Part shown: positions 1 to 64,000 of the stretch, piece after piece
Layout: the number at the start of each line of letters is the position of its first letter
Position numbering within the stretch: position 1 is the stretch's first letter
From: Photorhabdus heterorhabditis
Lineage (GTDB): Bacteria; Pseudomonadota; Gammaproteobacteria; Enterobacterales; Enterobacteriaceae
Direction of reading: 5' to 3'
Assembly (NCBI RefSeq): GCF_018448905.1
Contig: NZ_RCWA01000010.1
Location: 62,001-126,000, forward strand
DNA: 64,000 bases
Position numbers and translations under genes: made by a program
Notes under the pieces: generated by a model
Told to the model about the DNA's origin: nothing
The model's database searches: none
Seen by the model: only the letters and a program-made list of their open reading frames with translations

Positions 1-164
1 AAATAGCGGTATGCCGTTGCTCTGGAAACCCCTGCATGTATTGCCAATTCGGAAACTGAAGGTATCGCTCTCTGCTCAAAAAGTTCCAATGCAGCATTTA
101 TCAGCAATGTATAAGTTTTTTTCCGAGTACCAGTAAAATGAGGTTTAGTATTCGAGTCCATCAT
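1..164 (-). CDS. TetR-family transcriptional regulator, N-terminal part (cut by window edge)
   Basis: The reverse strand reads out of the window from ATG at 164, preceded by AAAGAG. About 54 codons are visible. They encode a short charged tail, then a helix (LINAALELFEQ) and a helix-turn-helix ending in AGVSRATAYRYF, the classic TetR recognition helix. Proteins of this type repress a neighbouring operon until a small ligand binds the C-terminal domain, which is outside the window. It is divergent from the Tm-1-like gene at 400, so that gene is its likely target. An in-frame GTG at 170 and a second ATG at 161 are alternative starts. Confidence 0.8.
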   Translation of the reverse strand, partial: MMDSNTKPHFTGTRKKTYTLLINAALELFEQRAIPSVSELAIHAGVSRATAYRY

Positions 165-289
165 TGCCACAACTCTTTCACAATAAGATTCTCTATATCA
201 GCGTATGGTTAAAATATTTTTTCGACATCATCACTCTACTTAATTACCTACAAAACGCCCAAATTGATTCAATTTATTTACAAATAAAA

Positions 290-305
290 TGAGATGATAG
301 TCTCA
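290..305. promoter_or_regulatory. Candidate TetR operator (dyad TGAGA-N6-TCTCA)
   Basis: The divergent intergenic region contains TGAGATGATAGTCTCA, a 5-bp inverted repeat with a 6-bp spacer. A further GTCTCA half-site lies near 333. Dyads of this size between a TetR gene and its divergent target are common operators. That this one is bound by the regulator at 1-164 is inference. Confidence 0.35.
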
Positions 306-399
306 ATTTGATGATATAACAGTGATACTCAAGTCTCACATTGACTATAATCTGTCCATAAGTTAGTCGCCAGCACCAAGGGAAATATTCATAATTATA

Positions 400-1620
400 A
401 TGAAAAATAACCACGGCTATATTTATATTGCCACCATTTTTGATACCAAGAGTGCAGAAATCTTCTACGTCAGGGATCTGATAGAAAAAACTGGCCTTGC
501 CGTTCGCACTGTGGACTTGACGACTAAACCTGGCCCACTGGAAAGAGGCGCGGATATTACTTCACTAACAGTAGCAGAGCATCATCCACAAGGCAAAGAA
601 GCCGTTTTCTGTGGTGATCGGGGTAAAGCAATTTCCGCAATGGCAATTGCCTTTAAAACTTTTTTATCAAGACAAACTGATATTTTAGCTATTCTGGGGC
701 TAGGGGGTTCTGGTGGGACAGCCCTGATTACACCCGCCATGCAGTCTTTACCTATAGGTATACCAAAACTTATGGTTTCTACCATGGCTTCCGGTAATGT
801 TTCTGGGTATGTTGGGGTTAGTGATATCGCTATGCTGTATTCAGTCACTGATGTATCTGGCCTTAACCGTATCTCTCGTCAGGTATTAAAAAATGCGGCC
901 AACCAAATTGCTGGCGCAGTTTATTTTCATGAAGAGAGCAATATCGAAGATAAGCCTGCTATTGGCCTGACAATGTTTGGTGTGACAACACCGTGTATAC
1001 AGTTGCTGACCAAAGAGCTGGAACAGCAATATGACTGTTTAGTTTTCCATGCAACCGGCAGCGGTGGCAAAACCATGGAAAAACTGGCCGAAAGTCGCTT
1101 ACTTAACAGTCTGCTTGATATAACCACAACTGAAGTCTGTGACTATTTATTTGGCGGTATTCTGGCCTGTGATGTTGACCGTTTGAGTGCAATAGCCCGC
1201 ACAAAAATACCTTATATTGGTTCTTGCGGGGCGTTAGATATGGTGAATTTTGGTCATCCGAATACTATTCCGGGACACTATAAAAACAGGCAATTTTACC
1301 GTCATAATCCCCATGTAACATTAATGCGCACCACACCAGAAGAGAATTATCAAATGGGAATTTGGATCGCTGAAAAACTTAATCAGTGCGAAGGAAAAGT
1401 GAAATTTATTATTCCTGAAGGTGGTTTTTCTGCTCTGGATATTGAAGATGGACCATTCTGGAACCCTGAAGCGACTCAAGCATTTATCAACGCTTTCGAG
1501 TCTACATTTATAGAAATGGAAAATAGACAACTGATTAAAAGTTCTCATCACGTGAATTCATCTGAATTTTGCCAACAAGTGATCAGCGAATATCAGCAAA
1601 TGATGAATTCAGTTGTATAG
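400..1620 (+). CDS. Tm-1-like ATP-binding / UPF0261 family protein
   Basis: 406 aa, the usual length for the bacterial UPF0261 family, homologous to the N-terminal half of the plant Tm-1 antiviral protein. Visible marks are the opening [15 protein letters not shown], a glycine-rich loop ([15 protein letters not shown], residues about 100-115), the segment [13 protein letters not shown], and [11 protein letters not shown]-like [14 protein letters not shown] near 220. These line a nucleotide-binding cleft in the family. Bacterial members often sit beside a TIM-barrel partner (the Tm-1 C-terminal half). No such partner follows here, only two tiny ORFs and a terminator. The biochemical role is not known. 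The divergent TetR gene suggests inducible expression. Confidence 0.85.
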
Positions 1621-1652
1621 ATAGTCCAGAATTGAAACAGGAGGAAAACTTA

Positions 1653-1733
1653 ATGAACCAAAATACTGACGATAATGCCAGTACAGAAGCGGTATTGACA
1701 CTGAAAGATTATGTACAACTAATTAATGACTAG
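1653..1733 (+). CDS. 26-residue ORF with a strong ribosome-binding site
   Basis: ATG at 1653 is preceded by ACAGGAGGAAAACTTA, a near-perfect Shine-Dalgarno at good spacing, 32 bp after the Tm-1-like stop. The peptide (start MNQNTDDNAS, end YVQLIND) is acidic and matches no family I recognise. Its stop overlaps the next ATG in the string ATGACTAG, which would couple translation of the 63-codon frame at 1726. It could be the stub of a larger gene lost by deletion or a true small peptide. Confidence 0.4.
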   Translation: MNQNTDDNASTEAVLTLKDYVQLIND

Positions 1734-1917
1734 GCAAAAAGTTGCCAAAATAGGGCATTCTGATGCTATTGTTCTATTAGCCGCGATTTCTACGGCACGT
1801 CTGTCGAGTAATCGCACTAAAAGAGTAAAAGTAGCCAAATACTCGTGTTCCAAAGGGAAGCCACAAGAACTTCCTGTTAATAATCGAGTCATAACATATT
1901 GGAAGTTAACAAACTAA
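1726..1917 (+). CDS. Hypothetical 63-residue basic protein
   Basis: This frame starts inside the stop of the preceding 26-codon ORF (ATGACTAG overlap) and ends about 65 bp before a clear terminator. No other gene occupies the stretch. The product is rich in Lys and Arg with no signal peptide or membrane segment, and I do not recognise it. Overlap and position favour translation, but lack of homology makes a remnant equally likely. Confidence 0.25.
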   Translation: MTRQKVAKIGHSDAIVLLAAISTARLSSNRTKRVKVAKYSCSKGKPQELPVNNRVITYWKLTN

Positions 1918-1981
1918 ATTAAAATATAAATATACCTGCTTTGTTTTCTTCCTTTCGGAGCATATTTCCGTCAACACCAGG

Positions 1982-2012
1982 CTCCTGCGGCCCCCACCGC
2001 AGGAGTTTTTTT
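1982..2012 (+). terminator. Rho-independent terminator
   Basis: A 9-bp G+C-rich stem (CTCCTGCGG / CCGCAGGAG) with a 6-nt loop is followed by seven T residues. It closes the Tm-1-like transcription unit. Confidence 0.85.
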
Positions 2013-2046
2013 ATGGATATACAGGCAATTAAAACTTGATAAGATA

Positions 2047-2174
2047 TATACCCTTCATCTTTCAAGCTGCTGCTTTGTTGGCTGCGTTCACTTACCCCAG
2101 TCACATAGTTATCTATGCTCCTGGGGATGCGTTCTCTTGCCGCCGCACTGCAACTTGAAATCTATTGGGTATAT
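2047..2174 (-). repeat. ERIC element, full length
   Basis: About 128 bp beginning TATACCCTTCATCTTTC and ending ATTGGGTATA, with the central CCCCAG / CTGGGG dyad typical of ERIC (enterobacterial repetitive intergenic consensus) sequences. Oriented opposite to copies at 30127, 32726 and 60057. It lies left of the peptide-modification operon. Confidence 0.9.
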
Positions 2175-2195
2175 AATATTTCGCTTCGCTCTCAA

Positions 2196-2250
2196 TGAGA
2201 ATTTAGGGGAGAATTCCGCAGTTTTGTTAAAACTCCCCAATTTAGTCTCA
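2196..2250. repeat. Imperfect inverted repeat, possible MITE end or hairpin
   Basis: TGAGAATTTAGGGGAG and, 20 bp later, CTCCCCAATTTAGTCTCA form imperfect inverted arms in otherwise empty DNA between the ERIC copy and the carboxypeptidase gene. No transposase is near. It could also act as a transcript 3' hairpin for the minus-strand operon. Confidence 0.35.
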
Positions 2251-2386
2251 TCGGATTACAAACAATCAGCCAAATAATCAAATACCCCAAGAGTAACACC
2301 AGGAAATGAACTGGCGATGGCAAAGTTAAAACATAGGGTCAACAATAGATTCAGTGCCCTCCTGTTATCAACCCTACATTTTCTTA

Positions 2387-3823
2387 TTAAATATTCTCAT
2401 ATTTAGCGATAATCATGTCTCTTGCGTATAATGTACTTATTTTCTCTTCTGTACCAGATTCGATTATATCAACAGGTGAAAAAAAGGCGCCTTTTAACCA
2501 AATGTTTTTTCTTAGCCAAAGAAGAGTATCTTCGTAGTTTAAATCACCTATTTTTTTATATATCTGTGATGCATATATATAACCGAGCATATAGCATGGG
2601 AAATAACCCAAAAAACCTGCGGCCCAATGGATATCCTGCATACATCCATTTTTATGATCTTTCCCTGAACTTATACCTAATAATTTAAGAGAAAGTTCAT
2701 CCCATAATTCAGGTATATCATTAACCGTTATATTTTTATTAATCAAATCTTTCTCAATTAAATAACGTAAATAAATATGCTGCAAGTAATGTATTTCATC
2801 TGTATTTATCCTGGTTTCATTAAGTTTTAATTGCAGCAAGTGTTTTCTTATACTACTAGCTGATATATTTAATCCGTATTTCACTGTTTTTTTTGATAAA
2901 TAATTAATAAAAGAATCAGAATAACCATAACACATTTCAAAGAATAAACTCTGACTTTCATGTATTCCAATAGAACAAGGATAAGATACAGGCATGCCTA
3001 AAAATTCATTAGGAAGATTCCTTTCATATAGAGAGTGTCCAAATTCATGTAAAGAAGCATAGATTCCACCCATGAAATTAGAATCTGAATATCTATTCGT
3101 GATTCTTATATCATCTCTGGTTCCACCACAAAAAGGATGAGCGCTGACATCTAATCTCCCTCTGGAAAAATCAAATCCTAGTTCAGAAAGCATCTCTTTA
3201 TTTATCTTTATTTGCGTTCTAATTGGAATTTTCTGATTTACATTCCTATTTAATGAGTTTGATTTAAACCGTTCTGCTAAACCAGGTAGCCACATCTGAA
3301 TCTCTTCAAAAAGATTATCTAACATATCCGTCTTCATCATTGGCTCATACTCGTTCAATAATGATTCATAGGGGCTGGTACCTGAAGCTTCAGATAAAAT
3401 ATCGGCTTTTTCTCTTATTAATTCGACTAATTGTGTCAAATCTTTTGAAAACCCTTGCCAATTATTTATTTCTTTATTTTTAACCCATGAATATTCACAC
3501 TGACAGGTAATCTTCTTTATTTCTTTTACTAAGGAAATAGGAAGTAGTCGCTTTTGTTCAATTTCCTTTTTAGCCGAGAGAAGAGCCATTATTGTGATAT
3601 TATCCAGATTATCATCTAAGAGTAATTTTTCTACCGCATCAAAAATAACTTGTGATGTCTTTTTTTCATGAATAATTAATTCTGCCTCTGAAAGCGCTTC
3701 TGCCCTTGCTAAGAAGCTATTCTCAGGCATCATAGTAGTTTGATCCCAATAACATATATCCATCAAATGTTCGATATTATATATTGAACGATAGTATTCT
3801 TTTATATCAGATAATTCCCTCAT
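2387..3823 (-). CDS. M32-family (Taq-type) metallocarboxypeptidase
   Basis: 478 aa, close to the usual 490-510 of peptidase family M32. The zinc motif HEFGH sits at residues 259-263 and the third ligand in [11 protein letters not shown] at about 289. Other family marks are [18 protein letters not shown] (225-242) and the N-terminal [10 protein letters not shown]32 enzymes remove single residues from peptide C termini. It is the last gene of a tightly coupled operon, its ATG overlapping the exporter stop by 4 bp (ATGA). In that context it more likely trims or releases product from the small peptide encoded upstream than acts in general protein turnover. The gene is A+T-rich relative to the core genes in the window. 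No signal peptide, so cytoplasmic. Confidence 0.9.
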
Positions 3824-4698
3824 TTCTTTTTCCCTATAAATGCTATTATGACACTGGAAAATATAAACAACATGCCAATAAACATATTGCGAGTTATTGA
3901 TTCATTTAGAAAATAATAGGATATCAACACACTAAATATAGGCGATATAAGTGCAGAATAAGCGGTTAACTCTGCGCCACCACGTTCTATCATGTAAAAC
4001 CATAAAATATAAACAAGAACACCACTCGCTATCCCCATATATAGAATAGGTATAAAAATATGGGTAACTGTCTGAAAAAACTCACCATTAAAATTAAATA
4101 TATTAAGGTTTGTAGATAAAAATGGCGTTATAATTATCATTAATAAAAATGAAACAATATTTTGATATAAAACCTTGGAAAATATATCTAACTGAGTGGG
4201 TATTTTTTCTGATAAAAAAGTTCCTAATGCCCATGCGAAGGCACTGACTAATATGATGCACTCACCAAAGCTTATTTCTTTTAAGGATATGAATATCAAA
4301 ACGCCTAATATACAAAGTATAGACACAGTAATTGATCTAAAACTGATTCTTCTGCTACTTATCATTGTCAGAAAAGAGGTAATAGCAGGCATTGTGTATA
4401 TAAGCACAGATGCTTTCACAGAATCTGTATATTTTAGTGATATGTTATTTAAAACAGGCACCAAGAAAACATTTAAAATACCCAGAGGTATACAAAATAA
4501 CAGATCATAAAAATTCGGTTTTTTTTTATATAAAATCAAAACCAGAAAAATCAATATTAATACGGATGTAATCGTTGAGTAAAAACGAAAAGGCCATACC
4601 CCAATTTGCTCAATAGCTATTTTTGAAATAGGGAATCCGCCTCCCCATAACATTGCTATTAGGATTGCGGAAGAAAGTACTTTTTTATTTCTAGTCAT
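3820..4698 (-). CDS. EamA/DMT-family transporter (probable exporter)
   Basis: 292 aa with about ten hydrophobic segments in two EamA-like halves (for example AILIAMLWGGGFPISKIAIEQ at the start and PIFSVLISYYFLNESIT near 260), the layout of drug/metabolite transporters such as RhaT or YdcZ relatives. It overlaps the oxygenase gene upstream by 8 bp (ATGACTAG) and the carboxypeptidase gene downstream by 4 bp. DMT members typically export amino acids or small metabolites rather than long peptides. In this operon that suggests the final product is small. The substrate is inferred, not shown. Confidence 0.85.
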   Translation of the reverse strand: MTRNKKVLSSAILIAMLWGGGFPISKIAIEQIGVWPFRFYSTITSVLILIFLVLILYKKKPNFYDLLFCIPLGILNVFLVPVLNNISLKYTDSVKASVLIYTMPAITSFLTMISSRRISFRSITVSILCILGVLIFISLKEISFGECIILVSAFAWALGTFLSEKIPTQLDIFSKVLYQNIVSFLLMIIITPFLSTNLNIFNFNGEFFQTVTHIFIPILYMGIASGVLVYILWFYMIERGGAELTAYSALISPIFSVLISYYFLNESITRNMFIGMLFIFSSVIIAFIGKKK

Positions 4699-5362
4699 AT
4701 CTAACCACCAAGGCCATTCTCCTTTTTTTACTCTCAGCGGTCACCATAGACACAAAATGAGGTATTTCCTTTTCACTGGTATCGAAAATCAATGTCGTCA
4801 AATTATATGGAACTAATGTATCCGTGATAAATTTACGCTCATTATCCAGAATAACCGTTAATCCTCCATGGTTTGGATTCCAATTATCAGTCAAATTTAT
4901 TACTATGCCAAAACTTTCTCCCGGGTCACAATGCGTCGTTAAAAAATCTCCTTTATCAAATCTGTTTAAATATAATAAAGCCATTTTCTTTATCTCTCTG
5001 CCTGTTATTGATGTAAGAAATGACTTGAATTTTTCGCTATCTACTATGTTTTTTATCTCAGAAAAACAGGTTATTTTTTCACTCCTGTCATTATCAGGAA
5101 GTCGCCTGAAAGAAAATGAAAAAATACCATTATTATAATCTTCAATTGAAATTGATTTTTCCCTTTCAATTTCCTCTATACTATTCTCACTCAAATAAAA
5201 ATCATGCTCTCCATACCTATTCTTTATAATATAAGACCACTCACTGTCACTAATTGAATTAAAATTATCTGAAAAAAAAGCAAACTCAGGAAAAAATTCA
5301 TCTATTGAAAAACTCACATAGCCTTTATTCTTAAATGCTGAGTACAGATCTTTAATTTTCAT
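4691..5362 (-). CDS. 2-oxoglutarate/Fe(II)-dependent oxygenase (prolyl-4-hydroxylase-like)
   Basis: 223 aa from ATG 5362. The double-stranded beta-helix iron site is visible: H144-x-D146 in THCDPGESFGIVINL, distal H202 in IPHFVSMV, and Arg 214/215 for the 2-oxoglutarate carboxylate. Such enzymes hydroxylate, desaturate or otherwise oxidise unactivated carbons. The longer open frame to 5440 is rejected as a start because ATG 5362 overlaps the stop of the adenylyltransferase gene by 11 bp (ATGAAAATTAA), which implies coupled translation. In the operon it probably oxidises a residue of the 33-aa peptide, possibly an acidic one, since seven of the last thirteen residues are Glu or Tyr/Thr neighbours. 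The target residue is unknown. Confidence 0.85.
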   Translation of the reverse strand: MKIKDLYSAFKNKGYVSFSIDEFFPEFAFFSDNFNSISDSEWSYIIKNRYGEHDFYLSENSIEEIEREKSISIEDYNNGIFSFSFRRLPDNDRSEKITCFSEIKNIVDSEKFKSFLTSITGREIKKMALLYLNRFDKGDFLTTHCDPGESFGIVINLTDNWNPNHGGLTVILDNERKFITDTLVPYNLTTLIFDTSEKEIPHFVSMVTAESKKRRMALVVRYD

Positions 5363-6473
5363 CAAATATGTACTCCTCTCTGGTTTTAAAATCTCTAAGC
5401 GAGATATAAAGCTTTTTACCGACAAGAGCAGGTTCATCATATCCAGTGATTATTTTTACTACCTGATCAGCAACCAACCCAGACATTGCAGCTAATGATG
5501 GTGCACTTTGCCACGCATTAACCTTTCTATTACCGTCTAAGAATTGTTGCTTCATCCTCGCTTCCTGGAATTTCTTTACATCATTATTTTCACTATAAAA
5601 TTGCTTTTTAATGCTTTTCTTGGCATCAAAATAAGTCTTCTCTTGCCCATTATTTAAATAAATTGGCCCAACGGATATCTCGAAAGGATCACCTCCCAGT
5701 TCTATGACGGGTATATTTTTATTACAAGCCAATTCATGTACTATTCCTTCAACCGTATTTTTCCTGAAATAACCCAGGCTGGCCCATGCAAGTAAAACTA
5801 AATCAACACCATCCAACATCTCTTTAAGTCTATTTTCATCTGTTGTAGCAAACTCAAAATACTTTTCTACATTCGTGTATTTATTGTGCCTTTTTATCCC
5901 CTCCTCAGCCGCATCGACTTTATTTTTTCCAATATCATCAAAAGTATAAAGAACTTGCCTGTTCAAGTTAGATAATTCAACATCATCTCCATCAACAATT
6001 CTTAACGTTCCCACACCAGCTAACGCTAATTGCAATGAACACCAGGTTCCCCATCCCCCCATACCAAGAACTAAAATTCTACTTTCTTTTAATCTTTCTT
6101 GATACTTTATAGAATTTATATTCTCGTTATCTATTAAAGAATATTGAAGAAGTTGCCTGTCGTATAACTCAATTTCCTGTGATGTAAGAATATCTGAGAA
6201 TATTGCGTTATCTTCAATAAGCCCAAATGAATTTAATTTTTCAATAAAATTGACGATTTCATGCTCATTTATTTTATACCCCATATGTGAAATTTCTTTT
6301 ATTATTCTTGGGATCGTATGAAAACCATCAAGTTTAGATAAAACAACTTTCACCCATTCTGGCGGATTTTTAATAATTTGAGATTTCTTAGGCACTTCAC
6401 CTATACAAATATCACCATCATCAGAAAGGATGATGTGATGAGAGCGCTTAATTAACGGCTTAGTAATTCTCAT
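5352..6473 (-). CDS. ThiF/MccB-like E1-type adenylyltransferase with N-terminal winged-helix (PqqD/RRE-like) domain
   Basis: 373 aa. Residues about 1-95 form a small alpha/beta domain (DGFHTIPRIIKEI... EHEIVNFIEKLNSFGLIED) resembling PqqD-like peptide-recognition elements. The E1 core follows: RQLLQYS (106-112), nucleotide loop GMGGWG (137-142), acidic DGDDVELSNLNRQ (161-173) and a helical C-terminal segment AWQSAPSLAAMSGLVADQVVK. No CxxC zinc pairs are seen, unlike ThiF or MoeB. E1-like enzymes activate a C-terminal carboxylate as acyl-AMP. MccB does this on the microcin C7 heptapeptide. Here the obvious substrate is the 33-aa peptide encoded 47 bp upstream. The gene is separated from it by a terminator-like hairpin and has its own SD (TAGGAAA). 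Confidence 0.85.
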   Translation of the reverse strand: MRITKPLIKRSHHIILSDDGDICIGEVPKKSQIIKNPPEWVKVVLSKLDGFHTIPRIIKEISHMGYKINEHEIVNFIEKLNSFGLIEDNAIFSDILTSQEIELYDRQLLQYSLIDNENINSIKYQERLKESRILVLGMGGWGTWCSLQLALAGVGTLRIVDGDDVELSNLNRQVLYTFDDIGKNKVDAAEEGIKRHNKYTNVEKYFEFATTDENRLKEMLDGVDLVLLAWASLGYFRKNTVEGIVHELACNKNIPVIELGGDPFEISVGPIYLNNGQEKTYFDAKKSIKKQFYSENNDVKKFQEARMKQQFLDGNRKVNAWQSAPSLAAMSGLVADQVVKIITGYDEPALVGKKLYISLRDFKTREEYIFDEN

Positions 6474-6486
6474 ATTAATTTCCTAC

Positions 6487-6510
6487 AAAAGCCGCCATTA
6501 GGCGGCTTTT
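6487..6510 (-). terminator. Intercistronic terminator/attenuator between peptide gene and enzymes
   Basis: AAAAGCCGCC-TAAT-GGCGGCTTTT on the minus strand is a perfect 10-bp stem with a 4-nt loop and a short T run. It lies between the peptide stop (6520) and the adenylyltransferase start (6473). Only four Ts follow, so partial read-through is expected. That would give far more peptide mRNA than enzyme mRNA, the usual design of RiPP operons. Confidence 0.8.
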
Positions 6511-6519
6511 ATCTAGTTC

Positions 6520-6621
6520 TTATTCGAGTTCAATGGATTCTTCTTCAGTGTACATAGCTTTTTCTTCGCTGATAGAAGAGATACGTTCTTCGAGTTCTAC
6601 GAAAGACATTTCTTGATTCAT
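6520..6621 (-). CDS. 33-residue candidate RiPP precursor / scaffold peptide
   Basis: This ORF was too short for a typical ORF scan. ATG 6621 is preceded by TGAGGTATATACC, a good SD at 8 nt. The product begins MNQEMSFVELEERISS and ends TEEESIELE. It has 12 Glu, one Lys, one Arg, no Cys, and a predicted helical first half. Codon use is clean (many GAA, CGT, ATC), unlike random A+T-rich DNA. It is followed by a hairpin and then by genes for an E1-like enzyme, an Fe/2OG oxygenase, an exporter and a carboxypeptidase. The FVELEER region is a candidate leader bound by the enzyme's N-terminal domain, and the acidic tail the candidate core. No known precursor family is recognised. Confidence 0.8.
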   Translation of the reverse strand: MNQEMSFVELEERISSISEEKAMYTEEESIELE

Positions 6622-6697
6622 GGTATATACCTCAATTAGATTATTACGTTATGTTTCCCAGTGTTAACCATTTAATTACAACTAGCTAACAAACAAA

Positions 6698-6725
6698 TTA
6701 ATAATATAAAAATAATTAAAGTCAA
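6698..6725 (-). promoter_or_regulatory. Candidate sigma-70 promoter of the peptide operon
   Basis: On the minus strand TTGACT (6725-6720) is followed after about 16-17 bp by TATTAA. Transcription would begin about 65-70 nt before the precursor ATG. This is the best match in the region, and the surrounding DNA is very A+T-rich, so weaker alternatives exist. Confidence 0.5.
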
Positions 6726-7775
6726 GAATTTTTCTTAAACTCTAGAAAAAATATCAAGCTATGATAGTTTCTTTTCAAAAAACATGATAATTTATAAAGA
6801 GTTATATGATACTAAGCTATTTAAGTCATTCTAATAATTACAAATAGTAATCATCAAAATGACAAATGGTTTTTGAAAAAAACAATTTCATTAAATAAGT
6901 TATTCCCATTTAATATTAAAAAAAGCATTAACAGTCTAAATAATAAATATATTTGTAATTTCTTAAAAATATATTTGAAACTGACTTCCTATCCTATTGG
7001 GTATATTTATTTATCTTTATTATCAGGGGTAAATATAATAAGAAATCAAACTGGCTGGGACAATTACGCCGATTTTAGGATTGATTTATACCCAATAGAT
7101 TTCAAAATGGATCGCGACGAATGGTCATAAATAACTGGCGTTGTAATCTGTTTATCATCATATCACCTCGCTAAATGGTACATTTTTATTTCCGTATACT
7201 CCGCTCCTTGAATCAATTGCAGAACGAAATTTAATCACACCTATTTTTTTATCATCTTGTTGATAATACGTTTAAATTACAATTAAAACTTTATGAAATT
7301 ATTTAGATAAATTTAACTATAAACACCCTTCGAATAAAATTTAATAAAACGGTCAAACATAACAACATCAAAAGAGATAACAAGATAATAATGCAATCAC
7401 AGATTGAATAAATCCATCTGACATACATATCGCCAAACATGAGTAATTGATTAAAAAAATCATATAAATGATATTTTATAATGAAAAAATTTAACTTATC
7501 TATTAATTTAAACATTCATTTAAGTATTTAACACTATAATATGGAACTAAATATTTCACTATCATCTGACTTAAATCTCCTTGCAAGTAAATAGTGGCGG
7601 TATCTCAATCATAAGTATACACATCAGCAAACTATTTTATGGCTACAAGCACATTATCTTTATTCCCTTACTGTTAACCATTGAATAAACCATGTAGAAT
7701 AGATGAATATTTTCTGAGTACGCCGCATCTTAAGAAACAATTAATTTTACCTTTTTCAATCAGCAGGTTTTTCAA
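6726..7775. other. A+T-rich spacer with an ERIC remnant, no convincing gene
   Basis: About 1 kb separates the peptide operon from the MATE gene. A 33-bp ERIC end (TATACCCAATAGATTTC... ATCGCGACG) occurs at 7087-7119 without the rest of the element. Two open frames (6873-7130 plus, 7303-7515 minus) have poor composition, no good SD and no recognisable domain. The first reads through the ERIC fragment. Confidence 0.6.
7087..7119 (+). repeat. ERIC terminal fragment (33 bp)
   Basis: Matches the outer end of the full ERIC copies elsewhere in the window (TATACCCAATAGATTTC, then ATCGCGACG) and stops abruptly. It marks a deletion or rearrangement junction on the right flank of the peptide operon. Confidence 0.8.
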
Positions 7776-9116
7776 ATGCATCAAACCGATGTTACTGAGC
7801 GTTCGCTCTTTTCATTAAGCTGGCCAATTTTTATTGATATTCTTCTCCATCTGGTCACTTTATTAATTAACACCTACATGGTGAGCCATGTTTCTACTTC
7901 TTACCTGGCCGCTATGGCAGTTGGTAATCAAGTATTTGACCTGTTTATCACTATCTTCAATTTTATCAGCGTCGGTTGCAGTGTCGTTATTGCTCAGTAC
8001 ATTGGTGCAGGCAAACGTGATAAAGCCAGTCAGGCAATCCATATTTCTATTGCATTTAACTTCTTGCTTGGGTTCACTTGTGCGCTGATTACTATCTTCT
8101 TAGGCTATAAGATCCTACATATCATGAACATGCCTGAGCATCTAATGAAAGATGGTTTTAGCTATCTGCACATTCTGGGTATTTGTCTGATCCCTGAAGC
8201 AATTTCGATTATTCTGGCAGCTTGCCTGCGAGTTTATGGGAAATCCAAAGTAGCCATGTATGTCACGTTGATTGCTAACTTGCTGACTGTACTGGGTAAT
8301 ATGATTGTCCTGTATGGCTTCTTCGGGTTGCCTAAATATGGTCTGGAAGGTGTCGCCTGGTCTACGGTCTTTGGCCGGATTGTTGCTGTGATCTTGTTAT
8401 TCTGTCTGCTCAGTTACGGCTTGCGGATTAAATTTACGCTGTCGGGTTTCCTGCTCTGGTCAAAGAATATGTTGGGTAAAATCTTACATGTCGGTTTACC
8501 CGCTGCGGGCGAAAACGTTGTGTGGATCTTACAATATATGGCTGCCATAGCCTTTATTGGCTTGATGGGTGAAACCGCACTGGCAGCACAAACGCTCTAC
8601 TTCCAGCTATCGCTGTTTGTTATGTTATTTGGTATCTCCATCAGCATTGGTAATGAAATCATGGTCGGCCATTTGGTCGGTGCCAAACGGTTTGAAGACG
8701 CTTATATTCGTGGCCTCAACAGCCTGAAAATTGGTTGTATCGTGACCGTTGGGGTTGTCACCGCTTTCTGGCTGTTCAGAATACCGATCTTGCATTTTCT
8801 AACGCAAGACGAATCCATTATCAAACTTTTATTGCCATTATTCTTACTGTCTGTATTTATGGAGCCTATCCGTACTGCAAATATCGTTATGGTAAACGCA
8901 TTGCGCGCATCCGGTGATGCCCGTTTCCCGTTATATACTGCCATGTTCTTTATGTGGTGTGTGGCTATTCCGGTGGGATATTTTCTTGGGATCAAGATGG
9001 AAATGGGTATCTTAGGTATTTGGATCGGTTTCTTCTGTGATGAATGGCTCCGTGGGTTCATTAATACATGGCGTTGGAAATCCAAAAAATGGCAAACCAA
9101 ACGATTAGATATTTAA
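7776..9116 (+). CDS. MATE-family multidrug/metabolite efflux transporter
   Basis: 446 aa with about twelve membrane segments in two homologous halves, beginning ERSLFSLSWPIFIDILLHLVTLLINTYMVSHVS, the usual MATE opening. GCSVVIAQYIGAGKRDKA and IGNEIMVGHLVGAKRFEDA are the paired inter-half loops typical of the family. MATE proteins export cationic drugs or metabolites using Na+ or H+ gradients. Length fits NorM/DinF relatives. SD-like AGCAGG precedes the ATG. It stands alone, between A+T-rich DNA and nested ERIC repeats, so no operon partner suggests a substrate. Confidence 0.9.
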   Translation: MHQTDVTERSLFSLSWPIFIDILLHLVTLLINTYMVSHVSTSYLAAMAVGNQVFDLFITIFNFISVGCSVVIAQYIGAGKRDKASQAIHISIAFNFLLGFTCALITIFLGYKILHIMNMPEHLMKDGFSYLHILGICLIPEAISIILAACLRVYGKSKVAMYVTLIANLLTVLGNMIVLYGFFGLPKYGLEGVAWSTVFGRIVAVILLFCLLSYGLRIKFTLSGFLLWSKNMLGKILHVGLPAAGENVVWILQYMAAIAFIGLMGETALAAQTLYFQLSLFVMLFGISISIGNEIMVGHLVGAKRFEDAYIRGLNSLKIGCIVTVGVVTAFWLFRIPILHFLTQDESIIKLLLPLFLLSVFMEPIRTANIVMVNALRASGDARFPLYTAMFFMWCVAIPVGYFLGIKMEMGILGIWIGFFCDEWLRGFINTWRWKSKKWQTKRLDI

Positions 9117-9200
9117 TCAACAATCACTAATCATCAAAAAACAATAAAAAAATAATGGTGATAAGAAGCAGGATGTTGCTAACTGCTCATTATCACCATT

Positions 9201-9453
9201 TATACCCGTTATCTTTCAAGTTGCCTCTTTGTTGGCTGCTCTCACCCCCGGTCACATCGTTATCTATACCCTTCATCTTTCAAGCTGCTGCTTTGTTGGC
9301 TGTGTTCACTTACCCCAGTCACAGAGTTATCTATGCTCCTGGGGATGCGTTCTCTTGCCGCCGCCCTGCAACTTGAAATCTATTGGGTATAGGCTCCCGG
9401 GGATTCGTTCCCTTGTGCCGTCGCGATCCATCTTGAAATCCATTGGGTATATA
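9201..9453 (-). repeat. ERIC element with a second ERIC inserted inside it
   Basis: An outer ERIC runs from TATACCCGTTATCTTTC at 9201 to about 9268, is interrupted, and resumes at about 9390 with CTCCCGGGGATTCG to end TTGGGTATA at about 9452. The interruption (about 9265-9391) is itself a complete ERIC in the same orientation. The insertion is at the central TA of the outer copy, which appears on both sides of the inner element. Confidence 0.9.
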
Positions 9454-9460
9454 CATTTAA

Positions 9461-10138
9461 TTAGCGGTTATTAGCAGTTAAATGTTCTTCTTTACCATAA
9501 TGCTCTGAACGTGGTCCATAGAGTAAACCTCGGTTACCACCCGCTGTCAGTAGGCGATAACTTGTAATACCCGCAATTTCATGACCTTTATCCGTAATGG
9601 TATTCGCGATTTGTGAAATTACCGCTGACACTAACATTCCAATAAGATTACTATTTGAATTATTTTGATTTTCAGTCGATGAAGCGACAGCCCGGCCACT
9701 CCACAGTTGCTTGCCACTACGCAGGTCCACCAACTTGGCTGAAGCGGTTACCCGGGTATCACTGTTAATAATCTGATATTGCGTACCGTATTCTTCAATA
9801 TCCAGATAGAGCGCTGAATCTGCACCAAAAATTTCATGCAGTTTTTTATAACTGATATTTTGAGCATCCTGCCCCACTGTCACGCCATTTTGCTGCAATG
9901 TTTCTTCCACAACAGCAACCGGTAAAACATAGTAGCCAGATTCTGCCAGTGGATAAGTCACTTGAGAAATCAGGCTGTGCCCTGCCTTAACTTCCAGAGA
10001 TTTATTTACCGCCGGCAATACTAGAATAGATTTTGGTTTGCTCTCTTTAAATGCAGTGTAGTCATAAGGGACAGATTTACTACACCCTGTTAGCACAAAT
10101 GCAGCTAATAAACTTAACGCCACAAGAACACGGTTCAT
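9461..10138 (-). CDS. DUF799-family (GNA1162-like) lipoprotein
   Basis: 225 aa with a lipoprotein signal (MNRVLVALSLLAAFVLTGCSK, lipobox LTGC, Cys 19). The domain from about residue 35 (PKSILVLPAVNKS... YYVLPVAVVEETLQQNG... GADSALYLDIEEYG) is DUF799, structurally related to TolB-like N-terminal folds. Its ATG overlaps the DUF4810 stop by 4 bp. The trio CsgG-like, DUF4810 and DUF799 recurs in Gram-negative bacteria (NMB1124-1126 in Neisseria) and is thought to form an outer-membrane-associated secretion or envelope complex. The precise role is unknown. The gene runs to within 10 bp of the nested ERIC. Confidence 0.85.
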   Translation of the reverse strand: MNRVLVALSLLAAFVLTGCSKSVPYDYTAFKESKPKSILVLPAVNKSLEVKAGHSLISQVTYPLAESGYYVLPVAVVEETLQQNGVTVGQDAQNISYKKLHEIFGADSALYLDIEEYGTQYQIINSDTRVTASAKLVDLRSGKQLWSGRAVASSTENQNNSNSNLIGMLVSAVISQIANTITDKGHEIAGITSYRLLTAGGNRGLLYGPRSEHYGKEEHLTANNR

Positions 10139-10494
10139 TGCATAGTTCCTTTATTTTTACTTAATAAAAAGTCCATAAATGGCGCTGATTCAGGAAACAA
10201 TGTTTTCTCTGCTTCAAACTGATGGAACGCTTCTGAAACACGACCGGTCTTGCTATAGAGCAAACCCATCTGTGCATGCAACCCAGGCGGTACTGGTTTA
10301 GCTTTCGCTTTCGCTTTTTCAATTACTTGCTGCAAAGCCTGTAGTTGCTCGTCAAATCCCATCTTGTCCTGCTGATAATACTGATAAATTGTAGGTTCGT
10401 ATTGACCCCACTCATAAATCGTTTTTGGTTGATTGACACAACCTACCAGGACCGTCGCGGCCAGTAATAAGCCCATTTTTTTCATTAATATCAT
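10135..10494 (-). CDS. DUF4810-family lipoprotein
   Basis: 119 aa with a lipobox (LVGC, Cys 19). The mature part IYEWGQYEPTIYQYYQ... MGFDEQLQALQQVIEKAKAKAKPVPPGLHAQMGLLYSKTGR resembles a single TPR-like repeat, as expected for DUF4810. Middle gene of the CsgG/DUF4810/DUF799 operon: 21 bp after the CsgG-like stop and overlapping the next gene. AGGG lies 10 nt before the chosen ATG. An internal ATG three codons in is possible. Confidence 0.85.
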   Translation of the reverse strand: MILMKKMGLLLAATVLVGCVNQPKTIYEWGQYEPTIYQYYQQDKMGFDEQLQALQQVIEKAKAKAKPVPPGLHAQMGLLYSKTGRVSEAFHQFEAEKTLFPESAPFMDFLLSKNKGTMQ

Positions 10495-10515
10495 GAGAAT
10501 ATATCCCTAAATTTC

Positions 10516-11187
10516 TTAATTAGATGGCTTCCATGCACCGGTTTCAATGCTTTCAACCAGGCTATTTACCGCTTCACGAATTGCCAAATCCAGCACTTTA
10601 CCATTCAGAGTAGAATCATAGCTGGCAGTACCACCGAAACCGATAATTTCACGGTTAGATAATTTATACTCACCAGCCCCAGCTACAGAGAAAACCACTT
10701 CAGATGTTTCCACATTCACGACATTCAGCATGACTTTTGAATAAGCCACTTGGGATTTACCCCGTCCGAGCAGGCCCCATAACTGATGATCACCAACTTC
10801 TTTGCGGCCAAATTCAGTCACATCTCCGGTAATGACGTAGTTAGCCCCTTTCAGTTTCTGCGACTTGCCTTGTAAGCCCGCTTCGGCTCTCAGCTCTTTC
10901 ATATTGGTACGTTCCAGAACTGTAAAGCGTCCGGTCTGCTGTAAGTGCGTGATTAAAATCGTTTTAGATTGATTACCCAGACGATCAACGCCATCAGAAA
11001 AAATCCCGTTTTGATAACTGGAACGATTTTCAAACTTACCGATAGCAATTGGGCTACGAACGCCTTGATATACCGTGTTATAAGAATTAACTTTCTGTAC
11101 TTGAACGGTATTGGAAGATTCAGTTGCACACCCGGCTAATATTGCTGAAGCCAAACAAATTGAAGATAAAACCAATTTACCTTGCAT
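10516..11187 (-). CDS. CsgG/HfaB-family outer-membrane lipoprotein
   Basis: 223 aa. Lipoprotein signal ends at LAGC (Cys 20). Then come SPIAIGKFENRSSYQNGIFSD, TILITHLQQTGRFTVLERTNMKELRAEAGLQG and GANYVITGDVTEFGRKE, the signature of the CsgG family that forms curli-type secretion pores. It lacks curli partners (csgA, B, E, F are not nearby). It leads an operon with DUF4810 and DUF799 lipoproteins, so it probably belongs to that separate three-lipoprotein system. Confidence 0.88.
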   Translation of the reverse strand: MQGKLVLSSICLASAILAGCATESSNTVQVQKVNSYNTVYQGVRSPIAIGKFENRSSYQNGIFSDGVDRLGNQSKTILITHLQQTGRFTVLERTNMKELRAEAGLQGKSQKLKGANYVITGDVTEFGRKEVGDHQLWGLLGRGKSQVAYSKVMLNVVNVETSEVVFSVAGAGEYKLSNREIIGFGGTASYDSTLNGKVLDLAIREAVNSLVESIETGAWKPSN

Positions 11188-11789
11188 AAAAACCTATTCC
11201 TGCATAAAAAATTATTCGTCTATCTACCTGATCTCAACGATAAGATGAAAAAACTGGCAGATAACATTTCCACTAAAATTCATTTACATCAGAAATTATT
11301 ATGAATAAGCTGGTGCTGTGTGACCAGCACTTTATGCCAAAACAGTGAAAAAACATCTGTTATATCACATTTTTATTAATTACTTTTATTCACTTAGTGG
11401 ATAAACTCACATTAACTTAAATTTCAATATAAATATTTCATCAATATTGATATTATTAATTAAACTATTCGCATCTAATGCCACAAATATCTGTTTATTA
11501 ATGAATGAATATCGTTCAAGAATAACCAGTTAATTAAGTTAAATACGTAAAAAAGCATTTTTCAACATGTAATAACATAATCGAGACAAATATGAATAAG
11601 GGAAAATCGTTATCCAATTTGATTTCACTATCTCCACTTATGAAAAATGCGGTATATACACATAAGCCTCTGACAAAAACCGCCAGAGGTTTAGAATTTT
11701 TTTAAACATCCTTTCTCTCCGCCGTCTAATACATTATTTTTGCTAGTTACCCGGCTACTTCTTGCATAGATTGAGAGAGGCTTCTGGAT
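11188..11789. other. A+T-rich intergenic region, weak hairpin
   Basis: Holds the upstream region of the CsgG-like operon. At about 11666-11705 a CCTCTG...CAGAGG hairpin is followed by a T run, which could end the minus-strand Fic-like remnant or a plus transcript. No coding signal seen. Confidence 0.4.
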
Positions 11790-12068
11790 TCAGCCAATAG
11801 TCATCCCCGAAGATACTTTCCTTTCAATGTACTGCCCGACAAACGACCAAATGGATTCATACCAAAGTACTGAATCACCAGCTTTTTCAGTCGTGAGATC
11901 CGCATCGAGGAGATACCATCCCCTGATAATTTGCTTGAAATAGCCTTTCTTGACGAGAAGAGTACGTTGCTTATCCGTGATTGATTTGGAACTGAGCACA
12001 TTGCCCACAGCTGCATCACTCGCCGCTTTCAGGGCTTCTGCTAACCTTTCGTTTCCAGTTTTTGCCAT
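11740..12068 (-). pseudogene. Truncated, frameshifted N-terminus of a Fic/AbiEi-like gene
   Basis: From ATG 12068, 92 codons are open (MAKTGNERLAEALKAASDAA... TLLVKKGYFKQIIRGWYLL... VLWYESIWSFVGQYIERK). The opening resembles the winged-helix region that precedes Fic or AbiEi-type domains in toxin-antitoxin-like proteins. At about 11825 the frame breaks: shifting one base restores FGDDYWLNPEASLNL before a stop at about 11754. The remaining several hundred residues are missing, so no AMPylation motif (HPFxxGNG) is present. Four tandem repeats lie just upstream. Family assignment comes from memory of similar N termini and is moderate. Confidence 0.55.
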
Positions 12069-12093
12069 ATTTCCCCCGTCAGATACTCAATAA

Positions 12094-12186
12094 TTAGTTT
12101 TTATGAGAATGCAAAATTAGTTTTTACGCGATTACATTTATAGCTTTTACGCTCTTGCATTTCTAGCTTTTACGAGCTTGCATTTC
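12094..12186. repeat. Four imperfect 23-24 bp tandem repeats (iteron-like operator)
   Basis: Units start at about 12094, 12117, 12141 and 12164. The last two differ at two positions and share TAGCTTTTACG then CTTGCATTTC. The first two are diverged (TTAGTTTTTATG, TTAGTTTTTACG). The array occupies the promoter region of the broken Fic/AbiEi-like gene, so an autoregulatory operator is likely. Confidence 0.7.
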
Positions 12187-12253
12187 TATCTGTTGTGCCA
12201 ACCTCAAGTAAACAAAGAGTTTATTGAGTACACGGGTCACCGAACTGATGAAA

Positions 12254-12337
12254 GCATCCCCAGGAGCATAGATAACTCTGTGACTGGGGTAAGTGAACGC
12301 AGCCAACCAAGCAGCAACTTGAAGGATGAAGGGTATA
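12254..12337 (+). repeat. ERIC element, left part missing (84 bp)
   Basis: Begins within the element at GCATCCCCAGGAGCATAG and continues to the normal right end GAAGGGTATA. The missing left third abuts the iteron region, suggesting a deletion that may be the same event that truncated the neighbouring gene's surroundings. Confidence 0.85.
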
Positions 12338-12815
12338 GATAAGAAATCGGGAACTATGTTGCCATACCATATCAATCCGTAAGCTGATTAATATCTATCC
12401 TGAACGAAATCAACGAATAATTTTGAATATTACGAATACGGGCACAAATAAATTATCGCGGTTTAATTTCTACCAAATCAAATATTAATTAAGGAAAAAA
12501 TTAATCCGGTTCAAATATACCACCATCTTATTATCAATTATTCCGTAACATAATAATAAAATAATTTTAATATCATTTTTGATTTTGAAACAAAATTACC
12601 CATATTTAGCAACAAAATACTCTTTATGATAATATGGATAATAATAACCTCAGGTAGTTTATAACTCATCAATGCAGTGGGTTCTCCTTGATACCCAGGA
12701 ATGTTTTGAATGAAAAACGAGCCGGGCTATGAAAACAATTTCGCCTTATTCATCAAGGTGTTATTGCATCAGAAGTAAAGCAATGTCGTCATTCAAAAAA
12801 TAAAGGAGAAGACCG
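12338..12815. other. Upstream region of fdnGHI
   Basis: About 480 bp, A+T-rich, with no gene. It must hold the fdn promoter. A good SD (AAAGGAGAAGACCG) precedes fdnG. I could not pick out a convincing FNR (TTGAT-N4-ATCAA) site by eye. Confidence 0.5.
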
Positions 12816-15800
12816 ATGCAGGTCAGCAGAAGAAGTTTCTTCAAGATCTGCGCAGGTGGTATGGCGGGAACAACAGCCGCCGCGCTGGGATTTGCTCCAT
12901 CCATTGCGCTGGCTGAAACTCGCCAGTACAAGCTACTGCGCTCACGTGAAATTCGTAATAACTGCACTTATTGCTCTGTTGGCTGTGGCATTCTGATGTA
13001 CAGCCTGGGTGATGGTGCGAAAAACGCCAAAGAAAGCATTTTTCACATCGAAGGTGATCCGGATCACCCAGTCAGCCGTGGCTCTCTGTGTCCGAAAGGT
13101 GCCGGAGTGCTTGACTATATTCGCAGTAAAAACCGCCTGCAATACCCCGAATACCGGGCTCCGGGTTCTGATAAATGGCAACGTATCAGTTGGCATGAAG
13201 CCATTGAACGGATTGCTCGTTTGATGAAAGATGACCGTGACGCCAATTTTATTGAGAAAAACGAAAATAATGTCACCGTCAACCGCTGGCTGACAACCGG
13301 TATGCTCTGCTCCTCTGCCGCCAGCAATGAAACCGGTATCCTCGATCAGAAATTCACCCGCGCAATGGGCATGATCGCTATTGATTGTCAGGCGCGTCTT
13401 TGCCACGGTCCGACAGTATCTGCGCTGGCGCCAACGTTTGGCCGTGGTGCCATGACCAATAACTGGGTTGATATTAAAAACGCTAACGTTGTCCTGATCA
13501 TGGGCGGAAACGCAGCTGAAGCGCATCCAGTCGGGTTCAAGTGGGTTATTGAAGCCAAAATTAAAAACAACGCCCAAGTGATTGTGGTTGATCCACGTTT
13601 CAATCGCAGTGCTGCAGTAGCGGATTTCTACGCGCCAATTCGTGCCGGTTCAGATACCGCTTTCTTACTGGGCGTGATCCGCTATTTGATAGAGAATAAT
13701 GCTATCCAATCTGAGTATGTTAAAGCTTACACCAACGCCGGTTTAATCATTCGTCAAGATTATCAATTCGAAGATGGCCTATTCAGTGGCTTTGATCAAG
13801 CCACCAAAAGCTACGACAAATCCTCATGGCATTACGAAACCGATGAGCAAGGCTATGCAAAACGAGATGACACACTATCTCATCCACGTTGTGTATGGAA
13901 CTTACTAAAAAATCACGTTGAACGTTATACTCCAGAACAGGTTTCCAGCCTGTGTGGGACTTCAAAAGAAGATTTCCTCTACATCTGTTCCCAACTGGCA
14001 AGTACCGCAGTCACCAACCGCACCGCAACCATTCTCTACGCACTTGGTTGGACTCACCATACTGGCGGCGCTCAAATTATCCGCGCGGCTGCTATGGTAC
14101 AACTACTGTTAGGTAACGTAGGAATGCCGGGCGGCGGTGTAAATGCATTACGTGGTCACTCCAATATTCAGGGCTACAGTGACCTCGGTTTACTGTCTCT
14201 TAACTTACCCGGCTATCTGCCTTTACCAAGTGAAAAACAGGAGAATCTCACAACCTATCTGGCACAAACAACGCCGAAAACCATCGTGCCAAATCAAGTT
14301 AATTACTGGAAAAATACGCCGAATTTCTTTATCAGTTTATTGAAAAGCTTCTGGGGGGAGCACGCCACAGCAGAAAATGACTGGGGTTATGACTGGCTCC
14401 CAAAATGGGACAGAAGCTACGATATCATGACACAAGCTGAGTTGATGGCTCAGGGTAAAATGAATGGCTACATTGTCCAAGGTTTTAACCCTCTAGCGGC
14501 ATTCCCAGATAAAAACAAGTCCAGTAAGGCACTATCAAAACTGAAATATCTGGTCGTGATCGATCCGTTGGTCACAGAGTCATCTAACTTCTGGCAAAAT
14601 CACGGCGAGATGAATGATGTCAATCCAACTGATATTCAGACCGAAGTTTTCCGTCTGCCCTCCTCCTGTTTTGCAGAAGAAAACGGATCAATTGCTAACT
14701 CAGGTCGCTGGCTACAATGGCACTGGGCCGGCGCACAACCACCGGGAGAAGCGCTGCACGACGGTAAAATTCTTGGCAAGTTGTTGCTACGTCTGCGTGA
14801 ACTCTACCGAGCAGAAGGTGGCGCTTACCCTGAACCGATCATGAATCTGTCATGGGATTATCAAGATCCTGAAGATCCAAAACCAGAAGAAGTTGCCCGT
14901 GAAGCCAATGGTAAAGCCTTAGCAGATATTAAAGATGAAAACGGCAATATCATGCTGAAAAAAGGCCAGCAACTTTCCAGTTTCTCTCAACTAAAAAATG
15001 ATGGCACCACCGCCAGTTTCTGCTGGGTCTACACCGGTTGCTGGACCGAAGAAGGCAACCAAATGGCACGCCGCGATAATTCAGATCCCTCTGGACTGGG
15101 TTGTACTCCGGGTTGGGCCTGGGCATGGCCGCAAAACCGCAGAGTGCTCTACAATCGTGCATCGGTTGATCCACAGGGCAAACCGTGGGACCCAAATCGT
15201 CAGTTAATCAAATGGGATGGTAATAAATGGAGTGGCTTTGACGTTGTTGATTACAGCAATGCCGCACCGGGAACCCATGTCGGACCGTTTATTATGCAGC
15301 CAGAAGGGGTCGCTCGATTATTCTCCATTGATAAAATGGCTGATGGCCCTTTTCCTGAACATTACGAACCCATTGAATCACCTATCGGCACAAATCCACT
15401 TCATCCAAATGTTATCTCTAACCCGGTTGCGCGGATCTTTCATTCTGATGTCGCTTATATGGGAGAAGCCAATGAATTTCCTTATGTTGCAACCACTTAC
15501 TCCATTACCGAATTGTTCCGTCACTGGACAAAACATGCCCAGCTTAATGCCGTAGTTCAGCCCGAACAGTTTATTGAAATCGGTGAAAAGCTGGCGGCAG
15601 AAAAAGGCATTATTCAGGGGGATGAAGTCAAAGTGTCTTCCAAACGCGGTTTTATCAAAGCTAAAGCCGTTGTTACCAAACGAATCCAGCAACTGACTAT
15701 TAATGGTCAGCCAGTTGAAACCATTGGTATTCCTTGCCACTGGGGTTTTGCCGGCGCAACTCGCAAAGGTTTTCTAGCCAATACGCTTACACCTTCCGTG

Positions 15801-15863
15801 GGTGATGCCAATGCACATACACCGGAATACAAAGCGTTTTTAGTGAATGTGGAAAAGGTATAA
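12816..15863 (+). CDS. fdnG: Formate dehydrogenase-N major (molybdopterin) subunit, cysteine form
   Basis: 1015 aa, same length as E. coli FdnG and alignable throughout. A Tat signal (SRRSFFK) directs the folded protein to the periplasm. A 4Fe-4S site is formed by C50, C53, C57 and C92, and the molybdo-bis-MGD domains follow. The active-site residue that is selenocysteine 196 in E. coli is Cys here (ARLCHGPTV, TGC codon at 13401-13403), so the protein is read without UGA recoding. It oxidises formate and passes electrons through FdnH to FdnI and menaquinone, usually for nitrate respiration. It is followed 18 bp later by fdnH. Confidence 0.95.
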   Translation: MQVSRRSFFKICAGGMAGTTAAALGFAPSIALAETRQYKLLRSREIRNNCTYCSVGCGILMYSLGDGAKNAKESIFHIEGDPDHPVSRGSLCPKGAGVLDYIRSKNRLQYPEYRAPGSDKWQRISWHEAIERIARLMKDDRDANFIEKNENNVTVNRWLTTGMLCSSAASNETGILDQKFTRAMGMIAIDCQARLCHGPTVSALAPTFGRGAMTNNWVDIKNANVVLIMGGNAAEAHPVGFKWVIEAKIKNNAQVIVVDPRFNRSAAVADFYAPIRAGSDTAFLLGVIRYLIENNAIQSEYVKAYTNAGLIIRQDYQFEDGLFSGFDQATKSYDKSSWHYETDEQGYAKRDDTLSHPRCVWNLLKNHVERYTPEQVSSLCGTSKEDFLYICSQLASTAVTNRTATILYALGWTHHTGGAQIIRAAAMVQLLLGNVGMPGGGVNALRGHSNIQGYSDLGLLSLNLPGYLPLPSEKQENLTTYLAQTTPKTIVPNQVNYWKNTPNFFISLLKSFWGEHATAENDWGYDWLPKWDRSYDIMTQAELMAQGKMNGYIVQGFNPLAAFPDKNKSSKALSKLKYLVVIDPLVTESSNFWQNHGEMNDVNPTDIQTEVFRLPSSCFAEENGSIANSGRWLQWHWAGAQPPGEALHDGKILGKLLLRLRELYRAEGGAYPEPIMNLSWDYQDPEDPKPEEVAREANGKALADIKDENGNIMLKKGQQLSSFSQLKNDGTTASFCWVYTGCWTEEGNQMARRDNSDPSGLGCTPGWAWAWPQNRRVLYNRASVDPQGKPWDPNRQLIKWDGNKWSGFDVVDYSNAAPGTHVGPFIMQPEGVARLFSIDKMADGPFPEHYEPIESPIGTNPLHPNVISNPVARIFHSDVAYMGEANEFPYVATTYSITELFRHWTKHAQLNAVVQPEQFIEIGEKLAAEKGIIQGDEVKVSSKRGFIKAKAVVTKRIQQLTINGQPVETIGIPCHWGFAGATRKGFLANTLTPSVGDANAHTPEYKAFLVNVEKV

Positions 15864-15881
15864 CAGGAGCGAAAATTAACC

Positions 15882-16805
15882 ATGCAATCTCAAGACATTA
15901 TTCGTAAATCCGCCACCCATTCCTTCACTCCAGCCCCTCGTGTCCGCGATCATCAGGAACAAGTGGCAAAACTGATCGATGTCACCACCTGCATTGGCTG
16001 TAAAGCCTGTCAGGTGGCCTGTTCAGAATGGAACGATATCCGTGATGAAGTGGGTTTTAACGTCGGTGTTTATGATAATCCTACCGATCTGACGGCTAAA
16101 TCCTGGACCGTGATGCGCTTCTCTGAAGTGGAAGAACACGGCAAACTGGAGTGGTTGATCCGTAAAGATGGCTGTATGCACTGCGCTGATCCGGGTTGTT
16201 TAAAAGCCTGCCCGTCAGAAGGTGCCATTATTCAATATGCTAACGGCATTGTGGACTTCCAATCAGAACACTGTATTGGCTGTGGTTATTGTATCGCAGG
16301 CTGTCCGTTCAACGTGCCGCGAATCAATAAAGAGGATAACCGAGCATACAAATGTACCTTATGTGTTGACCGGGTCGGTGTTGGTCAGGAACCCGCCTGT
16401 GTGAAAACCTGCCCAACTGGGGCCATCCATTTCGGCACCAAAGAAATGATGAAAGATCTGGCATCCGAACGGGTCACTGAATTGAAAAGTCGTGGTTATC
16501 AGAATGCCGGTTTATACGATCCTGCTGGCGTTGGAGGAACTCATGTGATGTATGTTTTACATCACGCAGATAAGCCACAGCTTTATCATGGCCTGCCTGA
16601 TAATCCAACCATCAGCCCAACCGTGACTTTCTGGAAAGGCATCTGGAAACCACTGGCCGCCGTGGGTTTTGCCGCCACCTTCGCCGCTAGCATTTTCCAC
16701 TATGTTGGTATTGGCCCAAACCGCACCAGCGAAGAAGACGAAGAACGTGCTCGTCAGGATGATGAAGCGCCTGAGAAATCCACTCATGGGGAGGAACAGA
16801 GATGA
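15882..16805 (+). CDS. fdnH: Formate dehydrogenase-N iron-sulfur subunit
   Basis: 307 aa. Four ferredoxin-type 4Fe-4S clusters are visible as Cys groups: [11 protein letters not shown] (about 37-47), [24 protein letters not shown] and CTLC...CVKTC. A single membrane segment near residues 250-275 ([20 protein letters not shown]) anchors it with its clusters facing the periplasm. It wires electrons from FdnG to the cytochrome. Slightly longer than E. coli FdnH (294) owing to a charged C-terminal tail. Overlaps fdnI by 4 bp. Confidence 0.95.
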
Positions 16806-17446
16806 AAAAGAGGCAGAATGTTATTCTCCGCCACTCACCCATTGAGCGAGTAAATCACTGGGCGGTAGTGCTCTGTTTTCTATTTACTGGGATCAGTGGG
16901 TTAGGATTCTTTTTCCCATCTTTTAACTGGTTGATGAATATCTTCGGTTCGCCCCAGTTAGCTCGGATACTGCATCCATTCATCGGATCAGTCATGTTTT
17001 TCTTATTTACTTTTATGTTTTTCAGATATTTCAAACATAACTTTATCGACAAAGAGGATATTGTTTGGCTAAAAAACATTCACAAAATCATCAGGAATGA
17101 GGAAGCTGGCGATATCGGTCAGTACAATCTGGGTCAGAAAGGGATCTACTGGTCTATCAGCATCTGCCTGATCTTACTGGCAATCAGTGGTGTGATCATC
17201 TGGCGTCCCTATTTTGCTGATTTCTTCTCTATCCCGCTGATCCGGCTTGCGCTTCTGATCCATTCTCTGGCTGGCGTTGGCCTGATCCTGCTTATTCTGA
17301 TACATGCCTATGCCGCGTTTTGGGTGAAAGGCTCTATCAGGGCAATGGTTGAAGGCTGGGTAACTCGCGGCTGGGCGAAAAAACATCATCCTCGCTGGTA
17401 CAGAGAAATTCGTCAGAAAGAGCAACAGGAAGAGAAAAATCCTTAA
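16802..17446 (+). CDS. fdnI: Formate dehydrogenase-N cytochrome b556 subunit
   Basis: 214 aa, four membrane segments. His residues in [11 protein letters not shown] (about 18), in LHPFIG, and in [20 protein letters not shown] match the haem ligands of FdnI. It passes electrons from FdnH to menaquinone at the cytoplasmic side. Last gene of the operon. No fdhE follows, unlike the fdoGHI-fdhE arrangement, which supports the fdn assignment. Confidence 0.93.
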
Positions 17447-17470
17447 CGCATTTTTCTGCTGAATTTACAT

Positions 17471-17520
17471 GAACCATGCTATTTGAATAACCAATAGCGA
17501 TATTCCGGCATGGTTCTTTT
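17471..17520 (+). terminator. Hairpin after fdnGHI
   Basis: GAACCATGC and GCATGGTTC form a 9-bp stem with a long (28-nt) loop, directly followed by TTTT. Probable terminator of the fdn operon. Confidence 0.6.
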
Positions 17521-18024
17521 ATCTGCAAAGTTGACATCCGCTGAAGGACAGGGTTTTACGGCTCATTGGATAAAGGTAGTGAAAAGCTTCGATATTTTAC
17601 ATTTAATCAATATAAATAATTATTTTATTCTGTTATATTCCTGTCTCGCCTATTTAACGTAATAACTTCACCATTATTCTTTTACAATTACTTGTTTTTT
17701 TCACTTAAATTTTCCTTTTCGCTGTCTATCAGACAATGAAAAGAAATGAAAATCAATTAATTACAATACTTCACTATGCAATATATGCTATTAAAAAACG
17801 ATTTCTATTTTTCGCACATAGCTGGTCAATTACTCTGTAAAGGTAAAATGATTTTCATCTATCTTCTTAACAATGCTAAATAAGAAAGAGATTTATCTGC
17901 ATAGTGAACTACCATCCAGATATAATGAAAAACCTGCAAAAAATAAGGTTGCTGCATCACATCATGCAGCATCTCTTCCCCATAACACCTACATTTTTAA
18001 CGGAAATAATAAGCGAGAGCCATT
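17521..18024. other. Upstream region of the HAAAP permease gene
   Basis: About 500 bp, A+T-rich. A hairpin TGCTGCAT-CACATC-ATGCAGCA at 17950-17971 lies in the probable mRNA leader of the permease. A 72-codon open frame at 17873 overlaps the permease start in another frame and has no support. Confidence 0.45.
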
Positions 18025-19347
18025 ATGGAAACGGCAAAAAATAATCATGCCATTATCTCAGATTCCCCCGCAGCAAAACGGGCAAACATGACCGAAAGTG
18101 AATGGCGAACAGCCATCAAGTTCGACAATATTGATGTTGGCTGGGTCATCATGAGCATCGGCATGGCAATTGGTGCAGGTATTGTATTCCTGCCGGTTCA
18201 AGTCGGCTTGATGGGATTATGGGTTTTCCTGCTGTCATCAGTGATTGGTTATCCGGCAATGTATCTGTTCCAACGACTGTTTATCAATACGTTGGCGGAA
18301 TCCCCTGAATGTAAAGATTACCCCAGCGTTATCAGTGGTTATCTCGGTAAAAACTGGGGTATTCTGCTAGGTGCACTCTACTTCGTGATGCTGGTGATTT
18401 GGATGTTTGTTTACTCAACAGCCATCACCAATGACAGCGCTTCCTATTTGCAGACTTTTGGTGTCACGGAAGGTCTGTTGTCTGACAATCCACTCTACGG
18501 GCTGGTATTGATTTGTATTCTGGTAGCCCTCTCATCCCTTGGGGAACGGCTGCTGTTCAAATTATCCAGCGTTATGGTGCTGTCTAAACTGTTTGTTGTC
18601 GCAGCATTAGGCTTATCCATGATCGGTATGTGGCACTTATATAATGTCGGCGCACTGCCTCCACCAGGAACGCTGATAAAACAGGCAATCATTACACTGC
18701 CATTTACCCTGACTTCTATTCTGTTTATTCAGACCTTAAGCCCAATGGTTATCTCTTACCGCCATCACGAGAAAAATCATGAAGTCGCCCGTTACAAGGC
18801 ATTAAGAGCGATGAATATCGCCTTTGGTGTCCTGTTCTGTACGGTCTTCTTCTATGCAGTTTCATTCACCTTAGCAATGGGACATGATGAAGCCGTTCAA
18901 GCTTATGAGCAAAATATCTCCGCTCTGGCGATTGCCGCAAAATTCTTACCCGGTGGCTGGGTAACGGTTATCAGTGTCTTACTGAATATCTTTGCTGTCA
19001 TGACCGCTTTCTTTGGTGTCTACTTGGGTTTCCGCGAAGCGACCCAAGGCATCGTTATGAATATTCTGGCGCGTATCATGCCAACAGAAAAAATCAATGA
19101 AAACTGGGTACAAAAAGGCATCATGGTTTTCGCTATTCTTCTGGCCTGGGGAGCGATCATCCTCAATGCACCGGTACTGAGTTTCACTTCCATCTGTAGC
19201 CCAATTTTCGGTATGGTCGGTTGTTTAATCCCAGCTTATTTGGTCTACAAAGTGCCAATGTTGCATAAATATAAAGGCGTTTCTCTGATCCTGATTATTT
19301 TCACTGGATTTTTATTATGTATCTCACCATTACTGGCATTTTCCTAA
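18025..19347 (+). CDS. HAAAP-family amino-acid permease (YhaO/YhjV/SdaC-like)
   Basis: 440 aa with about eleven membrane segments. SIGMAIGAGIVFLPVQVGLMGLW and the later SILFIQTLSPMVISYRHHEKN are features of the hydroxy/aromatic amino-acid permease family (SdaC, TdcC, YhaO, YhjV). These import serine, threonine or aromatic amino acids with H+ or Na+. Length and N-terminal extension fit YhaO/YhjV better than TyrP or Mtr. No neighbouring deaminase gene hints at the substrate. It is followed by a terminator hairpin. Confidence 0.85.
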   Translation: METAKNNHAIISDSPAAKRANMTESEWRTAIKFDNIDVGWVIMSIGMAIGAGIVFLPVQVGLMGLWVFLLSSVIGYPAMYLFQRLFINTLAESPECKDYPSVISGYLGKNWGILLGALYFVMLVIWMFVYSTAITNDSASYLQTFGVTEGLLSDNPLYGLVLICILVALSSLGERLLFKLSSVMVLSKLFVVAALGLSMIGMWHLYNVGALPPPGTLIKQAIITLPFTLTSILFIQTLSPMVISYRHHEKNHEVARYKALRAMNIAFGVLFCTVFFYAVSFTLAMGHDEAVQAYEQNISALAIAAKFLPGGWVTVISVLLNIFAVMTAFFGVYLGFREATQGIVMNILARIMPTEKINENWVQKGIMVFAILLAWGAIILNAPVLSFTSICSPIFGMVGCLIPAYLVYKVPMLHKYKGVSLILIIFTGFLLCISPLLAFS

Positions 19348-19374
19348 ATTGAAATAAAGGCAAAACGCAGTCTG

Positions 19375-19393
19375 ATAACAGGCTGCGCTTTCT
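19375..19393 (+). terminator. Probable terminator of the permease gene
   Basis: ACGCAG ... CTGCGC stem with loop TCTGATAACAGG followed by TTTCT, 28 bp after the stop. Confidence 0.55.
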
Positions 19394-19405
19394 AAATTGG
19401 TTTGA

Positions 19406-19600
19406 TTACGATTAGAGTCACGAAGTGCGAAGGTAGGGGAGGATGTCAAAGGGATATACCGTGTTATGTACATCGATAAGTTTGAGGAAGCTGTTTGTGT
19501 TCTTCACTGTTTTGTGAAGAAAACTCAAACAACACGCCATCAAGATATTGAACTAGCAAAAAATCAACTCAATGCATTAATAAAGGAGTGTAATCAATGA
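19406..19600 (+). pseudogene. HigB/Gp49-like toxin remnant (C-terminal part)
   Basis: The frame DVKGIYRVMYIDKFEEAV followed by CVLHCFVKKTQTT and DIELAKNQLNALIKE matches the C-terminal half of RelE-superfamily HigB/Gp49 toxins. There is no ATG start: the frame opens after a TGA at 19403 and the N-terminal half is gone, with a likely frameshift around 19440. Its TGA overlaps the antitoxin ATG (ATGA), the normal toxin-first order. Confidence 0.7.
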
Positions 19601-19887
19601 ATAAGCAATATACCAGTATGTGGGATGCACTCGAAGATACGCAACAACTAGCTGAAAATATGAAAGTTCGCTCACAGTTGGCGAGAGAATTATCTGCTCA
19701 CATCAAGAAAAAGGGATTGAATCAAACAGAAGCAGCAAAACTGTTAAATGTCACTTAACCTCGCGTTTCAGATCTAATTAACGGCAAAATTAATTTATTT
19801 AGCATTGATACATTGATCAATATGATTGTCACAATGGGTTTACACATATCAAACATTGAAATTTCAGAAGAAATTGCAGCTTATTAA
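19597..19887 (+). pseudogene. HigA-like XRE antitoxin interrupted by a nonsense codon
   Basis: Starts MNKQYTSMWDALEDTQQLAE after the SD AAAGGAG. It runs into the helix-turn-helix LNQTEAAKLLNVT, then TAA at 19756-19758 (codon 54), then continues in frame as PRVSDLINGKINLFSIDTL to a stop at 19885. Relatives have Gln at the interrupted position (TQPRVSDL), so a single C-to-T change (CAA to TAA) explains the break. With the toxin also truncated the pair is dead. Confidence 0.75.
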
Positions 19888-20069
19888 GAAAAAAAGATCC
19901 AATAACACCGTTCAAAATTATTATCCAAAAAACCGTCTGATGCAATTCTTTAACCCTTAAATATTGAGCCAACGGGCAAACAACTATGAGTTTATTCGGA
20001 AAACAAGAAACAGTTGAATTCAAGTTTATTAGCGGACACAATGTGCCCACAACATAACAGGAGGATATT

Positions 20070-20339
20070 ATGCAAACAAGTATTAAGACACGAATCTCCG
20101 AAGAATTGAAAAGCAATGCTACGACTGTCCTGCATGATTGTGGCCTCACTGTCAGCAGTGCCATCCGTCTATTCTTAGAGCAAGTTGTACAATATCAAGG
20201 ATTACCCTTTGAAATTAAACGACATCCTTCTGCTAAAACGCTGACAGCCTTACTAGAAGCCAAGGAACTGGAGGTAAAAGCAGAACATCGTTATCACTCC
20301 ATAGAATCTATGCTCAAGGGACTGAATGATAAGCAATAA
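20070..20339 (+). CDS. RelB/DinJ-family antitoxin, orphan
   Basis: 89 aa after a strong SD (AACAGGAGGATATT). The first half SIKTRISEELKSNATTVLHDCGLTVSSAIRLFLEQVV is the ribbon-helix-helix region of RelB/DinJ antitoxins, which bind operator DNA and neutralise a RelE/YafQ-type mRNase. The partner normally begins at or just before the antitoxin stop. Here the next 300 bp hold only a deleted ERIC and no toxin frame. Either an orphan antitoxin (possibly anti-addictive) or the remnant of a lost module. Confidence 0.8.
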   Translation: MQTSIKTRISEELKSNATTVLHDCGLTVSSAIRLFLEQVVQYQGLPFEIKRHPSAKTLTALLEAKELEVKAEHRYHSIESMLKGLNDKQ

Positions 20340-20368
20340 GCGAAATAAATTACCCCGTCGGGTAGAAT

Positions 20369-20451
20369 ATACACCCAATAGATTTCAAGTTGCAGGGCGG
20401 CGGCAAGTGAACGCAACCAACAAAGCAGCAGCTTGAAAGATGAAGGGTATA
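20369..20451 (+). repeat. ERIC element with internal deletion (83 bp)
   Basis: Both ends are normal (ACACCCAATAGATTTC... and ...GATGAAGGGTATA), but the centre is missing. The join falls in AAGTGAACGCA, a short sequence that occurs twice in intact copies, once on each side of the centre. The deletion thus looks like recombination between these internal direct repeats. Confidence 0.85.
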
Positions 20452-20559
20452 AATATGCTCTTCAATAATATAGGTCAATACCTAGAACCTAGTTCATAAA
20501 GATAAGATTAACAGATAAAAACGAACTATTTATTTCTAGAGATGGCATCACTAATTAAT

Positions 20560-20593
20560 AAAAAAATATGAAAGTGACCGTTCCATCGGTCAC
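20560..20593 (-). terminator. Terminator of the fimbrial operon
   Basis: On the minus strand GTGACCG-ATGGAA-CGGTCAC is followed by TTTCATATTTTTTT, about 50 bp past the last fimbrial-operon stop. Confidence 0.7.
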
Positions 20594-20645
20594 GCAACTC
20601 AATCATAAACCCGTTTATACATCCTCCTATTTAAGCTGTTATCAA

Positions 20646-20945
20646 TTAACAACCAAATTTACCCAATGTTGCTTCCGCAATCGGGATATATTGGTCTGTT
20701 AATTTATTAATATTAATCTTGGTTACAGGGGAACAACAATCAAGGAAAAACCAGTTTATCGGTGTATCCAATATTGAAGCTATCTGCACCAAGTGGGATA
20801 AATTAATTCGGTTTATCCCCCTCTCATAACGTGAAAGTTGTTGTTGGCTAATACCGATTTGTCCTGCCAATTTTACTGCGGTCATACCTAATTCTTTCCT
20901 TCTTTTCTGAATACGCTTCCCTACTAATAGATGATCTTGTTTCAT
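20646..20945 (-). CDS. XRE-family regulator, MrpJ-like (last gene of fimbrial operon)
   Basis: About 99 aa from ATG 20945 (111 if the earlier ATG at 20981, abutting the adhesin stop, is used). A helix-turn-helix of the Cro/C1 type fills residues 10-60 (VGKRIQKRRKELGMTAVKLAGQIGISQQQLSRYERG). In MR/P-type operons the terminal regulator MrpJ represses flagellar genes when fimbriae are made, so cells switch between swimming and adhesion. Position at the operon end and the size support the same job here. Neither start has a strong SD. Confidence 0.8.
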   Translation of the reverse strand: MKQDHLLVGKRIQKRRKELGMTAVKLAGQIGISQQQLSRYERGINRINLSHLVQIASILDTPINWFFLDCCSPVTKININKLTDQYIPIAEATLGKFGC

Positions 20946-20981
20946 TTTCAACCCAGCCTTTAACTTAAAAAAACACCCCAT

Positions 20982-21797
20982 TTATGGCATTGCCAAAATA
21001 ATTGCTCCTGATCCTGAGAATGGTCCGGCTTCCACTCTGCCGTTTTTCTGTAAAATCGATTTCACGGTAACGGGTACAGTTCCTCCAGCCGGTACAAAAA
21101 TAGGGACGCCTTGTTCGCCTTTCCGGTCATTTAATAATAATTGAGCTTTCAAGCTCCCATCACCTCTCAAAGGTACAACGCCCCGATCTGGCCCAGTCGC
21201 GGTCACGACAATATTCATATCCCGATTACAAGTGACATTGATATTTTCAGATCGGGTTGCACCTTCCAATTTTGCTTCATCAATGTTGCCGTAGTTAAGT
21301 TCAACTGATCCTTCGCTGACCTGACAAAAACCAATCGGCGGGGGCGCAACACCACATAAAGAGCCAGGCAACAGCCTTCCCCTAAAACCATTACGATCTG
21401 TTTCATAAAATAGCCCGACACATTCCTGGTGAGACTGAATCGCCGGACCAACATGTTTTGCAATCCCAGTGATCGGAAAACTTGTTTGTTTCAATATCAC
21501 CTGCTGGACTTGTTTCATTGTCCGGTATCTTTCTACTCGAATATTGAATAGTCTAAATGGCTGCCCTGAATAACCATTTACACTATGACGATGGTTAACA
21601 GATATCCAACAGGCAGCATAGCCATAACAAGGATTCGGCGTAAAATCGTCTTCTTCATCCCAGCGTTCAATGACAAAGGTATAATATGCATTCGTCGGAA
21701 TACCTTCAGATTTAGTGATATACGAAAATATTGACGCCACAGCCTCTGATGAGAACAGCGATAAAAGCACCAAACAAACAGGGAATAACTTTTTCAT
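20982..21797 (-). CDS. MrpH-like two-domain fimbrial tip adhesin
   Basis: 271 aa with a signal peptide (MKKLFPVCLVLLSLFSSEAVA). The N-terminal receptor domain has an H69-R-H71 motif and H115, matching in spacing the three His that bind zinc in Proteus MrpH. Conserved Cys 57, 63, 126 and 147 would form disulfides. The C-terminal half (GFCQVSEGSVELNYGNI... INVTCNRDMNIVV... ILAMP) is a pilin domain for donor-strand attachment. It would sit at the fimbrial tip and decide binding specificity. Length and gene position agree with MrpH (275 aa). Confidence 0.85.
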   Translation of the reverse strand: MKKLFPVCLVLLSLFSSEAVASIFSYITKSEGIPTNAYYTFVIERWDEEDDFTPNPCYGYAACWISVNHRHSVNGYSGQPFRLFNIRVERYRTMKQVQQVILKQTSFPITGIAKHVGPAIQSHQECVGLFYETDRNGFRGRLLPGSLCGVAPPPIGFCQVSEGSVELNYGNIDEAKLEGATRSENINVTCNRDMNIVVTATGPDRGVVPLRGDGSLKAQLLLNDRKGEQGVPIFVPAGGTVPVTVKSILQKNGRVEAGPFSGSGAIILAMP

Positions 21798-21821
21798 TTA
21801 AGTTACCTAATAATAGTGCAA

Positions 21822-22367
21822 TTAGTCATAATCCAGATTAAACGTTGCAACAGCATGAAATGCACCACGTTTAATCGTCTGGTTGGCGATTGCAGTCGGT
21901 TCAGCCTGTACATACGCTCTCAATATAATCAAGGTGTTACCCTCTTTTAGCGGATATGTGTCCCCTTCTTTATTCAGCGGCAACCGTTTGCCTTCAGCTG
22001 TTTCCATACCAATAGCAATCCCGGAAGCCTGACTACCCGCTCCTAACGCTAATAAACCCGGCAACTGTGTATTCTCTGTGCCACTGAATGTCAGCTTAAT
22101 AGATTTCCCTACGCTGATATCGCATCCAAATAGCCTTAGCTGAAAAGGCTCGCTATTAGTCCGGCCATGCTGGTACAAGTATTTTTCGGCAATGGTTCCA
22201 AAATCGAGTTTGATGTCTTCATCACCCGCTTGAATCGTGCATGGCTCTTCAACTAATGCACCATAAAAACGCATATTATCCGCCGCCTGTACCGCCTGAT
22301 TGCAGTAGACCGTGGTAGCAATAACCATAAAACCAACGCGCAACACGAATAACTTAAAATATTTCAT
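21822..22367 (-). CDS. Minor fimbrial subunit
   Basis: About 181 aa from ATG 22367 (SD AAAGGAAAG), with a signal peptide ending near AVQA. Pilin features: NMRFYGALVEEPCTIQAGDEDIKLDFGTI with the first Cys of the pilin disulfide, the second in LRLFGCDIS, and a C-terminal alternating pattern ending ATFNLDYD. It is the fourth small subunit between chaperone and adhesin, so the operon has one more minor subunit than Proteus mrp. Probably an adaptor or initiator near the tip. Confidence 0.8.
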   Translation of the reverse strand: MKYFKLFVLRVGFMVIATTVYCNQAVQAADNMRFYGALVEEPCTIQAGDEDIKLDFGTIAEKYLYQHGRTNSEPFQLRLFGCDISVGKSIKLTFSGTENTQLPGLLALGAGSQASGIAIGMETAEGKRLPLNKEGDTYPLKEGNTLIILRAYVQAEPTAIANQTIKRGAFHAVATFNLDYD

Positions 22368-22378
22368 TGGCTTTCCTT

Positions 22379-22870
22379 TCACTGGTATTCCGCCAGTAAT
22401 GTCGCCGTTACTTCAAACGCCCCTTCCGGCAATGCACTTCCCGGTTTTTTCACAGGTACAGCCTGTATTACCGGCTGTTTCTGTGATGTCACTGGAATAC
22501 GCTTGTTAAGCGTGAATGCTTTGCCATCCAGAGTCAGACGGATGCCCAAATTAGTGATATTGGTTTTCAAGGCGGCATCATCAAATGAGGTTTGTGGTCC
22601 AATCACTGTCAACCCTAAACTCCAGCCAAAGGTATTAGGCACACAGACCAATTGATAATTCACTGGCTGGGTATAATTCACCCCATCCACCTTATGTATT
22701 CCAACATTGTGACCAAAATAAACATCAATCATATTGCCGTCATTAATAACGCAAGGGGGTGGTTCAAGTAATGTGCCATGAAACCACATATTATCTGTTG
22801 CCTGCCCCGGCATTACACTGATCAAACCTAGGCAAACAGTCCAAAAAGCACGATAAATCAAGTGATTCAT
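22379..22870 (-). CDS. Minor fimbrial subunit
   Basis: 163 aa from ATG 22870 (SD CAGGAGATACGG). Signal peptide ends near GQATD. The segment GTLLEPPPCVINDGNMIDVYFGHNVGIHKVDGVNYTQPVNY closely parallels the next gene upstream (APPPCEINNGNTIDVDFGEVMITQIDGVNYMKPVKY), indicating a tandem duplication. The product ends TATLLAEYQ, the usual donor-strand partner. Likely a shaft-tip adaptor. Confidence 0.82.
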   Translation of the reverse strand: MNHLIYRAFWTVCLGLISVMPGQATDNMWFHGTLLEPPPCVINDGNMIDVYFGHNVGIHKVDGVNYTQPVNYQLVCVPNTFGWSLGLTVIGPQTSFDDAALKTNITNLGIRLTLDGKAFTLNKRIPVTSQKQPVIQAVPVKKPGSALPEGAFEVTATLLAEYQ

Positions 22871-22883
22871 CCGTATCTCCTGT

Positions 22884-23450
22884 TCACTGGTACTCAACCA
22901 TCATCGTGGCTCCAGCGCCAAAACTGCCGCCTTTCAATACCGCAGTCATCTCTTTTACTGGCACCGCATGGAGTTCAGGAAAATTGGGATAAGTAAATTT
23001 CATCCAATCATTCACAGGTAATTTCCGTCCGTTATGAATAACAGCAACCCCAAGCCCAGCCTGATTAGTTTTTAGTGCGGTCCGATCAAAACTGGCAGTG
23101 TTGCCCGATATCATCATTTTCATGGCATTGGCCGGCATCTTTTCGCACGTCACCGTGTATTTAACTGGCTTCATGTAATTGACCCCATCAATCTGGGTAA
23201 TCATCACTTCACCAAAATCCACATCAATGGTATTACCATTATTTATCTCACAAGGTGGCGGAGCGATAACAACCCCATAAATGTTGACCGGCGTTTTACC
23301 TGAAGGATCATTCATCGGTATTGCCGCTACATTTATCCTTTTTGTCGGTAAATCAGCCTGAGCACTGACACTTAACAAACCACCAAGCAGTAATATGCTC
23401 AGTTTTTTATGTCGGTAATACGGTCTTTTTATTCGCGGAAACCTAATCAT
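22884..23450 (-). CDS. Minor fimbrial subunit
   Basis: 188 aa with an Arg/Lys-rich start and a hydrophobic signal (LSILLLGGLLSVSAQA). The pilin domain has paired Cys (PPPCEINNG, YTVTCEKM) and the terminal MMVEYQ. Its core is a paralogue of the following gene. It overlaps the upstream gene by 8 bp and extends past the ATG of the longer frame of the downstream one, so translation is coupled. Confidence 0.82.
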   Translation of the reverse strand: MIRFPRIKRPYYRHKKLSILLLGGLLSVSAQADLPTKRINVAAIPMNDPSGKTPVNIYGVVIAPPPCEINNGNTIDVDFGEVMITQIDGVNYMKPVKYTVTCEKMPANAMKMMISGNTASFDRTALKTNQAGLGVAVIHNGRKLPVNDWMKFTYPNFPELHAVPVKEMTAVLKGGSFGAGATMMVEYQ

Positions 23451-24036
23451 AATTCACCCTGAAATCAACAACTGCCCGGTATTGTCCGATTCCCAGTGCT
23501 CTCGGCGTCCGTACCGGCGTCACGTAATATTCCAGACTATCCTGTCCCGCTGCGACAAAACGCGGGCGCCCCCGTTCCCCCAACCGGATATCATTATTCT
23601 CACTATCCGTTATCTGTAACCCCAGCCCGGAAATCCCCATCACTCGCACCAGATGAGGATAATCCCGATCCGCTGGTGCCACAAAACTCACCGTCACCAC
23701 CGGCTGCAAATGACTCCACGTCAGATTACCGGTCCGTGTATCACGCACGGCTCCTTTGGTCTGCAAACAGTCACGGAACTTCAATGTAAATGGTATCGAT
23801 GTGCCTTTATCCCCTGGTCGGCGTAAATCACTATTCGGCGTCATCCCCAGATTCACTTCCTGCCATTCAGAGGTCATCTCGAGATGACATGCTGCCTCAG
23901 TCAGCATACCAAACACATGTAATTCACCATGGTGACCATTTAGATCCACTGCCCGCTTATCCACCGCTTGACTCACCGTCACGGGTATCAGCAGAATTGC
24001 CAACGCCAGCACACAGCCAGTCCGTGTTATGTTCAT
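23443..24036 (-). CDS. Minor fimbrial subunit
   Basis: 197 aa with signal peptide (LALAILLIPVTVSQA). The mature domain has Cys in GMLTEAACHLEMTSEWQEVNLGM and KFRDCLQTKGAVRD, and ends RAVVDFRVNYD, all as in type 1/P-type minor pilins. First subunit gene after the chaperone, the place of mrpE. Its local G+C is higher than that of the neighbouring fimbrial genes. Confidence 0.82.
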   Translation of the reverse strand: MNITRTGCVLALAILLIPVTVSQAVDKRAVDLNGHHGELHVFGMLTEAACHLEMTSEWQEVNLGMTPNSDLRRPGDKGTSIPFTLKFRDCLQTKGAVRDTRTGNLTWSHLQPVVTVSFVAPADRDYPHLVRVMGISGLGLQITDSENNDIRLGERGRPRFVAAGQDSLEYYVTPVRTPRALGIGQYRAVVDFRVNYD

Positions 24037-24057
24037 GGTCCCTCCCCGCTTCGCCCA

Positions 24058-24807
24058 TCACGACGAACGCTTAGCCACCTGACAATGGTCCCCGGCACAA
24101 CTAAAAGTCAGTTGTGGTCGGCCTCCATAATCATTGATATACGTTAACACTGGCGCACTCCCCAGTACCCTCGCACTACCGCTCAACACCGCACTGCTTT
24201 TGGGGGCCACCATCAACGGCTGAAAACCTGTCACGGTCTGTCCCTTAAGTTGGTTCGACGCATCCACTACGGTAATGTAATACGGTGTCGGGTTATTTAC
24301 CTGATACTGGTCACCCTGCCGCGTTAGTGTCATTTTCTCCTGCCATGGGTTATCCAGAACGACGCGGCTAGCAAAAATCGCTTTTGGTCGGTAGAACAGT
24401 TTTATCCGGGTTTGCAACGCAATCTGTAATGTGTTCGGTTTCTTGCTACGTGGCGGAATCTCACGCAGATTAAAATAAAACAGACTCTCCCGATCCTGTG
24501 GTAACTGTACGGTTGTTGGCAATGACTGTATTTTCACCTGGCTCCTCGCTCCCGGCTCCACCCGCTGTACTGGCGGTGTCACCACTAACGGACCATTGAT
24601 TTTGTTGCCCTGTTCATCCTCTATCCAACCCTGAGCCAAATACGGCAACTCTTTGTTCTGGTTGCTAATGTCCATACTGGTGGATTTGTCCTCACCGTTG
24701 AACACTATCCTAGTACGATCCAGCGCAATGGCTGCCATTGCTTCACTGATCACTGATAGACTCAGGACCGCGATCGTTGCTGCATTTATCATGTTCTTCA
24801 ATTTCAT
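24058..24807 (-). CDS. Periplasmic fimbrial chaperone (PapD/FimC/MrpD family)
   Basis: 249 aa from ATG 24807 (an earlier ATG at 24837 is possible). Signal peptide ends at EAMA. The first Ig-like domain has ALDRTRIVFNGEDKSTSMDISNQ and the conserved LFYFNLREIPPRSK, including the Arg/Lys pair that grips subunit C termini. The second domain ends with CAGDHCQ, giving the disulfide seen in many PapD-type chaperones. It delivers folded subunits to the usher encoded immediately upstream. Confidence 0.92.
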   Translation of the reverse strand: MKLKNMINAATIAVLSLSVISEAMAAIALDRTRIVFNGEDKSTSMDISNQNKELPYLAQGWIEDEQGNKINGPLVVTPPVQRVEPGARSQVKIQSLPTTVQLPQDRESLFYFNLREIPPRSKKPNTLQIALQTRIKLFYRPKAIFASRVVLDNPWQEKMTLTRQGDQYQVNNPTPYYITVVDASNQLKGQTVTGFQPLMVAPKSSAVLSGSARVLGSAPVLTYINDYGGRPQLTFSCAGDHCQVAKRSS

Positions 24808-24844
24808 GCTCAAGTACTCATTCTCAAAATATGTCATTTCAGAA

Positions 24845-27451
24845 TTAGTTAAGGGTCGCCGCCATCAGCTCTGGTGACGACGACACGGTATTCGTACTGT
24901 AGTCGTTATTACCGCTGGTCAATTGACACAGCAACAACAACGAAGCCATTTCTTCTACCGCCGGTAACTTGGGTGGCAACTCAATCACACATTGCAACTC
25001 ACCATCCCAGCGCACATCCAGCTTCTCACCCGGATTAATCCCACTCAGGTAGGTACTCCCGCCATCATTGACGATACCAATTTCCCGTTTATCCTTATTC
25101 AGCACTGTCGCACCAAACGGTGGCGTATTCCCATCTGACAGACGGATCAATCCCATTGCCTTCTCCCCAGATATCACCTGGAATTTACGGTAGCCAATTG
25201 CGCCTTCCGTCAGTGTTGCCTGTTGTACTGAACGTATTGCCTCCACATTGTCGGGCAGTTTGTTCAAATCAATGCTCGCACTGTTGCGGTAGTAGTTATT
25301 CACATCAGGGATCACCGCCTTACCGAACATATTGGTATGGGCTATCGCGCCAAAACCTTTCACCGGTACGCCCCCCACACCCTCAGTATCCACCATTAAG
25401 CGAGTCGTCCCCGGCATATTGATGCGGTGCAGTGCCGCTCCTTCCGTTGTGGCGGTCACTCCTCCCTGAACAGAAAGTGCTGCCGTGGTGTAATGTCCAT
25501 CCTGATAACTCGCACTTGTCGTCAATTGGGCGTGGTCACCGTAATGAGTGACGTAACCGTTAGCCACCGCCTTGCCGTCAATACTGGTACCTGCCGCTAA
25601 ACGATAGTTATTGTTCTCATTAATCCGCCCGTAATAACCAACAGTGTTGGAATTACCTCTCCGATTAACCATTGCGTTATAGCTGATAGTTCCTGAATGT
25701 CCCCACGGCAAGGACAACGTCAAATACATGCCATCGTCATTCTTACCTTCATATTTATTACGATAAGCAGACAGATTCAGGTTAATATTCTTAAAGGTTC
25801 CAATAGCAAAATAGCGCGATACAGATAAGTTATAGCGATCATTATTCGGCCGATTCCAGTAAGTCTGATGGCTGTAGTTCAGGTAGGTGCTGATATCCAA
25901 AGCTGTGAACTGTTTATTCAGCATGATGCTATAGAGCTCTTTTCCACTCTCCGCATCACCATCGTGATAACGGCGATCCAGATATTGACTCATGCTCATG
26001 AAATCACGCTCCGAGAAGCGATAACCAGCAAAAGTCACCTGGCTGTCGTACTCCTCAAAACGTTTGGAATAACTCAGGCGATAAGACCCTCCTATCAGAG
26101 TTTGATCCTCATCCGGTAAATGAGCGCGGGATTGCGTGACGTCAAAGGAAAGTGCACCGAAGGCCATCAGATCACGCCCTAGCCCCAGCGACAATGCGTT
26201 ATAATCTCCAGCCCCCAATATCCCGCCATACAGTGACCAACCATTGTTTATCCCCCAGGAAAATTCCCCGACACCAAAACCCTGGCCCTCACTATGGTGC
26301 TTCCAATTGGTCGGCTTACCCGCTGCCAGTTTGTACTGCACCCGGCCCGGACGAGTCAGATAAGGAATATTTGCCGTATCAATCTGAAATTCCTGTACAC
26401 CGCCATCCTGCTCTTCCACTCGCACATCCAGTTTGCCACTGACCGCATTATTGATATCCTGAATACGGAATGGACCCGGCGCAACCTGAGTCTCATACAG
26501 CACCCGCCCTTGTTGACGAATAGTTACTTTGGCATTCGTCTTCGCCACACCTGTCACCTCCGGTGCATAACCCCGTAGGTTCGGTGGCAACATATTGTCA
26601 TCAGTGACTAAACTCACCCCGGTAAAACGGAAGCTGTCAAAAATACCTGAATTGAGATAATCCTCACCCAGCGTCAGCTTGGCCTGCAAATGGGGTATTG
26701 CCCGGTACATGTAGTAACGGCTCCAGTCCCAATTCTTCTCTGTGCTACCTGCCCGGCCAGTGACGTGGTTATATTGTGCCTGCCAGTCTGCCCGCAAACG
26801 CCATGCCCCAAGGTTTATTCCAGTTGTACCATTGGCGCTAACATTCTGATTTTTGTTTCCCTTAGCCAGTTTGGATACTTGAGCGTTGACGTTGTAATCA
26901 AACAACATCCCCAATATTCCCTCATCCCAACGTGACGGCGGGTCCCAATCTGACGAGCTGTATTCAAGATAAGCCTGCGGTACGCTCAGATATAACGTAT
27001 CACTGCCCAAGTCTCCACGCGCCATCATGCCGGGTAGCGTTTTAATCTCCAGGCATTGATTGTTATTCCACCAAGTAATCTTTGATTCCCACTCCGCTTT
27101 CAACCCCAGTTGTTTCACCAAATCAGGCGATAGACATGCCACACTCTCTCTCAGATCATCTGGTGGTGCCATAAAAGTCACCGGCATCTCCGACAGTTCA
27201 CTTTTATTCAGACGTACCATCATCTGGTAATCCCCTGGCATGATGTAACCAGCACGGGAAAATTCTTTTAAATCAATTCGCGAACGATCCTGAACATCTA
27301 ATACATCCGTATTAAATTCAATTTCTTCTTCCGCATACGCAACATGCGTACCCATCAGAGCGAACAATACCAAAACAGTAAGAGATTTCAGTACACACCG
27401 AACCGAGACCACCTTGTCATATTCAGCGGTCAAACCCAAAAACAAAGCCAT
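24845..27451 (-). CDS. Outer-membrane fimbrial usher (FimD/PapC/MrpC family)
   Basis: 868 aa. After a signal segment (LTVLVLFALMGTHVAYA) comes the chaperone-binding N-terminal domain (EIEFNTDVLDVQDRSRIDLKEFSRAGYIMPGDYQM). The 24-strand barrel with plug follows (LPPNLRGYAPEVTGVAKTNA at about 300), then C-terminal domains including a Cys pair (LQCVIELPP... LLLLCQL). It forms the pore through which the fimbria is assembled and exported. Normal length and intact. Confidence 0.95.
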   Translation of the reverse strand: MALFLGLTAEYDKVVSVRCVLKSLTVLVLFALMGTHVAYAEEEIEFNTDVLDVQDRSRIDLKEFSRAGYIMPGDYQMMVRLNKSELSEMPVTFMAPPDDLRESVACLSPDLVKQLGLKAEWESKITWWNNNQCLEIKTLPGMMARGDLGSDTLYLSVPQAYLEYSSSDWDPPSRWDEGILGMLFDYNVNAQVSKLAKGNKNQNVSANGTTGINLGAWRLRADWQAQYNHVTGRAGSTEKNWDWSRYYMYRAIPHLQAKLTLGEDYLNSGIFDSFRFTGVSLVTDDNMLPPNLRGYAPEVTGVAKTNAKVTIRQQGRVLYETQVAPGPFRIQDINNAVSGKLDVRVEEQDGGVQEFQIDTANIPYLTRPGRVQYKLAAGKPTNWKHHSEGQGFGVGEFSWGINNGWSLYGGILGAGDYNALSLGLGRDLMAFGALSFDVTQSRAHLPDEDQTLIGGSYRLSYSKRFEEYDSQVTFAGYRFSERDFMSMSQYLDRRYHDGDAESGKELYSIMLNKQFTALDISTYLNYSHQTYWNRPNNDRYNLSVSRYFAIGTFKNINLNLSAYRNKYEGKNDDGMYLTLSLPWGHSGTISYNAMVNRRGNSNTVGYYGRINENNNYRLAAGTSIDGKAVANGYVTHYGDHAQLTTSASYQDGHYTTAALSVQGGVTATTEGAALHRINMPGTTRLMVDTEGVGGVPVKGFGAIAHTNMFGKAVIPDVNNYYRNSASIDLNKLPDNVEAIRSVQQATLTEGAIGYRKFQVISGEKAMGLIRLSDGNTPPFGATVLNKDKREIGIVNDGGSTYLSGINPGEKLDVRWDGELQCVIELPPKLPAVEEMASLLLLCQLTSGNNDYSTNTVSSSPELMAATLN

Positions 27452-27470
27452 AACATTCTCTGATCGGTGA

Positions 27471-28022
27471 TTAGTAATAATCCAGTCTGAACCGAACGGT
27501 GGTTCGATACTGCCCCGCCTGCAATAACTGGTGATTACCCACCAAACGCATCGCGTAATTAAGAGTCATGTGCCCTTCCTGTAAAACTCCAACCGGTAGT
27601 GGAGTTCCGGGATAAGCCTGATTGCCCTGTATATCCGTAATTTGCAACGCTACACCTTGTGTCACACCGTATAACCGGAAATTGTTGCCATCCGGCACAC
27701 CATCAAACGTCACCTGAAAGTGGCGCCAATCTGGTTTATCCGATGTAGCAGAAGTGAATACACAGTTAATCAGGCGGATGGAAAAGGGACGCTCCGGCCC
27801 CTGTCCATCACGTATCACCCGACTTACAGGAATAGTGGCCAACTCAATCGTCTGGTCACGACTACCTGCATCAATCGCACAGGCCGTATCAATGATGGCT
27901 CCTTGCATGCTAACGCGGCCATACCCTTGCGTTCCTTGTAGAACAGTCACTTCAGCTGCACCAACAATGCAAGAAAACATTAGCAAGCAGGGCACCACAA
28001 CGACGGCAACATATTGGTTCAT
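27471..28022 (-). CDS. Minor fimbrial subunit (MrpB-like position)
   Basis: 183 aa from ATG 28022 (SD TGGAGAAATATC). The longer frame to 28088 is disfavoured. Signal peptide ends at VGAA. The pilin fold is marked by Cys in IDTACAIDAGSRDQTIEL and RLINCVFTS, and the end VRFRLDYY. Between the major subunit and usher, where mrpB/papH-like genes lie, it may anchor or terminate the fimbria. Confidence 0.85.
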   Translation of the reverse strand: MNQYVAVVVVPCLLMFSCIVGAAEVTVLQGTQGYGRVSMQGAIIDTACAIDAGSRDQTIELATIPVSRVIRDGQGPERPFSIRLINCVFTSATSDKPDWRHFQVTFDGVPDGNNFRLYGVTQGVALQITDIQGNQAYPGTPLPVGVLQEGHMTLNYAMRLVGNHQLLQAGQYRTTVRFRLDYY

Positions 28023-28099
28023 GATATTTCTCCAGCTAAACTCAATACCTTTGATTAGGAAACGCTTATTCCCTGTAAGCGTTTCCATGCATGAAAGAG

Positions 28100-28639
28100 T
28101 TATTGATAAGTCAGTTGGAAATTGGCAATGCCAGTGAATTCACCGGGAACTACTGCATCAGGTGAGGTATCTCCCTGAAGATAAGCAGCAAAGTTGAGAT
28201 CATTATTACCATCGTACAGCGCTATAGCTGGCGAAGGTGTGCCCAGTTTAATCTTATTCCCGCCTGCATCAGTGATCGCAATACCTGCACCTTTAGCAGT
28301 CCCTTCGATACCCAACAGGCCATCACCACCAGCTATACGGGATTTAGCACCAACAAATGTCGTTGTTACTGTACTTATGGTATCGGTAGTACAGTTTTCT
28401 AAAGAAATTTTGAACGACTTAGAGGAAGAACGGCCACCGCCTTTCAAAGCTGCGTTGGAAATAGCGCCCATTGGTACAACCTGATCAACCGTTTCCGGTG
28501 TGATAGAACAAGGTGCATCAATGATAGAACCCGTAAAAGTCACAGTTCCATGACCTTGACTAGGATTAGCTGCATTAACAGAACCCGCAGCTAAAACCAC
28601 ACCCAATCCCAGAGCCATAACCAATTTATTCAATTTCAT
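28100..28639 (-). CDS. Major fimbrial subunit (MrpA/MadA/MrfA-like)
   Basis: 179 aa. Signal peptide MKLNKLVMALGLGVVLAAGSVNA. The mature pilin starts ANPSQGHGTVTFTGSIIDAPCSI, has Cys 44 and Cys 83, and ends ANFQLTYQ. First gene of the operon, directly downstream of the invertible segment, as mrpA is in Proteus and madA/mrfA are in Photorhabdus. Which of the named Photorhabdus loci this is cannot be settled from the sequence alone, so no symbol is given. Confidence 0.9.
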   Translation of the reverse strand: MKLNKLVMALGLGVVLAAGSVNAANPSQGHGTVTFTGSIIDAPCSITPETVDQVVPMGAISNAALKGGGRSSSKSFKISLENCTTDTISTVTTTFVGAKSRIAGGDGLLGIEGTAKGAGIAITDAGGNKIKLGTPSPAIALYDGNNDLNFAAYLQGDTSPDAVVPGEFTGIANFQLTYQ

Positions 28640-28770
28640 GTAAGTTAATTCCTTGAATTTAAGGATAAAACACCTATAACCATAAAAAAATAGCAGTGCA
28701 GGATTTCAATTCCATGCACTCGATATCCAGCGCAAAATAGGGTTTCAAAATCTCTGATTAATATTTTTTA

Positions 28771-29089
28771 AAACCAAACAAAATGCACCAAACTGTAAAT
28801 ATGTTCCTACAAAACCACCTCTTAAGTCAAATTTTGTGTAATGCCAGATTGCCAATATTTAACTATTTATAATATAGAGAGTTTTTTCAGTATTTTTTAC
28901 TATTTTTCATGTTTTATGATTTATTGATTGTAAAAAAATAGTTGGTTCATCTAAATTCAATCAGGTATTAGTTAATGACTCAGATTATAAATTCAAAGTT
29001 TAATTAAATTTTGGATAATTATTTTTAATTATTATTAATGTTTAGTATTTTTAACCAAATATAACAGTTTGGTGCATTCTGTTTAGTTT
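28771..29089. promoter_or_regulatory. Invertible promoter segment (phase switch) with 26-bp inverted repeats
   Basis: Left arm 28771-28796 and right arm 29064-29089 are inverted copies matching at 24 of 26 positions, sharing AATGCACCAAACTGT. They enclose 267 bp of very A+T-rich DNA between the major pilin gene and a divergent tyrosine recombinase. This is the architecture of the mrp, fim and mad switches, in which inversion turns a promoter toward or away from the pilin gene. The clearest -10 inside (TATAAT, 28868-28873) reads rightward, away from the pilin gene, with only a weak -35. A minus-strand TATAAT lies at 28989-28984. The present orientation cannot be assigned with confidence. Confidence 0.85.
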
Positions 29090-29324
29090 CTTTTTATTAC
29101 CTAATAATTTCCAAATATATAATTACAAAGCTTACAAGCTGATATTTTCTATTAAAAAATGACTATTTATGACTATCTAAAAACGGTATTTATAGATTTT
29201 GTCCAAAATAAATAGAATTACCAGCCAATAATTTTATAAAAGTTCTATCAACTGATATATTCCGGTAGATTAATATTATTTTCTACCCATAACTATTTGC
29301 TCAAATTTCACAGGAACTATTTTC

Positions 29325-29900
29325 ATGAAGAAGCGTAAATTCTTAACCAGACATGAAATTGATGCGATTTTAGAAAAAGCACGTCAGGGTCGTCATGCTG
29401 AACGAGATTACTGCATGTTACTCATGTGCTTCATTCATGGGTTTAGAGTCAGTGAGCTATGCAATCTAACACTATCCGATCTTGATCTTAGCTCGGAAAT
29501 TATTCATGTCAGGCGATTAAAAGGGGGATTATCAACAATACACCCATTAGTACCAGAAGAGCTTAATGCATTAAATCAATGGCTTAATATCAGAAAGAGC
29601 TGGCGAGAATCAAATACATCGTGGGTCTTTTTATCACAAAAATCAGGCGCTATTTCACGCCAACAAGTTTATGGTTTATTAAAGCGCTATGGCAGGCAAG
29701 CATTAATCAGTATTTCACCTCATCCACATATGTTAAGACATGCCTGCGGTTATGCTCTCGCTGATCTGGGAAGGGATACACGCCTTATTCAAGATTATCT
29801 CGGTCACCGCAATATATCCCATACCGTTATTTATACAGCAAGCAATGTAAAACGATTTTCCAGAATATGGGAAGTTCCTACAAAAGGGCTACTCGATTAA
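29325..29900 (+). CDS. Tyrosine site-specific recombinase (FimB/FimE/MrpI type)
   Basis: 191 aa, the compact size of fimbrial inversion recombinases. Catalytic residues are visible: Arg in IHGFRVSELCNL (about 47), Lys in VRRLKGGLST, HMLRHACGYALA (H-x-x-R), and HRNISHTVIYT with His and the nucleophilic Tyr near 171. It is transcribed away from the pilin gene and should invert the 28771-29089 segment. Arrangement equals mrpI in Proteus. Confidence 0.92.
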   Translation: MKKRKFLTRHEIDAILEKARQGRHAERDYCMLLMCFIHGFRVSELCNLTLSDLDLSSEIIHVRRLKGGLSTIHPLVPEELNALNQWLNIRKSWRESNTSWVFLSQKSGAISRQQVYGLLKRYGRQALISISPHPHMLRHACGYALADLGRDTRLIQDYLGHRNISHTVIYTASNVKRFSRIWEVPTKGLLD

Positions 29901-29977
29901 AATATCTATTTTTGATAAAAGACATTGTAATACTAGCGGTTATTTATTTTAAAATCCAAAAATATCATTTGATTATT

Positions 29978-30012
29978 AAAAATCCTCGTCCATATATTGA
30001 TGAGGATTTTTC
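29978..30012 (+). terminator. Terminator after the recombinase gene
   Basis: AAAAATCCTC ... GAGGATTTTT stem with T tail, 80 bp past the stop. The symmetrical A/T flanks could work in both directions. Confidence 0.75.
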
Positions 30013-30126
30013 CATTCTCCAATATAATTATTAACATTATTAAGCACTATTTCTTATAAAGAATTTTAGAATAAATTTTTTAGAAATTAACAGATGATGT
30101 TATTATATAAAAATGTATATTTAACA

Positions 30127-30256
30127 TATATGCCCAATAGATTTAAAATTGCAACGCGGCGGCAAGTGAACGCATCCCCAGGAGCATAGATAACGATGTG
30201 ACTGGGGTAAGTGAAAGCAACCAACAAAGCAGCAACTTGAAAGATGACGGGTATAT
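30127..30256 (+). repeat. ERIC element, full length
   Basis: From TATATGCCCAATAG to GACGGGTATA with the central CCCCAGGAGCATAG / GTGACTGGGG. Slightly diverged at the left end (TTTAAAATTGC). Confidence 0.9.
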
Positions 30257-30576
30257 AATTAAATTAATAATCAATCTACATTCTCTCAGGATGTGGATAG
30301 ATCGCTGGTTACAATAAGGACAATCACCACAAGCAACTAAAGGAAATGCATATTTTCTCGCCATGAGTATGGATATTGGCTAATTACTGAGATAACAAGA
30401 AAAAACAGCACAAATGGATTAGCGATTAAAAAACATGAGAATGATAAGGGAATTTACTCTCCCTGATTTTTCCTCAGGGAGAGGATGCTCTTATTCCATT
30501 CAATTTCACCGAGCAGTCAAATAATTAATGATAAAACTATCACTATCATGACTATTAAAAATTATTTATAAATAGA
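30257..30576. other. Spacer with a strong hairpin
   Basis: CTCTCCCTGA-TTTTTCC-TCAGGGAGAG at 30458-30484 is a 10-bp perfect stem about 95 bp beyond the phosphoethanolamine transferase stop. It may end that minus-strand transcript, although no long T run follows. Nothing else seen. Confidence 0.5.
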
Positions 30577-32154
30577 CTAATGAGTCTTTTTCGATGAGAA
30601 TTGCACATCTAGGAAATCCTCACCTAATTTATCATAATTTTTCACTTCACCTTTAAATGTAATAATATTATCTTGCCCACTACATTTCCCATTAGAAAGC
30701 ATATTACAATCACTAGGAATATTCTTTTCTCTTATTCCAAGCCATTGAGAAAATAACGTCAGAAAATGTAACCCACTTCTCTGCTCCGTTATTTCTTCAC
30801 GGTGATGGTAATCGCTGCCGGTGATAAAAAATGGCACCTGAAAACTCTGTTTGTTTCTATCATTATGCGTCAAATTTTCCTGCTCTGTCCCTTTATCGAT
30901 ATAAGAAAGCCCGTGATCTGAAAAATACATCATAGTCCATTTAGAATGATGATGATTAGCCTCTGACGCAATTTCAGAAAGAAGATTGTCTGTATTATCG
31001 ATACTTTTTACATAACAAGAAATTTCTTCTGACTGCAAAAATAGATCATATTTTCCATTCGTTCTGACGCACGCTTGAGGGTGAGACCCCATCAAATGAA
31101 TAACAATAAATTTTTTCTTTTCCTCTGACGTTAACGCTTTTTTTATATAAGGCATTAACTTATCATCAGGTAAATAACGCCGATCATCAGAACTTCCACT
31201 TTTAAGGAAATTAAAGCTATCTGCCTGTTGCCCAATTAAAGCAACCGGAGAGTCAAAAGCACTCTTTATACCTTGGTTAGATATCCAATAGGTATAAAAG
31301 CCCGCTTTCTTTGCCAGCGTTATGATACTGTTGTTTAAATCGATGCTATTGTCGTTTCTTAAAGCCAGTGAATTCGTTAAAGATAGCTGAGTCGATGCCG
31401 CTGAAGAGATATAATTTGTAAATATTTTAGCATTGGCTTTATTCAGCCACGGCGTATTATTATAAGGGAAACCATATGTATTCATAAAATCTTTTCTGAC
31501 ACTTTCCCCAATCACCATGATATATGTTTCATATTTATTTTTTTCTACAATAGGCTGCCAGGAGTCTTTCTGTTTTATTATTTCAGCAAATTTGACTCTT
31601 TCTGAATTAACCTCATTATAGCTCTCAACTATATCACTAAAAAACCTAACTTCCGGTAATCCAGAGGCTAATAGATTAAAATCCGGATCGAAATCAGACT
31701 GGATATATCCTCTTACCGGTGACCAGAAAGCGGATAAAACAAAAAATAGGGAAAGAAATCCTACATGACTCTTCTTCAATGTTACTTTTACCTTTAGAGA
31801 TAAAAGCATTAAAATCATGGTTACTAATACAACTAAATATGTAAACAAAGGAAGCCCACTGATAAATTCAATAGTCTCATTTTTATTAGTATATATTAAA
31901 GACCCTATTGAATTTATATCAGGATAACCATAAGTCAATCCTACTGGAGAATAAATCACCCCAATTAATCCAATAGCAAATATAAAGGTATAATATATTA
32001 AATAGCTAAAATTGGATAACAATATTAAGATTGAAAAAGCACTGAATACATATATTAATTTTAATTGATAGCCAAGGCTTAAATGAGCCAGCGTGATAAA
32101 ACCAAATAGGCACATCAAAATGAAAGTTTCTCGAATTTTCTTACTCAACGGCAT
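30577..32154 (-). CDS. Phosphoethanolamine transferase (EptA/OpgE-type sulfatase-fold)
   Basis: 525 aa. Five membrane segments in the first 150 residues are followed by a periplasmic alkaline-phosphatase/sulfatase domain: VIGESVRKDFMNTYGFPYNNTPWL, then the SAASTQLSLTNSLALR segment with the nucleophilic Thr, HLMGSHP and FSDHGLSYID. Enzymes of this type move phosphoethanolamine from phosphatidylethanolamine to lipid A, LPS core or periplasmic glucans. Size is near OpgE (527) and EptA (547), and the exact acceptor is not clear. Such modification can lower sensitivity to cationic peptides, relevant for an insect-associated host. Single gene with long A+T-rich flanks. Confidence 0.85.
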   Translation of the reverse strand: MPLSKKIRETFILMCLFGFITLAHLSLGYQLKLIYVFSAFSILILLSNFSYLIYYTFIFAIGLIGVIYSPVGLTYGYPDINSIGSLIYTNKNETIEFISGLPLFTYLVVLVTMILMLLSLKVKVTLKKSHVGFLSLFFVLSAFWSPVRGYIQSDFDPDFNLLASGLPEVRFFSDIVESYNEVNSERVKFAEIIKQKDSWQPIVEKNKYETYIMVIGESVRKDFMNTYGFPYNNTPWLNKANAKIFTNYISSAASTQLSLTNSLALRNDNSIDLNNSIITLAKKAGFYTYWISNQGIKSAFDSPVALIGQQADSFNFLKSGSSDDRRYLPDDKLMPYIKKALTSEEKKKFIVIHLMGSHPQACVRTNGKYDLFLQSEEISCYVKSIDNTDNLLSEIASEANHHHSKWTMMYFSDHGLSYIDKGTEQENLTHNDRNKQSFQVPFFITGSDYHHREEITEQRSGLHFLTLFSQWLGIREKNIPSDCNMLSNGKCSGQDNIITFKGEVKNYDKLGEDFLDVQFSSKKTH

Positions 32155-32725
32155 ATTAACTCGTTTCCTTACTCTACGGAGAAAACACTAAAGCATTAAT
32201 GATTATATCTTATCAAGATGGGTTATTTTGCGAAATGAGAATACCTTTAACTAATTAACTATCACCCTACATGAGATCAATTCCACCCATATTTTTATTC
32301 AACAAATCATGTTCCAAATTTCATCTATTCTTTAGATAACCTTAAGCAACATCACTCAAGCTTCTACACGAAAAGGTTAAGCGAACACATAAAAACACCC
32401 CACTAATCTACTATAATTTCGTTAACGATTACCCTAAGTAGAATATAAAATTTACAATAATTAATCTTCAATATTTGATTAACAAGATGTAAATGATATG
32501 CATTTTTTTATTAATAGCAAGAACATTAAGATATTCCAGTCCCGATCATGAAAACCGAAATGAATACCCGATTAATCATGCCACTCGCGGTCAAAGGCAA
32601 AACAGAGTGATCCACAGATTAAAAAGTTAATATCATAATTAACCATAGTAAGAAATACGTCATTCTTTAAAGAATACTTTATCTACTTTAGTAAAATGAA
32701 GAGAAAAAAATTATAACCCAAATTA
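32155..32725. other. A+T-rich spacer upstream of the transferase gene
   Basis: About 570 bp with no gene or recognisable site. Low-complexity A+T DNA. Confidence 0.5.
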
Positions 32726-32855
32726 TATACCCAATAGATTTCAAGTTGCAGCGCGGCGGCAAGAAAACGCATCCCCAGGAGCAGCATAGATAACGATGTG
32801 ACTGGGGTAAGTGAACGCAGCCAACAAAGCAACAACTTGAAAGATGAAGGGTATA
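32726..32855 (+). repeat. ERIC element, full length with 3-bp insertion
   Basis: TATACCCAATAGATTTC to GATGAAGGGTATA. The centre reads GAGCAGCATAGAT instead of GAGCATAGAT. Confidence 0.9.
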
Positions 32856-33029
32856 TACTGAGCCATATTTAACTATCTGATAGTAAACCAGGGTGTCCAT
32901 CGCTTTCCTAGCTGATGACAATAACAACTGGAATATCTCTCCTTTCTACGACATTATATATAGCCCATCACGCCATAATGAACATATGACAGCCTTCAAC
33001 GGCTGCGGCTCAAAAATAACAAAAAAATA

Positions 33030-33227
33030 ATGGAATTAATGGCAGGTCAAGCCGGATTATCTGGGGTAAAAGCAATTATCAATATAGCTACTGAAATTTA
33101 TGACATCACCAAAGACTTTCATAAGGAAGCTAAAACTGTCGGTATTCCGACAGTTTTAACTAAAAAGATTCAACGAAATATTGACAACAGATGGAACACG
33201 TTGAAAGAATCATTCCGAAACCCTTAG
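33030..33227 (+). CDS. Hypothetical 65-residue protein containing a hairpin in its coding sequence
   Basis: Starts MELMAGQAGLSGVKAIINIATEIYD, ends KESFRNP, and ends 10 bp before the pRiA4b-like gene. I do not recognise it. The codons for KTVGIPTVLT coincide with a perfect 11-bp inverted repeat, AAAACTGTCGG-TATT-CCGACAGTTTT (about 33137-33162), which looks like a terminator or attenuator. So it may be a leader ORF or a remnant of a phage or plasmid gene. Confidence 0.45.
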   Translation: MELMAGQAGLSGVKAIINIATEIYDITKDFHKEAKTVGIPTVLTKKIQRNIDNRWNTLKESFRNP

Positions 33228-33237
33228 GAGATAAGTA

Positions 33238-33846
33238 ATGAACGAGAAATTCTATCAGTTAAAAATTACCCTCATAGATTCACAACCCGCTATCTGGCGA
33301 CGATTTGTCGTTCCTGCCTCGATTCCACTCGACAGACTGCATGATACGATACAAATCGTGATGGGATGGCAAGATAGCCACTTACATGAATTTCGTATTG
33401 GCAAGCAGCGGCTAACGGAAATGCCAGAAGAGCCATCTGATGGAAAGGAAGAAGGTTTATATCGCCTGATGGATTTAATTAAACAAAAAGGCAGAACGTT
33501 TAGCTATATTTATGATTTTGGCGATAATTGGGAGCATGAAATTATCTTAGAAAACAGTAATTATCCTGAGAATAATCTTCCTCTTCCTATCTATTGTCTG
33601 GATGGCGCACGCGCCTGCCCTCTTGAAGATACCGGAGGTGTTTATGGATATGAGAATTTAATTGAAATACTCAATGATCCTTCCCACGATGAATATGAGG
33701 AAACACTGCAATGGGTAAATGAATTACTTGATTTGTCTGAAAGTGGGCATTTCAACCCTGAGCTATTCTCGCCAGACTATATTAATGCCTTTTTAGCACT
33801 TTATTATCGTTGGTCACGCGATCGCTACCAACCCTTGTGGGACTGA
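33238..33846 (+). CDS. Plasmid pRiA4b ORF-3 family protein
   Basis: 202 aa after SD AGGAGATAAGT. The family motif is clear: YQLKITLIDSQPAIWRRFVVPASIPLDRLHDTIQIVMGWQDSHLHEFRIG, then FSYIYDFGDNWEHEIILE and CLDGARACPLEDTGGVYGYENL. The fold is compact alpha/beta and occurs on plasmids and in genomic islands. Biochemical function is not established. It shares a likely transcript with the 65-codon ORF just upstream. Confidence 0.88.
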   Translation: MNEKFYQLKITLIDSQPAIWRRFVVPASIPLDRLHDTIQIVMGWQDSHLHEFRIGKQRLTEMPEEPSDGKEEGLYRLMDLIKQKGRTFSYIYDFGDNWEHEIILENSNYPENNLPLPIYCLDGARACPLEDTGGVYGYENLIEILNDPSHDEYEETLQWVNELLDLSESGHFNPELFSPDYINAFLALYYRWSRDRYQPLWD

Positions 33847-34144
33847 AAAATTTCAGATGAATGACTATTACGGACCTTGGTGCTTAATTTGAGCGGCTTT
33901 TTCTCATGGAACAGATAATATATTGAGTGCAGTTTCGCTGGCGTTCCAAATTAACCCCTGGCAAACTGCACAGGTCTTTACACCAGAGCAAGATTTAACT
34001 CATTTTACATGGTTAATTTGGTTATAAAAAAACCAAATAAAACTTAAAAACTTCCATTTTAATTATCTGATTTAATTCAATGATAATATTATTAAATAAA
34101 ATGATTTTCTAAGATATTATAAAATGGGGTTGAACAAAATAGTT

Positions 34145-34262
34145 TATACCCTTCATCTTTCAAGCTGCTGCTTTGTTGGCTGCACTCGGTCACATAGTTA
34201 CCTATGCTCCCGGGGATTCACTCCCTTGCCGTCGCGATGCATCTTGAAATCCATAGGGTATA
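34145..34262 (-). repeat. ERIC element with a shortened centre (about 118 bp)
   Basis: TATACCCTTCATCTTTC at the left and ATAGGGTATA at the right. The TTCACTTACCCC part of the usual left arm is missing (GGCTGCACTCGGTCACATAG). Confidence 0.88.
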
Positions 34263-34280
34263 CAGGCAATAATATACATT

Positions 34281-34315
34281 AAAAAATCCGATGATAAATA
34301 ATCACCGGATTTTAA
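34281..34315 (-). terminator. Terminator of sspAB
   Basis: Minus strand AAAATCCGGTGAT-TATTT-ATCATCGGATTTTTT forms a long stem with one G-U/A mismatch and a T run, about 70 bp after the sspB stop. Confidence 0.8.
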
Positions 34316-34380
34316 TCTTTTCATGAGGACAGTTATGAATATATCGCCATTAAGCGACACACCTACCGTCTTTTAATTGA

Positions 34381-34896
34381 TTATTTAACTACCCGTAAAG
34401 TAGGGCGCCCTCTTGTCGGTTTTGGTGGCTCATCATCAGGTGAAGTTCCACTATCACCTTCAGCATCACTAGAGGTATCAGTAACGAGTACCAAGTTATC
34501 TGTCGCAGATGCAGAGGTACCAATCTCATTTTTATCTGAAGCAGACTCAAAAAGATATTCATCGTTATAAGCTGCTTCAGGCTCAAACATCATTCCCGCC
34601 CCATTCTCACGGCTATAAATAGCAATAACCGCCGCCATCGGTACATAAACCTGACGTGGAACACCGCCGAAACGGGCATTGAAGCGCACTTCATCATTAG
34701 CTAATTCAAGATTACCAACAGCTCTCGGTGCTATATTCAGCACAATCTGCCCATCACGAGCATATTCCATCGGCACATTAACTCCACATAAAGTTACGTC
34801 TACAGCCAGATATGGAGTCATATTATTATCTAGTAGCCACTCGTAATGAGCACGTAACAAATAAGGGCGACGGGGAGACATTCGAGACAGCTCCAT
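34381..34896 (-). CDS. sspB: ClpXP specificity-enhancing factor SspB
   Basis: 171 aa from ATG 34896 (MELSRMSPRRPYLLRAHYEWLLDN), placed by alignment with E. coli SspB. The longer frame runs back into sspA. The folded part (to about residue 115, QIVLNIAPRAVGNLELANDEVRFNARFGG) binds ssrA tags and RseA fragments. The acidic flexible linker ends in TRGRPTLRVVK, the conserved ClpX-tethering tail. Starts 4 bp after the sspA stop. Confidence 0.95.
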   Translation of the reverse strand: MELSRMSPRRPYLLRAHYEWLLDNNMTPYLAVDVTLCGVNVPMEYARDGQIVLNIAPRAVGNLELANDEVRFNARFGGVPRQVYVPMAAVIAIYSRENGAGMMFEPEAAYNDEYLFESASDKNEIGTSASATDNLVLVTDTSSDAEGDSGTSPDDEPPKPTRGRPTLRVVK

Positions 34897-34900
34897 AAAA

Positions 34901-35542
34901 TCAATTCCTGGATTGCAAGCGCATTTCGCGTTCAACTTCTGTTAATGAAGCCAAGAATGCATCACGTTCAAAAACACGCTGCATATAAATTTGTAAATCT
35001 TTAGTGCCAGAACTTGGCAAATCTATACCCAGTACAGGTAAACGCCACAATAAAGGGGCAAGATAGCAGTCAACCAAACTGAATTCTTCACTCATAAAGA
35101 ATGGCATTTCTTTAAATATTGGTGCCACTGCTAGCAATTCTTCTGCTAATCGTTTACGAGCAGTATTAACTTCCTGAGAATTACCTTTCTCAATAGTGTG
35201 CATCAAGGAATACCAGTCTCTTTCAATACGGTGCATCATCAAACGGCTGGAGCCACGGGCAACCGGATACACTGGCATTAATGGTGGGTGAGGAAAACGC
35301 TCGTCCAGATATTCCATAATGATGCGGGAATCATATAGCGTTAGCTCACGATCAACCAAAGTAGGAACTGTCTGATAAGGATTCAGATCGATAAGGTCCT
35401 GTGGTAGATTACCTTCCTCAACCTGCTCAACTTCAACACTGACACCTTTCTCCGCCAGTACAATTCGCACTTGATGGCTAAAAATGTCGGCCGGGCCTGA
35501 AAACAGAGTCATCACCGAACGTTTGTTGGCAGCGACAGCCAT
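34901..35542 (-). CDS. sspA: Stringent starvation protein A
   Basis: 213 aa from ATG 35542 (MAVAANKRSVMTLFSGPADIFSHQVRIVLAEKG), with GGAGG five bases before it. The extra four codons in the longest frame are not used. GST fold with N-terminal thioredoxin-like and C-terminal helical domains. SspA binds RNA polymerase and helps stationary-phase and acid-stress gene control. Cotranscribed with sspB. Confidence 0.95.
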   Translation of the reverse strand: MAVAANKRSVMTLFSGPADIFSHQVRIVLAEKGVSVEVEQVEEGNLPQDLIDLNPYQTVPTLVDRELTLYDSRIIMEYLDERFPHPPLMPVYPVARGSSRLMMHRIERDWYSLMHTIEKGNSQEVNTARKRLAEELLAVAPIFKEMPFFMSEEFSLVDCYLAPLLWRLPVLGIDLPSSGTKDLQIYMQRVFERDAFLASLTEVEREMRLQSRN

Positions 35543-35778
35543 GAAAACCTCCAAGTTTATCTAAAAAAAGAACGAATAGTCCCACTCTATAAACGACTAT
35601 TCCTGCTCATTCATTCTCACCCTTTATGTTTCTGCGCCGCAACTGTAGATACGGGATGCACTACTCAACACAATTATCATCGTTCAGGATAGTAGGCAGA
35701 TAAATGGATGAGGCAAAAGTTGGCACTAGTCTACCAGATTTTGTACATTTTGGGGGAAGTGTATGGATAATATTAAGT

Positions 35779-35806
35779 AAAAAAACCCGCCATTAAAGAC
35801 GGGTTT
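35779..35806 (-). terminator. Terminator of rplM-rpsI
   Basis: AAACCCGTC-TTTAATG-GCGGGTTTTTTT on the minus strand, about 33 bp after rpsI. Confidence 0.85.
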
Positions 35807-35838
35807 GAACATTAACTCATTGCCATAAAGGCCAAAAA

Positions 35839-36234
<396 letters not shown>

Positions 36235-36246
36235 CTATGATCCCGA

Positions 36247-36681
<435 letters not shown>

Positions 36682-36925
36682 TTACCCAATAAATAAGTTA
36701 CACGTTGGTGAACACTCAAGGTTCAAAAACTGCCGAGGTTCACACGACTTTTGTCCAGCAAACCTACCCCTTCGAATAGCCTATGCCGGCACTATGCAAG
36801 TTTTTGGGAAAAAAAACGTTGCTGTAACGTGGGGTCGCAAGATTATAGAGAAGTCATAAATAAAAATCGACCCCAATTTAAATATTTACATCAGCTTTCA
36901 TTCCGTACACAAGGTAAACCCAGAA

Positions 36926-38056
36926 TTAAGGCAAATGAGGTAATTTCAGATATTCTTCACTTTGCATTTCCTGCAAACGAGACAGGCAACGCTGGTATTC
37001 GAAAGTTAGCAAAACACCTTGGTAAATTTGCGCCATCGGCACCTGAGCATTGATGATAAGTTTTACCCGCCGTTCATAGAATTCATCAACGAGGGCAAGA
37101 AAACGACGGGCTGCGTTTTCATTACCAGACATGATTACCGGAACCTGATATAACAAAACGGTGTGATAAAGTTTTGATAAAACAATATAATCCATCTGGC
37201 TGCGCGCATCTTCACACAACACTTTGAATCCAATTGCCAGTACACCATCCGCGCTACGAATTGCTGGCATTTGCCGGTGGTTAATTTCTAGCACCGGTGC
37301 TTGCTCACTGCTTTTACCCACTAAACGGATAAACATTTGATCCATAGCCCGTTCGTTATCTTTATTTAACGGCGTAAAATAGAGATGAGCCTGTGTTAAA
37401 GTTCGCAGCCGGTAATCAATACCCGCATCCACATTCATTACATCACAATATTTCTTAATCTGTTCAATAGCCGGTAAGAAACGAGCCCGCTGTAAGCCAT
37501 TACGATAAAGCCCATCAGGATGAATATTGGATGTTGCAACCAAGGTGATCCCTCTTACAAACAGAGCTTCCAATAATGTTCCAAGAATCATGGCATCAGT
37601 AATATCGGAGACGAAAAATTCATCAAAACAGAGTACGTCTGTTTCTGTTTTAAAACCATCAGCCACAATATCCAGAGGATTTTCATGTCCCTGTAATTCT
37701 TTTAGCTCTTCATGCACTCGCAACATAAAACGATGAAAATGCAACCGCAGTTTCCTCTTACCCGGTAAACTCTGGTAAAACATATCCATTAGCCAAGTTT
37801 TTCCCCGGCCAACGCCCCCCCACATATAAAGACCTTGAACGGGTATGCAAGTTGTTGGAATCTGTTTCCCTAATAACTTACTCAGACGCCCTTTCAGACC
37901 TTGTCGCTTGGTTGGATTACCGGAAAAAGCATTAGCCAGAGCATAGTGAATGACATCCAATTGAGTAACGGCCAGACGCTGGACATCATCTGGTTGGTAT
38001 TCACCCTCAGCAAGGGCTTTTTGATAGAATGATGAAGGGGTAATCGATGATGACAT
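36926..38056 (-). CDS. zapE: Cell-division ATPase ZapE (AFG1/YhcM family)
   Basis: 376 aa. Walker A GGVGRGKTWLMDMF (about 83-92), Walker B VLCFDEFFVSDITDAMIL, sensor VATSNIHPDGLYRNG. This AFG1-type ATPase associates with the Z ring under stress in E. coli. Length equals the E. coli protein (375). Divergent from zapG across about 220 bp. Confidence 0.93.
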   Translation of the reverse strand: MSSSITPSSFYQKALAEGEYQPDDVQRLAVTQLDVIHYALANAFSGNPTKRQGLKGRLSKLLGKQIPTTCIPVQGLYMWGGVGRGKTWLMDMFYQSLPGKRKLRLHFHRFMLRVHEELKELQGHENPLDIVADGFKTETDVLCFDEFFVSDITDAMILGTLLEALFVRGITLVATSNIHPDGLYRNGLQRARFLPAIEQIKKYCDVMNVDAGIDYRLRTLTQAHLYFTPLNKDNERAMDQMFIRLVGKSSEQAPVLEINHRQMPAIRSADGVLAIGFKVLCEDARSQMDYIVLSKLYHTVLLYQVPVIMSGNENAARRFLALVDEFYERRVKLIINAQVPMAQIYQGVLLTFEYQRCLSRLQEMQSEEYLKLPHLP

Positions 38057-38276
38057 GACAATAACAATCCTTAAAAAATAATCGCCCGTTTTTTGTCGTT
38101 TTTATGATTCAGATTGACCTTATTACCTGATCAATTGTCTACAATAGAGTCAAAATAAGATCTACAAACAATATGTAAATCATGATCAATATTCCACTCT
38201 GACTAGATTAACGGTTATAGTGACGATAATTAAGTGAAACATTCTGCTGAACAACGATGTTGATGAAGGAGTAGCT

Positions 38277-38681
38277 ATGACTTGGGAGTACGCACTGATT
38301 GGATTGGTAGTTGGTTTTGTTATCGGGGCGCTGGTAATGCGCTTTGGTAATACTAAGCTGCGCCAGCAGGAAGCCTTACAAACTGAACTGGAGAATAATA
38401 AATCAGAACTGGAAGAATACCGTAAAGAATTAGTCGGCCATTTTGCTCACAGTGCAGAATTACTCGACAATATGGCCCGCGATTACCGCCAGCTGTATCA
38501 ACATATGGTTAAAAGTTCTCATGAACTGATGCCGAATATGCCAGTACAAGAAAATCCATTTAGTTATCGACTGACTGAATCAGAAGCAGATAATGATCAA
38601 GCTCCGGTTAAAATGCCACCAAGAGATTACTCTGATGGTGCTTCCGGTTTATTCCGTCCAATTAATGACAAAAACCAGTAA
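38277..38681 (+). CDS. zapG: Z-ring associated inner-membrane protein ZapG (YhcB, DUF1043)
   Basis: 134 aa. One N-terminal membrane segment (YALIGLVVGFVIGALVMRFG), then a coiled coil (QQEALQTELENNKSELEEYRKELVGHF), ARDYRQLYQHMVKSSHELMP and the tail DGASGLFRPINDKNQ typical of the family. Involved in division and envelope growth. SD GAAGGAG precedes ATG. Confidence 0.92.
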   Translation: MTWEYALIGLVVGFVIGALVMRFGNTKLRQQEALQTELENNKSELEEYRKELVGHFAHSAELLDNMARDYRQLYQHMVKSSHELMPNMPVQENPFSYRLTESEADNDQAPVKMPPRDYSDGASGLFRPINDKNQ

Positions 38682-38684
38682 CTA

Positions 38685-38718
38685 CTTCTGCTGTGGCATA
38701 AAACATGCCACAGCAGAA
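38685..38718 (+). terminator. Hairpin after zapG
   Basis: TTCTGCTGTGGCAT-AAAA-CATGCCACAGCAGAA, a 14-bp near-perfect stem starting 4 bp after the stop. No T tract follows, so it may be an mRNA 3' stabiliser rather than a terminator. Confidence 0.6.
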
Positions 38719-38867
38719 ACTTCAAATGCAAAATCTATTACCCATTCACAAGAAGTTTTGTTTTTTTATTCCTCAATCATGTAAATACCTGTAAAAAAAT
38801 GTACTAACTCTGTTTACCAGATGAACTTTACTTAATAATTAAGAGTCATAAAGTAATCGCGGCAACT

Positions 38868-39072
38868 TGCCCAAGTTAACTTATAGAGCTTGTCTTAATA
38901 GGTGTAATTGTTGCAAGCCATTCTTATGAATGAACAGTGAACACGGACAGCACGGAAAAACCGGAGTGTACACGTAGTACGTGGGGATGACTCACTTCGC
39001 TCACCCTTCGGTCCGCACCACAGCGAGTTCAAAAGCTAAAGCTTTTGTCTGAGCACTGCCCAAGTTCACTTA
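38868..39072. repeat. Non-ERIC repeat-like insertion bounded by 16-bp direct repeats
   Basis: TGCCCAAGTTAACTTA (38868-38883) and TGCCCAAGTTCACTTA (39057-39072) flank 173 bp of unusually G+C-rich sequence with local palindromes (TACACGTAGTACGTG, AAAAGCTAAAGCTTTT). The part from CACGGACAGCACGG through ACACGTAGTACGTG and GAGCACTGCCCAAG resembles, from memory, a repeated intergenic sequence in Photorhabdus and Xenorhabdus. It sits in the degQ upstream region. Confidence 0.55.
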
Positions 39073-39158
39073 GTTATTACAAAGAAGGGCAAATAAAATA
39101 GCCCTATTGGGATAGGCAGTTAGCCTTCTGGCTTAGGTATACAAGAGAACCAAATTAG

Positions 39159-40535
39159 ATGAAAAGAAAAAACTTATTCCTCAGTGCGTTAGCAATCAGT
39201 ATCGGATTGTCTGTCATGGCTGTTCCAGCCGTCAGTAACGCCGCTTTACCCTCTGTTATCGCTGGTCAGGAGTTGCCAAGCCTCGCACCGATGCTTGAGA
39301 AAGTACTGCCTGCCGTTGTCAGTGTGCATGTTTCCGGTACACAGGTACAACAAGAACAGAATATACCTGAAGAGTTCAAGTTCTTCTTCGGTCCAAATTT
39401 ACCGATGGGCCGTGAAAGTACCCGCCCATTTCAAGGACTTGGATCAGGTGTTATCATTGACGCCGCTAAAGGTTATATATTAACCAACAATCATGTTATT
39501 GATAACGCAGATAAAATTCGTGTGCAATTGAATGATGGACGTGAATATGAAGCCAGATTGTTAGGCCGCGATCCTCAGACAGATATCGCCTTACTGCAAC
39601 TGAAAGATGCTAAGAATTTAACTGCCATTACTATGGCCGATTCCGATAAACTCCGAGTGGGTGATTTTGCTGTCGCAGTCGGTAATCCATTCGGCCTTGG
39701 TCAAACCGCGACTTCAGGAATTATCTCTGCGTTAGGACGTAGCGGCCTGAATCTGGAAGGACTAGAGAATTTCATCCAAACTGATGCGTCTATTAACCGT
39801 GGTAATTCCGGTGGTGCACTAGTTAATTTGAATGGCGAATTGATTGGTATCAACACCGCAATTCTGGCCCCAGGCGGTGGTAACATTGGGATCGGCTTTG
39901 CTATCCCAAGTAATATGGTAAAAACCCTAAGTGAGCAACTTATCGCTCATGGTGAAGTCAAACGCGGTATTCTTGGTATTAAAGGTACCGAAATGAATTC
40001 CGATATCGCCAAGGCATTTAATATTGATGCTCAGCGCGGCGCATTTGTCAGTGAAGTATTACCAAAATCCTCAGCGGCGAAAGCAGGTATTAAATCTGGC
40101 GATATCTTGGTTTCCGTTGATGGTAAGAAGATCAATAGCTTTGCTGAGCTGAAGGCAAAAATTGGCACGACTGTACCAGGTAAAGAAATTAAAATTGGTC
40201 TATTACGTAAAGGTAAACCAATGGAAGTTTCCGTTATTCTAGAAAACAGTGAAGGTCAAACAACCAAAGCAGGAAACCTGACTCTTGCTCTGCAAGGTGC
40301 AACCCTGAGTAATGGTGAAGTAAAAGGTACTTACGGTGTGAAAATCGATAGTGTCATGCAAAATTCACCTGCTGCAATGTCTGGTTTACAGAAAAATGAT
40401 CTGATTGTTGGGATTAATGATGAACGCGTACAGAATATTAATGAGTTACGCAAAGTCATTGATGCTAAACCTCCAGTAATAGCACTGAATATTCTTCGCG
40501 GTGAAGAAAGTATCTATCTGTTATTGAGAAATTAA
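39159..40535 (+). CDS. degQ: Periplasmic serine protease DegQ
   Basis: 458 aa. Signal peptide ends at SNA (about 29). Trypsin-like triad: His in LTNNHVIDNAD, Asp in DPQTDIALLQL, Ser in RGNSGGALVNLNGE. Two PDZ domains follow (about 270-360 and 370-458). DegQ/HtrA is a heat-independent periplasmic protease and chaperone. Length matches E. coli DegQ (455) rather than DegP (474), and degS follows as usual. Confidence 0.95.
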   Translation: MKRKNLFLSALAISIGLSVMAVPAVSNAALPSVIAGQELPSLAPMLEKVLPAVVSVHVSGTQVQQEQNIPEEFKFFFGPNLPMGRESTRPFQGLGSGVIIDAAKGYILTNNHVIDNADKIRVQLNDGREYEARLLGRDPQTDIALLQLKDAKNLTAITMADSDKLRVGDFAVAVGNPFGLGQTATSGIISALGRSGLNLEGLENFIQTDASINRGNSGGALVNLNGELIGINTAILAPGGGNIGIGFAIPSNMVKTLSEQLIAHGEVKRGILGIKGTEMNSDIAKAFNIDAQRGAFVSEVLPKSSAAKAGIKSGDILVSVDGKKINSFAELKAKIGTTVPGKEIKIGLLRKGKPMEVSVILENSEGQTTKAGNLTLALQGATLSNGEVKGTYGVKIDSVMQNSPAAMSGLQKNDLIVGINDERVQNINELRKVIDAKPPVIALNILRGEESIYLLLRN

Positions 40536-40569
40536 TATTTTTAGGCTGAAAAGTTCGGTCTAATTCCAG

Positions 40570-40600
40570 CATAAGACACAGCGTAATGTTGTGTCTTATG
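40570..40600 (+). terminator. Hairpin after degQ
   Basis: CATAAGACACA-GCGTAATGT-TGTGTCTTATG: an 11-bp stem 35 bp after the degQ stop. No long T run. Confidence 0.5.
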
Positions 40601-40702
40601 CCGCTAACAAACCTATTAAAAAAATGAGGGATATTTTCGCATCATCGAAAATTCCAGATAACATGTTGGCGGTTGATTTGCTTTCTCTAATATAAATTAA
40701 CC

Positions 40703-40830
40703 TATACCCAATAGATTTCAAGATGGATCGCGACGGCAAGGGAGCGAATCCCCGGAAGCATAGAGAACTCTGTGACCAAGGTGAGTGAGTGCAGCCAACA
40801 AAGAGGCAACTTGAAAGATAACAGGTATAT
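40703..40830 (+). repeat. ERIC element, first of a tandem pair
   Basis: TATACCCAATAGATTTC to ATAACAGGTATA, belonging to the subtype with ATCGCGACGGCAAGGGAGCG. Its last bases are shared with the start of the next copy (CAGGTATATACCC). Confidence 0.9.
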
Positions 40831-40954
40831 ACCCAATAGATTTCAAGATGCATCGCGACGGCAAGGGAGCGAATCCCCGGGAGCATAGATAACTATGTGA
40901 CTGGGGTGAGTGAGTGCAGCCAACAAAGAGGCAACTTGAAAGATAACAGGTATA
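40827..40954 (+). repeat. ERIC element, second of a tandem pair
   Basis: Same orientation and subtype as the preceding copy, differing at a handful of positions (for example GAGCATAGATAACTATGTGACTGGGG versus AAGCATAGAGAACTCTGTGACCAAGG, described here by position 40881-40906 and 40757-40782). Confidence 0.9.
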
Positions 40955-40957
40955 TTC

Positions 40958-41173
40958 TTATTTATCTTTTTTCTTGAGGTACATAAGCATTAACAAAACC
41001 AATTTTTCATTTTTATTGATAGCCTTATGAGCAGCAGGATTTAAGCTATGACTAAAAGTCATTATTTTAACTTCCGGTTTTAATCGACATAAAGTTTTAA
41101 CAGTTTTTACCCGCTGCAAAAAATCCTTAATCATTTCGGTTTCATCTTTAATGATTAAGCAGCTATTTATCAC
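40958..41173 (-). CDS. Unrecognised 71-residue frame (GTG start), possible fragment of a longer gene
   Basis: The frame ends YLKKKDK just beside the tandem ERIC pair. It stays open upstream to about 41325 (FYHLDGFLRPLTLRFSAFL... LTQFKSRLNVINSCL) but has no ATG there, only a GTG at 41173 with weak RBS. About 120 codons of open, non-random sequence without a start suggest a decayed gene between degQ and degS. No family recognised. Confidence 0.25.
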   Translation of the reverse strand: MINSCLIIKDETEMIKDFLQRVKTVKTLCRLKPEVKIMTFSHSLNPAAHKAINKNEKLVLLMLMYLKKKDK

Positions 41174-41433
41174 GTTCAGACGTGATTTAAACTGAGTCAG
41201 TCGGGATTTTCGGGGTAAAAAAGCGCTAAACCGTAAGGTTAAAGGCCGTAAAAACCCATCTAAATGATAGAAAAATGCGATCAGTACAAACTTTCTCGTT
41301 TTATCATTGATAAAAACTCAACAGTGATAATCAAAACACTAAAAGCCCGTAATCCGAAATACCGTGTAATGCTGTATCTGTTAATTTCTATGCTATCCTG
41401 CAATGACTCATTAACTCACTCTGAATAATACCC

Positions 41434-42492
41434 ATGATTGCCAAATTGCTACGTTCTGCTTTTTTAGGATTACTTGTAGCTGTAATTTTGCTGCTTACCG
41501 TTCCATCGTTGCGCCCTACCGGGTTGATATCTGCAATCACCAGCAACAGTAATGACGAAGTTCCATTCAGTTTTAATAAAGGTGTCCGCCGAGCAGCGCC
41601 GGCTGTGGTTAACGTCTACAGCAGCAATATGGGAAGTTTTTCTCATCAAGGCCGGGAAAATCATACCCTTGGCTCTGGCGTTATTATGAGTGATAGAGGC
41701 TACATTCTTACTAATAAACACGTCATCAATAACGCAGGACAAATTATTGTTGCACTACAAAACGGCCATTTTTATGAAGCCCTGATTGTAGGTTCTGACA
41801 GCCTAACAGATCTTGCAGTCTTGAAAATTGATGCCGAAAACCTGCCTGTCATTACTATCAATCCAAATAGAGTGGCCCATGTAGGAGATGTCGTTCTGGC
41901 CATTGGTAACCCTTACAATCTGGGGCAAACTATTACTCAGGGGATTATTAGCGCCACTGGCCGCGTTGGATTAAGCCCTACCCGACGCCAAAATTTTCTC
42001 CAAACCGATGCTTCTATTAATCAGGGTAACTCTGGCGGTGCATTGATTAATACCACTGGAGAACTAGTGGGTATTAATACATTATCATTCGACAAAAGTG
42101 AAAATGGTGAAACCCCAGAAGGACTGGGTTTTGCTATTCCTACTGAACTCGCCACCAAGATTATGCAGAAACTTATCCGTGACGGACGGGTTATCCGAGG
42201 TTTTATTGGCATAACGTCACAGGAGCTTCCACATATTCGCTCTTCTAACGGCAATATCAATCAGATTCAGGGGCTACGGGTATTTCAGGTGACCCTAAAT
42301 GGACCCGCGCAAAAAGTCGGTATTAAAGTAGGTGATATTATTACCAGTGTAAATAACAAACCGGCTATTTCAGCGGCTGAAACAATGGATCAAGTGGCTG
42401 AAATACGTCCCGGTAGTGTCGTTCCTGTCACTTTACTGCGTAATGGGAAATTGTTATCACTGCGAGTAACTATTGAAGAATATGGTGAATAG
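41434..42492 (+). CDS. degS: Inner-membrane-anchored stress-sensor protease DegS
   Basis: 352 aa (E. coli 355). N-terminal anchor LLRSAFLGLLVAVILLLTVP. Triad His in LTNKHVINNAG, Asp in DSLTDLAVLKI, Ser in NQGNSGGALINTTGE. A single PDZ domain (about 250-350) binds unfolded porin C termini. Active DegS cuts RseA and starts the sigma-E response. Its usual neighbour degQ is separated by about 900 bp of ERIC copies and debris. Confidence 0.95.
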   Translation: MIAKLLRSAFLGLLVAVILLLTVPSLRPTGLISAITSNSNDEVPFSFNKGVRRAAPAVVNVYSSNMGSFSHQGRENHTLGSGVIMSDRGYILTNKHVINNAGQIIVALQNGHFYEALIVGSDSLTDLAVLKIDAENLPVITINPNRVAHVGDVVLAIGNPYNLGQTITQGIISATGRVGLSPTRRQNFLQTDASINQGNSGGALINTTGELVGINTLSFDKSENGETPEGLGFAIPTELATKIMQKLIRDGRVIRGFIGITSQELPHIRSSNGNINQIQGLRVFQVTLNGPAQKVGIKVGDIITSVNNKPAISAAETMDQVAEIRPGSVVPVTLLRNGKLLSLRVTIEEYGE

Positions 42493-42494
42493 TA

Positions 42495-42632
42495 ACTGTG
42501 CTCCCCGCCTTGATGTTGTGAGATGAAATGTCCGAAACTGGCATGCTCAGGTGTAATACCATGACAGACAAAGATACATCCCAACTCCAAACGTGCCAGC
42601 CGTTCAAAATCTCTGAGGGAAGTTATTCCCTT
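42495..42632 (-). pseudogene. IS transposase fragment
   Basis: On the minus strand KGITSLRDFERLARLELGC followed by IFVCHGITPEHASFGHFISQHQGGEHS matches the N-terminal region of DDE transposases of the IS5/IS1182-like group (xxGITSLRxLExLxRxDlxxxxLxGxxxPdHsTixrFR). The frame has stops just upstream and runs into the end of degS, so only about 45 codons survive. Confidence 0.6.
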
Positions 42633-42639
42633 TATGATG

Positions 42640-42881
42640 CTTCATCATAGAACGTGGGGAATATGCAGCCCTGTCTGATGAAACGTAATGGTACCCGAAA
42701 AGTGCCCGATCCTGCTCATCAAGCATATCGGAAACAATGAATGCCATGCATTCTCCCACTTGCTTCCAGTAGTCATGAAGAGAAAGTTTTTAGGCCGGTA
42801 CAGACAGGTGCTGAGCTGAGACAAACTGACGCCCGGTATGTATGGAAAACATCAGTTGCCACAAGGATTTACGGGGCATGA
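42640..42881 (-). pseudogene. Degraded coding remnant, family unknown
   Basis: From ATG 42881 (MPRKSLWQLMFSIHTGRQF) the frame has a TAA after about 29 codons and then continues (KLSLHDYWKQVGECMAFIVSDMLDEQDRALFGYH). It may be part of the same dead insertion as the neighbouring transposase fragment. Confidence 0.35.
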
Positions 42882-42883
42882 TG

Positions 42884-44299
42884 CTAATTGACGGGCATGG
42901 TCACTAACTGCCCAACAGAACCGCGATCTGCCATTTCCAGGATCTGACTGTAATACAAAAACGGGAAGTGCTCATAAGATGGCTGGTTCATATAAACCAA
43001 CAATTCCACCCGACCATCAACCCAGACAGTATCTTTCCAGCCATAATCCTGCGGTTGTGGTATCGCCCCATTGTTGCTAATAACTTTAAACTGTACACCT
43101 TCAATATGAAACGGTTGTGGGGAGAATGCATTCACGATCCAGCGCTCCCATGTCCCTTGTTGGCTGGTAATATCTACCCGGTTCATATCCCACAACACAC
43201 CGTTAATTCCTGGTGTATTATCATCAAGATAAATTTCGCGGTTACGGATTGCGTTGGAAACCTGCATAGAATCATCGACCAGACGGGATGGTAGTTCATC
43301 AGTCACCAAAGATAACAAACCTGTCGCCTTAATGGTCAGAACAGTAGTAGAAATCAACATAGTAGATGGTTCAAACAACCCACGCAGCCGGTCAAGTACA
43401 CCAGCTGATTCGCCAGCCGTAACAGAAATCTCATCCCCTTTGGACATATCGATCAATACTTCCCGTCGCTCGCCGGGCGCAATGGACATTTGTTGAATAG
43501 ATACGGGTGAAGGTAACAATCCCAAATCAGTACCTATCATATAGAAAGGACGACCATCACTGATTTGTAACTGATATCGGCGAGCATTGGATGCATTCAG
43601 TAAACGCAGACGAATCCAACCACGGGATACTTCAATAAAAGGATTTTGTACGCCATTAACCAACAAAGTATTACCAATAAATCCACCAGCAGCTGGCCGA
43701 TATTCAGGAACACCAAAGTTATCCAGTCGTTTATCCTGGAGAATAACCGGGAAATCATTAACACCATAATGTTTTGGCAATGGTAAATTACGGCTGGTTT
43801 CATCTTCCACCAGCCACATCCCGGCCAAGCCGTTATAAACATGTGGCGCCATCCGGTTAGGCGTATTGGCATGATACCAGCAGGTTGCCGCCGACTGACG
43901 AATGGGAAGTACAGGAGACCAGTCAGCTCCCGGAGAAATCTGACGAGCAACGCCTCCAGTCAGAGTACCCGGTAATTGCAATCCACTGACCGTCATCGAA
44001 ACTGGTTCAGTTAACCGATTACTGTATATCAGTTTCACATCATCATTTTTATGAACCCGTACAGTCGGACCAAGATATTGACCATTAATTCCCCATACAC
44101 TGGTTTTGTATTGCCCATCAAAAGTCCAGTGTGCTTTTTGTAAAGTCAGAAATAGTGGCTGTCCACCACGGGACTCCAATAAAGGGGGAACCGGCAAAGC
44201 AGTTTGCTGATTTTTGCTGGCCCGAACTATAAAAGGAGCAGCTCCGATACACATTGCCAAGCCTGATCCCTGAATAAATTGGCGCCGACTAAATGACAT
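42884..44299 (-). CDS. ftsP: Cell-division protein FtsP (SufI), multicopper-oxidase fold
   Basis: 471 aa (E. coli 470). Tat signal SRRQFIQGSGLAMCIGAAPFIVRA. Three cupredoxin-like domains (for example YLGPTVRVHKNDDVKLIYSNRL and WYHANTPNRMAPHVYNGLAGMWLVED), but the His clusters that bind copper in true oxidases are mostly absent, as in E. coli FtsP. It stabilises the divisome under stress in the periplasm. In E. coli it follows plsC directly. Here about 1.1 kb of ERIC and TnpB debris separates them. Confidence 0.95.
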   Translation of the reverse strand: MSFSRRQFIQGSGLAMCIGAAPFIVRASKNQQTALPVPPLLESRGGQPLFLTLQKAHWTFDGQYKTSVWGINGQYLGPTVRVHKNDDVKLIYSNRLTEPVSMTVSGLQLPGTLTGGVARQISPGADWSPVLPIRQSAATCWYHANTPNRMAPHVYNGLAGMWLVEDETSRNLPLPKHYGVNDFPVILQDKRLDNFGVPEYRPAAGGFIGNTLLVNGVQNPFIEVSRGWIRLRLLNASNARRYQLQISDGRPFYMIGTDLGLLPSPVSIQQMSIAPGERREVLIDMSKGDEISVTAGESAGVLDRLRGLFEPSTMLISTTVLTIKATGLLSLVTDELPSRLVDDSMQVSNAIRNREIYLDDNTPGINGVLWDMNRVDITSQQGTWERWIVNAFSPQPFHIEGVQFKVISNNGAIPQPQDYGWKDTVWVDGRVELLVYMNQPSYEHFPFLYYSQILEMADRGSVGQLVTMPVN

Positions 44300-44489
44300 A
44301 TTTTCTCCGCGATAAACACAATAGAACTCCGGGTGTTATGTACCTCACTTTGCAATCACCCACCACGGAAGCTAATAACCCATTACCGAAGTTATTAAAG
44401 TTTATTGTCCTTTTGATTGCGCTTAACAAAAACATTATTTACCAAAAGCTCATCATATCGCGAACACGAAACGAATTCTAAAACTATCT

Positions 44490-44862
44490 GAATGCATTAC
44501 ACAAATCGGTCCCAGTGAGTAAACCGTTATACCTGCCGGGAGTTTTACCTATCGATGAGCTAACTGGCAATACTTTTCAAAGTTGACAAACCGGATTGAA
44601 TCTCTGTTGATGTTTTTATGTTTGAATACCCGGGAGCTTGCTGACAGGGATTTATCGAAACACCATTTCCAAGCGCCATGTAAATCTTTCAGTTTCTGCT
44701 GGAGATTATCTGCGTACGCCCCGCCATCTCGGTTCTCTTCTTCCATTAGGTTACCCTTCTGTTCAATTCAAAAACAGAGGGGAATTTCTCACTGGTTTCA
44801 AGCAGGAGTTTCGTCTCGGCCAACCCATAATTAAAGTAGAGTGCCCAATTAATGAAATCGCC
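44490..44862 (-). pseudogene. TnpB (IS200/IS605-family RNA-guided nuclease) N-terminal remnant
   Basis: Minus-strand reading, with one frame change, gives FINWALYFNYGLAETKLL followed by FPSVFELNRRVT, stop, WKKR. In another frame comes DNLQQKLKDLHGAWKWCFDK, then NRDSIRFVNFEKYCQLAHR, stop, VKLPAG. These match in order the TnpB/OrfB N-terminal region (FVWNWAL, FPS.Y.L...T.WKKE, LQQALKDLDKAFKNFF, DSFRF, VKLPK.GWV). The catalytic RuvC and zinc-finger parts are gone. Between ftsP and plsC. Confidence 0.65.
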
Positions 44863-44916
44863 GTCCGTCCCACAAGAATAACTTATTTACTAAATATAAA
44901 ATATTATTAATATTTC

Positions 44917-44943
44917 AAGCCAGCAATGCTGGCTTTCTTTTTA
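44917..44943 (+). terminator. Strong hairpin with T tail
   Basis: AAGCCAGC-AAT-GCTGGCTT followed by TCTTTTT. No plus-strand gene precedes it within 2 kb. It may belong to the dead TnpB element (such transposons carry end hairpins) or end an unidentified plus transcript. Confidence 0.55.
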
Positions 44944-45007
44944 GAATAGATGTAATACTAATTTAAATCAGATTTTTTTGCTTTAACGTTATTTTTGTTA
45001 CTTCATT

Positions 45008-45149
45008 TATACCCAACGGATTTCAAGATGCATCGAGATGGCAAGGGAGCTAATCCCCGGGAGCATAGAGAACTATGTCATAGAGAACTATGTGACCAGG
45101 GTGAGTGAGTGCAGCCAACCAAGAGGCAACTTGAAAGATAACGGGTATA
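45008..45149 (+). repeat. ERIC element with a 15-bp internal duplication
   Basis: TATACCCAACGGATTTC to AACGGGTATA. CATAGAGAACTATGT occurs twice in tandem at 45064-45093, making this copy about 142 bp. Confidence 0.9.
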
Positions 45150-45402
45150 AATAATATTTATATAAATCCTCCTTCATCACCCAAGCATAACGTTCAAATT
45201 CATCATTAATGATTATTTTGGTATTTTTAGCACAGCAATTAAAAATAAGGTAAATCATATATCCCCATCTGAAATAATTATATCAAAATTAGGCTCCATA
45301 ACGATATTCGCCTTATCCCTTTCTTCTCCCGCCTTATGTCGGCGGGAGTACCCTTTCGAAGGAAAAGATAGCAAACCAAATAACCTATTATAAATACGTA
45401 TT

Positions 45403-46131
45403 CTATTTCCTTATTACCTCTAATTCCTTATCCAGCTTTTCTATTTTAGCCTTCATCACCTGATGACAATACTCGGCCAATTCACGCACTTGCTCTTTGG
45501 TATACCCAGAGGTATCAATTGGTGGCAGCATTTCAACAATGACAGTACCATTATTCCAGCGATTTAACTTAATATTGCCATTAGCAATGGAAGAGACACA
45601 GACAGGAACAATAGGAACTCCCGCAGCAATAGCAGCATGGAAAGCCCCCGTTTTAAACGGCAATAAACCCCGGCCACGGCTACGTGTTCCTTCCGGAAAC
45701 ATCCAGACAGAGATACGGCGTTTTTGAATCTGTTCCACCACTTGAGTAATCGTGCCGTGTGCTTTAGCACGATTATTACGATCAATCAGAATATTACCTG
45801 TCAGCCAATATAACTGACCAAAAAAGGGGATCAGCACCAAGCTTCTTTTACCCACTGTCACGGTGCTCGGCTGGACCGCGTTAGACATGGTTATCATGTC
45901 ATAGTTGTTCTGGTGGTTGCCAATATAGATACTCGGCCCATAATTCTTGGCTTCGGCAGGAATACGCTCAATTATTTTGATGCCAAATACTTTCGACAAT
46001 CGACCAAACATATGACCAAATACCATGACATGGTGTGGATTACGCGGTCTAAATACGCAGTAAATACCCCCCAATACACACACTAAAATCGAAAACAAAA
46101 TAACAATAATGCCACGAATAATCGCTAACAT
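45403..46131 (-). CDS. plsC: 1-acyl-sn-glycerol-3-phosphate acyltransferase
   Basis: 242 aa from ATG 46131 (MLAIIRGIIVILFSILVCVLGGIYCVFRPRNP), chosen by E. coli PlsC alignment (245 aa). The longer frame adds 23 residues with no support. Acyltransferase motifs: NHQNNYD (NHx4D), FPEGTRSRGRGLLPFKTGAF, and VPIVPVCVSS. It adds the second acyl chain to make phosphatidic acid at the inner membrane. Confidence 0.95.
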   Translation of the reverse strand: MLAIIRGIIVILFSILVCVLGGIYCVFRPRNPHHVMVFGHMFGRLSKVFGIKIIERIPAEAKNYGPSIYIGNHQNNYDMITMSNAVQPSTVTVGKRSLVLIPFFGQLYWLTGNILIDRNNRAKAHGTITQVVEQIQKRRISVWMFPEGTRSRGRGLLPFKTGAFHAAIAAGVPIVPVCVSSIANGNIKLNRWNNGTVIVEMLPPIDTSGYTKEQVRELAEYCHQVMKAKIEKLDKELEVIRK

Positions 46132-46144
46132 AGCCGCCTCTTGT

Positions 46145-46171
46145 TTAACGGGCCTCACCCGGCCCGTTAAG
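46145..46171 (-). terminator. Hairpin between parC and plsC
   Basis: TTAACGGGCC-GGGTGA-GGCCCGTTAA on the minus strand: a 10-bp perfect stem just ahead of the plsC SD. No T run, so it more likely modulates read-through or mRNA processing than ends transcription fully. Confidence 0.55.
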
Positions 46172-46289
46172 GTTTTATTTAATCCAAATTTAGAGTCCAT
46201 CCCAATCAGGCTATTTTATTTGCCATTCTTTAGTCATAAAGGGCAAGAATCAAACTGCCTGTAACAATAACGCCTATTGGGATAAGACG

Positions 46290-48536
46290 TTAAGCAGAAG
46301 GTGGTGTATCAATCTGAACTCGCTCAATACGTTGCAACCCACGAGGTAGGGATGTTCCCTTACGCCCACGTTCTGCCCGGAATTTCTGAAGATCTTCAGG
46401 GCGCAATGTCAGTTTACGTTTACCAAAGTAAAGTGTCATAGACGATTGTGGTGGTAATATAAACAACCAACCCAACCGCTCATCTCCTGCCCCCGCCTGA
46501 ACAGAAATTATTTTATTCCCTTTCCCTTTCGAAAGCTGGGGTAGATCTGCAACTGGGAACATTAACATGCGGCCTGCGCTAGTAATTGCCAACAACATAT
46601 CATCCTGCGGGTTATTTATTTCCAGCGGCGCTATAACGTTAGCATTTTCTGGCAATGTAATCAGTGCCTTACCTGCCCGGTTTTTGGCTACTAAATCACT
46701 AAAATTACAAATAAAACCGTAACCGGCATCAGATGCCATCAAGAATTTCTGCTCATCAGGCGCCATCAATACATGTTCTACCGTTGCTCCCGCTGGCAGG
46801 GTCAATTTCCCCGTGAGTGGCTCTCCCTGACCTCTGGCAGAAGGCAGATCCCGAGGATCAAGTGAATAACTGCGCCCCGTCGTATCAATAAAGACAACCG
46901 GCTGATTACTTTTACCACGAGCTGCGCCACGGAAGCTGTCTCCTGCTTTGTAATTTAGCCCAGTCGGATCGATATCATGACCTTTCGCACTGCGCACCCA
47001 ACCCATTTCTGACAGTACAATTGTCACCGGCTCAGAAGGCGTAATGTCGTGCTCACTCATAGCCTTAGCTTCATCACGTTCTCTCATTGGAGAACGACGC
47101 TCATCACCGTAAGTTGCTGCATCAGCAATGATCTCTTTCTTCAGCAATGTGTTTAACTTGCGCTCAGAACCCAAAATTGCCTGTAACTTATCACGCTCTT
47201 TTGCCAATTCATCCTGCTCGCCACGGATTTTCATCTCTTCCAGTTTAGCTAAGTGGCGCAATTTCAGTTCAAGAATAGCTTCTGTCTGAGTCTCACTTAA
47301 GCCAAAACGCGCCATTAACATCGGTTTTGGCTCATCCTCATTACGGATAATATTAATGACTTCATCAATATTGAGGAATGCAATCAATAAGCCTTCCAGA
47401 ACATGTAAGCGCTTAAGAACTTTTGCCAAACGATGATTCAAGCGTTTACGAACAGTTTCCCGGCGGAATATCAGCCATTCAGACAAGATCTCGACTAAAC
47501 CTTTTACTGTCGGACGATTATCCAATCCGATCATATTCAGGTTGACGCGATAACTCTTTTCTAGATCTGTTGTCGCAAACAGATGATTCATCACCTGTTC
47601 CAAATCAACCCGGTTTGTACGAGGGACAATAACCAGACGAGTTGGGTTTTCATGATCAGATTCATCACGTAAATCATCAACCATTGGCAACTTTTTAGCG
47701 CGCATCTGGCTGGCGATCTGCTCCAATATTTTAGCCCCAGAAACCTGATGCGGTAGCGCAGTGATGACCACATTGCCATCTTCTTTTGACCAAACAGCAC
47801 GCATCCGCACTGAACCACGGCCATTTTTATAAATTTTGCGAATATCTTCGTAAGAAGTGATGATCTCTGCTTCAGTCGGATAATCAGGACCTTTGACATG
47901 CTCCATCAACTCATCAAGAGTACTTTGTGGTTTATCCAACAGCGTTACTAGTGCATTAGCCACTTCACGGGCATTATGAGGCGGAATATCTGTCGCCATA
48001 CCCACCGCAATACCTGTCGTACCATTGAGCAAAATGTTTGGCAGACGCGCCGGCAGCATTTTAGGTTCCTGCAACGTGCCATCAAAGTTTGGTACCCAGT
48101 CAACGGTGCCGTGTCCTAACTCAGTCAGCAGTAATTCTGCATATTTGGACAAACGAGACTCGGTATAACGCATAGCTGCAAAAGATTTAGGATCATCCGG
48201 CGCGCCCCAGTTCCCTTGTCCATCCACCAGTGGATAACGGTAAGAGAATGGCTGCGCCATCAGCACCATAGCTTCATAACAAGCGCCGTCACCATGCGGA
48301 TGGTATTTACCCAGCACATCCCCCACAGTACGAGCAGACTTCTTAAATTTGGCGGTATTGTTCAGCCCCAGTTCTGACATGGCATAAACAATACGGCGCT
48401 GAACCGGTTTCAAACCGTCACCGATAAAAGGCAGCGCCCTGTCCATGATGACGTACATGGAGTAATTTAGGTAGGCGGTTTCAGTAAATGAGCGAAGCGG
48501 TAAACGCTCCACGCCATCATGAGTTATCTCACTCAT
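46290..48536 (-). CDS. parC: DNA topoisomerase IV subunit A
   Basis: 748 aa (E. coli 752). Catalytic Tyr in [16 protein letters not shown], winged-helix core, coiled-coil gate and a C-terminal beta-propeller ([45 protein letters not shown]). Decatenates daughter chromosomes with ParE. In the quinolone region [14 protein letters not shown] the residue equal to E. coli Ser80 is Gly84 (GGC at 48285-48287). Glu88 (E. coli Glu84) is conserved. 42 bp downstream of parE. Confidence 0.97.
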
Positions 48537-48578
48537 TCATCATTTCCTCAGAATCTTTTTTGACTATCCCTGTGGGCA

Positions 48579-50501
<1,923 letters not shown>

Positions 50502-50546
50502 TTAAAGGGCTAATCAGTTTTGTATACTGTTGATAATACCAGTCGT

Positions 50547-51155
50547 TTAAACATTTTTGGCAAGTTTTTTCTCACCATCACTGGAAAACCCAAGAAAATT
50601 GATGATTTGCGGGAAATAGTGTTCAAACCCGATAAAGGCGTGATTACCACCAGATTCAATAGTTTGCTTGCACAATACGAGATAGGCAACGGCCTGACGG
50701 TAATCCAACACCTCATCCCCAGTTTGCTGCAATAACCAGATAAGATCCGGTGATTCCAACGGTTCAATATGCATGACTTTGAGGTCATGTATATGGCGCG
50801 GCTCCAAAGTATACCGTTGTTTAGTATAGGGGTTAACATTTTCCCCAAGATAATTCCGCAATAGCTCAAACGGGCGAACGGCTGGATTGACAACAACAGC
50901 GGGTAAGCTGAAACATTGTGAAAGCCATATTGCCAGGTAACCACCGAGAGAAGAACCCACAATACCCACATCATTCCCGGCATGTTCTATCACCAGATTT
51001 TCCAGCAATTCAGCCGCGTCTTCAGGATAAGGCGGCAACTGAGGCACCAGCATTTCGATTTCGGGATGATGCCGATGTAGCCACTCTTTCAAGGCGTTTG
51101 CTTTTACCGACTGTGGGGAACTATTAAAACCATGCAGATAAAGTAATATTGACAT
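50547..51155 (-). CDS. yqiA: Esterase YqiA
   Basis: 202 aa from ATG 51155 ([26 protein letters not shown]), fixed by alignment with E. coli YqiA (193 aa). The longer frame has 22 unlikely residues. Alpha/beta hydrolase with oxyanion HGFNSSP, nucleophile elbow GSSLGGYLA, and His in EGGNHAF-like [11 protein letters not shown]. Acts on short acyl and palmitoyl-CoA esters in E. coli. Sits between cpdA and parE as usual. The C-terminal tail is a little longer than in E. coli. Confidence 0.92.
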
Positions 51156-51286
51156 CAGGCAGTGCCCCTCGATTGTGCGTGAACGCCGCTGGTCACTACG
51201 CTCCTGTGCAACAAGACACAAACTGTGAGGCTTGGCAGACCAAATAAACAGAGAGTAACACAGCAGTATAAGGAGACAAACACAAC

Positions 51287-52126
51287 CTAATACCCGTCCG
51301 ACTCTAAATCAGGACAAAATTCATTGCTCTCTAGTCTGTAGACCTGAGTTGTCAAACCAAATTCGCCTTTATCATTAACAGATAGCTCGAGATAACGCCA
51401 TCCCGGAGCAACAGTATCAAGCATAAAATTAGTACAATGTGGCTTGAACTGCACACATGTTGATGGTGTTGCCATCATGCGAATACTATTCCAATCAAGG
51501 TCGATCTCCTGATGTATATGCCCGCACAGCATTGCTTTAACCTGCGAATACCCTCGCAAATATTGCGCCAGAATATGTGAGTTACGCAAACTATGCTGAT
51601 CCAACCAAGTACAACCTGATGGCAATGGATGATGATGAAGCAGAATCACAGCATAACGTTCAGGATACTCATCCAGACACTTTTTCATCCACTCTAGCTG
51701 ATATTCCGACAACTCTCCGTGAGGAACACCCTGTACCTGACTGTCAAGCATCAGAAGCTGCCAGTATTTACCGACCAAAATCTGTTTTGATGGAGAGATG
51801 CCCGCAGCCGCCAATGCATCCACCATAGCGGGTTGATAATCATGATTACCTGGTAACCAGACACAAGGTGCCGGCAAACGGGCAATACCATCAGCAAAAT
51901 GCTGATAAGCTTCCAGCGTCTGATCCTGAGCCAAATCACCCGTAGCAACGATCAAATCAATCTCAGTATTTTGTGCGAGAATGGCATCCAGTACCGAGTG
52001 ATAACTACGATAAGTATTAATACCCAACAAAGTATCTTCTTTGCCAGCAAAAAGATGCGTATCTGTTATTTGCAATATTTTGGCTGTGGTTCCCTCTACC
52101 ACAGGCAATTCAAACAGGCTTTCCAA
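51287..52126 (-). CDS. cpdA: 3',5'-cyclic-AMP phosphodiesterase
   Basis: 279 aa (E. coli 275). Metallophosphoesterase motifs: [40 protein letters not shown]. Lowers cAMP, so influences CRP-dependent genes. Gene order nudF-cpdA-yqiA-parE is conserved. Confidence 0.95.
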
Positions 52127-52225
52127 ATGGTTTCCTTGTCCTATAAGTCATTGGCGAACATCATAACTCGTTTTAACACAAGAGATCTGCTGACTGGAAC
52201 ACACTTCCCTTTTTTAGGTTAAAAA

Positions 52226-52867
52226 TTAGGAATTATCCGAATTCCACTCTCTTTTTAACTTTTCATGGTGCAATGCCAGCCATTGTATTGCAATAACTGA
52301 AGCGGCATTATCAATAATTCCTTCTTCCATCCACTGATAAGCCTGTTCACGGCTGACCACATGCACCCGGATATCTTCATGTTCCCCCGATAATCCATGA
52401 ATACCGGCAGCCGTCGTCGCATCCACTTCACCGACCATCACAGAAATACGTTCAGTTGTTCCTCCTGGGCTGGAGAGATAACTCAATACGGGTTTACAGC
52501 GTTTAACTTCAATTCCTGCCTCTTCCATCGCTTCACGACGCACCACATGCTCGACATCTTCACCGTCTTCAATCATACCGGCAACAATTTCCAACAGCCA
52601 TGGTGTTGCTTTAGTCTCTATTGCCGGAATTCGTATCTGTTCTATCAGTACAACCTCATCACGGAGTGGATCATAAGGTAACAGAGCACCAGCATGCCCA
52701 CGTTCAAAAACTTCGCGGCTGACCTCTTCACTCCAGCCTCCAGCAAACAGACGATGACGGAAGCGGTAATTGGTTAATTTAAAGAACCCTTTGTACAAGC
52801 TTTTTTTCGCTATAATTTCCACATCCTGTTTATCTAACATGACTGACATTAACGACTTTTTATTCAT
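52226..52867 (-). CDS. nudF: ADP-ribose diphosphatase (Nudix)
   Basis: 213 aa (E. coli 209). The Nudix box is GMIEDGEDVEHVVRREAMEEAG (Gx5Ex7REUxEExGU). Upstream region YRFRHRLFAGGWSEEVSREVFERGHAGALLPYDP matches E. coli NudF. Splits ADP-ribose to AMP and ribose-5-phosphate. Divergent from tolC. An inner ATG at residue 7 or 10 is possible. Confidence 0.94.
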   Translation of the reverse strand: MNKKSLMSVMLDKQDVEIIAKKSLYKGFFKLTNYRFRHRLFAGGWSEEVSREVFERGHAGALLPYDPLRDEVVLIEQIRIPAIETKATPWLLEIVAGMIEDGEDVEHVVRREAMEEAGIEVKRCKPVLSYLSSPGGTTERISVMVGEVDATTAAGIHGLSGEHEDIRVHVVSREQAYQWMEEGIIDNAASVIAIQWLALHHEKLKREWNSDNS

Positions 52868-52994
52868 AAAAATCTCCTAAATACTTTCTTAATTGCTAGC
52901 CACTAAATGATATTAATCAAGCAGAGTTAAAAAATTCATCCTTTGGTGGTGTAAAGTTAAACTAAATTAAGGCAATATGGCACAAATGGCTACC

Positions 52995-53022
52995 TTTGAC
53001 TGATAGCATTCTCTGCTAGAAT
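52995..53022 (+). promoter_or_regulatory. Candidate tolC promoter
   Basis: TTTGAC, 16 bp, TAGAAT, ending about 63 bp before the tolC start. SD AAAGGAATTAAA precedes ATG 53086. Confidence 0.45.
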
Positions 53023-53085
53023 CAGTGACATTTCGTTTTTCATCAAGGCAACTAAGCAAAATAGCTGTGCAATAAAGGAATTAAA

Positions 53086-54459
53086 ATGAAGAAACTGCTC
53101 TCCCTTTTAATCGCTATGAGCCTAGCGGGATTTAGCTCAGCCAGTCAGGCTGAAGATCTTTTGCAGGTTTATAAGCAAGCAAAAGAAAGTAACCCTGAGC
53201 TACGTAAATCAATGGCTGAACGTAATGCAGCTTTTGAAAAAATTAATGAATCCCGTAGTCCATTATTACCTCAACTGGGGTTAAATACGGGATATACCTA
53301 TAACAGCGGTTACCGCGATACACGTAACCAAGAAAGTAATACATTGAGTACGACACTTAAGTTGACTCAAACCATTTTTGATATGTCTAAATGGCGCCAG
53401 TTGAACTTACAAGAAAAAACGGCGGGTATTGCTGATGTTACCTATCAAAGCAGTGAACAAAAACTGATTCTAGATAGTGCAACAGCTTACTTCAAGGTAC
53501 TACGTACTATTGATTCCCTCTCTTATATTGAAGCGCAGAAAGCGGCAATTTACCGTCAGCTGGATCAAACCACTCAACGTTTTAATGTCGGTCTGGTCGC
53601 CATTACTGATGTCCAAAACGCTCGTGCTAACTACGATAGAGTATTAGCTGATGAGGTTGTCGGTCGTAATGAGCTGGACAATGCATTGGAGGGACTGCGT
53701 CTGGTAACGGGTACTTATTACCCTCAGTTAGCCTCGCTGAATATTGATCGTTTCAAAACACAGAAACCAGAAGCGGTGGATATTCTGCTAAAGGAGGCAG
53801 AAAAACGTAATCTCAGCCTGCTGTCAGCCCGTTTAGGCCAAGATCTGGCTCGTGAGAAAATCAAAGTGGAGCAATCCGGTCATATGCCAGTCATTGAGCT
53901 AGGCGCCTCTACTGGTGTATCAAACAGCCAATTTCATGGCACAAACAAAACAAATAACTATAGCGGCGAAAACAGCGTTGGCCTGACACTCAGCCTACCA
54001 ATTTACAGCGGTGGGGCAACCAATTCCCGCGTTGAACAGGCACAATACGGTTTTGTCAGCGCCAGCGAACAACTAGAAAACATCTATCGTAATGTTGTAC
54101 AGGTTGTCCGTTCCTCTTTTAACAACATATCTGCCTCTATCAGTAGTATCAACGCTTTCAAGCAGGTTGTTGTTTCCGCACAAAGCTCACTGGATGCAAT
54201 GGAAGCAGGTTATCAAGTCGGTACACGTACTATTGTTGATGTGTTGGATGCAACGACAAAATTATATGATGCCAAGCAAAAGCTATCCAATGCCCGCTAT
54301 GATTATCTGATTAATCAACTGAATATTAAGCACGCTCTTGGCACATTAAATGAGAATGATTTAGCTGTCCTGAATAATACGTTGGGCAAACAGCTCTCAA
54401 CCTCAGCCAACAATATTGTTCAAGAAACAGCTGCACCAGTAACATCTGGCCGTAATTGA
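53086..54459 (+). CDS. tolC: Outer-membrane efflux channel TolC
   Basis: 457 aa, about 35 shorter than E. coli TolC mainly at the C-terminal tail. Signal peptide ends at SQA (about 22). Two OEP repeats (TYNSGYRDTRNQESNTLSTTLKLTQTIFDMSKW and GLTLSLPIYSGGATNSRVEQAQY) make the barrel and periplasmic coiled-coil tunnel. It serves tripartite drug pumps and type I secretion. The plus-strand order tolC, then ygiB-ygiC is kept but interrupted by a reverse DUF2628 gene. Confidence 0.95.
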   Translation: MKKLLSLLIAMSLAGFSSASQAEDLLQVYKQAKESNPELRKSMAERNAAFEKINESRSPLLPQLGLNTGYTYNSGYRDTRNQESNTLSTTLKLTQTIFDMSKWRQLNLQEKTAGIADVTYQSSEQKLILDSATAYFKVLRTIDSLSYIEAQKAAIYRQLDQTTQRFNVGLVAITDVQNARANYDRVLADEVVGRNELDNALEGLRLVTGTYYPQLASLNIDRFKTQKPEAVDILLKEAEKRNLSLLSARLGQDLAREKIKVEQSGHMPVIELGASTGVSNSQFHGTNKTNNYSGENSVGLTLSLPIYSGGATNSRVEQAQYGFVSASEQLENIYRNVVQVVRSSFNNISASISSINAFKQVVVSAQSSLDAMEAGYQVGTRTIVDVLDATTKLYDAKQKLSNARYDYLINQLNIKHALGTLNENDLAVLNNTLGKQLSTSANNIVQETAAPVTSGRN

Positions 54460-54486
54460 TTCAGTTATTCATCTTTAATAATAAAC

Positions 54487-54514
54487 AGCCCGCCATCAAG
54501 CGGGCTATTTTTTC
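54487..54514 (+). terminator. Terminator of tolC
   Basis: AGCCCGC-CATCAA-GCGGGCT followed by ATTTTTTC, 28 bp past the stop. Confidence 0.9.
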
Positions 54515-54578
54515 TTATCAACGACAATTTTCTCTGAAAGAAAATCCGATATTTATCTTAATACAAAGCCTATATAAA

Positions 54579-54967
54579 TCAGAAAAACCCTTCGAATGGA
54601 TTCCAGCTCTGGCTATTCACTGTTTCTTTCAGATAATAGGCATAGTTAGCCATCATGCTCCATATTGCCGCAAAAGCACAATTAACCCCGGTGCTAACAG
54701 CAAAAGAGAGTTCACTTTCAATGCTCCCCAATATCATCATCACAACAACAGCAATTCCAAGTAAAGCCAGATTTTTCCGCCATAAACCTAAAACAAAAAA
54801 GTAAATAAAACCAAAAAAGAAGGCGATAAAATTCATATTTAACAGAATACGACGCATAGGTGATTCTGCTTTCATAGCAGCTTTATGCTCAGGAGATTTA
54901 AGGGCACCATGCTGTTAAAAAATGCAAAACGTGTCTGCCATTTTTCTGAATATTGACTTTTATCCAT
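54579..54967 (-). pseudogene. DUF2628-family membrane protein, frameshifted
   Basis: ATG 54967 opens MDKSQYSEKWQTRFAFFN, then the frame ends after about 31 codons. One base different, the frame continues QHGALKSPEHKAAMKAESPM and runs to 54579 through FIAFFFGFIYFFVLGLWRK and two more membrane segments, the DUF2628 pattern. The break is at a T6 tract near 54912-54922, so a one-base loss there (phase variation, mutation or sequence error) explains it. The downstream 98-codon part alone lacks a proper SD. Confidence 0.7.
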
Positions 54968-55398
54968 ACTACTTCATTCCTTAATTAAAATAGAAAATAC
55001 AACACGAACGTTACAATAACATTTTGTCATTAATTTAAGGTTATATTCCAGAAATTACCTGCTGGAGTTATCACAGAGGACAATGCAATTAGTAGATTCA
55101 TTTACATAATAACCATACTCGTTTAATTATCCTTAATTTACCAGAAATTATACTGATAAGATTAATACTAAAAAATATCAATGACATCACTGATTTTCAA
55201 AATTAGCATATCTATTTCACAATATTCATAGCCAGATTAAGCGGAATACCCAATAATCAATATCCAGGAATCCCTTTATCAGGCAAAAAAATAAGGCTAT
55301 CAACCGAAGGTTTATGCTTTAATTTTGTTCATCTTTCCCCTATCCTTAAGACTATTTCATTAAAGAATCACAGACACCTAAAATCTGGATATACGACT
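54968..55398. other. Spacer before ygiB
   Basis: About 430 bp of A+T-rich DNA. No gene seen. It must hold the ygiBC promoter, which I could not single out. Confidence 0.45.
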
Positions 55399-56091
55399 AT
55401 GACAATAAAGCGAACCAAAAACATTAACCACAGCGCATTCCGTAAAGCCTGGCGTAGTTATCGCCTGGCTCCTGTGGCAATAGCTGTCAGTGCAGTTTTC
55501 ATGTTATCTGCCTGTGAACAGAGTGATGAAACTGTCTCTCTTTACATGAATGCAGATGATTGCTCCCAAGCAAATCCATCACAGAGTGAGCAATGTACCC
55601 TTACTTATAATAATGCTTTGAAAGAAGCAGAAAAAACAGCCCCTAAATATGCAACCAAAGAAGACTGTATTGCTGAATTTGGTGAAGCACAATGCACTCA
55701 AGCTCCTGCACAAGCGGGGCCCGGCACAACCACCAATGGTGAAGCACAGGCTCAGCAACAACAAAGCGGCAGCTTCTGGATGCCTTTGATGGCCGGTTAC
55801 ATGATGGGACGTCTGATGGGCGGCGGTGCAGCAGCTCCATCACAACCACTGTTTAGCTCCAAATCCGCAGCCAGCCCGGCAAACGGTAAATTTGTTGATG
55901 CGACAGGAAAAAGCTATGGCCCTGCAACCGCAGGGGGTCGCACCATGACAGTCCCTAAAACCGCAATGGCACCAAAACCAGCAACAACGACAACCATTAC
56001 CCGTGGCGGCTTCGGTGATTCTGTTGCCAAACAGTCAACCATGCAACGTAGTTCCTCTTCAGGTTCTACTTCCCGTTCAATGGGAGGCTAA
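55399..56091 (+). CDS. ygiB: UPF0441/DUF1190 lipoprotein YgiB
   Basis: 230 aa (E. coli 223). Basic N terminus, hydrophobic segment and lipobox LSAC (Cys 39). Four more Cys lie in the conserved [48 protein letters not shown] glycine/methionine-rich stretch ([17 protein letters not shown]) and a Ser/Thr-rich tail end RSMGG. Function unknown. Always paired with ygiC, here 6 bp downstream. Confidence 0.92.
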
Positions 56092-56097
56092 TCACGG

Positions 56098-57258
56098 ATG
56101 AAACGTATTGCTATTACCGAACGCCCGGATTGGCGCGAAAAGGCGACAGAATATGGCTTTAATTTTCACACCATGTATGACGAGCCATATTGGTGTGAAG
56201 ATGCTTATTACCAATTTTCTCTCGCCCAAATTGAAGAAATCGAGAATACCACTGCCGAACTGCATCAGATGTGTTTGCAGGTGGTAGAAAAAGTCGTCGA
56301 TAGTGAAGAATTACTGGCTAAGTTTCAGATCCCAAAACATTGCTGGGATTTTGTCCGCAGCTCCTGGATTACCAGCCAACCATCACTCTATTCCCGATTG
56401 GATTTAGCTTACGATGGTAAAAACCCAGCAAAGCTATTGGAAAATAATGCAGATACACCAACTTCGTTGTATGAATCCGCCTTTTTCCAATGGGTATGGT
56501 TGGAAGATCAGATGAATGCCGGGCTGCTACCGGAGAACGCCGATCAATTCAACAGCATGCAAGAACAACTAATTGAGCGCTTTGCTCAATTACGTGATGA
56601 ACATGGTTTTGGCTTACTGCACATGGCCTGTTGTCAGGATACGGAAGAAGATCGCGGTACCATTCAGTATCTACAGGATTGTGCACTGGAAGCGGGTGTG
56701 CCGACTGAATTCCTGTTTATTGAAGATATCGGTCTGGGCGAGAAAGGCCAGTTTACTGATCTGAAAGACCAGGTGATCAGCAATCTGTTCAAACTCTATC
56801 CTTGGGAATTGATGTTCCGTGAGATTTTCGCCACCAAACTGGAAGATGCTGGCGTCCGCTGGCTGGAGCCGGCTTGGAAGAGCATTATCTCCAACAAAGC
56901 ACTATTGCCAATGTTGTGGAAGATGTTCCCGAATCACCCAAACCTACTGCCCGCTTATTTTGCTAATGACAACTATCCTGCAATGGACAGCTATGTTATT
57001 AAGCCGCTGTTTTCACGGGAAGGAGCTAATATCCGTATCATTGAGAATGGTAAAGAAATTGCCAGTGTTGATGGTCCTTACGGTAAAGAAGGGATGATCG
57101 TACAGCAATTCCATACACTACCAAAATTCGGTGACAGTTATACGCTAATTGGCAGCTGGCTGATAAACGAGCAGCCTTGTGGTATTGGTTTGCGTGAAGA
57201 CCGTGAATTGATAACGCAAGATTTATCCCGTTTCTACCCGCATATTATTCTGGATTAA
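56098..57258 (+). CDS. ygiC: Glutathionylspermidine-synthase-like ATP-grasp protein YgiC
   Basis: 386 aa, exactly the E. coli length. ATP-grasp amide ligase fold: [37 protein letters not shown], and [13 protein letters not shown] with nucleotide-binding Lys. It lacks the amidase half of Gsp synthetase. True substrate is unknown. Forms an operon with ygiB. Confidence 0.93.
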
Positions 57259-57267
57259 TTCCCAGCC

Positions 57268-57310
57268 GGGAGGAATTAAGGAAGATAGTAAAACACCGAA
57301 AATTCCTCCC
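57268..57310 (+). terminator. Hairpin after ygiC
   Basis: GGGAGGAATT and AATTCCTCCC form a 10-bp stem across a 23-nt loop, starting 10 bp past the stop. Confidence 0.5.
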
Positions 57311-57660
57311 TTAAACATCCAATAAAGAAACTTTGTACCTTTATAAATTGCCAAAAAGGTAAATAATTTTGATATATCAGAGCCCTCTATTGCTGATATC
57401 TGCACAAACAAGCTTGATCTCCCGTAATACACACGTCTGCCAACTTACGTCAACTTTCATCCCCATGCTAAGAACTGACTCAAAATCAAAAATATATTAC
57501 GGGGTCTGGTAAAAAGCATAAATTATTAATAATGAAATTCTGGATTCAGTCATGGTTGTAGCCCTTTCCACAGACAACGTGGCGATAACCTCACCACCGG
57601 AAATCTGAACTAAAGGGCAGAAAGCCTTCGCCGAATACAATAACCAAAAAAGTTGATTAT
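57311..57660. other. Spacer between converging ygiC and ygiD
   Basis: About 350 bp with no gene seen. It serves as the 3' region of both converging genes. Confidence 0.4.
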
Positions 57661-58446
57661 TCAACCAACCTGCACAGACAACATACTCAGCGAACCGGAT
57701 TCAATGCCATCAATGGGAATAGAAACCACTTCTTTTCTATCCCACGCCCCCATAACATACAGCAATGGTAAAAAATGTTCAGGAGACGGATTGGATAACT
57801 GGCCGTCTTCTCTGTCCAATGCATGAATCAAAGGATAAGGCTGTTCATAGCTGGTAAGGTTATCACACACATAATGGTTAAATGCTTCTGCCCAAGGATA
57901 CGGTTCCGCATTATGCTCTTGCCGCTTCATAGCATGAAGATTGTGTACAACATTACCGCTTCCCAAAATCAAAACACCTTCATCTCGCAAAGCAGCCAAC
58001 TTTTTTCCTAATTCATAGTGATATGTCGCAGGTTTAGCATCATCTATACTGAGTTGAACTACAGGAATATTTGCCTGAGGATACATCTTAATCAGAATGC
58101 CCCAAATCCCGTGATCCAATCCCCACTGATGACGATCTGCATAAACCTCCACAGGTTCCAGCATTTCCTGCACTAAAGCGGCCAATTCCGGTGATCCCTT
58201 AGCCGGGTACTGAGTTTCATGCAACTCTTGTGGAAAACCACGAAAATCATGGATAGTCTTCGGCTGAGTCATGGCGGTTACAGCTGTGCCATTGGTATAC
58301 CAATGCGCAGAAATCGCCAAAATAGCCCTAGGTACAGGCAGTCTTTCACCAAGTTCACGCCACACATTGGTATAGCGATTTTCTTCCAGTACATTCATTG
58401 GACTGCCATGACCAACAAACAGTGCCGGCATTCTGGAAATATTCAT
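57661..58446 (-). CDS. ygiD: 4,5-DOPA-extradiol-dioxygenase-family protein YgiD
   Basis: 261 aa (E. coli YgiD 262-271). LigB-type fold. Metal ligand positions: His in FVGHGSPMNVL, ISAHWYTNG, and HNLHAMKRQ. DHGIWGILIKMYP is the family signature. Opens catechol rings such as L-DOPA in vitro; the natural substrate is uncertain. Single gene between ygiC and ribB, as in E. coli. Confidence 0.92.
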   Translation of the reverse strand: MNISRMPALFVGHGSPMNVLEENRYTNVWRELGERLPVPRAILAISAHWYTNGTAVTAMTQPKTIHDFRGFPQELHETQYPAKGSPELAALVQEMLEPVEVYADRHQWGLDHGIWGILIKMYPQANIPVVQLSIDDAKPATYHYELGKKLAALRDEGVLILGSGNVVHNLHAMKRQEHNAEPYPWAEAFNHYVCDNLTSYEQPYPLIHALDREDGQLSNPSPEHFLPLLYVMGAWDRKEVVSIPIDGIESGSLSMLSVQVG

Positions 58447-58545
58447 AACGACCTCTCAAACAAATATATGTAATTTTAATACTTGCAGACAGGTTACGCT
58501 TTTAAGATAGGTAAAACAGTGTGCCAAAAGTGATGAAGTTATTCA

Positions 58546-58582
58546 AAAAAACTGAAAACCACAGCTTAGATAAACTGTGGTT
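58546..58582 (-). terminator. Terminator of ribB
   Basis: Minus strand AACCACAG-TTTATCTAAG-CTGTGGTT then TTCAGTTTTTTT, about 58 bp after the ribB stop. Confidence 0.85.
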
Positions 58583-58639
58583 CTGGGAAATATACGCGGT
58601 TATAACTGATATTTCATCTGGTTATCGAACGATCATACT

Positions 58640-59293
58640 TCAGCAAGCTTTCTGATCCATTGATTGACGATAAGCGACCAAATCTTCAATAGTTACCACT
58701 GGCATATTATGCAGCTTCGCAAATTGCACCACTTCAGGAGTACGAGCCATTGAACCATCATCATTGGTCAATTCACACAACACACCTACTGGTTTGAAAC
58801 CGGCTAAGCTGACTAAATCAACTGTCGCTTCAGTATGCCCCTGACGAGCTAAAACACCGCCCGGCTGAGCGCGCAGCGGGAAAACATGCCCCGGACGATT
58901 CAAATCACTGGGTTTCGCATTATCTGCAATCGCTGCACGAACCGTCGTGATACGGTCCGCCGCAGACACCCCCGTTGTCACCCCGCAGACCGCCTCAATG
59001 GTTACGGTGAAAGCAGTCTGGAACGGGCTGGAGTTATTTTGCACCATCATTGGCAATTGCAATTGCTGACGGCGTTCTTCTGTCAGGCACAAACAGACAA
59101 TCCCACTACCATGACGAATAGTAAGTGCCATCTGCTCTACCGTCATGGTCTCGGCCGCAAAAATAATGTCACCTTCATTTTCACGATCTTCATTATCCAG
59201 CACCATCACACCCCGGCCATCACGTAAAGCGTCAATAGCGCATTCAACACGTTCTAATGATGTGCCGTATTCAGAAAGTAGCGTCTGATTCAT
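58640..59293 (-). CDS. ribB: 3,4-dihydroxy-2-butanone-4-phosphate synthase
   Basis: 217 aa from ATG 59293 ([42 protein letters not shown]), the exact E. coli length. The longer frame reads into the riboswitch. [13 protein letters not shown] is the Mg2+ and substrate site. [11 protein letters not shown] and [10 protein letters not shown] follow. Makes the four-carbon unit of riboflavin from ribulose-5-phosphate. Controlled by the FMN riboswitch upstream. Confidence 0.97.
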
Positions 59294-59434
59294 GGTAAAA
59301 AACCTCATTAATATTTTATGGATTACCAGAATCAGGGCAGTCTTGAGGAGTTCTCGCCATGGACACACCATAACATGATGAAATGCCATAGCCGAAACAA
59401 CAGACGAGCACAAAGCCCGACAGATGCCGTTATT

Positions 59435-59599
59435 CTCTCCCATCCGGACTATAACCGTCGGCTCCAGAATTACACTGGATCTGCTGACCTCCGCCTTATC
59501 ATAAAGATAACTACAAGCGGAGCGCTCGCGGGCTTCACCATGGCCTACAAAAATGGCCTAGTGTTACCGCCGGTGGGGACTTTCACCCCGCCCTGAGAT
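59435..59599 (-). ncRNA. FMN riboswitch (RFN element)
   Basis: The minus strand has all RFN landmarks in order: GGGCGGGGTGAAAGTCCCC, ACCGGCGGT, AGCCCGCGAGC, GGTCAGCAGATCC, GTGTAATTCTGG, GCCGACGGTTATAGTCCGGA and TGGGAGAG. It ends about 140 nt before ribB. FMN binding reduces ribB expression by transcription and translation control in E. coli. Confidence 0.97.
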
Positions 59600-59738
59600 A
59601 AGCTAACGAACTATAACGCTAATATTTACCGGGAGCAATCAACAAAATCAGATGTGAAACCTCGCTCACAATGCCTTGTGGTTTTGCCATCTGGTATTAC
59701 ACTATTCAGAAATTATCTATGCCATCAAAGGACGTATC

Positions 59739-60026
59739 ATGCTTGATCCCAAAAAAATTGAACAAATTGCCCGCCAGATCCAAGATTCTCTACCAAAAGG
59801 AGTAAAAGAGTTTGGGGGCGATATAGAGAAAAAATTGCGGATGATTTTGCAATCTCAGCTTGGCAAACTTGATTTAGTTAACCGTGAAGAATTTGATATT
59901 CAAACTCAGGTTCTATTGCGTACTCGTGAAAAATTAACTGCAATGGAAAAACGTTTAAGTGAACTTGAAGCGAAACTGGAAGATAAAAATGCACTATCCG
60001 CTGATAATGCGGAAAAAAAAGAGTAG
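59739..60026 (+). CDS. ubiK: Ubiquinone biosynthesis accessory factor UbiK (YqiC)
   Basis: 95 aa from ATG 59739 ([34 protein letters not shown]), as in E. coli (96 aa). The longer frame adds 21 residues with no support. BMFP domain: amphipathic N-terminal half and a C-terminal coiled coil ([22 protein letters not shown]). Helps UbiJ assemble the aerobic ubiquinone complex. Divergent from ribB. Confidence 0.95.
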
Positions 60027-60056
60027 AGTGCGTAATATCAGGGTAAATCCAATACT

Positions 60057-60183
60057 TATACCCAATAGATTTCAAGTTGCAGCGCGGCGGCAAGAGAACG
60101 CATCCCCAGGAGCATAGATAACGATGTGACTGGGGTAAGTGAACGCAGCCAACAAAGCCGCAGCTTGAAAGATGAAGGGTATA
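60057..60183 (+). repeat. ERIC element, full length, inserted in another ERIC
   Basis: TATACCCAATAGATTTC to GATGAAGGGTATA. It joins directly to the right half of a second ERIC at the sequence TAGATAAC, the same point at which the 9201 copy is interrupted. Confidence 0.9.
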
Positions 60184-60250
60184 GATAACTCTGTGACTGG
60201 GGTGAGTGAGTGCAGCTAACAAAGAGGCAACTTGAAAGATAACAGGTATA
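60182..60250 (+). repeat. ERIC element, right half only
   Basis: TAGATAACTCTGTGACTGGGG to GATAACAGGTATA (split here at 60182-60202 and 60238-60250). Its left half is absent, so it is either the right part of an outer copy into which the 60057 element inserted, followed by loss of the left part, or a recombinant. Confidence 0.85.
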
Positions 60251-60461
60251 TATTAGATTAGCCTCTTGCGTCATTACCATTCTATTAAAAGGTGACTGTT
60301 AAAGCGGTCACCGAACTTAAATAAAAATGCTCACCAAGTATATCGCCAGCCCAAATACTCCTGATTAATATTTTAAAATCTTAATATCCCTGTGGAGGTT
60401 TACGGCAATAAAATAATTTTCTCTATTACTATCCATTGATAGCTATCAATTAGAAATCTAA

Positions 60462-60477
60462 TGTGATTTACTTCACA
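60462..60477. promoter_or_regulatory. CRP-like binding site
   Basis: TGTGATTTACTTCACA, a perfect TGTGA-N6-TCACA, flanked by A/T (AA on the left, TTTTT on the right). A TATTAT hexamer lies about 20 bp to the right. No intact gene follows. In E. coli the CRP-regulated glgS occupies this interval, so this may be its surviving regulatory region or drive an unannotated RNA. Confidence 0.6.
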
Positions 60478-60711
60478 TTTTTATCTTATTCATATTATCA
60501 ATATCATCATTTTGTTGTCCTAAAAATAAGAGGGGGGAATTTTTACTATTAATCTCGATTTTACCGAGTAGAGGTTGTTTATATTCCCTTAAATACTAGG
60601 AATTATTTTCCATTTTCATTTTTCACTGTAAGAACAAGCTGGAAATATCTTTATATTCAGAGCCACCAAGATAAAACACCAGCTTAATAACATGAAGAAG
60701 CGTTTAACAAT

Positions 60712-60819
60712 ATGGATGGATTAGTCTTCTCCTGCCAGATTAGCGAATTATCCCAAACCACTTTTCAGGTATCGAAGTTTGAATTAATTGTGGTTGCCCA
60801 ACCGTCGCCTGCCGATTAA
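60712..60819 (+). pseudogene. VgrG (T6SS spike) N-terminal fragment
   Basis: 35 codons: MDGLVFSCQISELSQTTFQV then SKFELI, diverging to VVAQPSPAD and a stop. The first 26 residues fit the start of VgrG/TssI proteins (GLxFxxxIxGLPxxTFxVxxFxLxExLS). The several-hundred-residue remainder is missing. Indicates a lost or moved type VI or phage-tail-like spike gene at this site. Confidence 0.55.
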
Positions 60820-60960
60820 AAGCGCGAGCATAAATATTAAATACCAAAGTCCTTAATTGAATACTCACAAAACTATGCCGCTGGAGTATTCTATTTTTCA
60901 CTCCAATCGGCATACTCTTACCAGTACCTTATTTCTCAGCAAATTCTATTAAAGAATCAT

Positions 60961-62385
60961 TCACTGTTTTTTAATTGCCTTAATGATATTAGTTGTTGAA
61001 ATACCGTCTTCAAAATTCAGCACCTTGACTTCACCACCAGCCACCAAAACCTCTTCACTACCAGCAATCTCTTCAGGTTTATAATCACCACCTTTAACCA
61101 ATACATCCGGCAAAACACCAGCAATCAAACGGCGCGGTGTATCTTCTTCAAACGGAACGACCCAATCCACAGCGCCTAGCGCAGATAACACGATCATACG
61201 TTGTTCCAATGGATTGACAGGGCGACTTTCACCTTTCAAGCGTTTAGTTGATGCATCACTGTTAACGGCAACAATTAACCGATCGCCTAACTTACGAGCA
61301 TTTTCCAGATAAGAGACATGGCCTGCATGCAGAATGTCAAAACAACCATTGGTCATCACGATTCTTTCTCCGCGCTGACGAGCATCAGCAACGGCCTGTT
61401 TAAGCTGAAATTCAGTCATGACACCGAAACCTGTTTCAGCACGGCCACGTACAGCATTTTCCAATTCAATTGGCGAAACCGTTGAAGTCCCCAGTTTGCC
61501 AACTACAACGCCCGCAGCCGCATTCGCCAGGAAACAAGCTTCATTCAGTGGTCTTCCCGCTGCAATCGCAGTGGCTAACACACCAATAACCGTATCGCCA
61601 GCGCCAGTAACATCAAAAACTTCCTGCGCCTGAGTCGGCAAATGCAGCGGTGGTTGATCAACGCTCAGCAAACTCATTCCTTGCTCAGAACGTGTGATCA
61701 GTAATGCCTGAAGATCCAGATCCTTAACCAGCTTAGTGCCCTTCGCAACCAGTTCATCGTCATCTTTGCAGCAACCCACTACGGCTTCAAATTCGGACAG
61801 ATTTGGCGTTAGCAACGTTGCTCCTCGATAGCGTTCAAAATCACTACCCTTTGGATCAATTAGCACCGGAACTTTGGCAGCGTTTGCCAGTTTGATCATG
61901 CTCTGAACTTGACTCAACGCACCTTTAGCATAGTCAGATAAAACCACAGCTCCAATATGGGGTAACGCCTGTTCAATACGTTCAAGCATCGGCTGCGCAT
62001 CGACGTTACCGAAACCTTCTTCGAAATCCAGACGGATTAATTGCTGATTACGGGAAAGTACCCTCAGCTTAGTAATTGTCGGATGGGTTGGCACAGCAAC
62101 AAAATCACAGCGCACCTTAACACTGCTCAATTTTTCATTCAGCGCACGCGCTGCATCGTCAACCCCAGTCAACCCTACCAGATGTGAATTCGCCCCAAGA
62201 GCAGCAATATTCATAGCAACGTTGGCCGCCCCTCCCGGACGTTCCTCAATGGTATTTACTTTTACTACAGGCACTGGCGCTTCCGGTGAAATCCGGCTGG
62301 TTGGCCCATACCAATAGCGGTCTAACATCACATCACCGACAACTAAAACGCCTGCATGGTGAAAATCCGGGAGTGTTACTTTCAT
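60961..62385 (-). CDS. hldE: Bifunctional heptose-7-phosphate kinase / heptose-1-phosphate adenylyltransferase
   Basis: 474 aa from ATG 62385 ([43 protein letters not shown]), SD AGCAAGGG. Longer by four codons is possible. N-terminal ribokinase-like domain with [21 protein letters not shown] (catalytic Asp) and C-terminal nucleotidyltransferase with [25 protein letters not shown] (HxGH). Makes ADP-heptose for LPS core. Confidence 0.97.
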
Positions 62386-62480
62386 CCCTTGCTCCAAATA
62401 TTAGATATTAACTGGTGCCAAATATTACCATAAGCCCAGAAAATGCCAGTAAAATCCGTACACAAAACCGGTATCACCCG

Positions 62481-64000
62481 TTATTGCTCACCCAACCACT
62501 GTTGCCAGCTATAACGTACTTGTTCCTGTTGCCGGCTGAAACAATCAACTGATATCTGGCTGGAAAGCTCCTGCAACGCCAGATGATGCAATTCATCACG
62601 CATGGAAATATAAGCCTGAGTCAATGAGGCGGCTTCATCCTCATCCATAATTCCATAAGCTGCCATCAATTCGAAAATTCGCACATTATCTGACCAATGC
62701 GTCAATCGTTCATTCTCAGATGCGTAGCGTAGTACCAGATACTGAGCAATAAATTCGATATCCGTGATCCCGCCTGGATCAGCTTTAATGTCAAATCGAT
62801 CTGAATGGTCACTACCTAAATGCTTATGCATCTTCTCTCGCATTTCCCTGACCTGCTGACATAACAAAGCCGGTTCTCGTCGCGTACATAACGTCTGGTG
62901 ACGTACTCGAGCAAAATCCTGATGCAAATTTTCATCACCAAATACCATACGGGCACGTACCAATGCCTGATGTTCCCAAGTCCATGCTTCATTTTTTTGG
63001 TAATCAGCAAACGCTTCGATGGTACTGACCAACATTCCTGACTCGCCAGAAGGCCGTAAACGGACATCCACATCGTACAAAACACCGGAAGAGGTTCGGG
63101 CACTAAACAGATGCATGATTCGTTGAGCAAGACGCAAATAAAATTGCCGGGCATCAATTGACCGATCGCCATCAGTCATCACATCCATCGGGCAATCAAG
63201 TAAGAAAACCAAATCAAGATCGGAACTATAGCCCAGTTCCCAACCACCGAGTTTGCCATAGCCAATCACAGCAAACCCTAACCCTTTACGCTGGCTCAGA
63301 TGTGATGGAACACCATAGCGCTTTACCATTTGGCTCCATGCCTGTTGAACTACGGCTTCAATAATCGCCTCTGCCAGATAAGTCAAATGATCACTCACTT
63401 TCATCACTGGCAGCACGCCGGTAATATCTTCCGCAGCAATCCTCAGCAATTGCGCCTGTTTAAACTGACGAAGAACCTCTAACTGTTGTTCTTCATCATC
63501 TTCAGGTATTCGCAATAAATATTGCCGTAGTTCATCTTTATAAGCATTCAATGGCAACGGCTTATACAGAAATTGTGGATCAAGCAACTCATCCAGTAAC
63601 AATGGATGGCGGGAAAGCTGAGTAGCAATCATCGGTGAAGCCGCACACAGCCGGATAACATGTGTCAATACGGCTTCCGATTCCAGCATTAATTCCAGAT
63701 AAGTTGTACGGCTGACAATACTTAGCAACAGCGGAATAATCCGTTCCAGTACCGTATTGGCATCTTGCCGTAAACAAATTTTTGCCAACAAACGCGGCAT
63801 TAGATGATCAAGTACATCACGACCACGGGGGCCAATGGTTCTTTTGCCCACATCATGACGGTATAGAGAAATGGCGTGCAATATTTGCTGTGCAACCAAT
63901 TCATCCAAATGCGGAACCAGTACTATTAATTCCTTTTTTTCAAGGTGCTCCAGCCACAGACTCTTAAATGGCACATAACAGGGTTCTTCTTCACTATTAT
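62481..64000 (-). CDS. glnE: Glutamine synthetase adenylyltransferase/deadenylase, C-terminal part (cut by window edge)
   Basis: About 506 codons are visible; the frame runs through the right edge (E. coli GlnE 946 aa). The adenylyltransferase half contains [28 protein letters not shown] (GG-x-DxD motif) and the C-terminal [28 protein letters not shown]. It adds AMP to glutamine synthetase in response to PII. The removing domain lies outside the window. 95 bp upstream of hldE, the conserved order. Confidence 0.95.

Follow-up and report, generated by a model that had tools for sequence, protein, structure and literature searches.

The closest described relatives of the locus reported here are the paaPABC clusters of the pantocin A class of RiPPs, which the accessible parts of the literature date to 2003. 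In the available portion of a review (PMC12250964), the precursor PaaP has 30 residues, with F4, L7, R10 and I11 being important for PaaA binding. Its core comprises E16 and E17, which undergo dual dehydration and decarboxylation, and N18 in the third position; in related precursors Lys, Ile or Asp takes the place of this Asn. The same portion reports that the R174A exchange in PaaA sharply lowers activity and that K187A abolishes it, that PaaB is a 2OG-Fe enzyme and the presumed maker of the conjugated alkene, and that PaaC is an EamA transporter conferring resistance to pantocin A, which is taken up by a tripeptide transporter and acts by blocking the synthesis of histidine. According to the excerpts available, a 3.5-kb Pantoea fragment held all sequences essential for pantocin A, and E. 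coli made the product.

The window analysed here is a stretch of 64,000 nucleotides from Photorhabdus heterorhabditis. On its minus strand, positions 2387-6621 hold the gene for a 33-aa peptide, followed by a hairpin and four overlapping genes. paaP (6520-6621) encodes the pantocin-type precursor MNQEMSFVELEERISSISEEKAMYTEEESIELE, paaA (5352-6473; 373 aa) a ThiF/E1-like adenylyltransferase with a PaaA-like N-terminal domain, paaB (4691-5362; 223 aa) an Fe(II)/2-oxoglutarate oxygenase and paaC (3820-4698; 292 aa) an EamA/DMT-family exporter. The last gene (2387-3823; 478 aa) encodes an M32 metallocarboxypeptidase that is diverged, with its zinc-site motifs intact. Neighbouring genes overlap by 11 bp (paaA/paaB), 8 bp (paaB/paaC) and 4 bp (paaC/M32 gene). 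An initial annotation of this DNA had placed the five genes and their overlaps in the same way, and all coordinates agreed when re-read. It had also proposed a RiPP-type pathway in which a ThiF/E1-like enzyme acts on a short acidic peptide, together with an Fe/2OG enzyme and an exporter, and the matches to the pantocin family bear this out. Because the peptide matches the model TIGR04310 and the enzyme matches both the PaaA-like_N domain and the structure 5ff5, the five-gene set belongs to the pantocin A class. We are highly confident that this Photorhabdus locus is a RiPP cluster of the pantocin A type (paaP-paaA-paaB-paaC), one whose core has Lys and which carries an additional M32 carboxypeptidase gene.

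The 33-aa peptide scores 61.2 bits against TIGR04310, the NCBIfam model "pantocin A family RiPP" (cut-off 35). Two other Photorhabdus genomes (L001, L002) encode the same peptide without any change, and its counterpart in Providencia burhodogranariea is 91% identical. Since a curated precursor family is matched and homologues exist in these organisms, the reading frame is more than a chance ORF. The peptide has the FxxLxxRI leader and the Glu-Glu-X core of the PaaP family, with F7xxL10xxR13-I14 followed by the core E19-E20-K21 and an acidic follower; this is the published PaaP register shifted by +3, with Lys in place of Asn. An Asn core is a feature of pantocin A itself and not of the class, and Lys21 thus marks the cluster as a class member that is not a pantocin A producer as such. 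The Lys core in itself is not new, because the available text of PMC12250964 already gives Lys as a replacement of Asn.

The statement of the initial annotation that the gene combination matches no RiPP class did not hold. One could argue for a new class of RiPP or peptide-scaffold pathway, as the five-gene set with an M32 enzyme is not described in those parts of the literature covered. However, the precursor and PaaA match curated pantocin models far above the cut-offs, with the leader and core motifs in register, and we consider a new class very improbable. The annotation had itself named, as evidence against its proposal, a finding that the adenylyltransferase has relatives at work in a known pathway, and PaaA of pantocin A is in spirit such a relative. 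What appears new here, judged by the literature covered, is the M32 gene beside a Lys-core cluster; the M32 enzyme is the sole component outside the published paaPABC cluster.

In the protein encoded by paaA, Pfam models PF21475 (PaaA-like_N, 92.7 bits) and PF00899 (ThiF, 141.3 bits) are matched, and residues 4-370 align with crystallised PaaA (PDB 5ff5) at 505.5 bits. The enzyme thus has the ThiF and PaaA-like N-terminal domains of a PaaA, and the catalytic Arg and Lys are kept, R172 and K185 aligning with R174 and K187. Its match to MccB of microcin C (71 bits) lies far below the PaaA match. The microcin C precursor ends in Asn, and MccB has a CxxC zinc site. Systems of this type typically have a precursor of 7 residues; the window precursor has 33 and ends in Glu, and no CxxC motif is present in the window PaaA. 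The ThiF fold also raised the question of a cofactor or sulfur-carrier pathway of the ThiF/MoeB type beside an unrelated short ORF, and the MoeB and ThiF models do match, but at 95.9 bits (cut-off 266) and 90.1 bits (cut-off 275.25), respectively. Given these sub-threshold scores, compared with 505 bits for PaaA, and the missing CxxC, this explanation was rejected, and its probability is practically nil. The two genes 3' of paaA encode the expected 2OG-Fe(II) oxygenase and EamA transporter: PaaB matches 2OG-FeII_Oxy_4 with 29.7 bits (cut-off 27) and has the motif residues H144-x-D146, H202 and R214/R215, while PaaC matches PF00892 (EamA) with 126.8 bits.

The block is A+T-rich, as had been described: the five genes have a G+C content of 30-34% in 1-kb windows, compared with about 38-44% at 1-2500 and 7500-10500, and the non-coding stretch 6500-7500 lies below the genes at 26%. 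Between paaP and paaA, a 12-bp hairpin (6485-6512, minus strand; -20.1 kcal/mol) is found where the annotation had seen a terminator-like structure; the hairpin stood, but it was not among the calls of our terminator scan. A stem-loop at this place is also predicted in the 11 other clusters that were folded, and it is possible that it acts as an attenuator keeping the precursor mRNA in excess. The promoter-like site 5' of paaP (6667-6640, TTAACA-16-AATAAT) is real in so far as it has 10/12 matches and is the best such site on the minus strand. It is weak evidence for a promoter, since this A+T-rich stretch contains six such sites, compared with 2.6 +/- 1.3 in shuffled sequences. Rfam at gathering thresholds gave no match in positions 1-9000.

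To compare clusters, we used 21 loci, namely the window and 20 related ones. Homologues of paaP, paaA, paaB and paaC occur in the same order in all 20 related loci, and the short ORF 5' of a ThiF-like gene, which the annotation had suggested searching for, is thus a constant part. Left out were L022/L042 (38% PaaA identity; paaP, paaB and paaC not found), L059 (matches like L058), L009 (same genome as L041), L020, L021 and L023 (contigs as long as those of L002, L001 and L007), two Sinorhizobium plasmids (H1, H3), L110 (a short form of L112) and the short loci L014-L019, L024-L031, L032-L037, L108, L109 and L111, whose genomes were already counted or were that of L022. The third core residue is Lys in five clusters (window, L001, L002, L003, L011), Asn in nine, Asp in four, Ile in two and Ser in one; the Asn of L039 and L040 was read by eye, as the script pattern had missed both.

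An M32 gene lies directly 3' of paaC in 5/5 Lys-core clusters and near none of the 16 clusters with Asn, Asp, Ile or Ser cores, in which at least 3.4 kb past paaC were examined. Like gene content, gene order, homology and conserved residues, this co-occurrence is a direct observation. The absence of M32 from the Ile clusters says less, because both look frame-broken (L038 has paaB in three frames; in L041, paaA lacks its first 126 residues and paaC is in two frames), which leaves 14 non-Lys clusters. Close kin are also among the non-Lys clusters, with three identical Asn precursors and two identical Asp precursors. In the PaaA tree, the Pseudomonas cluster groups with the Asn types (support 98/98), far from Photorhabdus and Providencia (99/98), and the pairing of Lys and M32 is therefore seen in two distinct regions of the tree. 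This gives two independent contrasts on well-supported branches (sign test p of 0.5) and three on all branches; with only two well-supported contrasts and a small number of clusters, the link is suggestive and not significant. The acidity of the follower was ruled out as a correlate of M32, since Providencia clusters with Ile and Asn cores have acidic followers as well.

We also searched 20 genomes for M32 genes anywhere (5 Lys-type, 12 non-Lys hosts and 3 Photorhabdus without paaA). The cluster copy is the sole M32 found in 4/5 Lys-type genomes, and the window genome has a second copy elsewhere. Seven of the 12 non-Lys hosts showed no M32 at all and five had one elsewhere; none was found in the three Photorhabdus genomes without paaA. 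As seven non-Lys hosts do without it, pantocin synthesis does not generally require M32, which agrees with the production of pantocin A from the 3.5-kb fragment in E. coli as given in the excerpts available. Alternatively, the M32 gene could be a passenger with no link to the pathway, which happened to land next to the cluster and to share its transcript, as it is a single gene with two independent contrasts only. This seems quite improbable: it overlaps paaC by 4 bp in the window, it adjoins paaC in Photorhabdus, Providencia burhodogranariea and Pseudomonas kitaguniensis and is absent beside 16/16 non-Lys clusters, and its zinc-site motifs are intact although changes affect 37 of the 122 columns with an invariance of at least 95% among 34 housekeeping-type relatives.

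The M32 enzyme matches PF02074 (Peptidase_M32) with 382.9 bits and also M32 enzymes in the PDB, the best being 3dwc, which we take to be TcMCP-1. All of the family motifs HPF, DxRxT, HExxH, HESQ and GxxQDxHW are present (HPF 229, DIRIT 238, HEFGH 259-263, HESQ 288-291, GCMQDIHW 393). The motif list in the accessible text of PMC7918520 also has IRxxAD, where the window enzyme has RINTDE. HExxH and the Glu of HESQ are common to all five cluster enzymes; the Pseudomonas enzyme has lost the DxRxT pattern, and in the Providencia enzyme Glu replaces the Gln of GxxQDxHW. The cluster enzyme has diverged, yet looks active. Many columns are changed in all five enzymes, yet no specificity rule emerged from the shared substitutions. 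The window enzyme lacks a hydrophobic N terminus, and a cytosolic location is probable.

Among 398 genomes of the phylum, the best other M32 match has 40% identity. For the M32 tree, the 30 loci from this phylum search gave 29 rows, the remaining one being the window's own gene, and matches without a locus were left out. The tree joins the Pseudomonas and Morganellaceae cluster enzymes with 84/88 support on long branches, and the rival topology, which places the Pseudomonas enzyme with enterobacterial housekeeping-type enzymes, was not rejected (p-AU 0.106). We are thus unsure of the position of the Pseudomonas enzyme, and both a single and a double origin of the M32 gene are compatible with the tree.

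From these data we infer, for this organism, all chemical steps, the product, its target and the role of the M32 enzyme. The N-terminal domain of PaaA would bind the leader F7xxLxxRI, and PaaA would activate Glu19 and Glu20 with ATP, so that a double dehydration and a decarboxylation would yield a bicycle. PaaB would then introduce the conjugated double bond, proteases would free the bicycle carrying Lys21, and PaaC would export the product, which is likely a Lys analogue of pantocin A (bicycle-Lys). Self-protection by PaaC is probable from its homology. The most likely role of the M32 enzyme, at about even odds, is to trim the 12-residue follower back to Lys. In the available text of PMC6675120, TcMCP-1 and TbMCP-1 have a basic preference "at the P1 position", and des-Arg9-bradykinin is a product of TcMCP-1; for ChtCP, the accessible parts of PMC7918520 give a hydrophobic preference in the abstract, yet the highest kcat/KM for polar-basic residues in the text. 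By analogy, the described preferences would fit, without proving, action at or beside Lys21.

Tentatively, the M32 enzyme may instead serve immunity: within the producing cell it would strip the mature antibiotic of its C-terminal Lys and so back up the protection by PaaC export. In microcin C systems, the MccF peptidase is a functional parallel for such immunity. Several observations point this way: M32 tracks the core residue and not the follower, being absent from the acidic-follower Providencia clusters with Ile and Asn cores; the gene is the last one and adjoins the exporter gene; the enzyme lacks a hydrophobic N terminus; and there are M32 enzymes that cleave off basic C-terminal residues, according to the text available of PMC6675120. 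However, non-Lys clusters contain PaaC alone, and there are only two independent contrasts between Lys and M32. Other roles, passenger gene included, are unlikely as a whole. Our general proposal, which we would put at even chances, is that pantocin-type pathways are split by their core, and that the Lys type depends on its own M32 enzyme, either as a follower-trimming protease or as a Lys-stripping immunity enzyme.

TIGR04310 was above cut-off in 7/8 genomes scanned, and a contig scan of genomes for relatives gave 13 loci. PaaA-like_N was found in 3/13 Photorhabdus genomes and 2/295 genomes of the family, centre genome counted. Other taxa were searched with the window PaaA as query (E 1e-60; each count includes the centre genome), which yielded relatives in 2/369 genomes of the class, in 5/24, 1/398 and 3/60 genomes in the genera of the Providencia burhodogranariea, Pseudomonas kitaguniensis and Pantoea brenneri records, respectively, and in 1/379 genomes in the order of the Aquabacterium record. 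Four records on plasmids, two of which were examined, and two viral contigs carry relatives; none was found in phage records or, by DNA search, in E. coli records. In five Photorhabdus genomes without paaA (L103-L107), the cluster is missing between the UPF0261 gene and the MATE gene. This interval holds two long genes in L103, L104 and L105, the three with genes listed; in L105 these are tryptophanase and tryptophan permease. A remnant of the PaaC C-terminus (27-28 residues) is kept in two of the five (L105, L106), and for this reason the range of the cluster within Photorhabdus was probably wider in the past.

A pantocin-type cluster is now placed in insect-associated Photorhabdus, which is absent from the pantocin A rows of a 2024 survey in its accessible part. 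From the cluster, a Lys pantocin can be predicted as a defined product, and its M32 enzyme is a concrete candidate for a step in C-terminal processing or immunity. If our proposal is true, the pantocin class has a dedicated step of C-terminal processing or self-protection, and the M32 family a biosynthetic use, none of which is described in the parts of the literature covered. An M32 enzyme in a pantocin cluster is not described in the available portions of PMC12250964, PMC7744662, PMC3390384, PMC10885120, PMC11350110, PMC7918520, PMC6675120 and PMC9484694, nor elsewhere in the accessible literature on pantocin clusters; an earlier mention in Ghodge 2016, Fleming 2020 or Smits 2019 is possible.

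Compared with known systems, the locus is closest to Pantoea paaPABC (P. agglomerans Eh318, P. vagans C9-1), with which it shares the precursor family, the leader/core register, PaaA, PaaB, PaaC and the gene order. The window PaaA is 58% identical to a Pantoea brenneri homologue, and this record also has a hairpin between paaP and paaA. The window differs from the Pantoea clusters in its core Lys instead of Asn, its acidic follower and the extra M32 gene, and its product is a prediction only. With microcin C it shares a ThiF-like enzyme that acts on a peptide (MccB), but the core is an internal Glu-Glu and a nucleotide-peptide product is not expected. The Glu-Glu-Lys core together with M32 is also found in Photorhabdus asymbiotica (L001; 97% identity to the window in PaaA, 93% in M32), P. 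australis (L002; 96%, 91%), Providencia burhodogranariea (L003; 80%, 52%) and Pseudomonas kitaguniensis (L011; 58%, 31%).

In the window, the pantocin A-type paaPABC cluster lies between a UPF0261 gene and a MATE gene; at this site, Photorhabdus genomes without paaA were found to carry other genes. In one of them (L105, genome G304) the cluster is absent and the interval contains a tryptophanase gene and a tryptophan permease gene at 5497-8220, a stretch that was compared with its counterpart at window 2047-7120. Genes similar to this pair, whose tryptophanase/permease identity was established in L105, occupy the same site in L103 and L104. Remnants of the C-terminus of PaaC, the EamA/DMT-family exporter, sit at the cluster site in two of the paaA-less genomes (L105, 4285-4368; L106, 3533-3613), and across the two they span 27-28 aa with 64-70% identity.

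A 127-bp dispersed repeat is present in many copies within the window (2047-2173, 9265-9391, 30129-30255, 32726-32855, 60057-60183 and others), one of which marks the left boundary of the region around the cluster. Following the UPF0261 gene there is also a 26-aa ORF (window 1653-1733), preceded by the letters GGAGG; a family search with this ORF gave no match.

Elsewhere in the genome that contains the window, contig C2 (L060, 7503-10970) encodes a second, diverged M32 gene, which overlaps a beta-propeller (PQQ_2-like) gene and has arsH nearby.

Both Providencia clusters with an Ile core look frame-broken, with apparent breaks in paaA and paaC in P. rettgeri RB151 (L041) and in paaB in L038. 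A paaPABC cluster with an Asn core on an IMG/VR contig (L058, 865-10701) has a phage portal gene on one side and a tail-fibre gene on the other, and the contig also carries terminase and capsid-scaffold genes; this cluster is apparently prophage cargo. The cluster of a further viral contig (L059) is similar to it. Finally, a PaaA-like protein with 38% identity is encoded at L022 6211-7302 (genome G433), where no paaP, paaB or paaC was recognisable beside its gene; it possibly represents a distant branch of the PaaA family.
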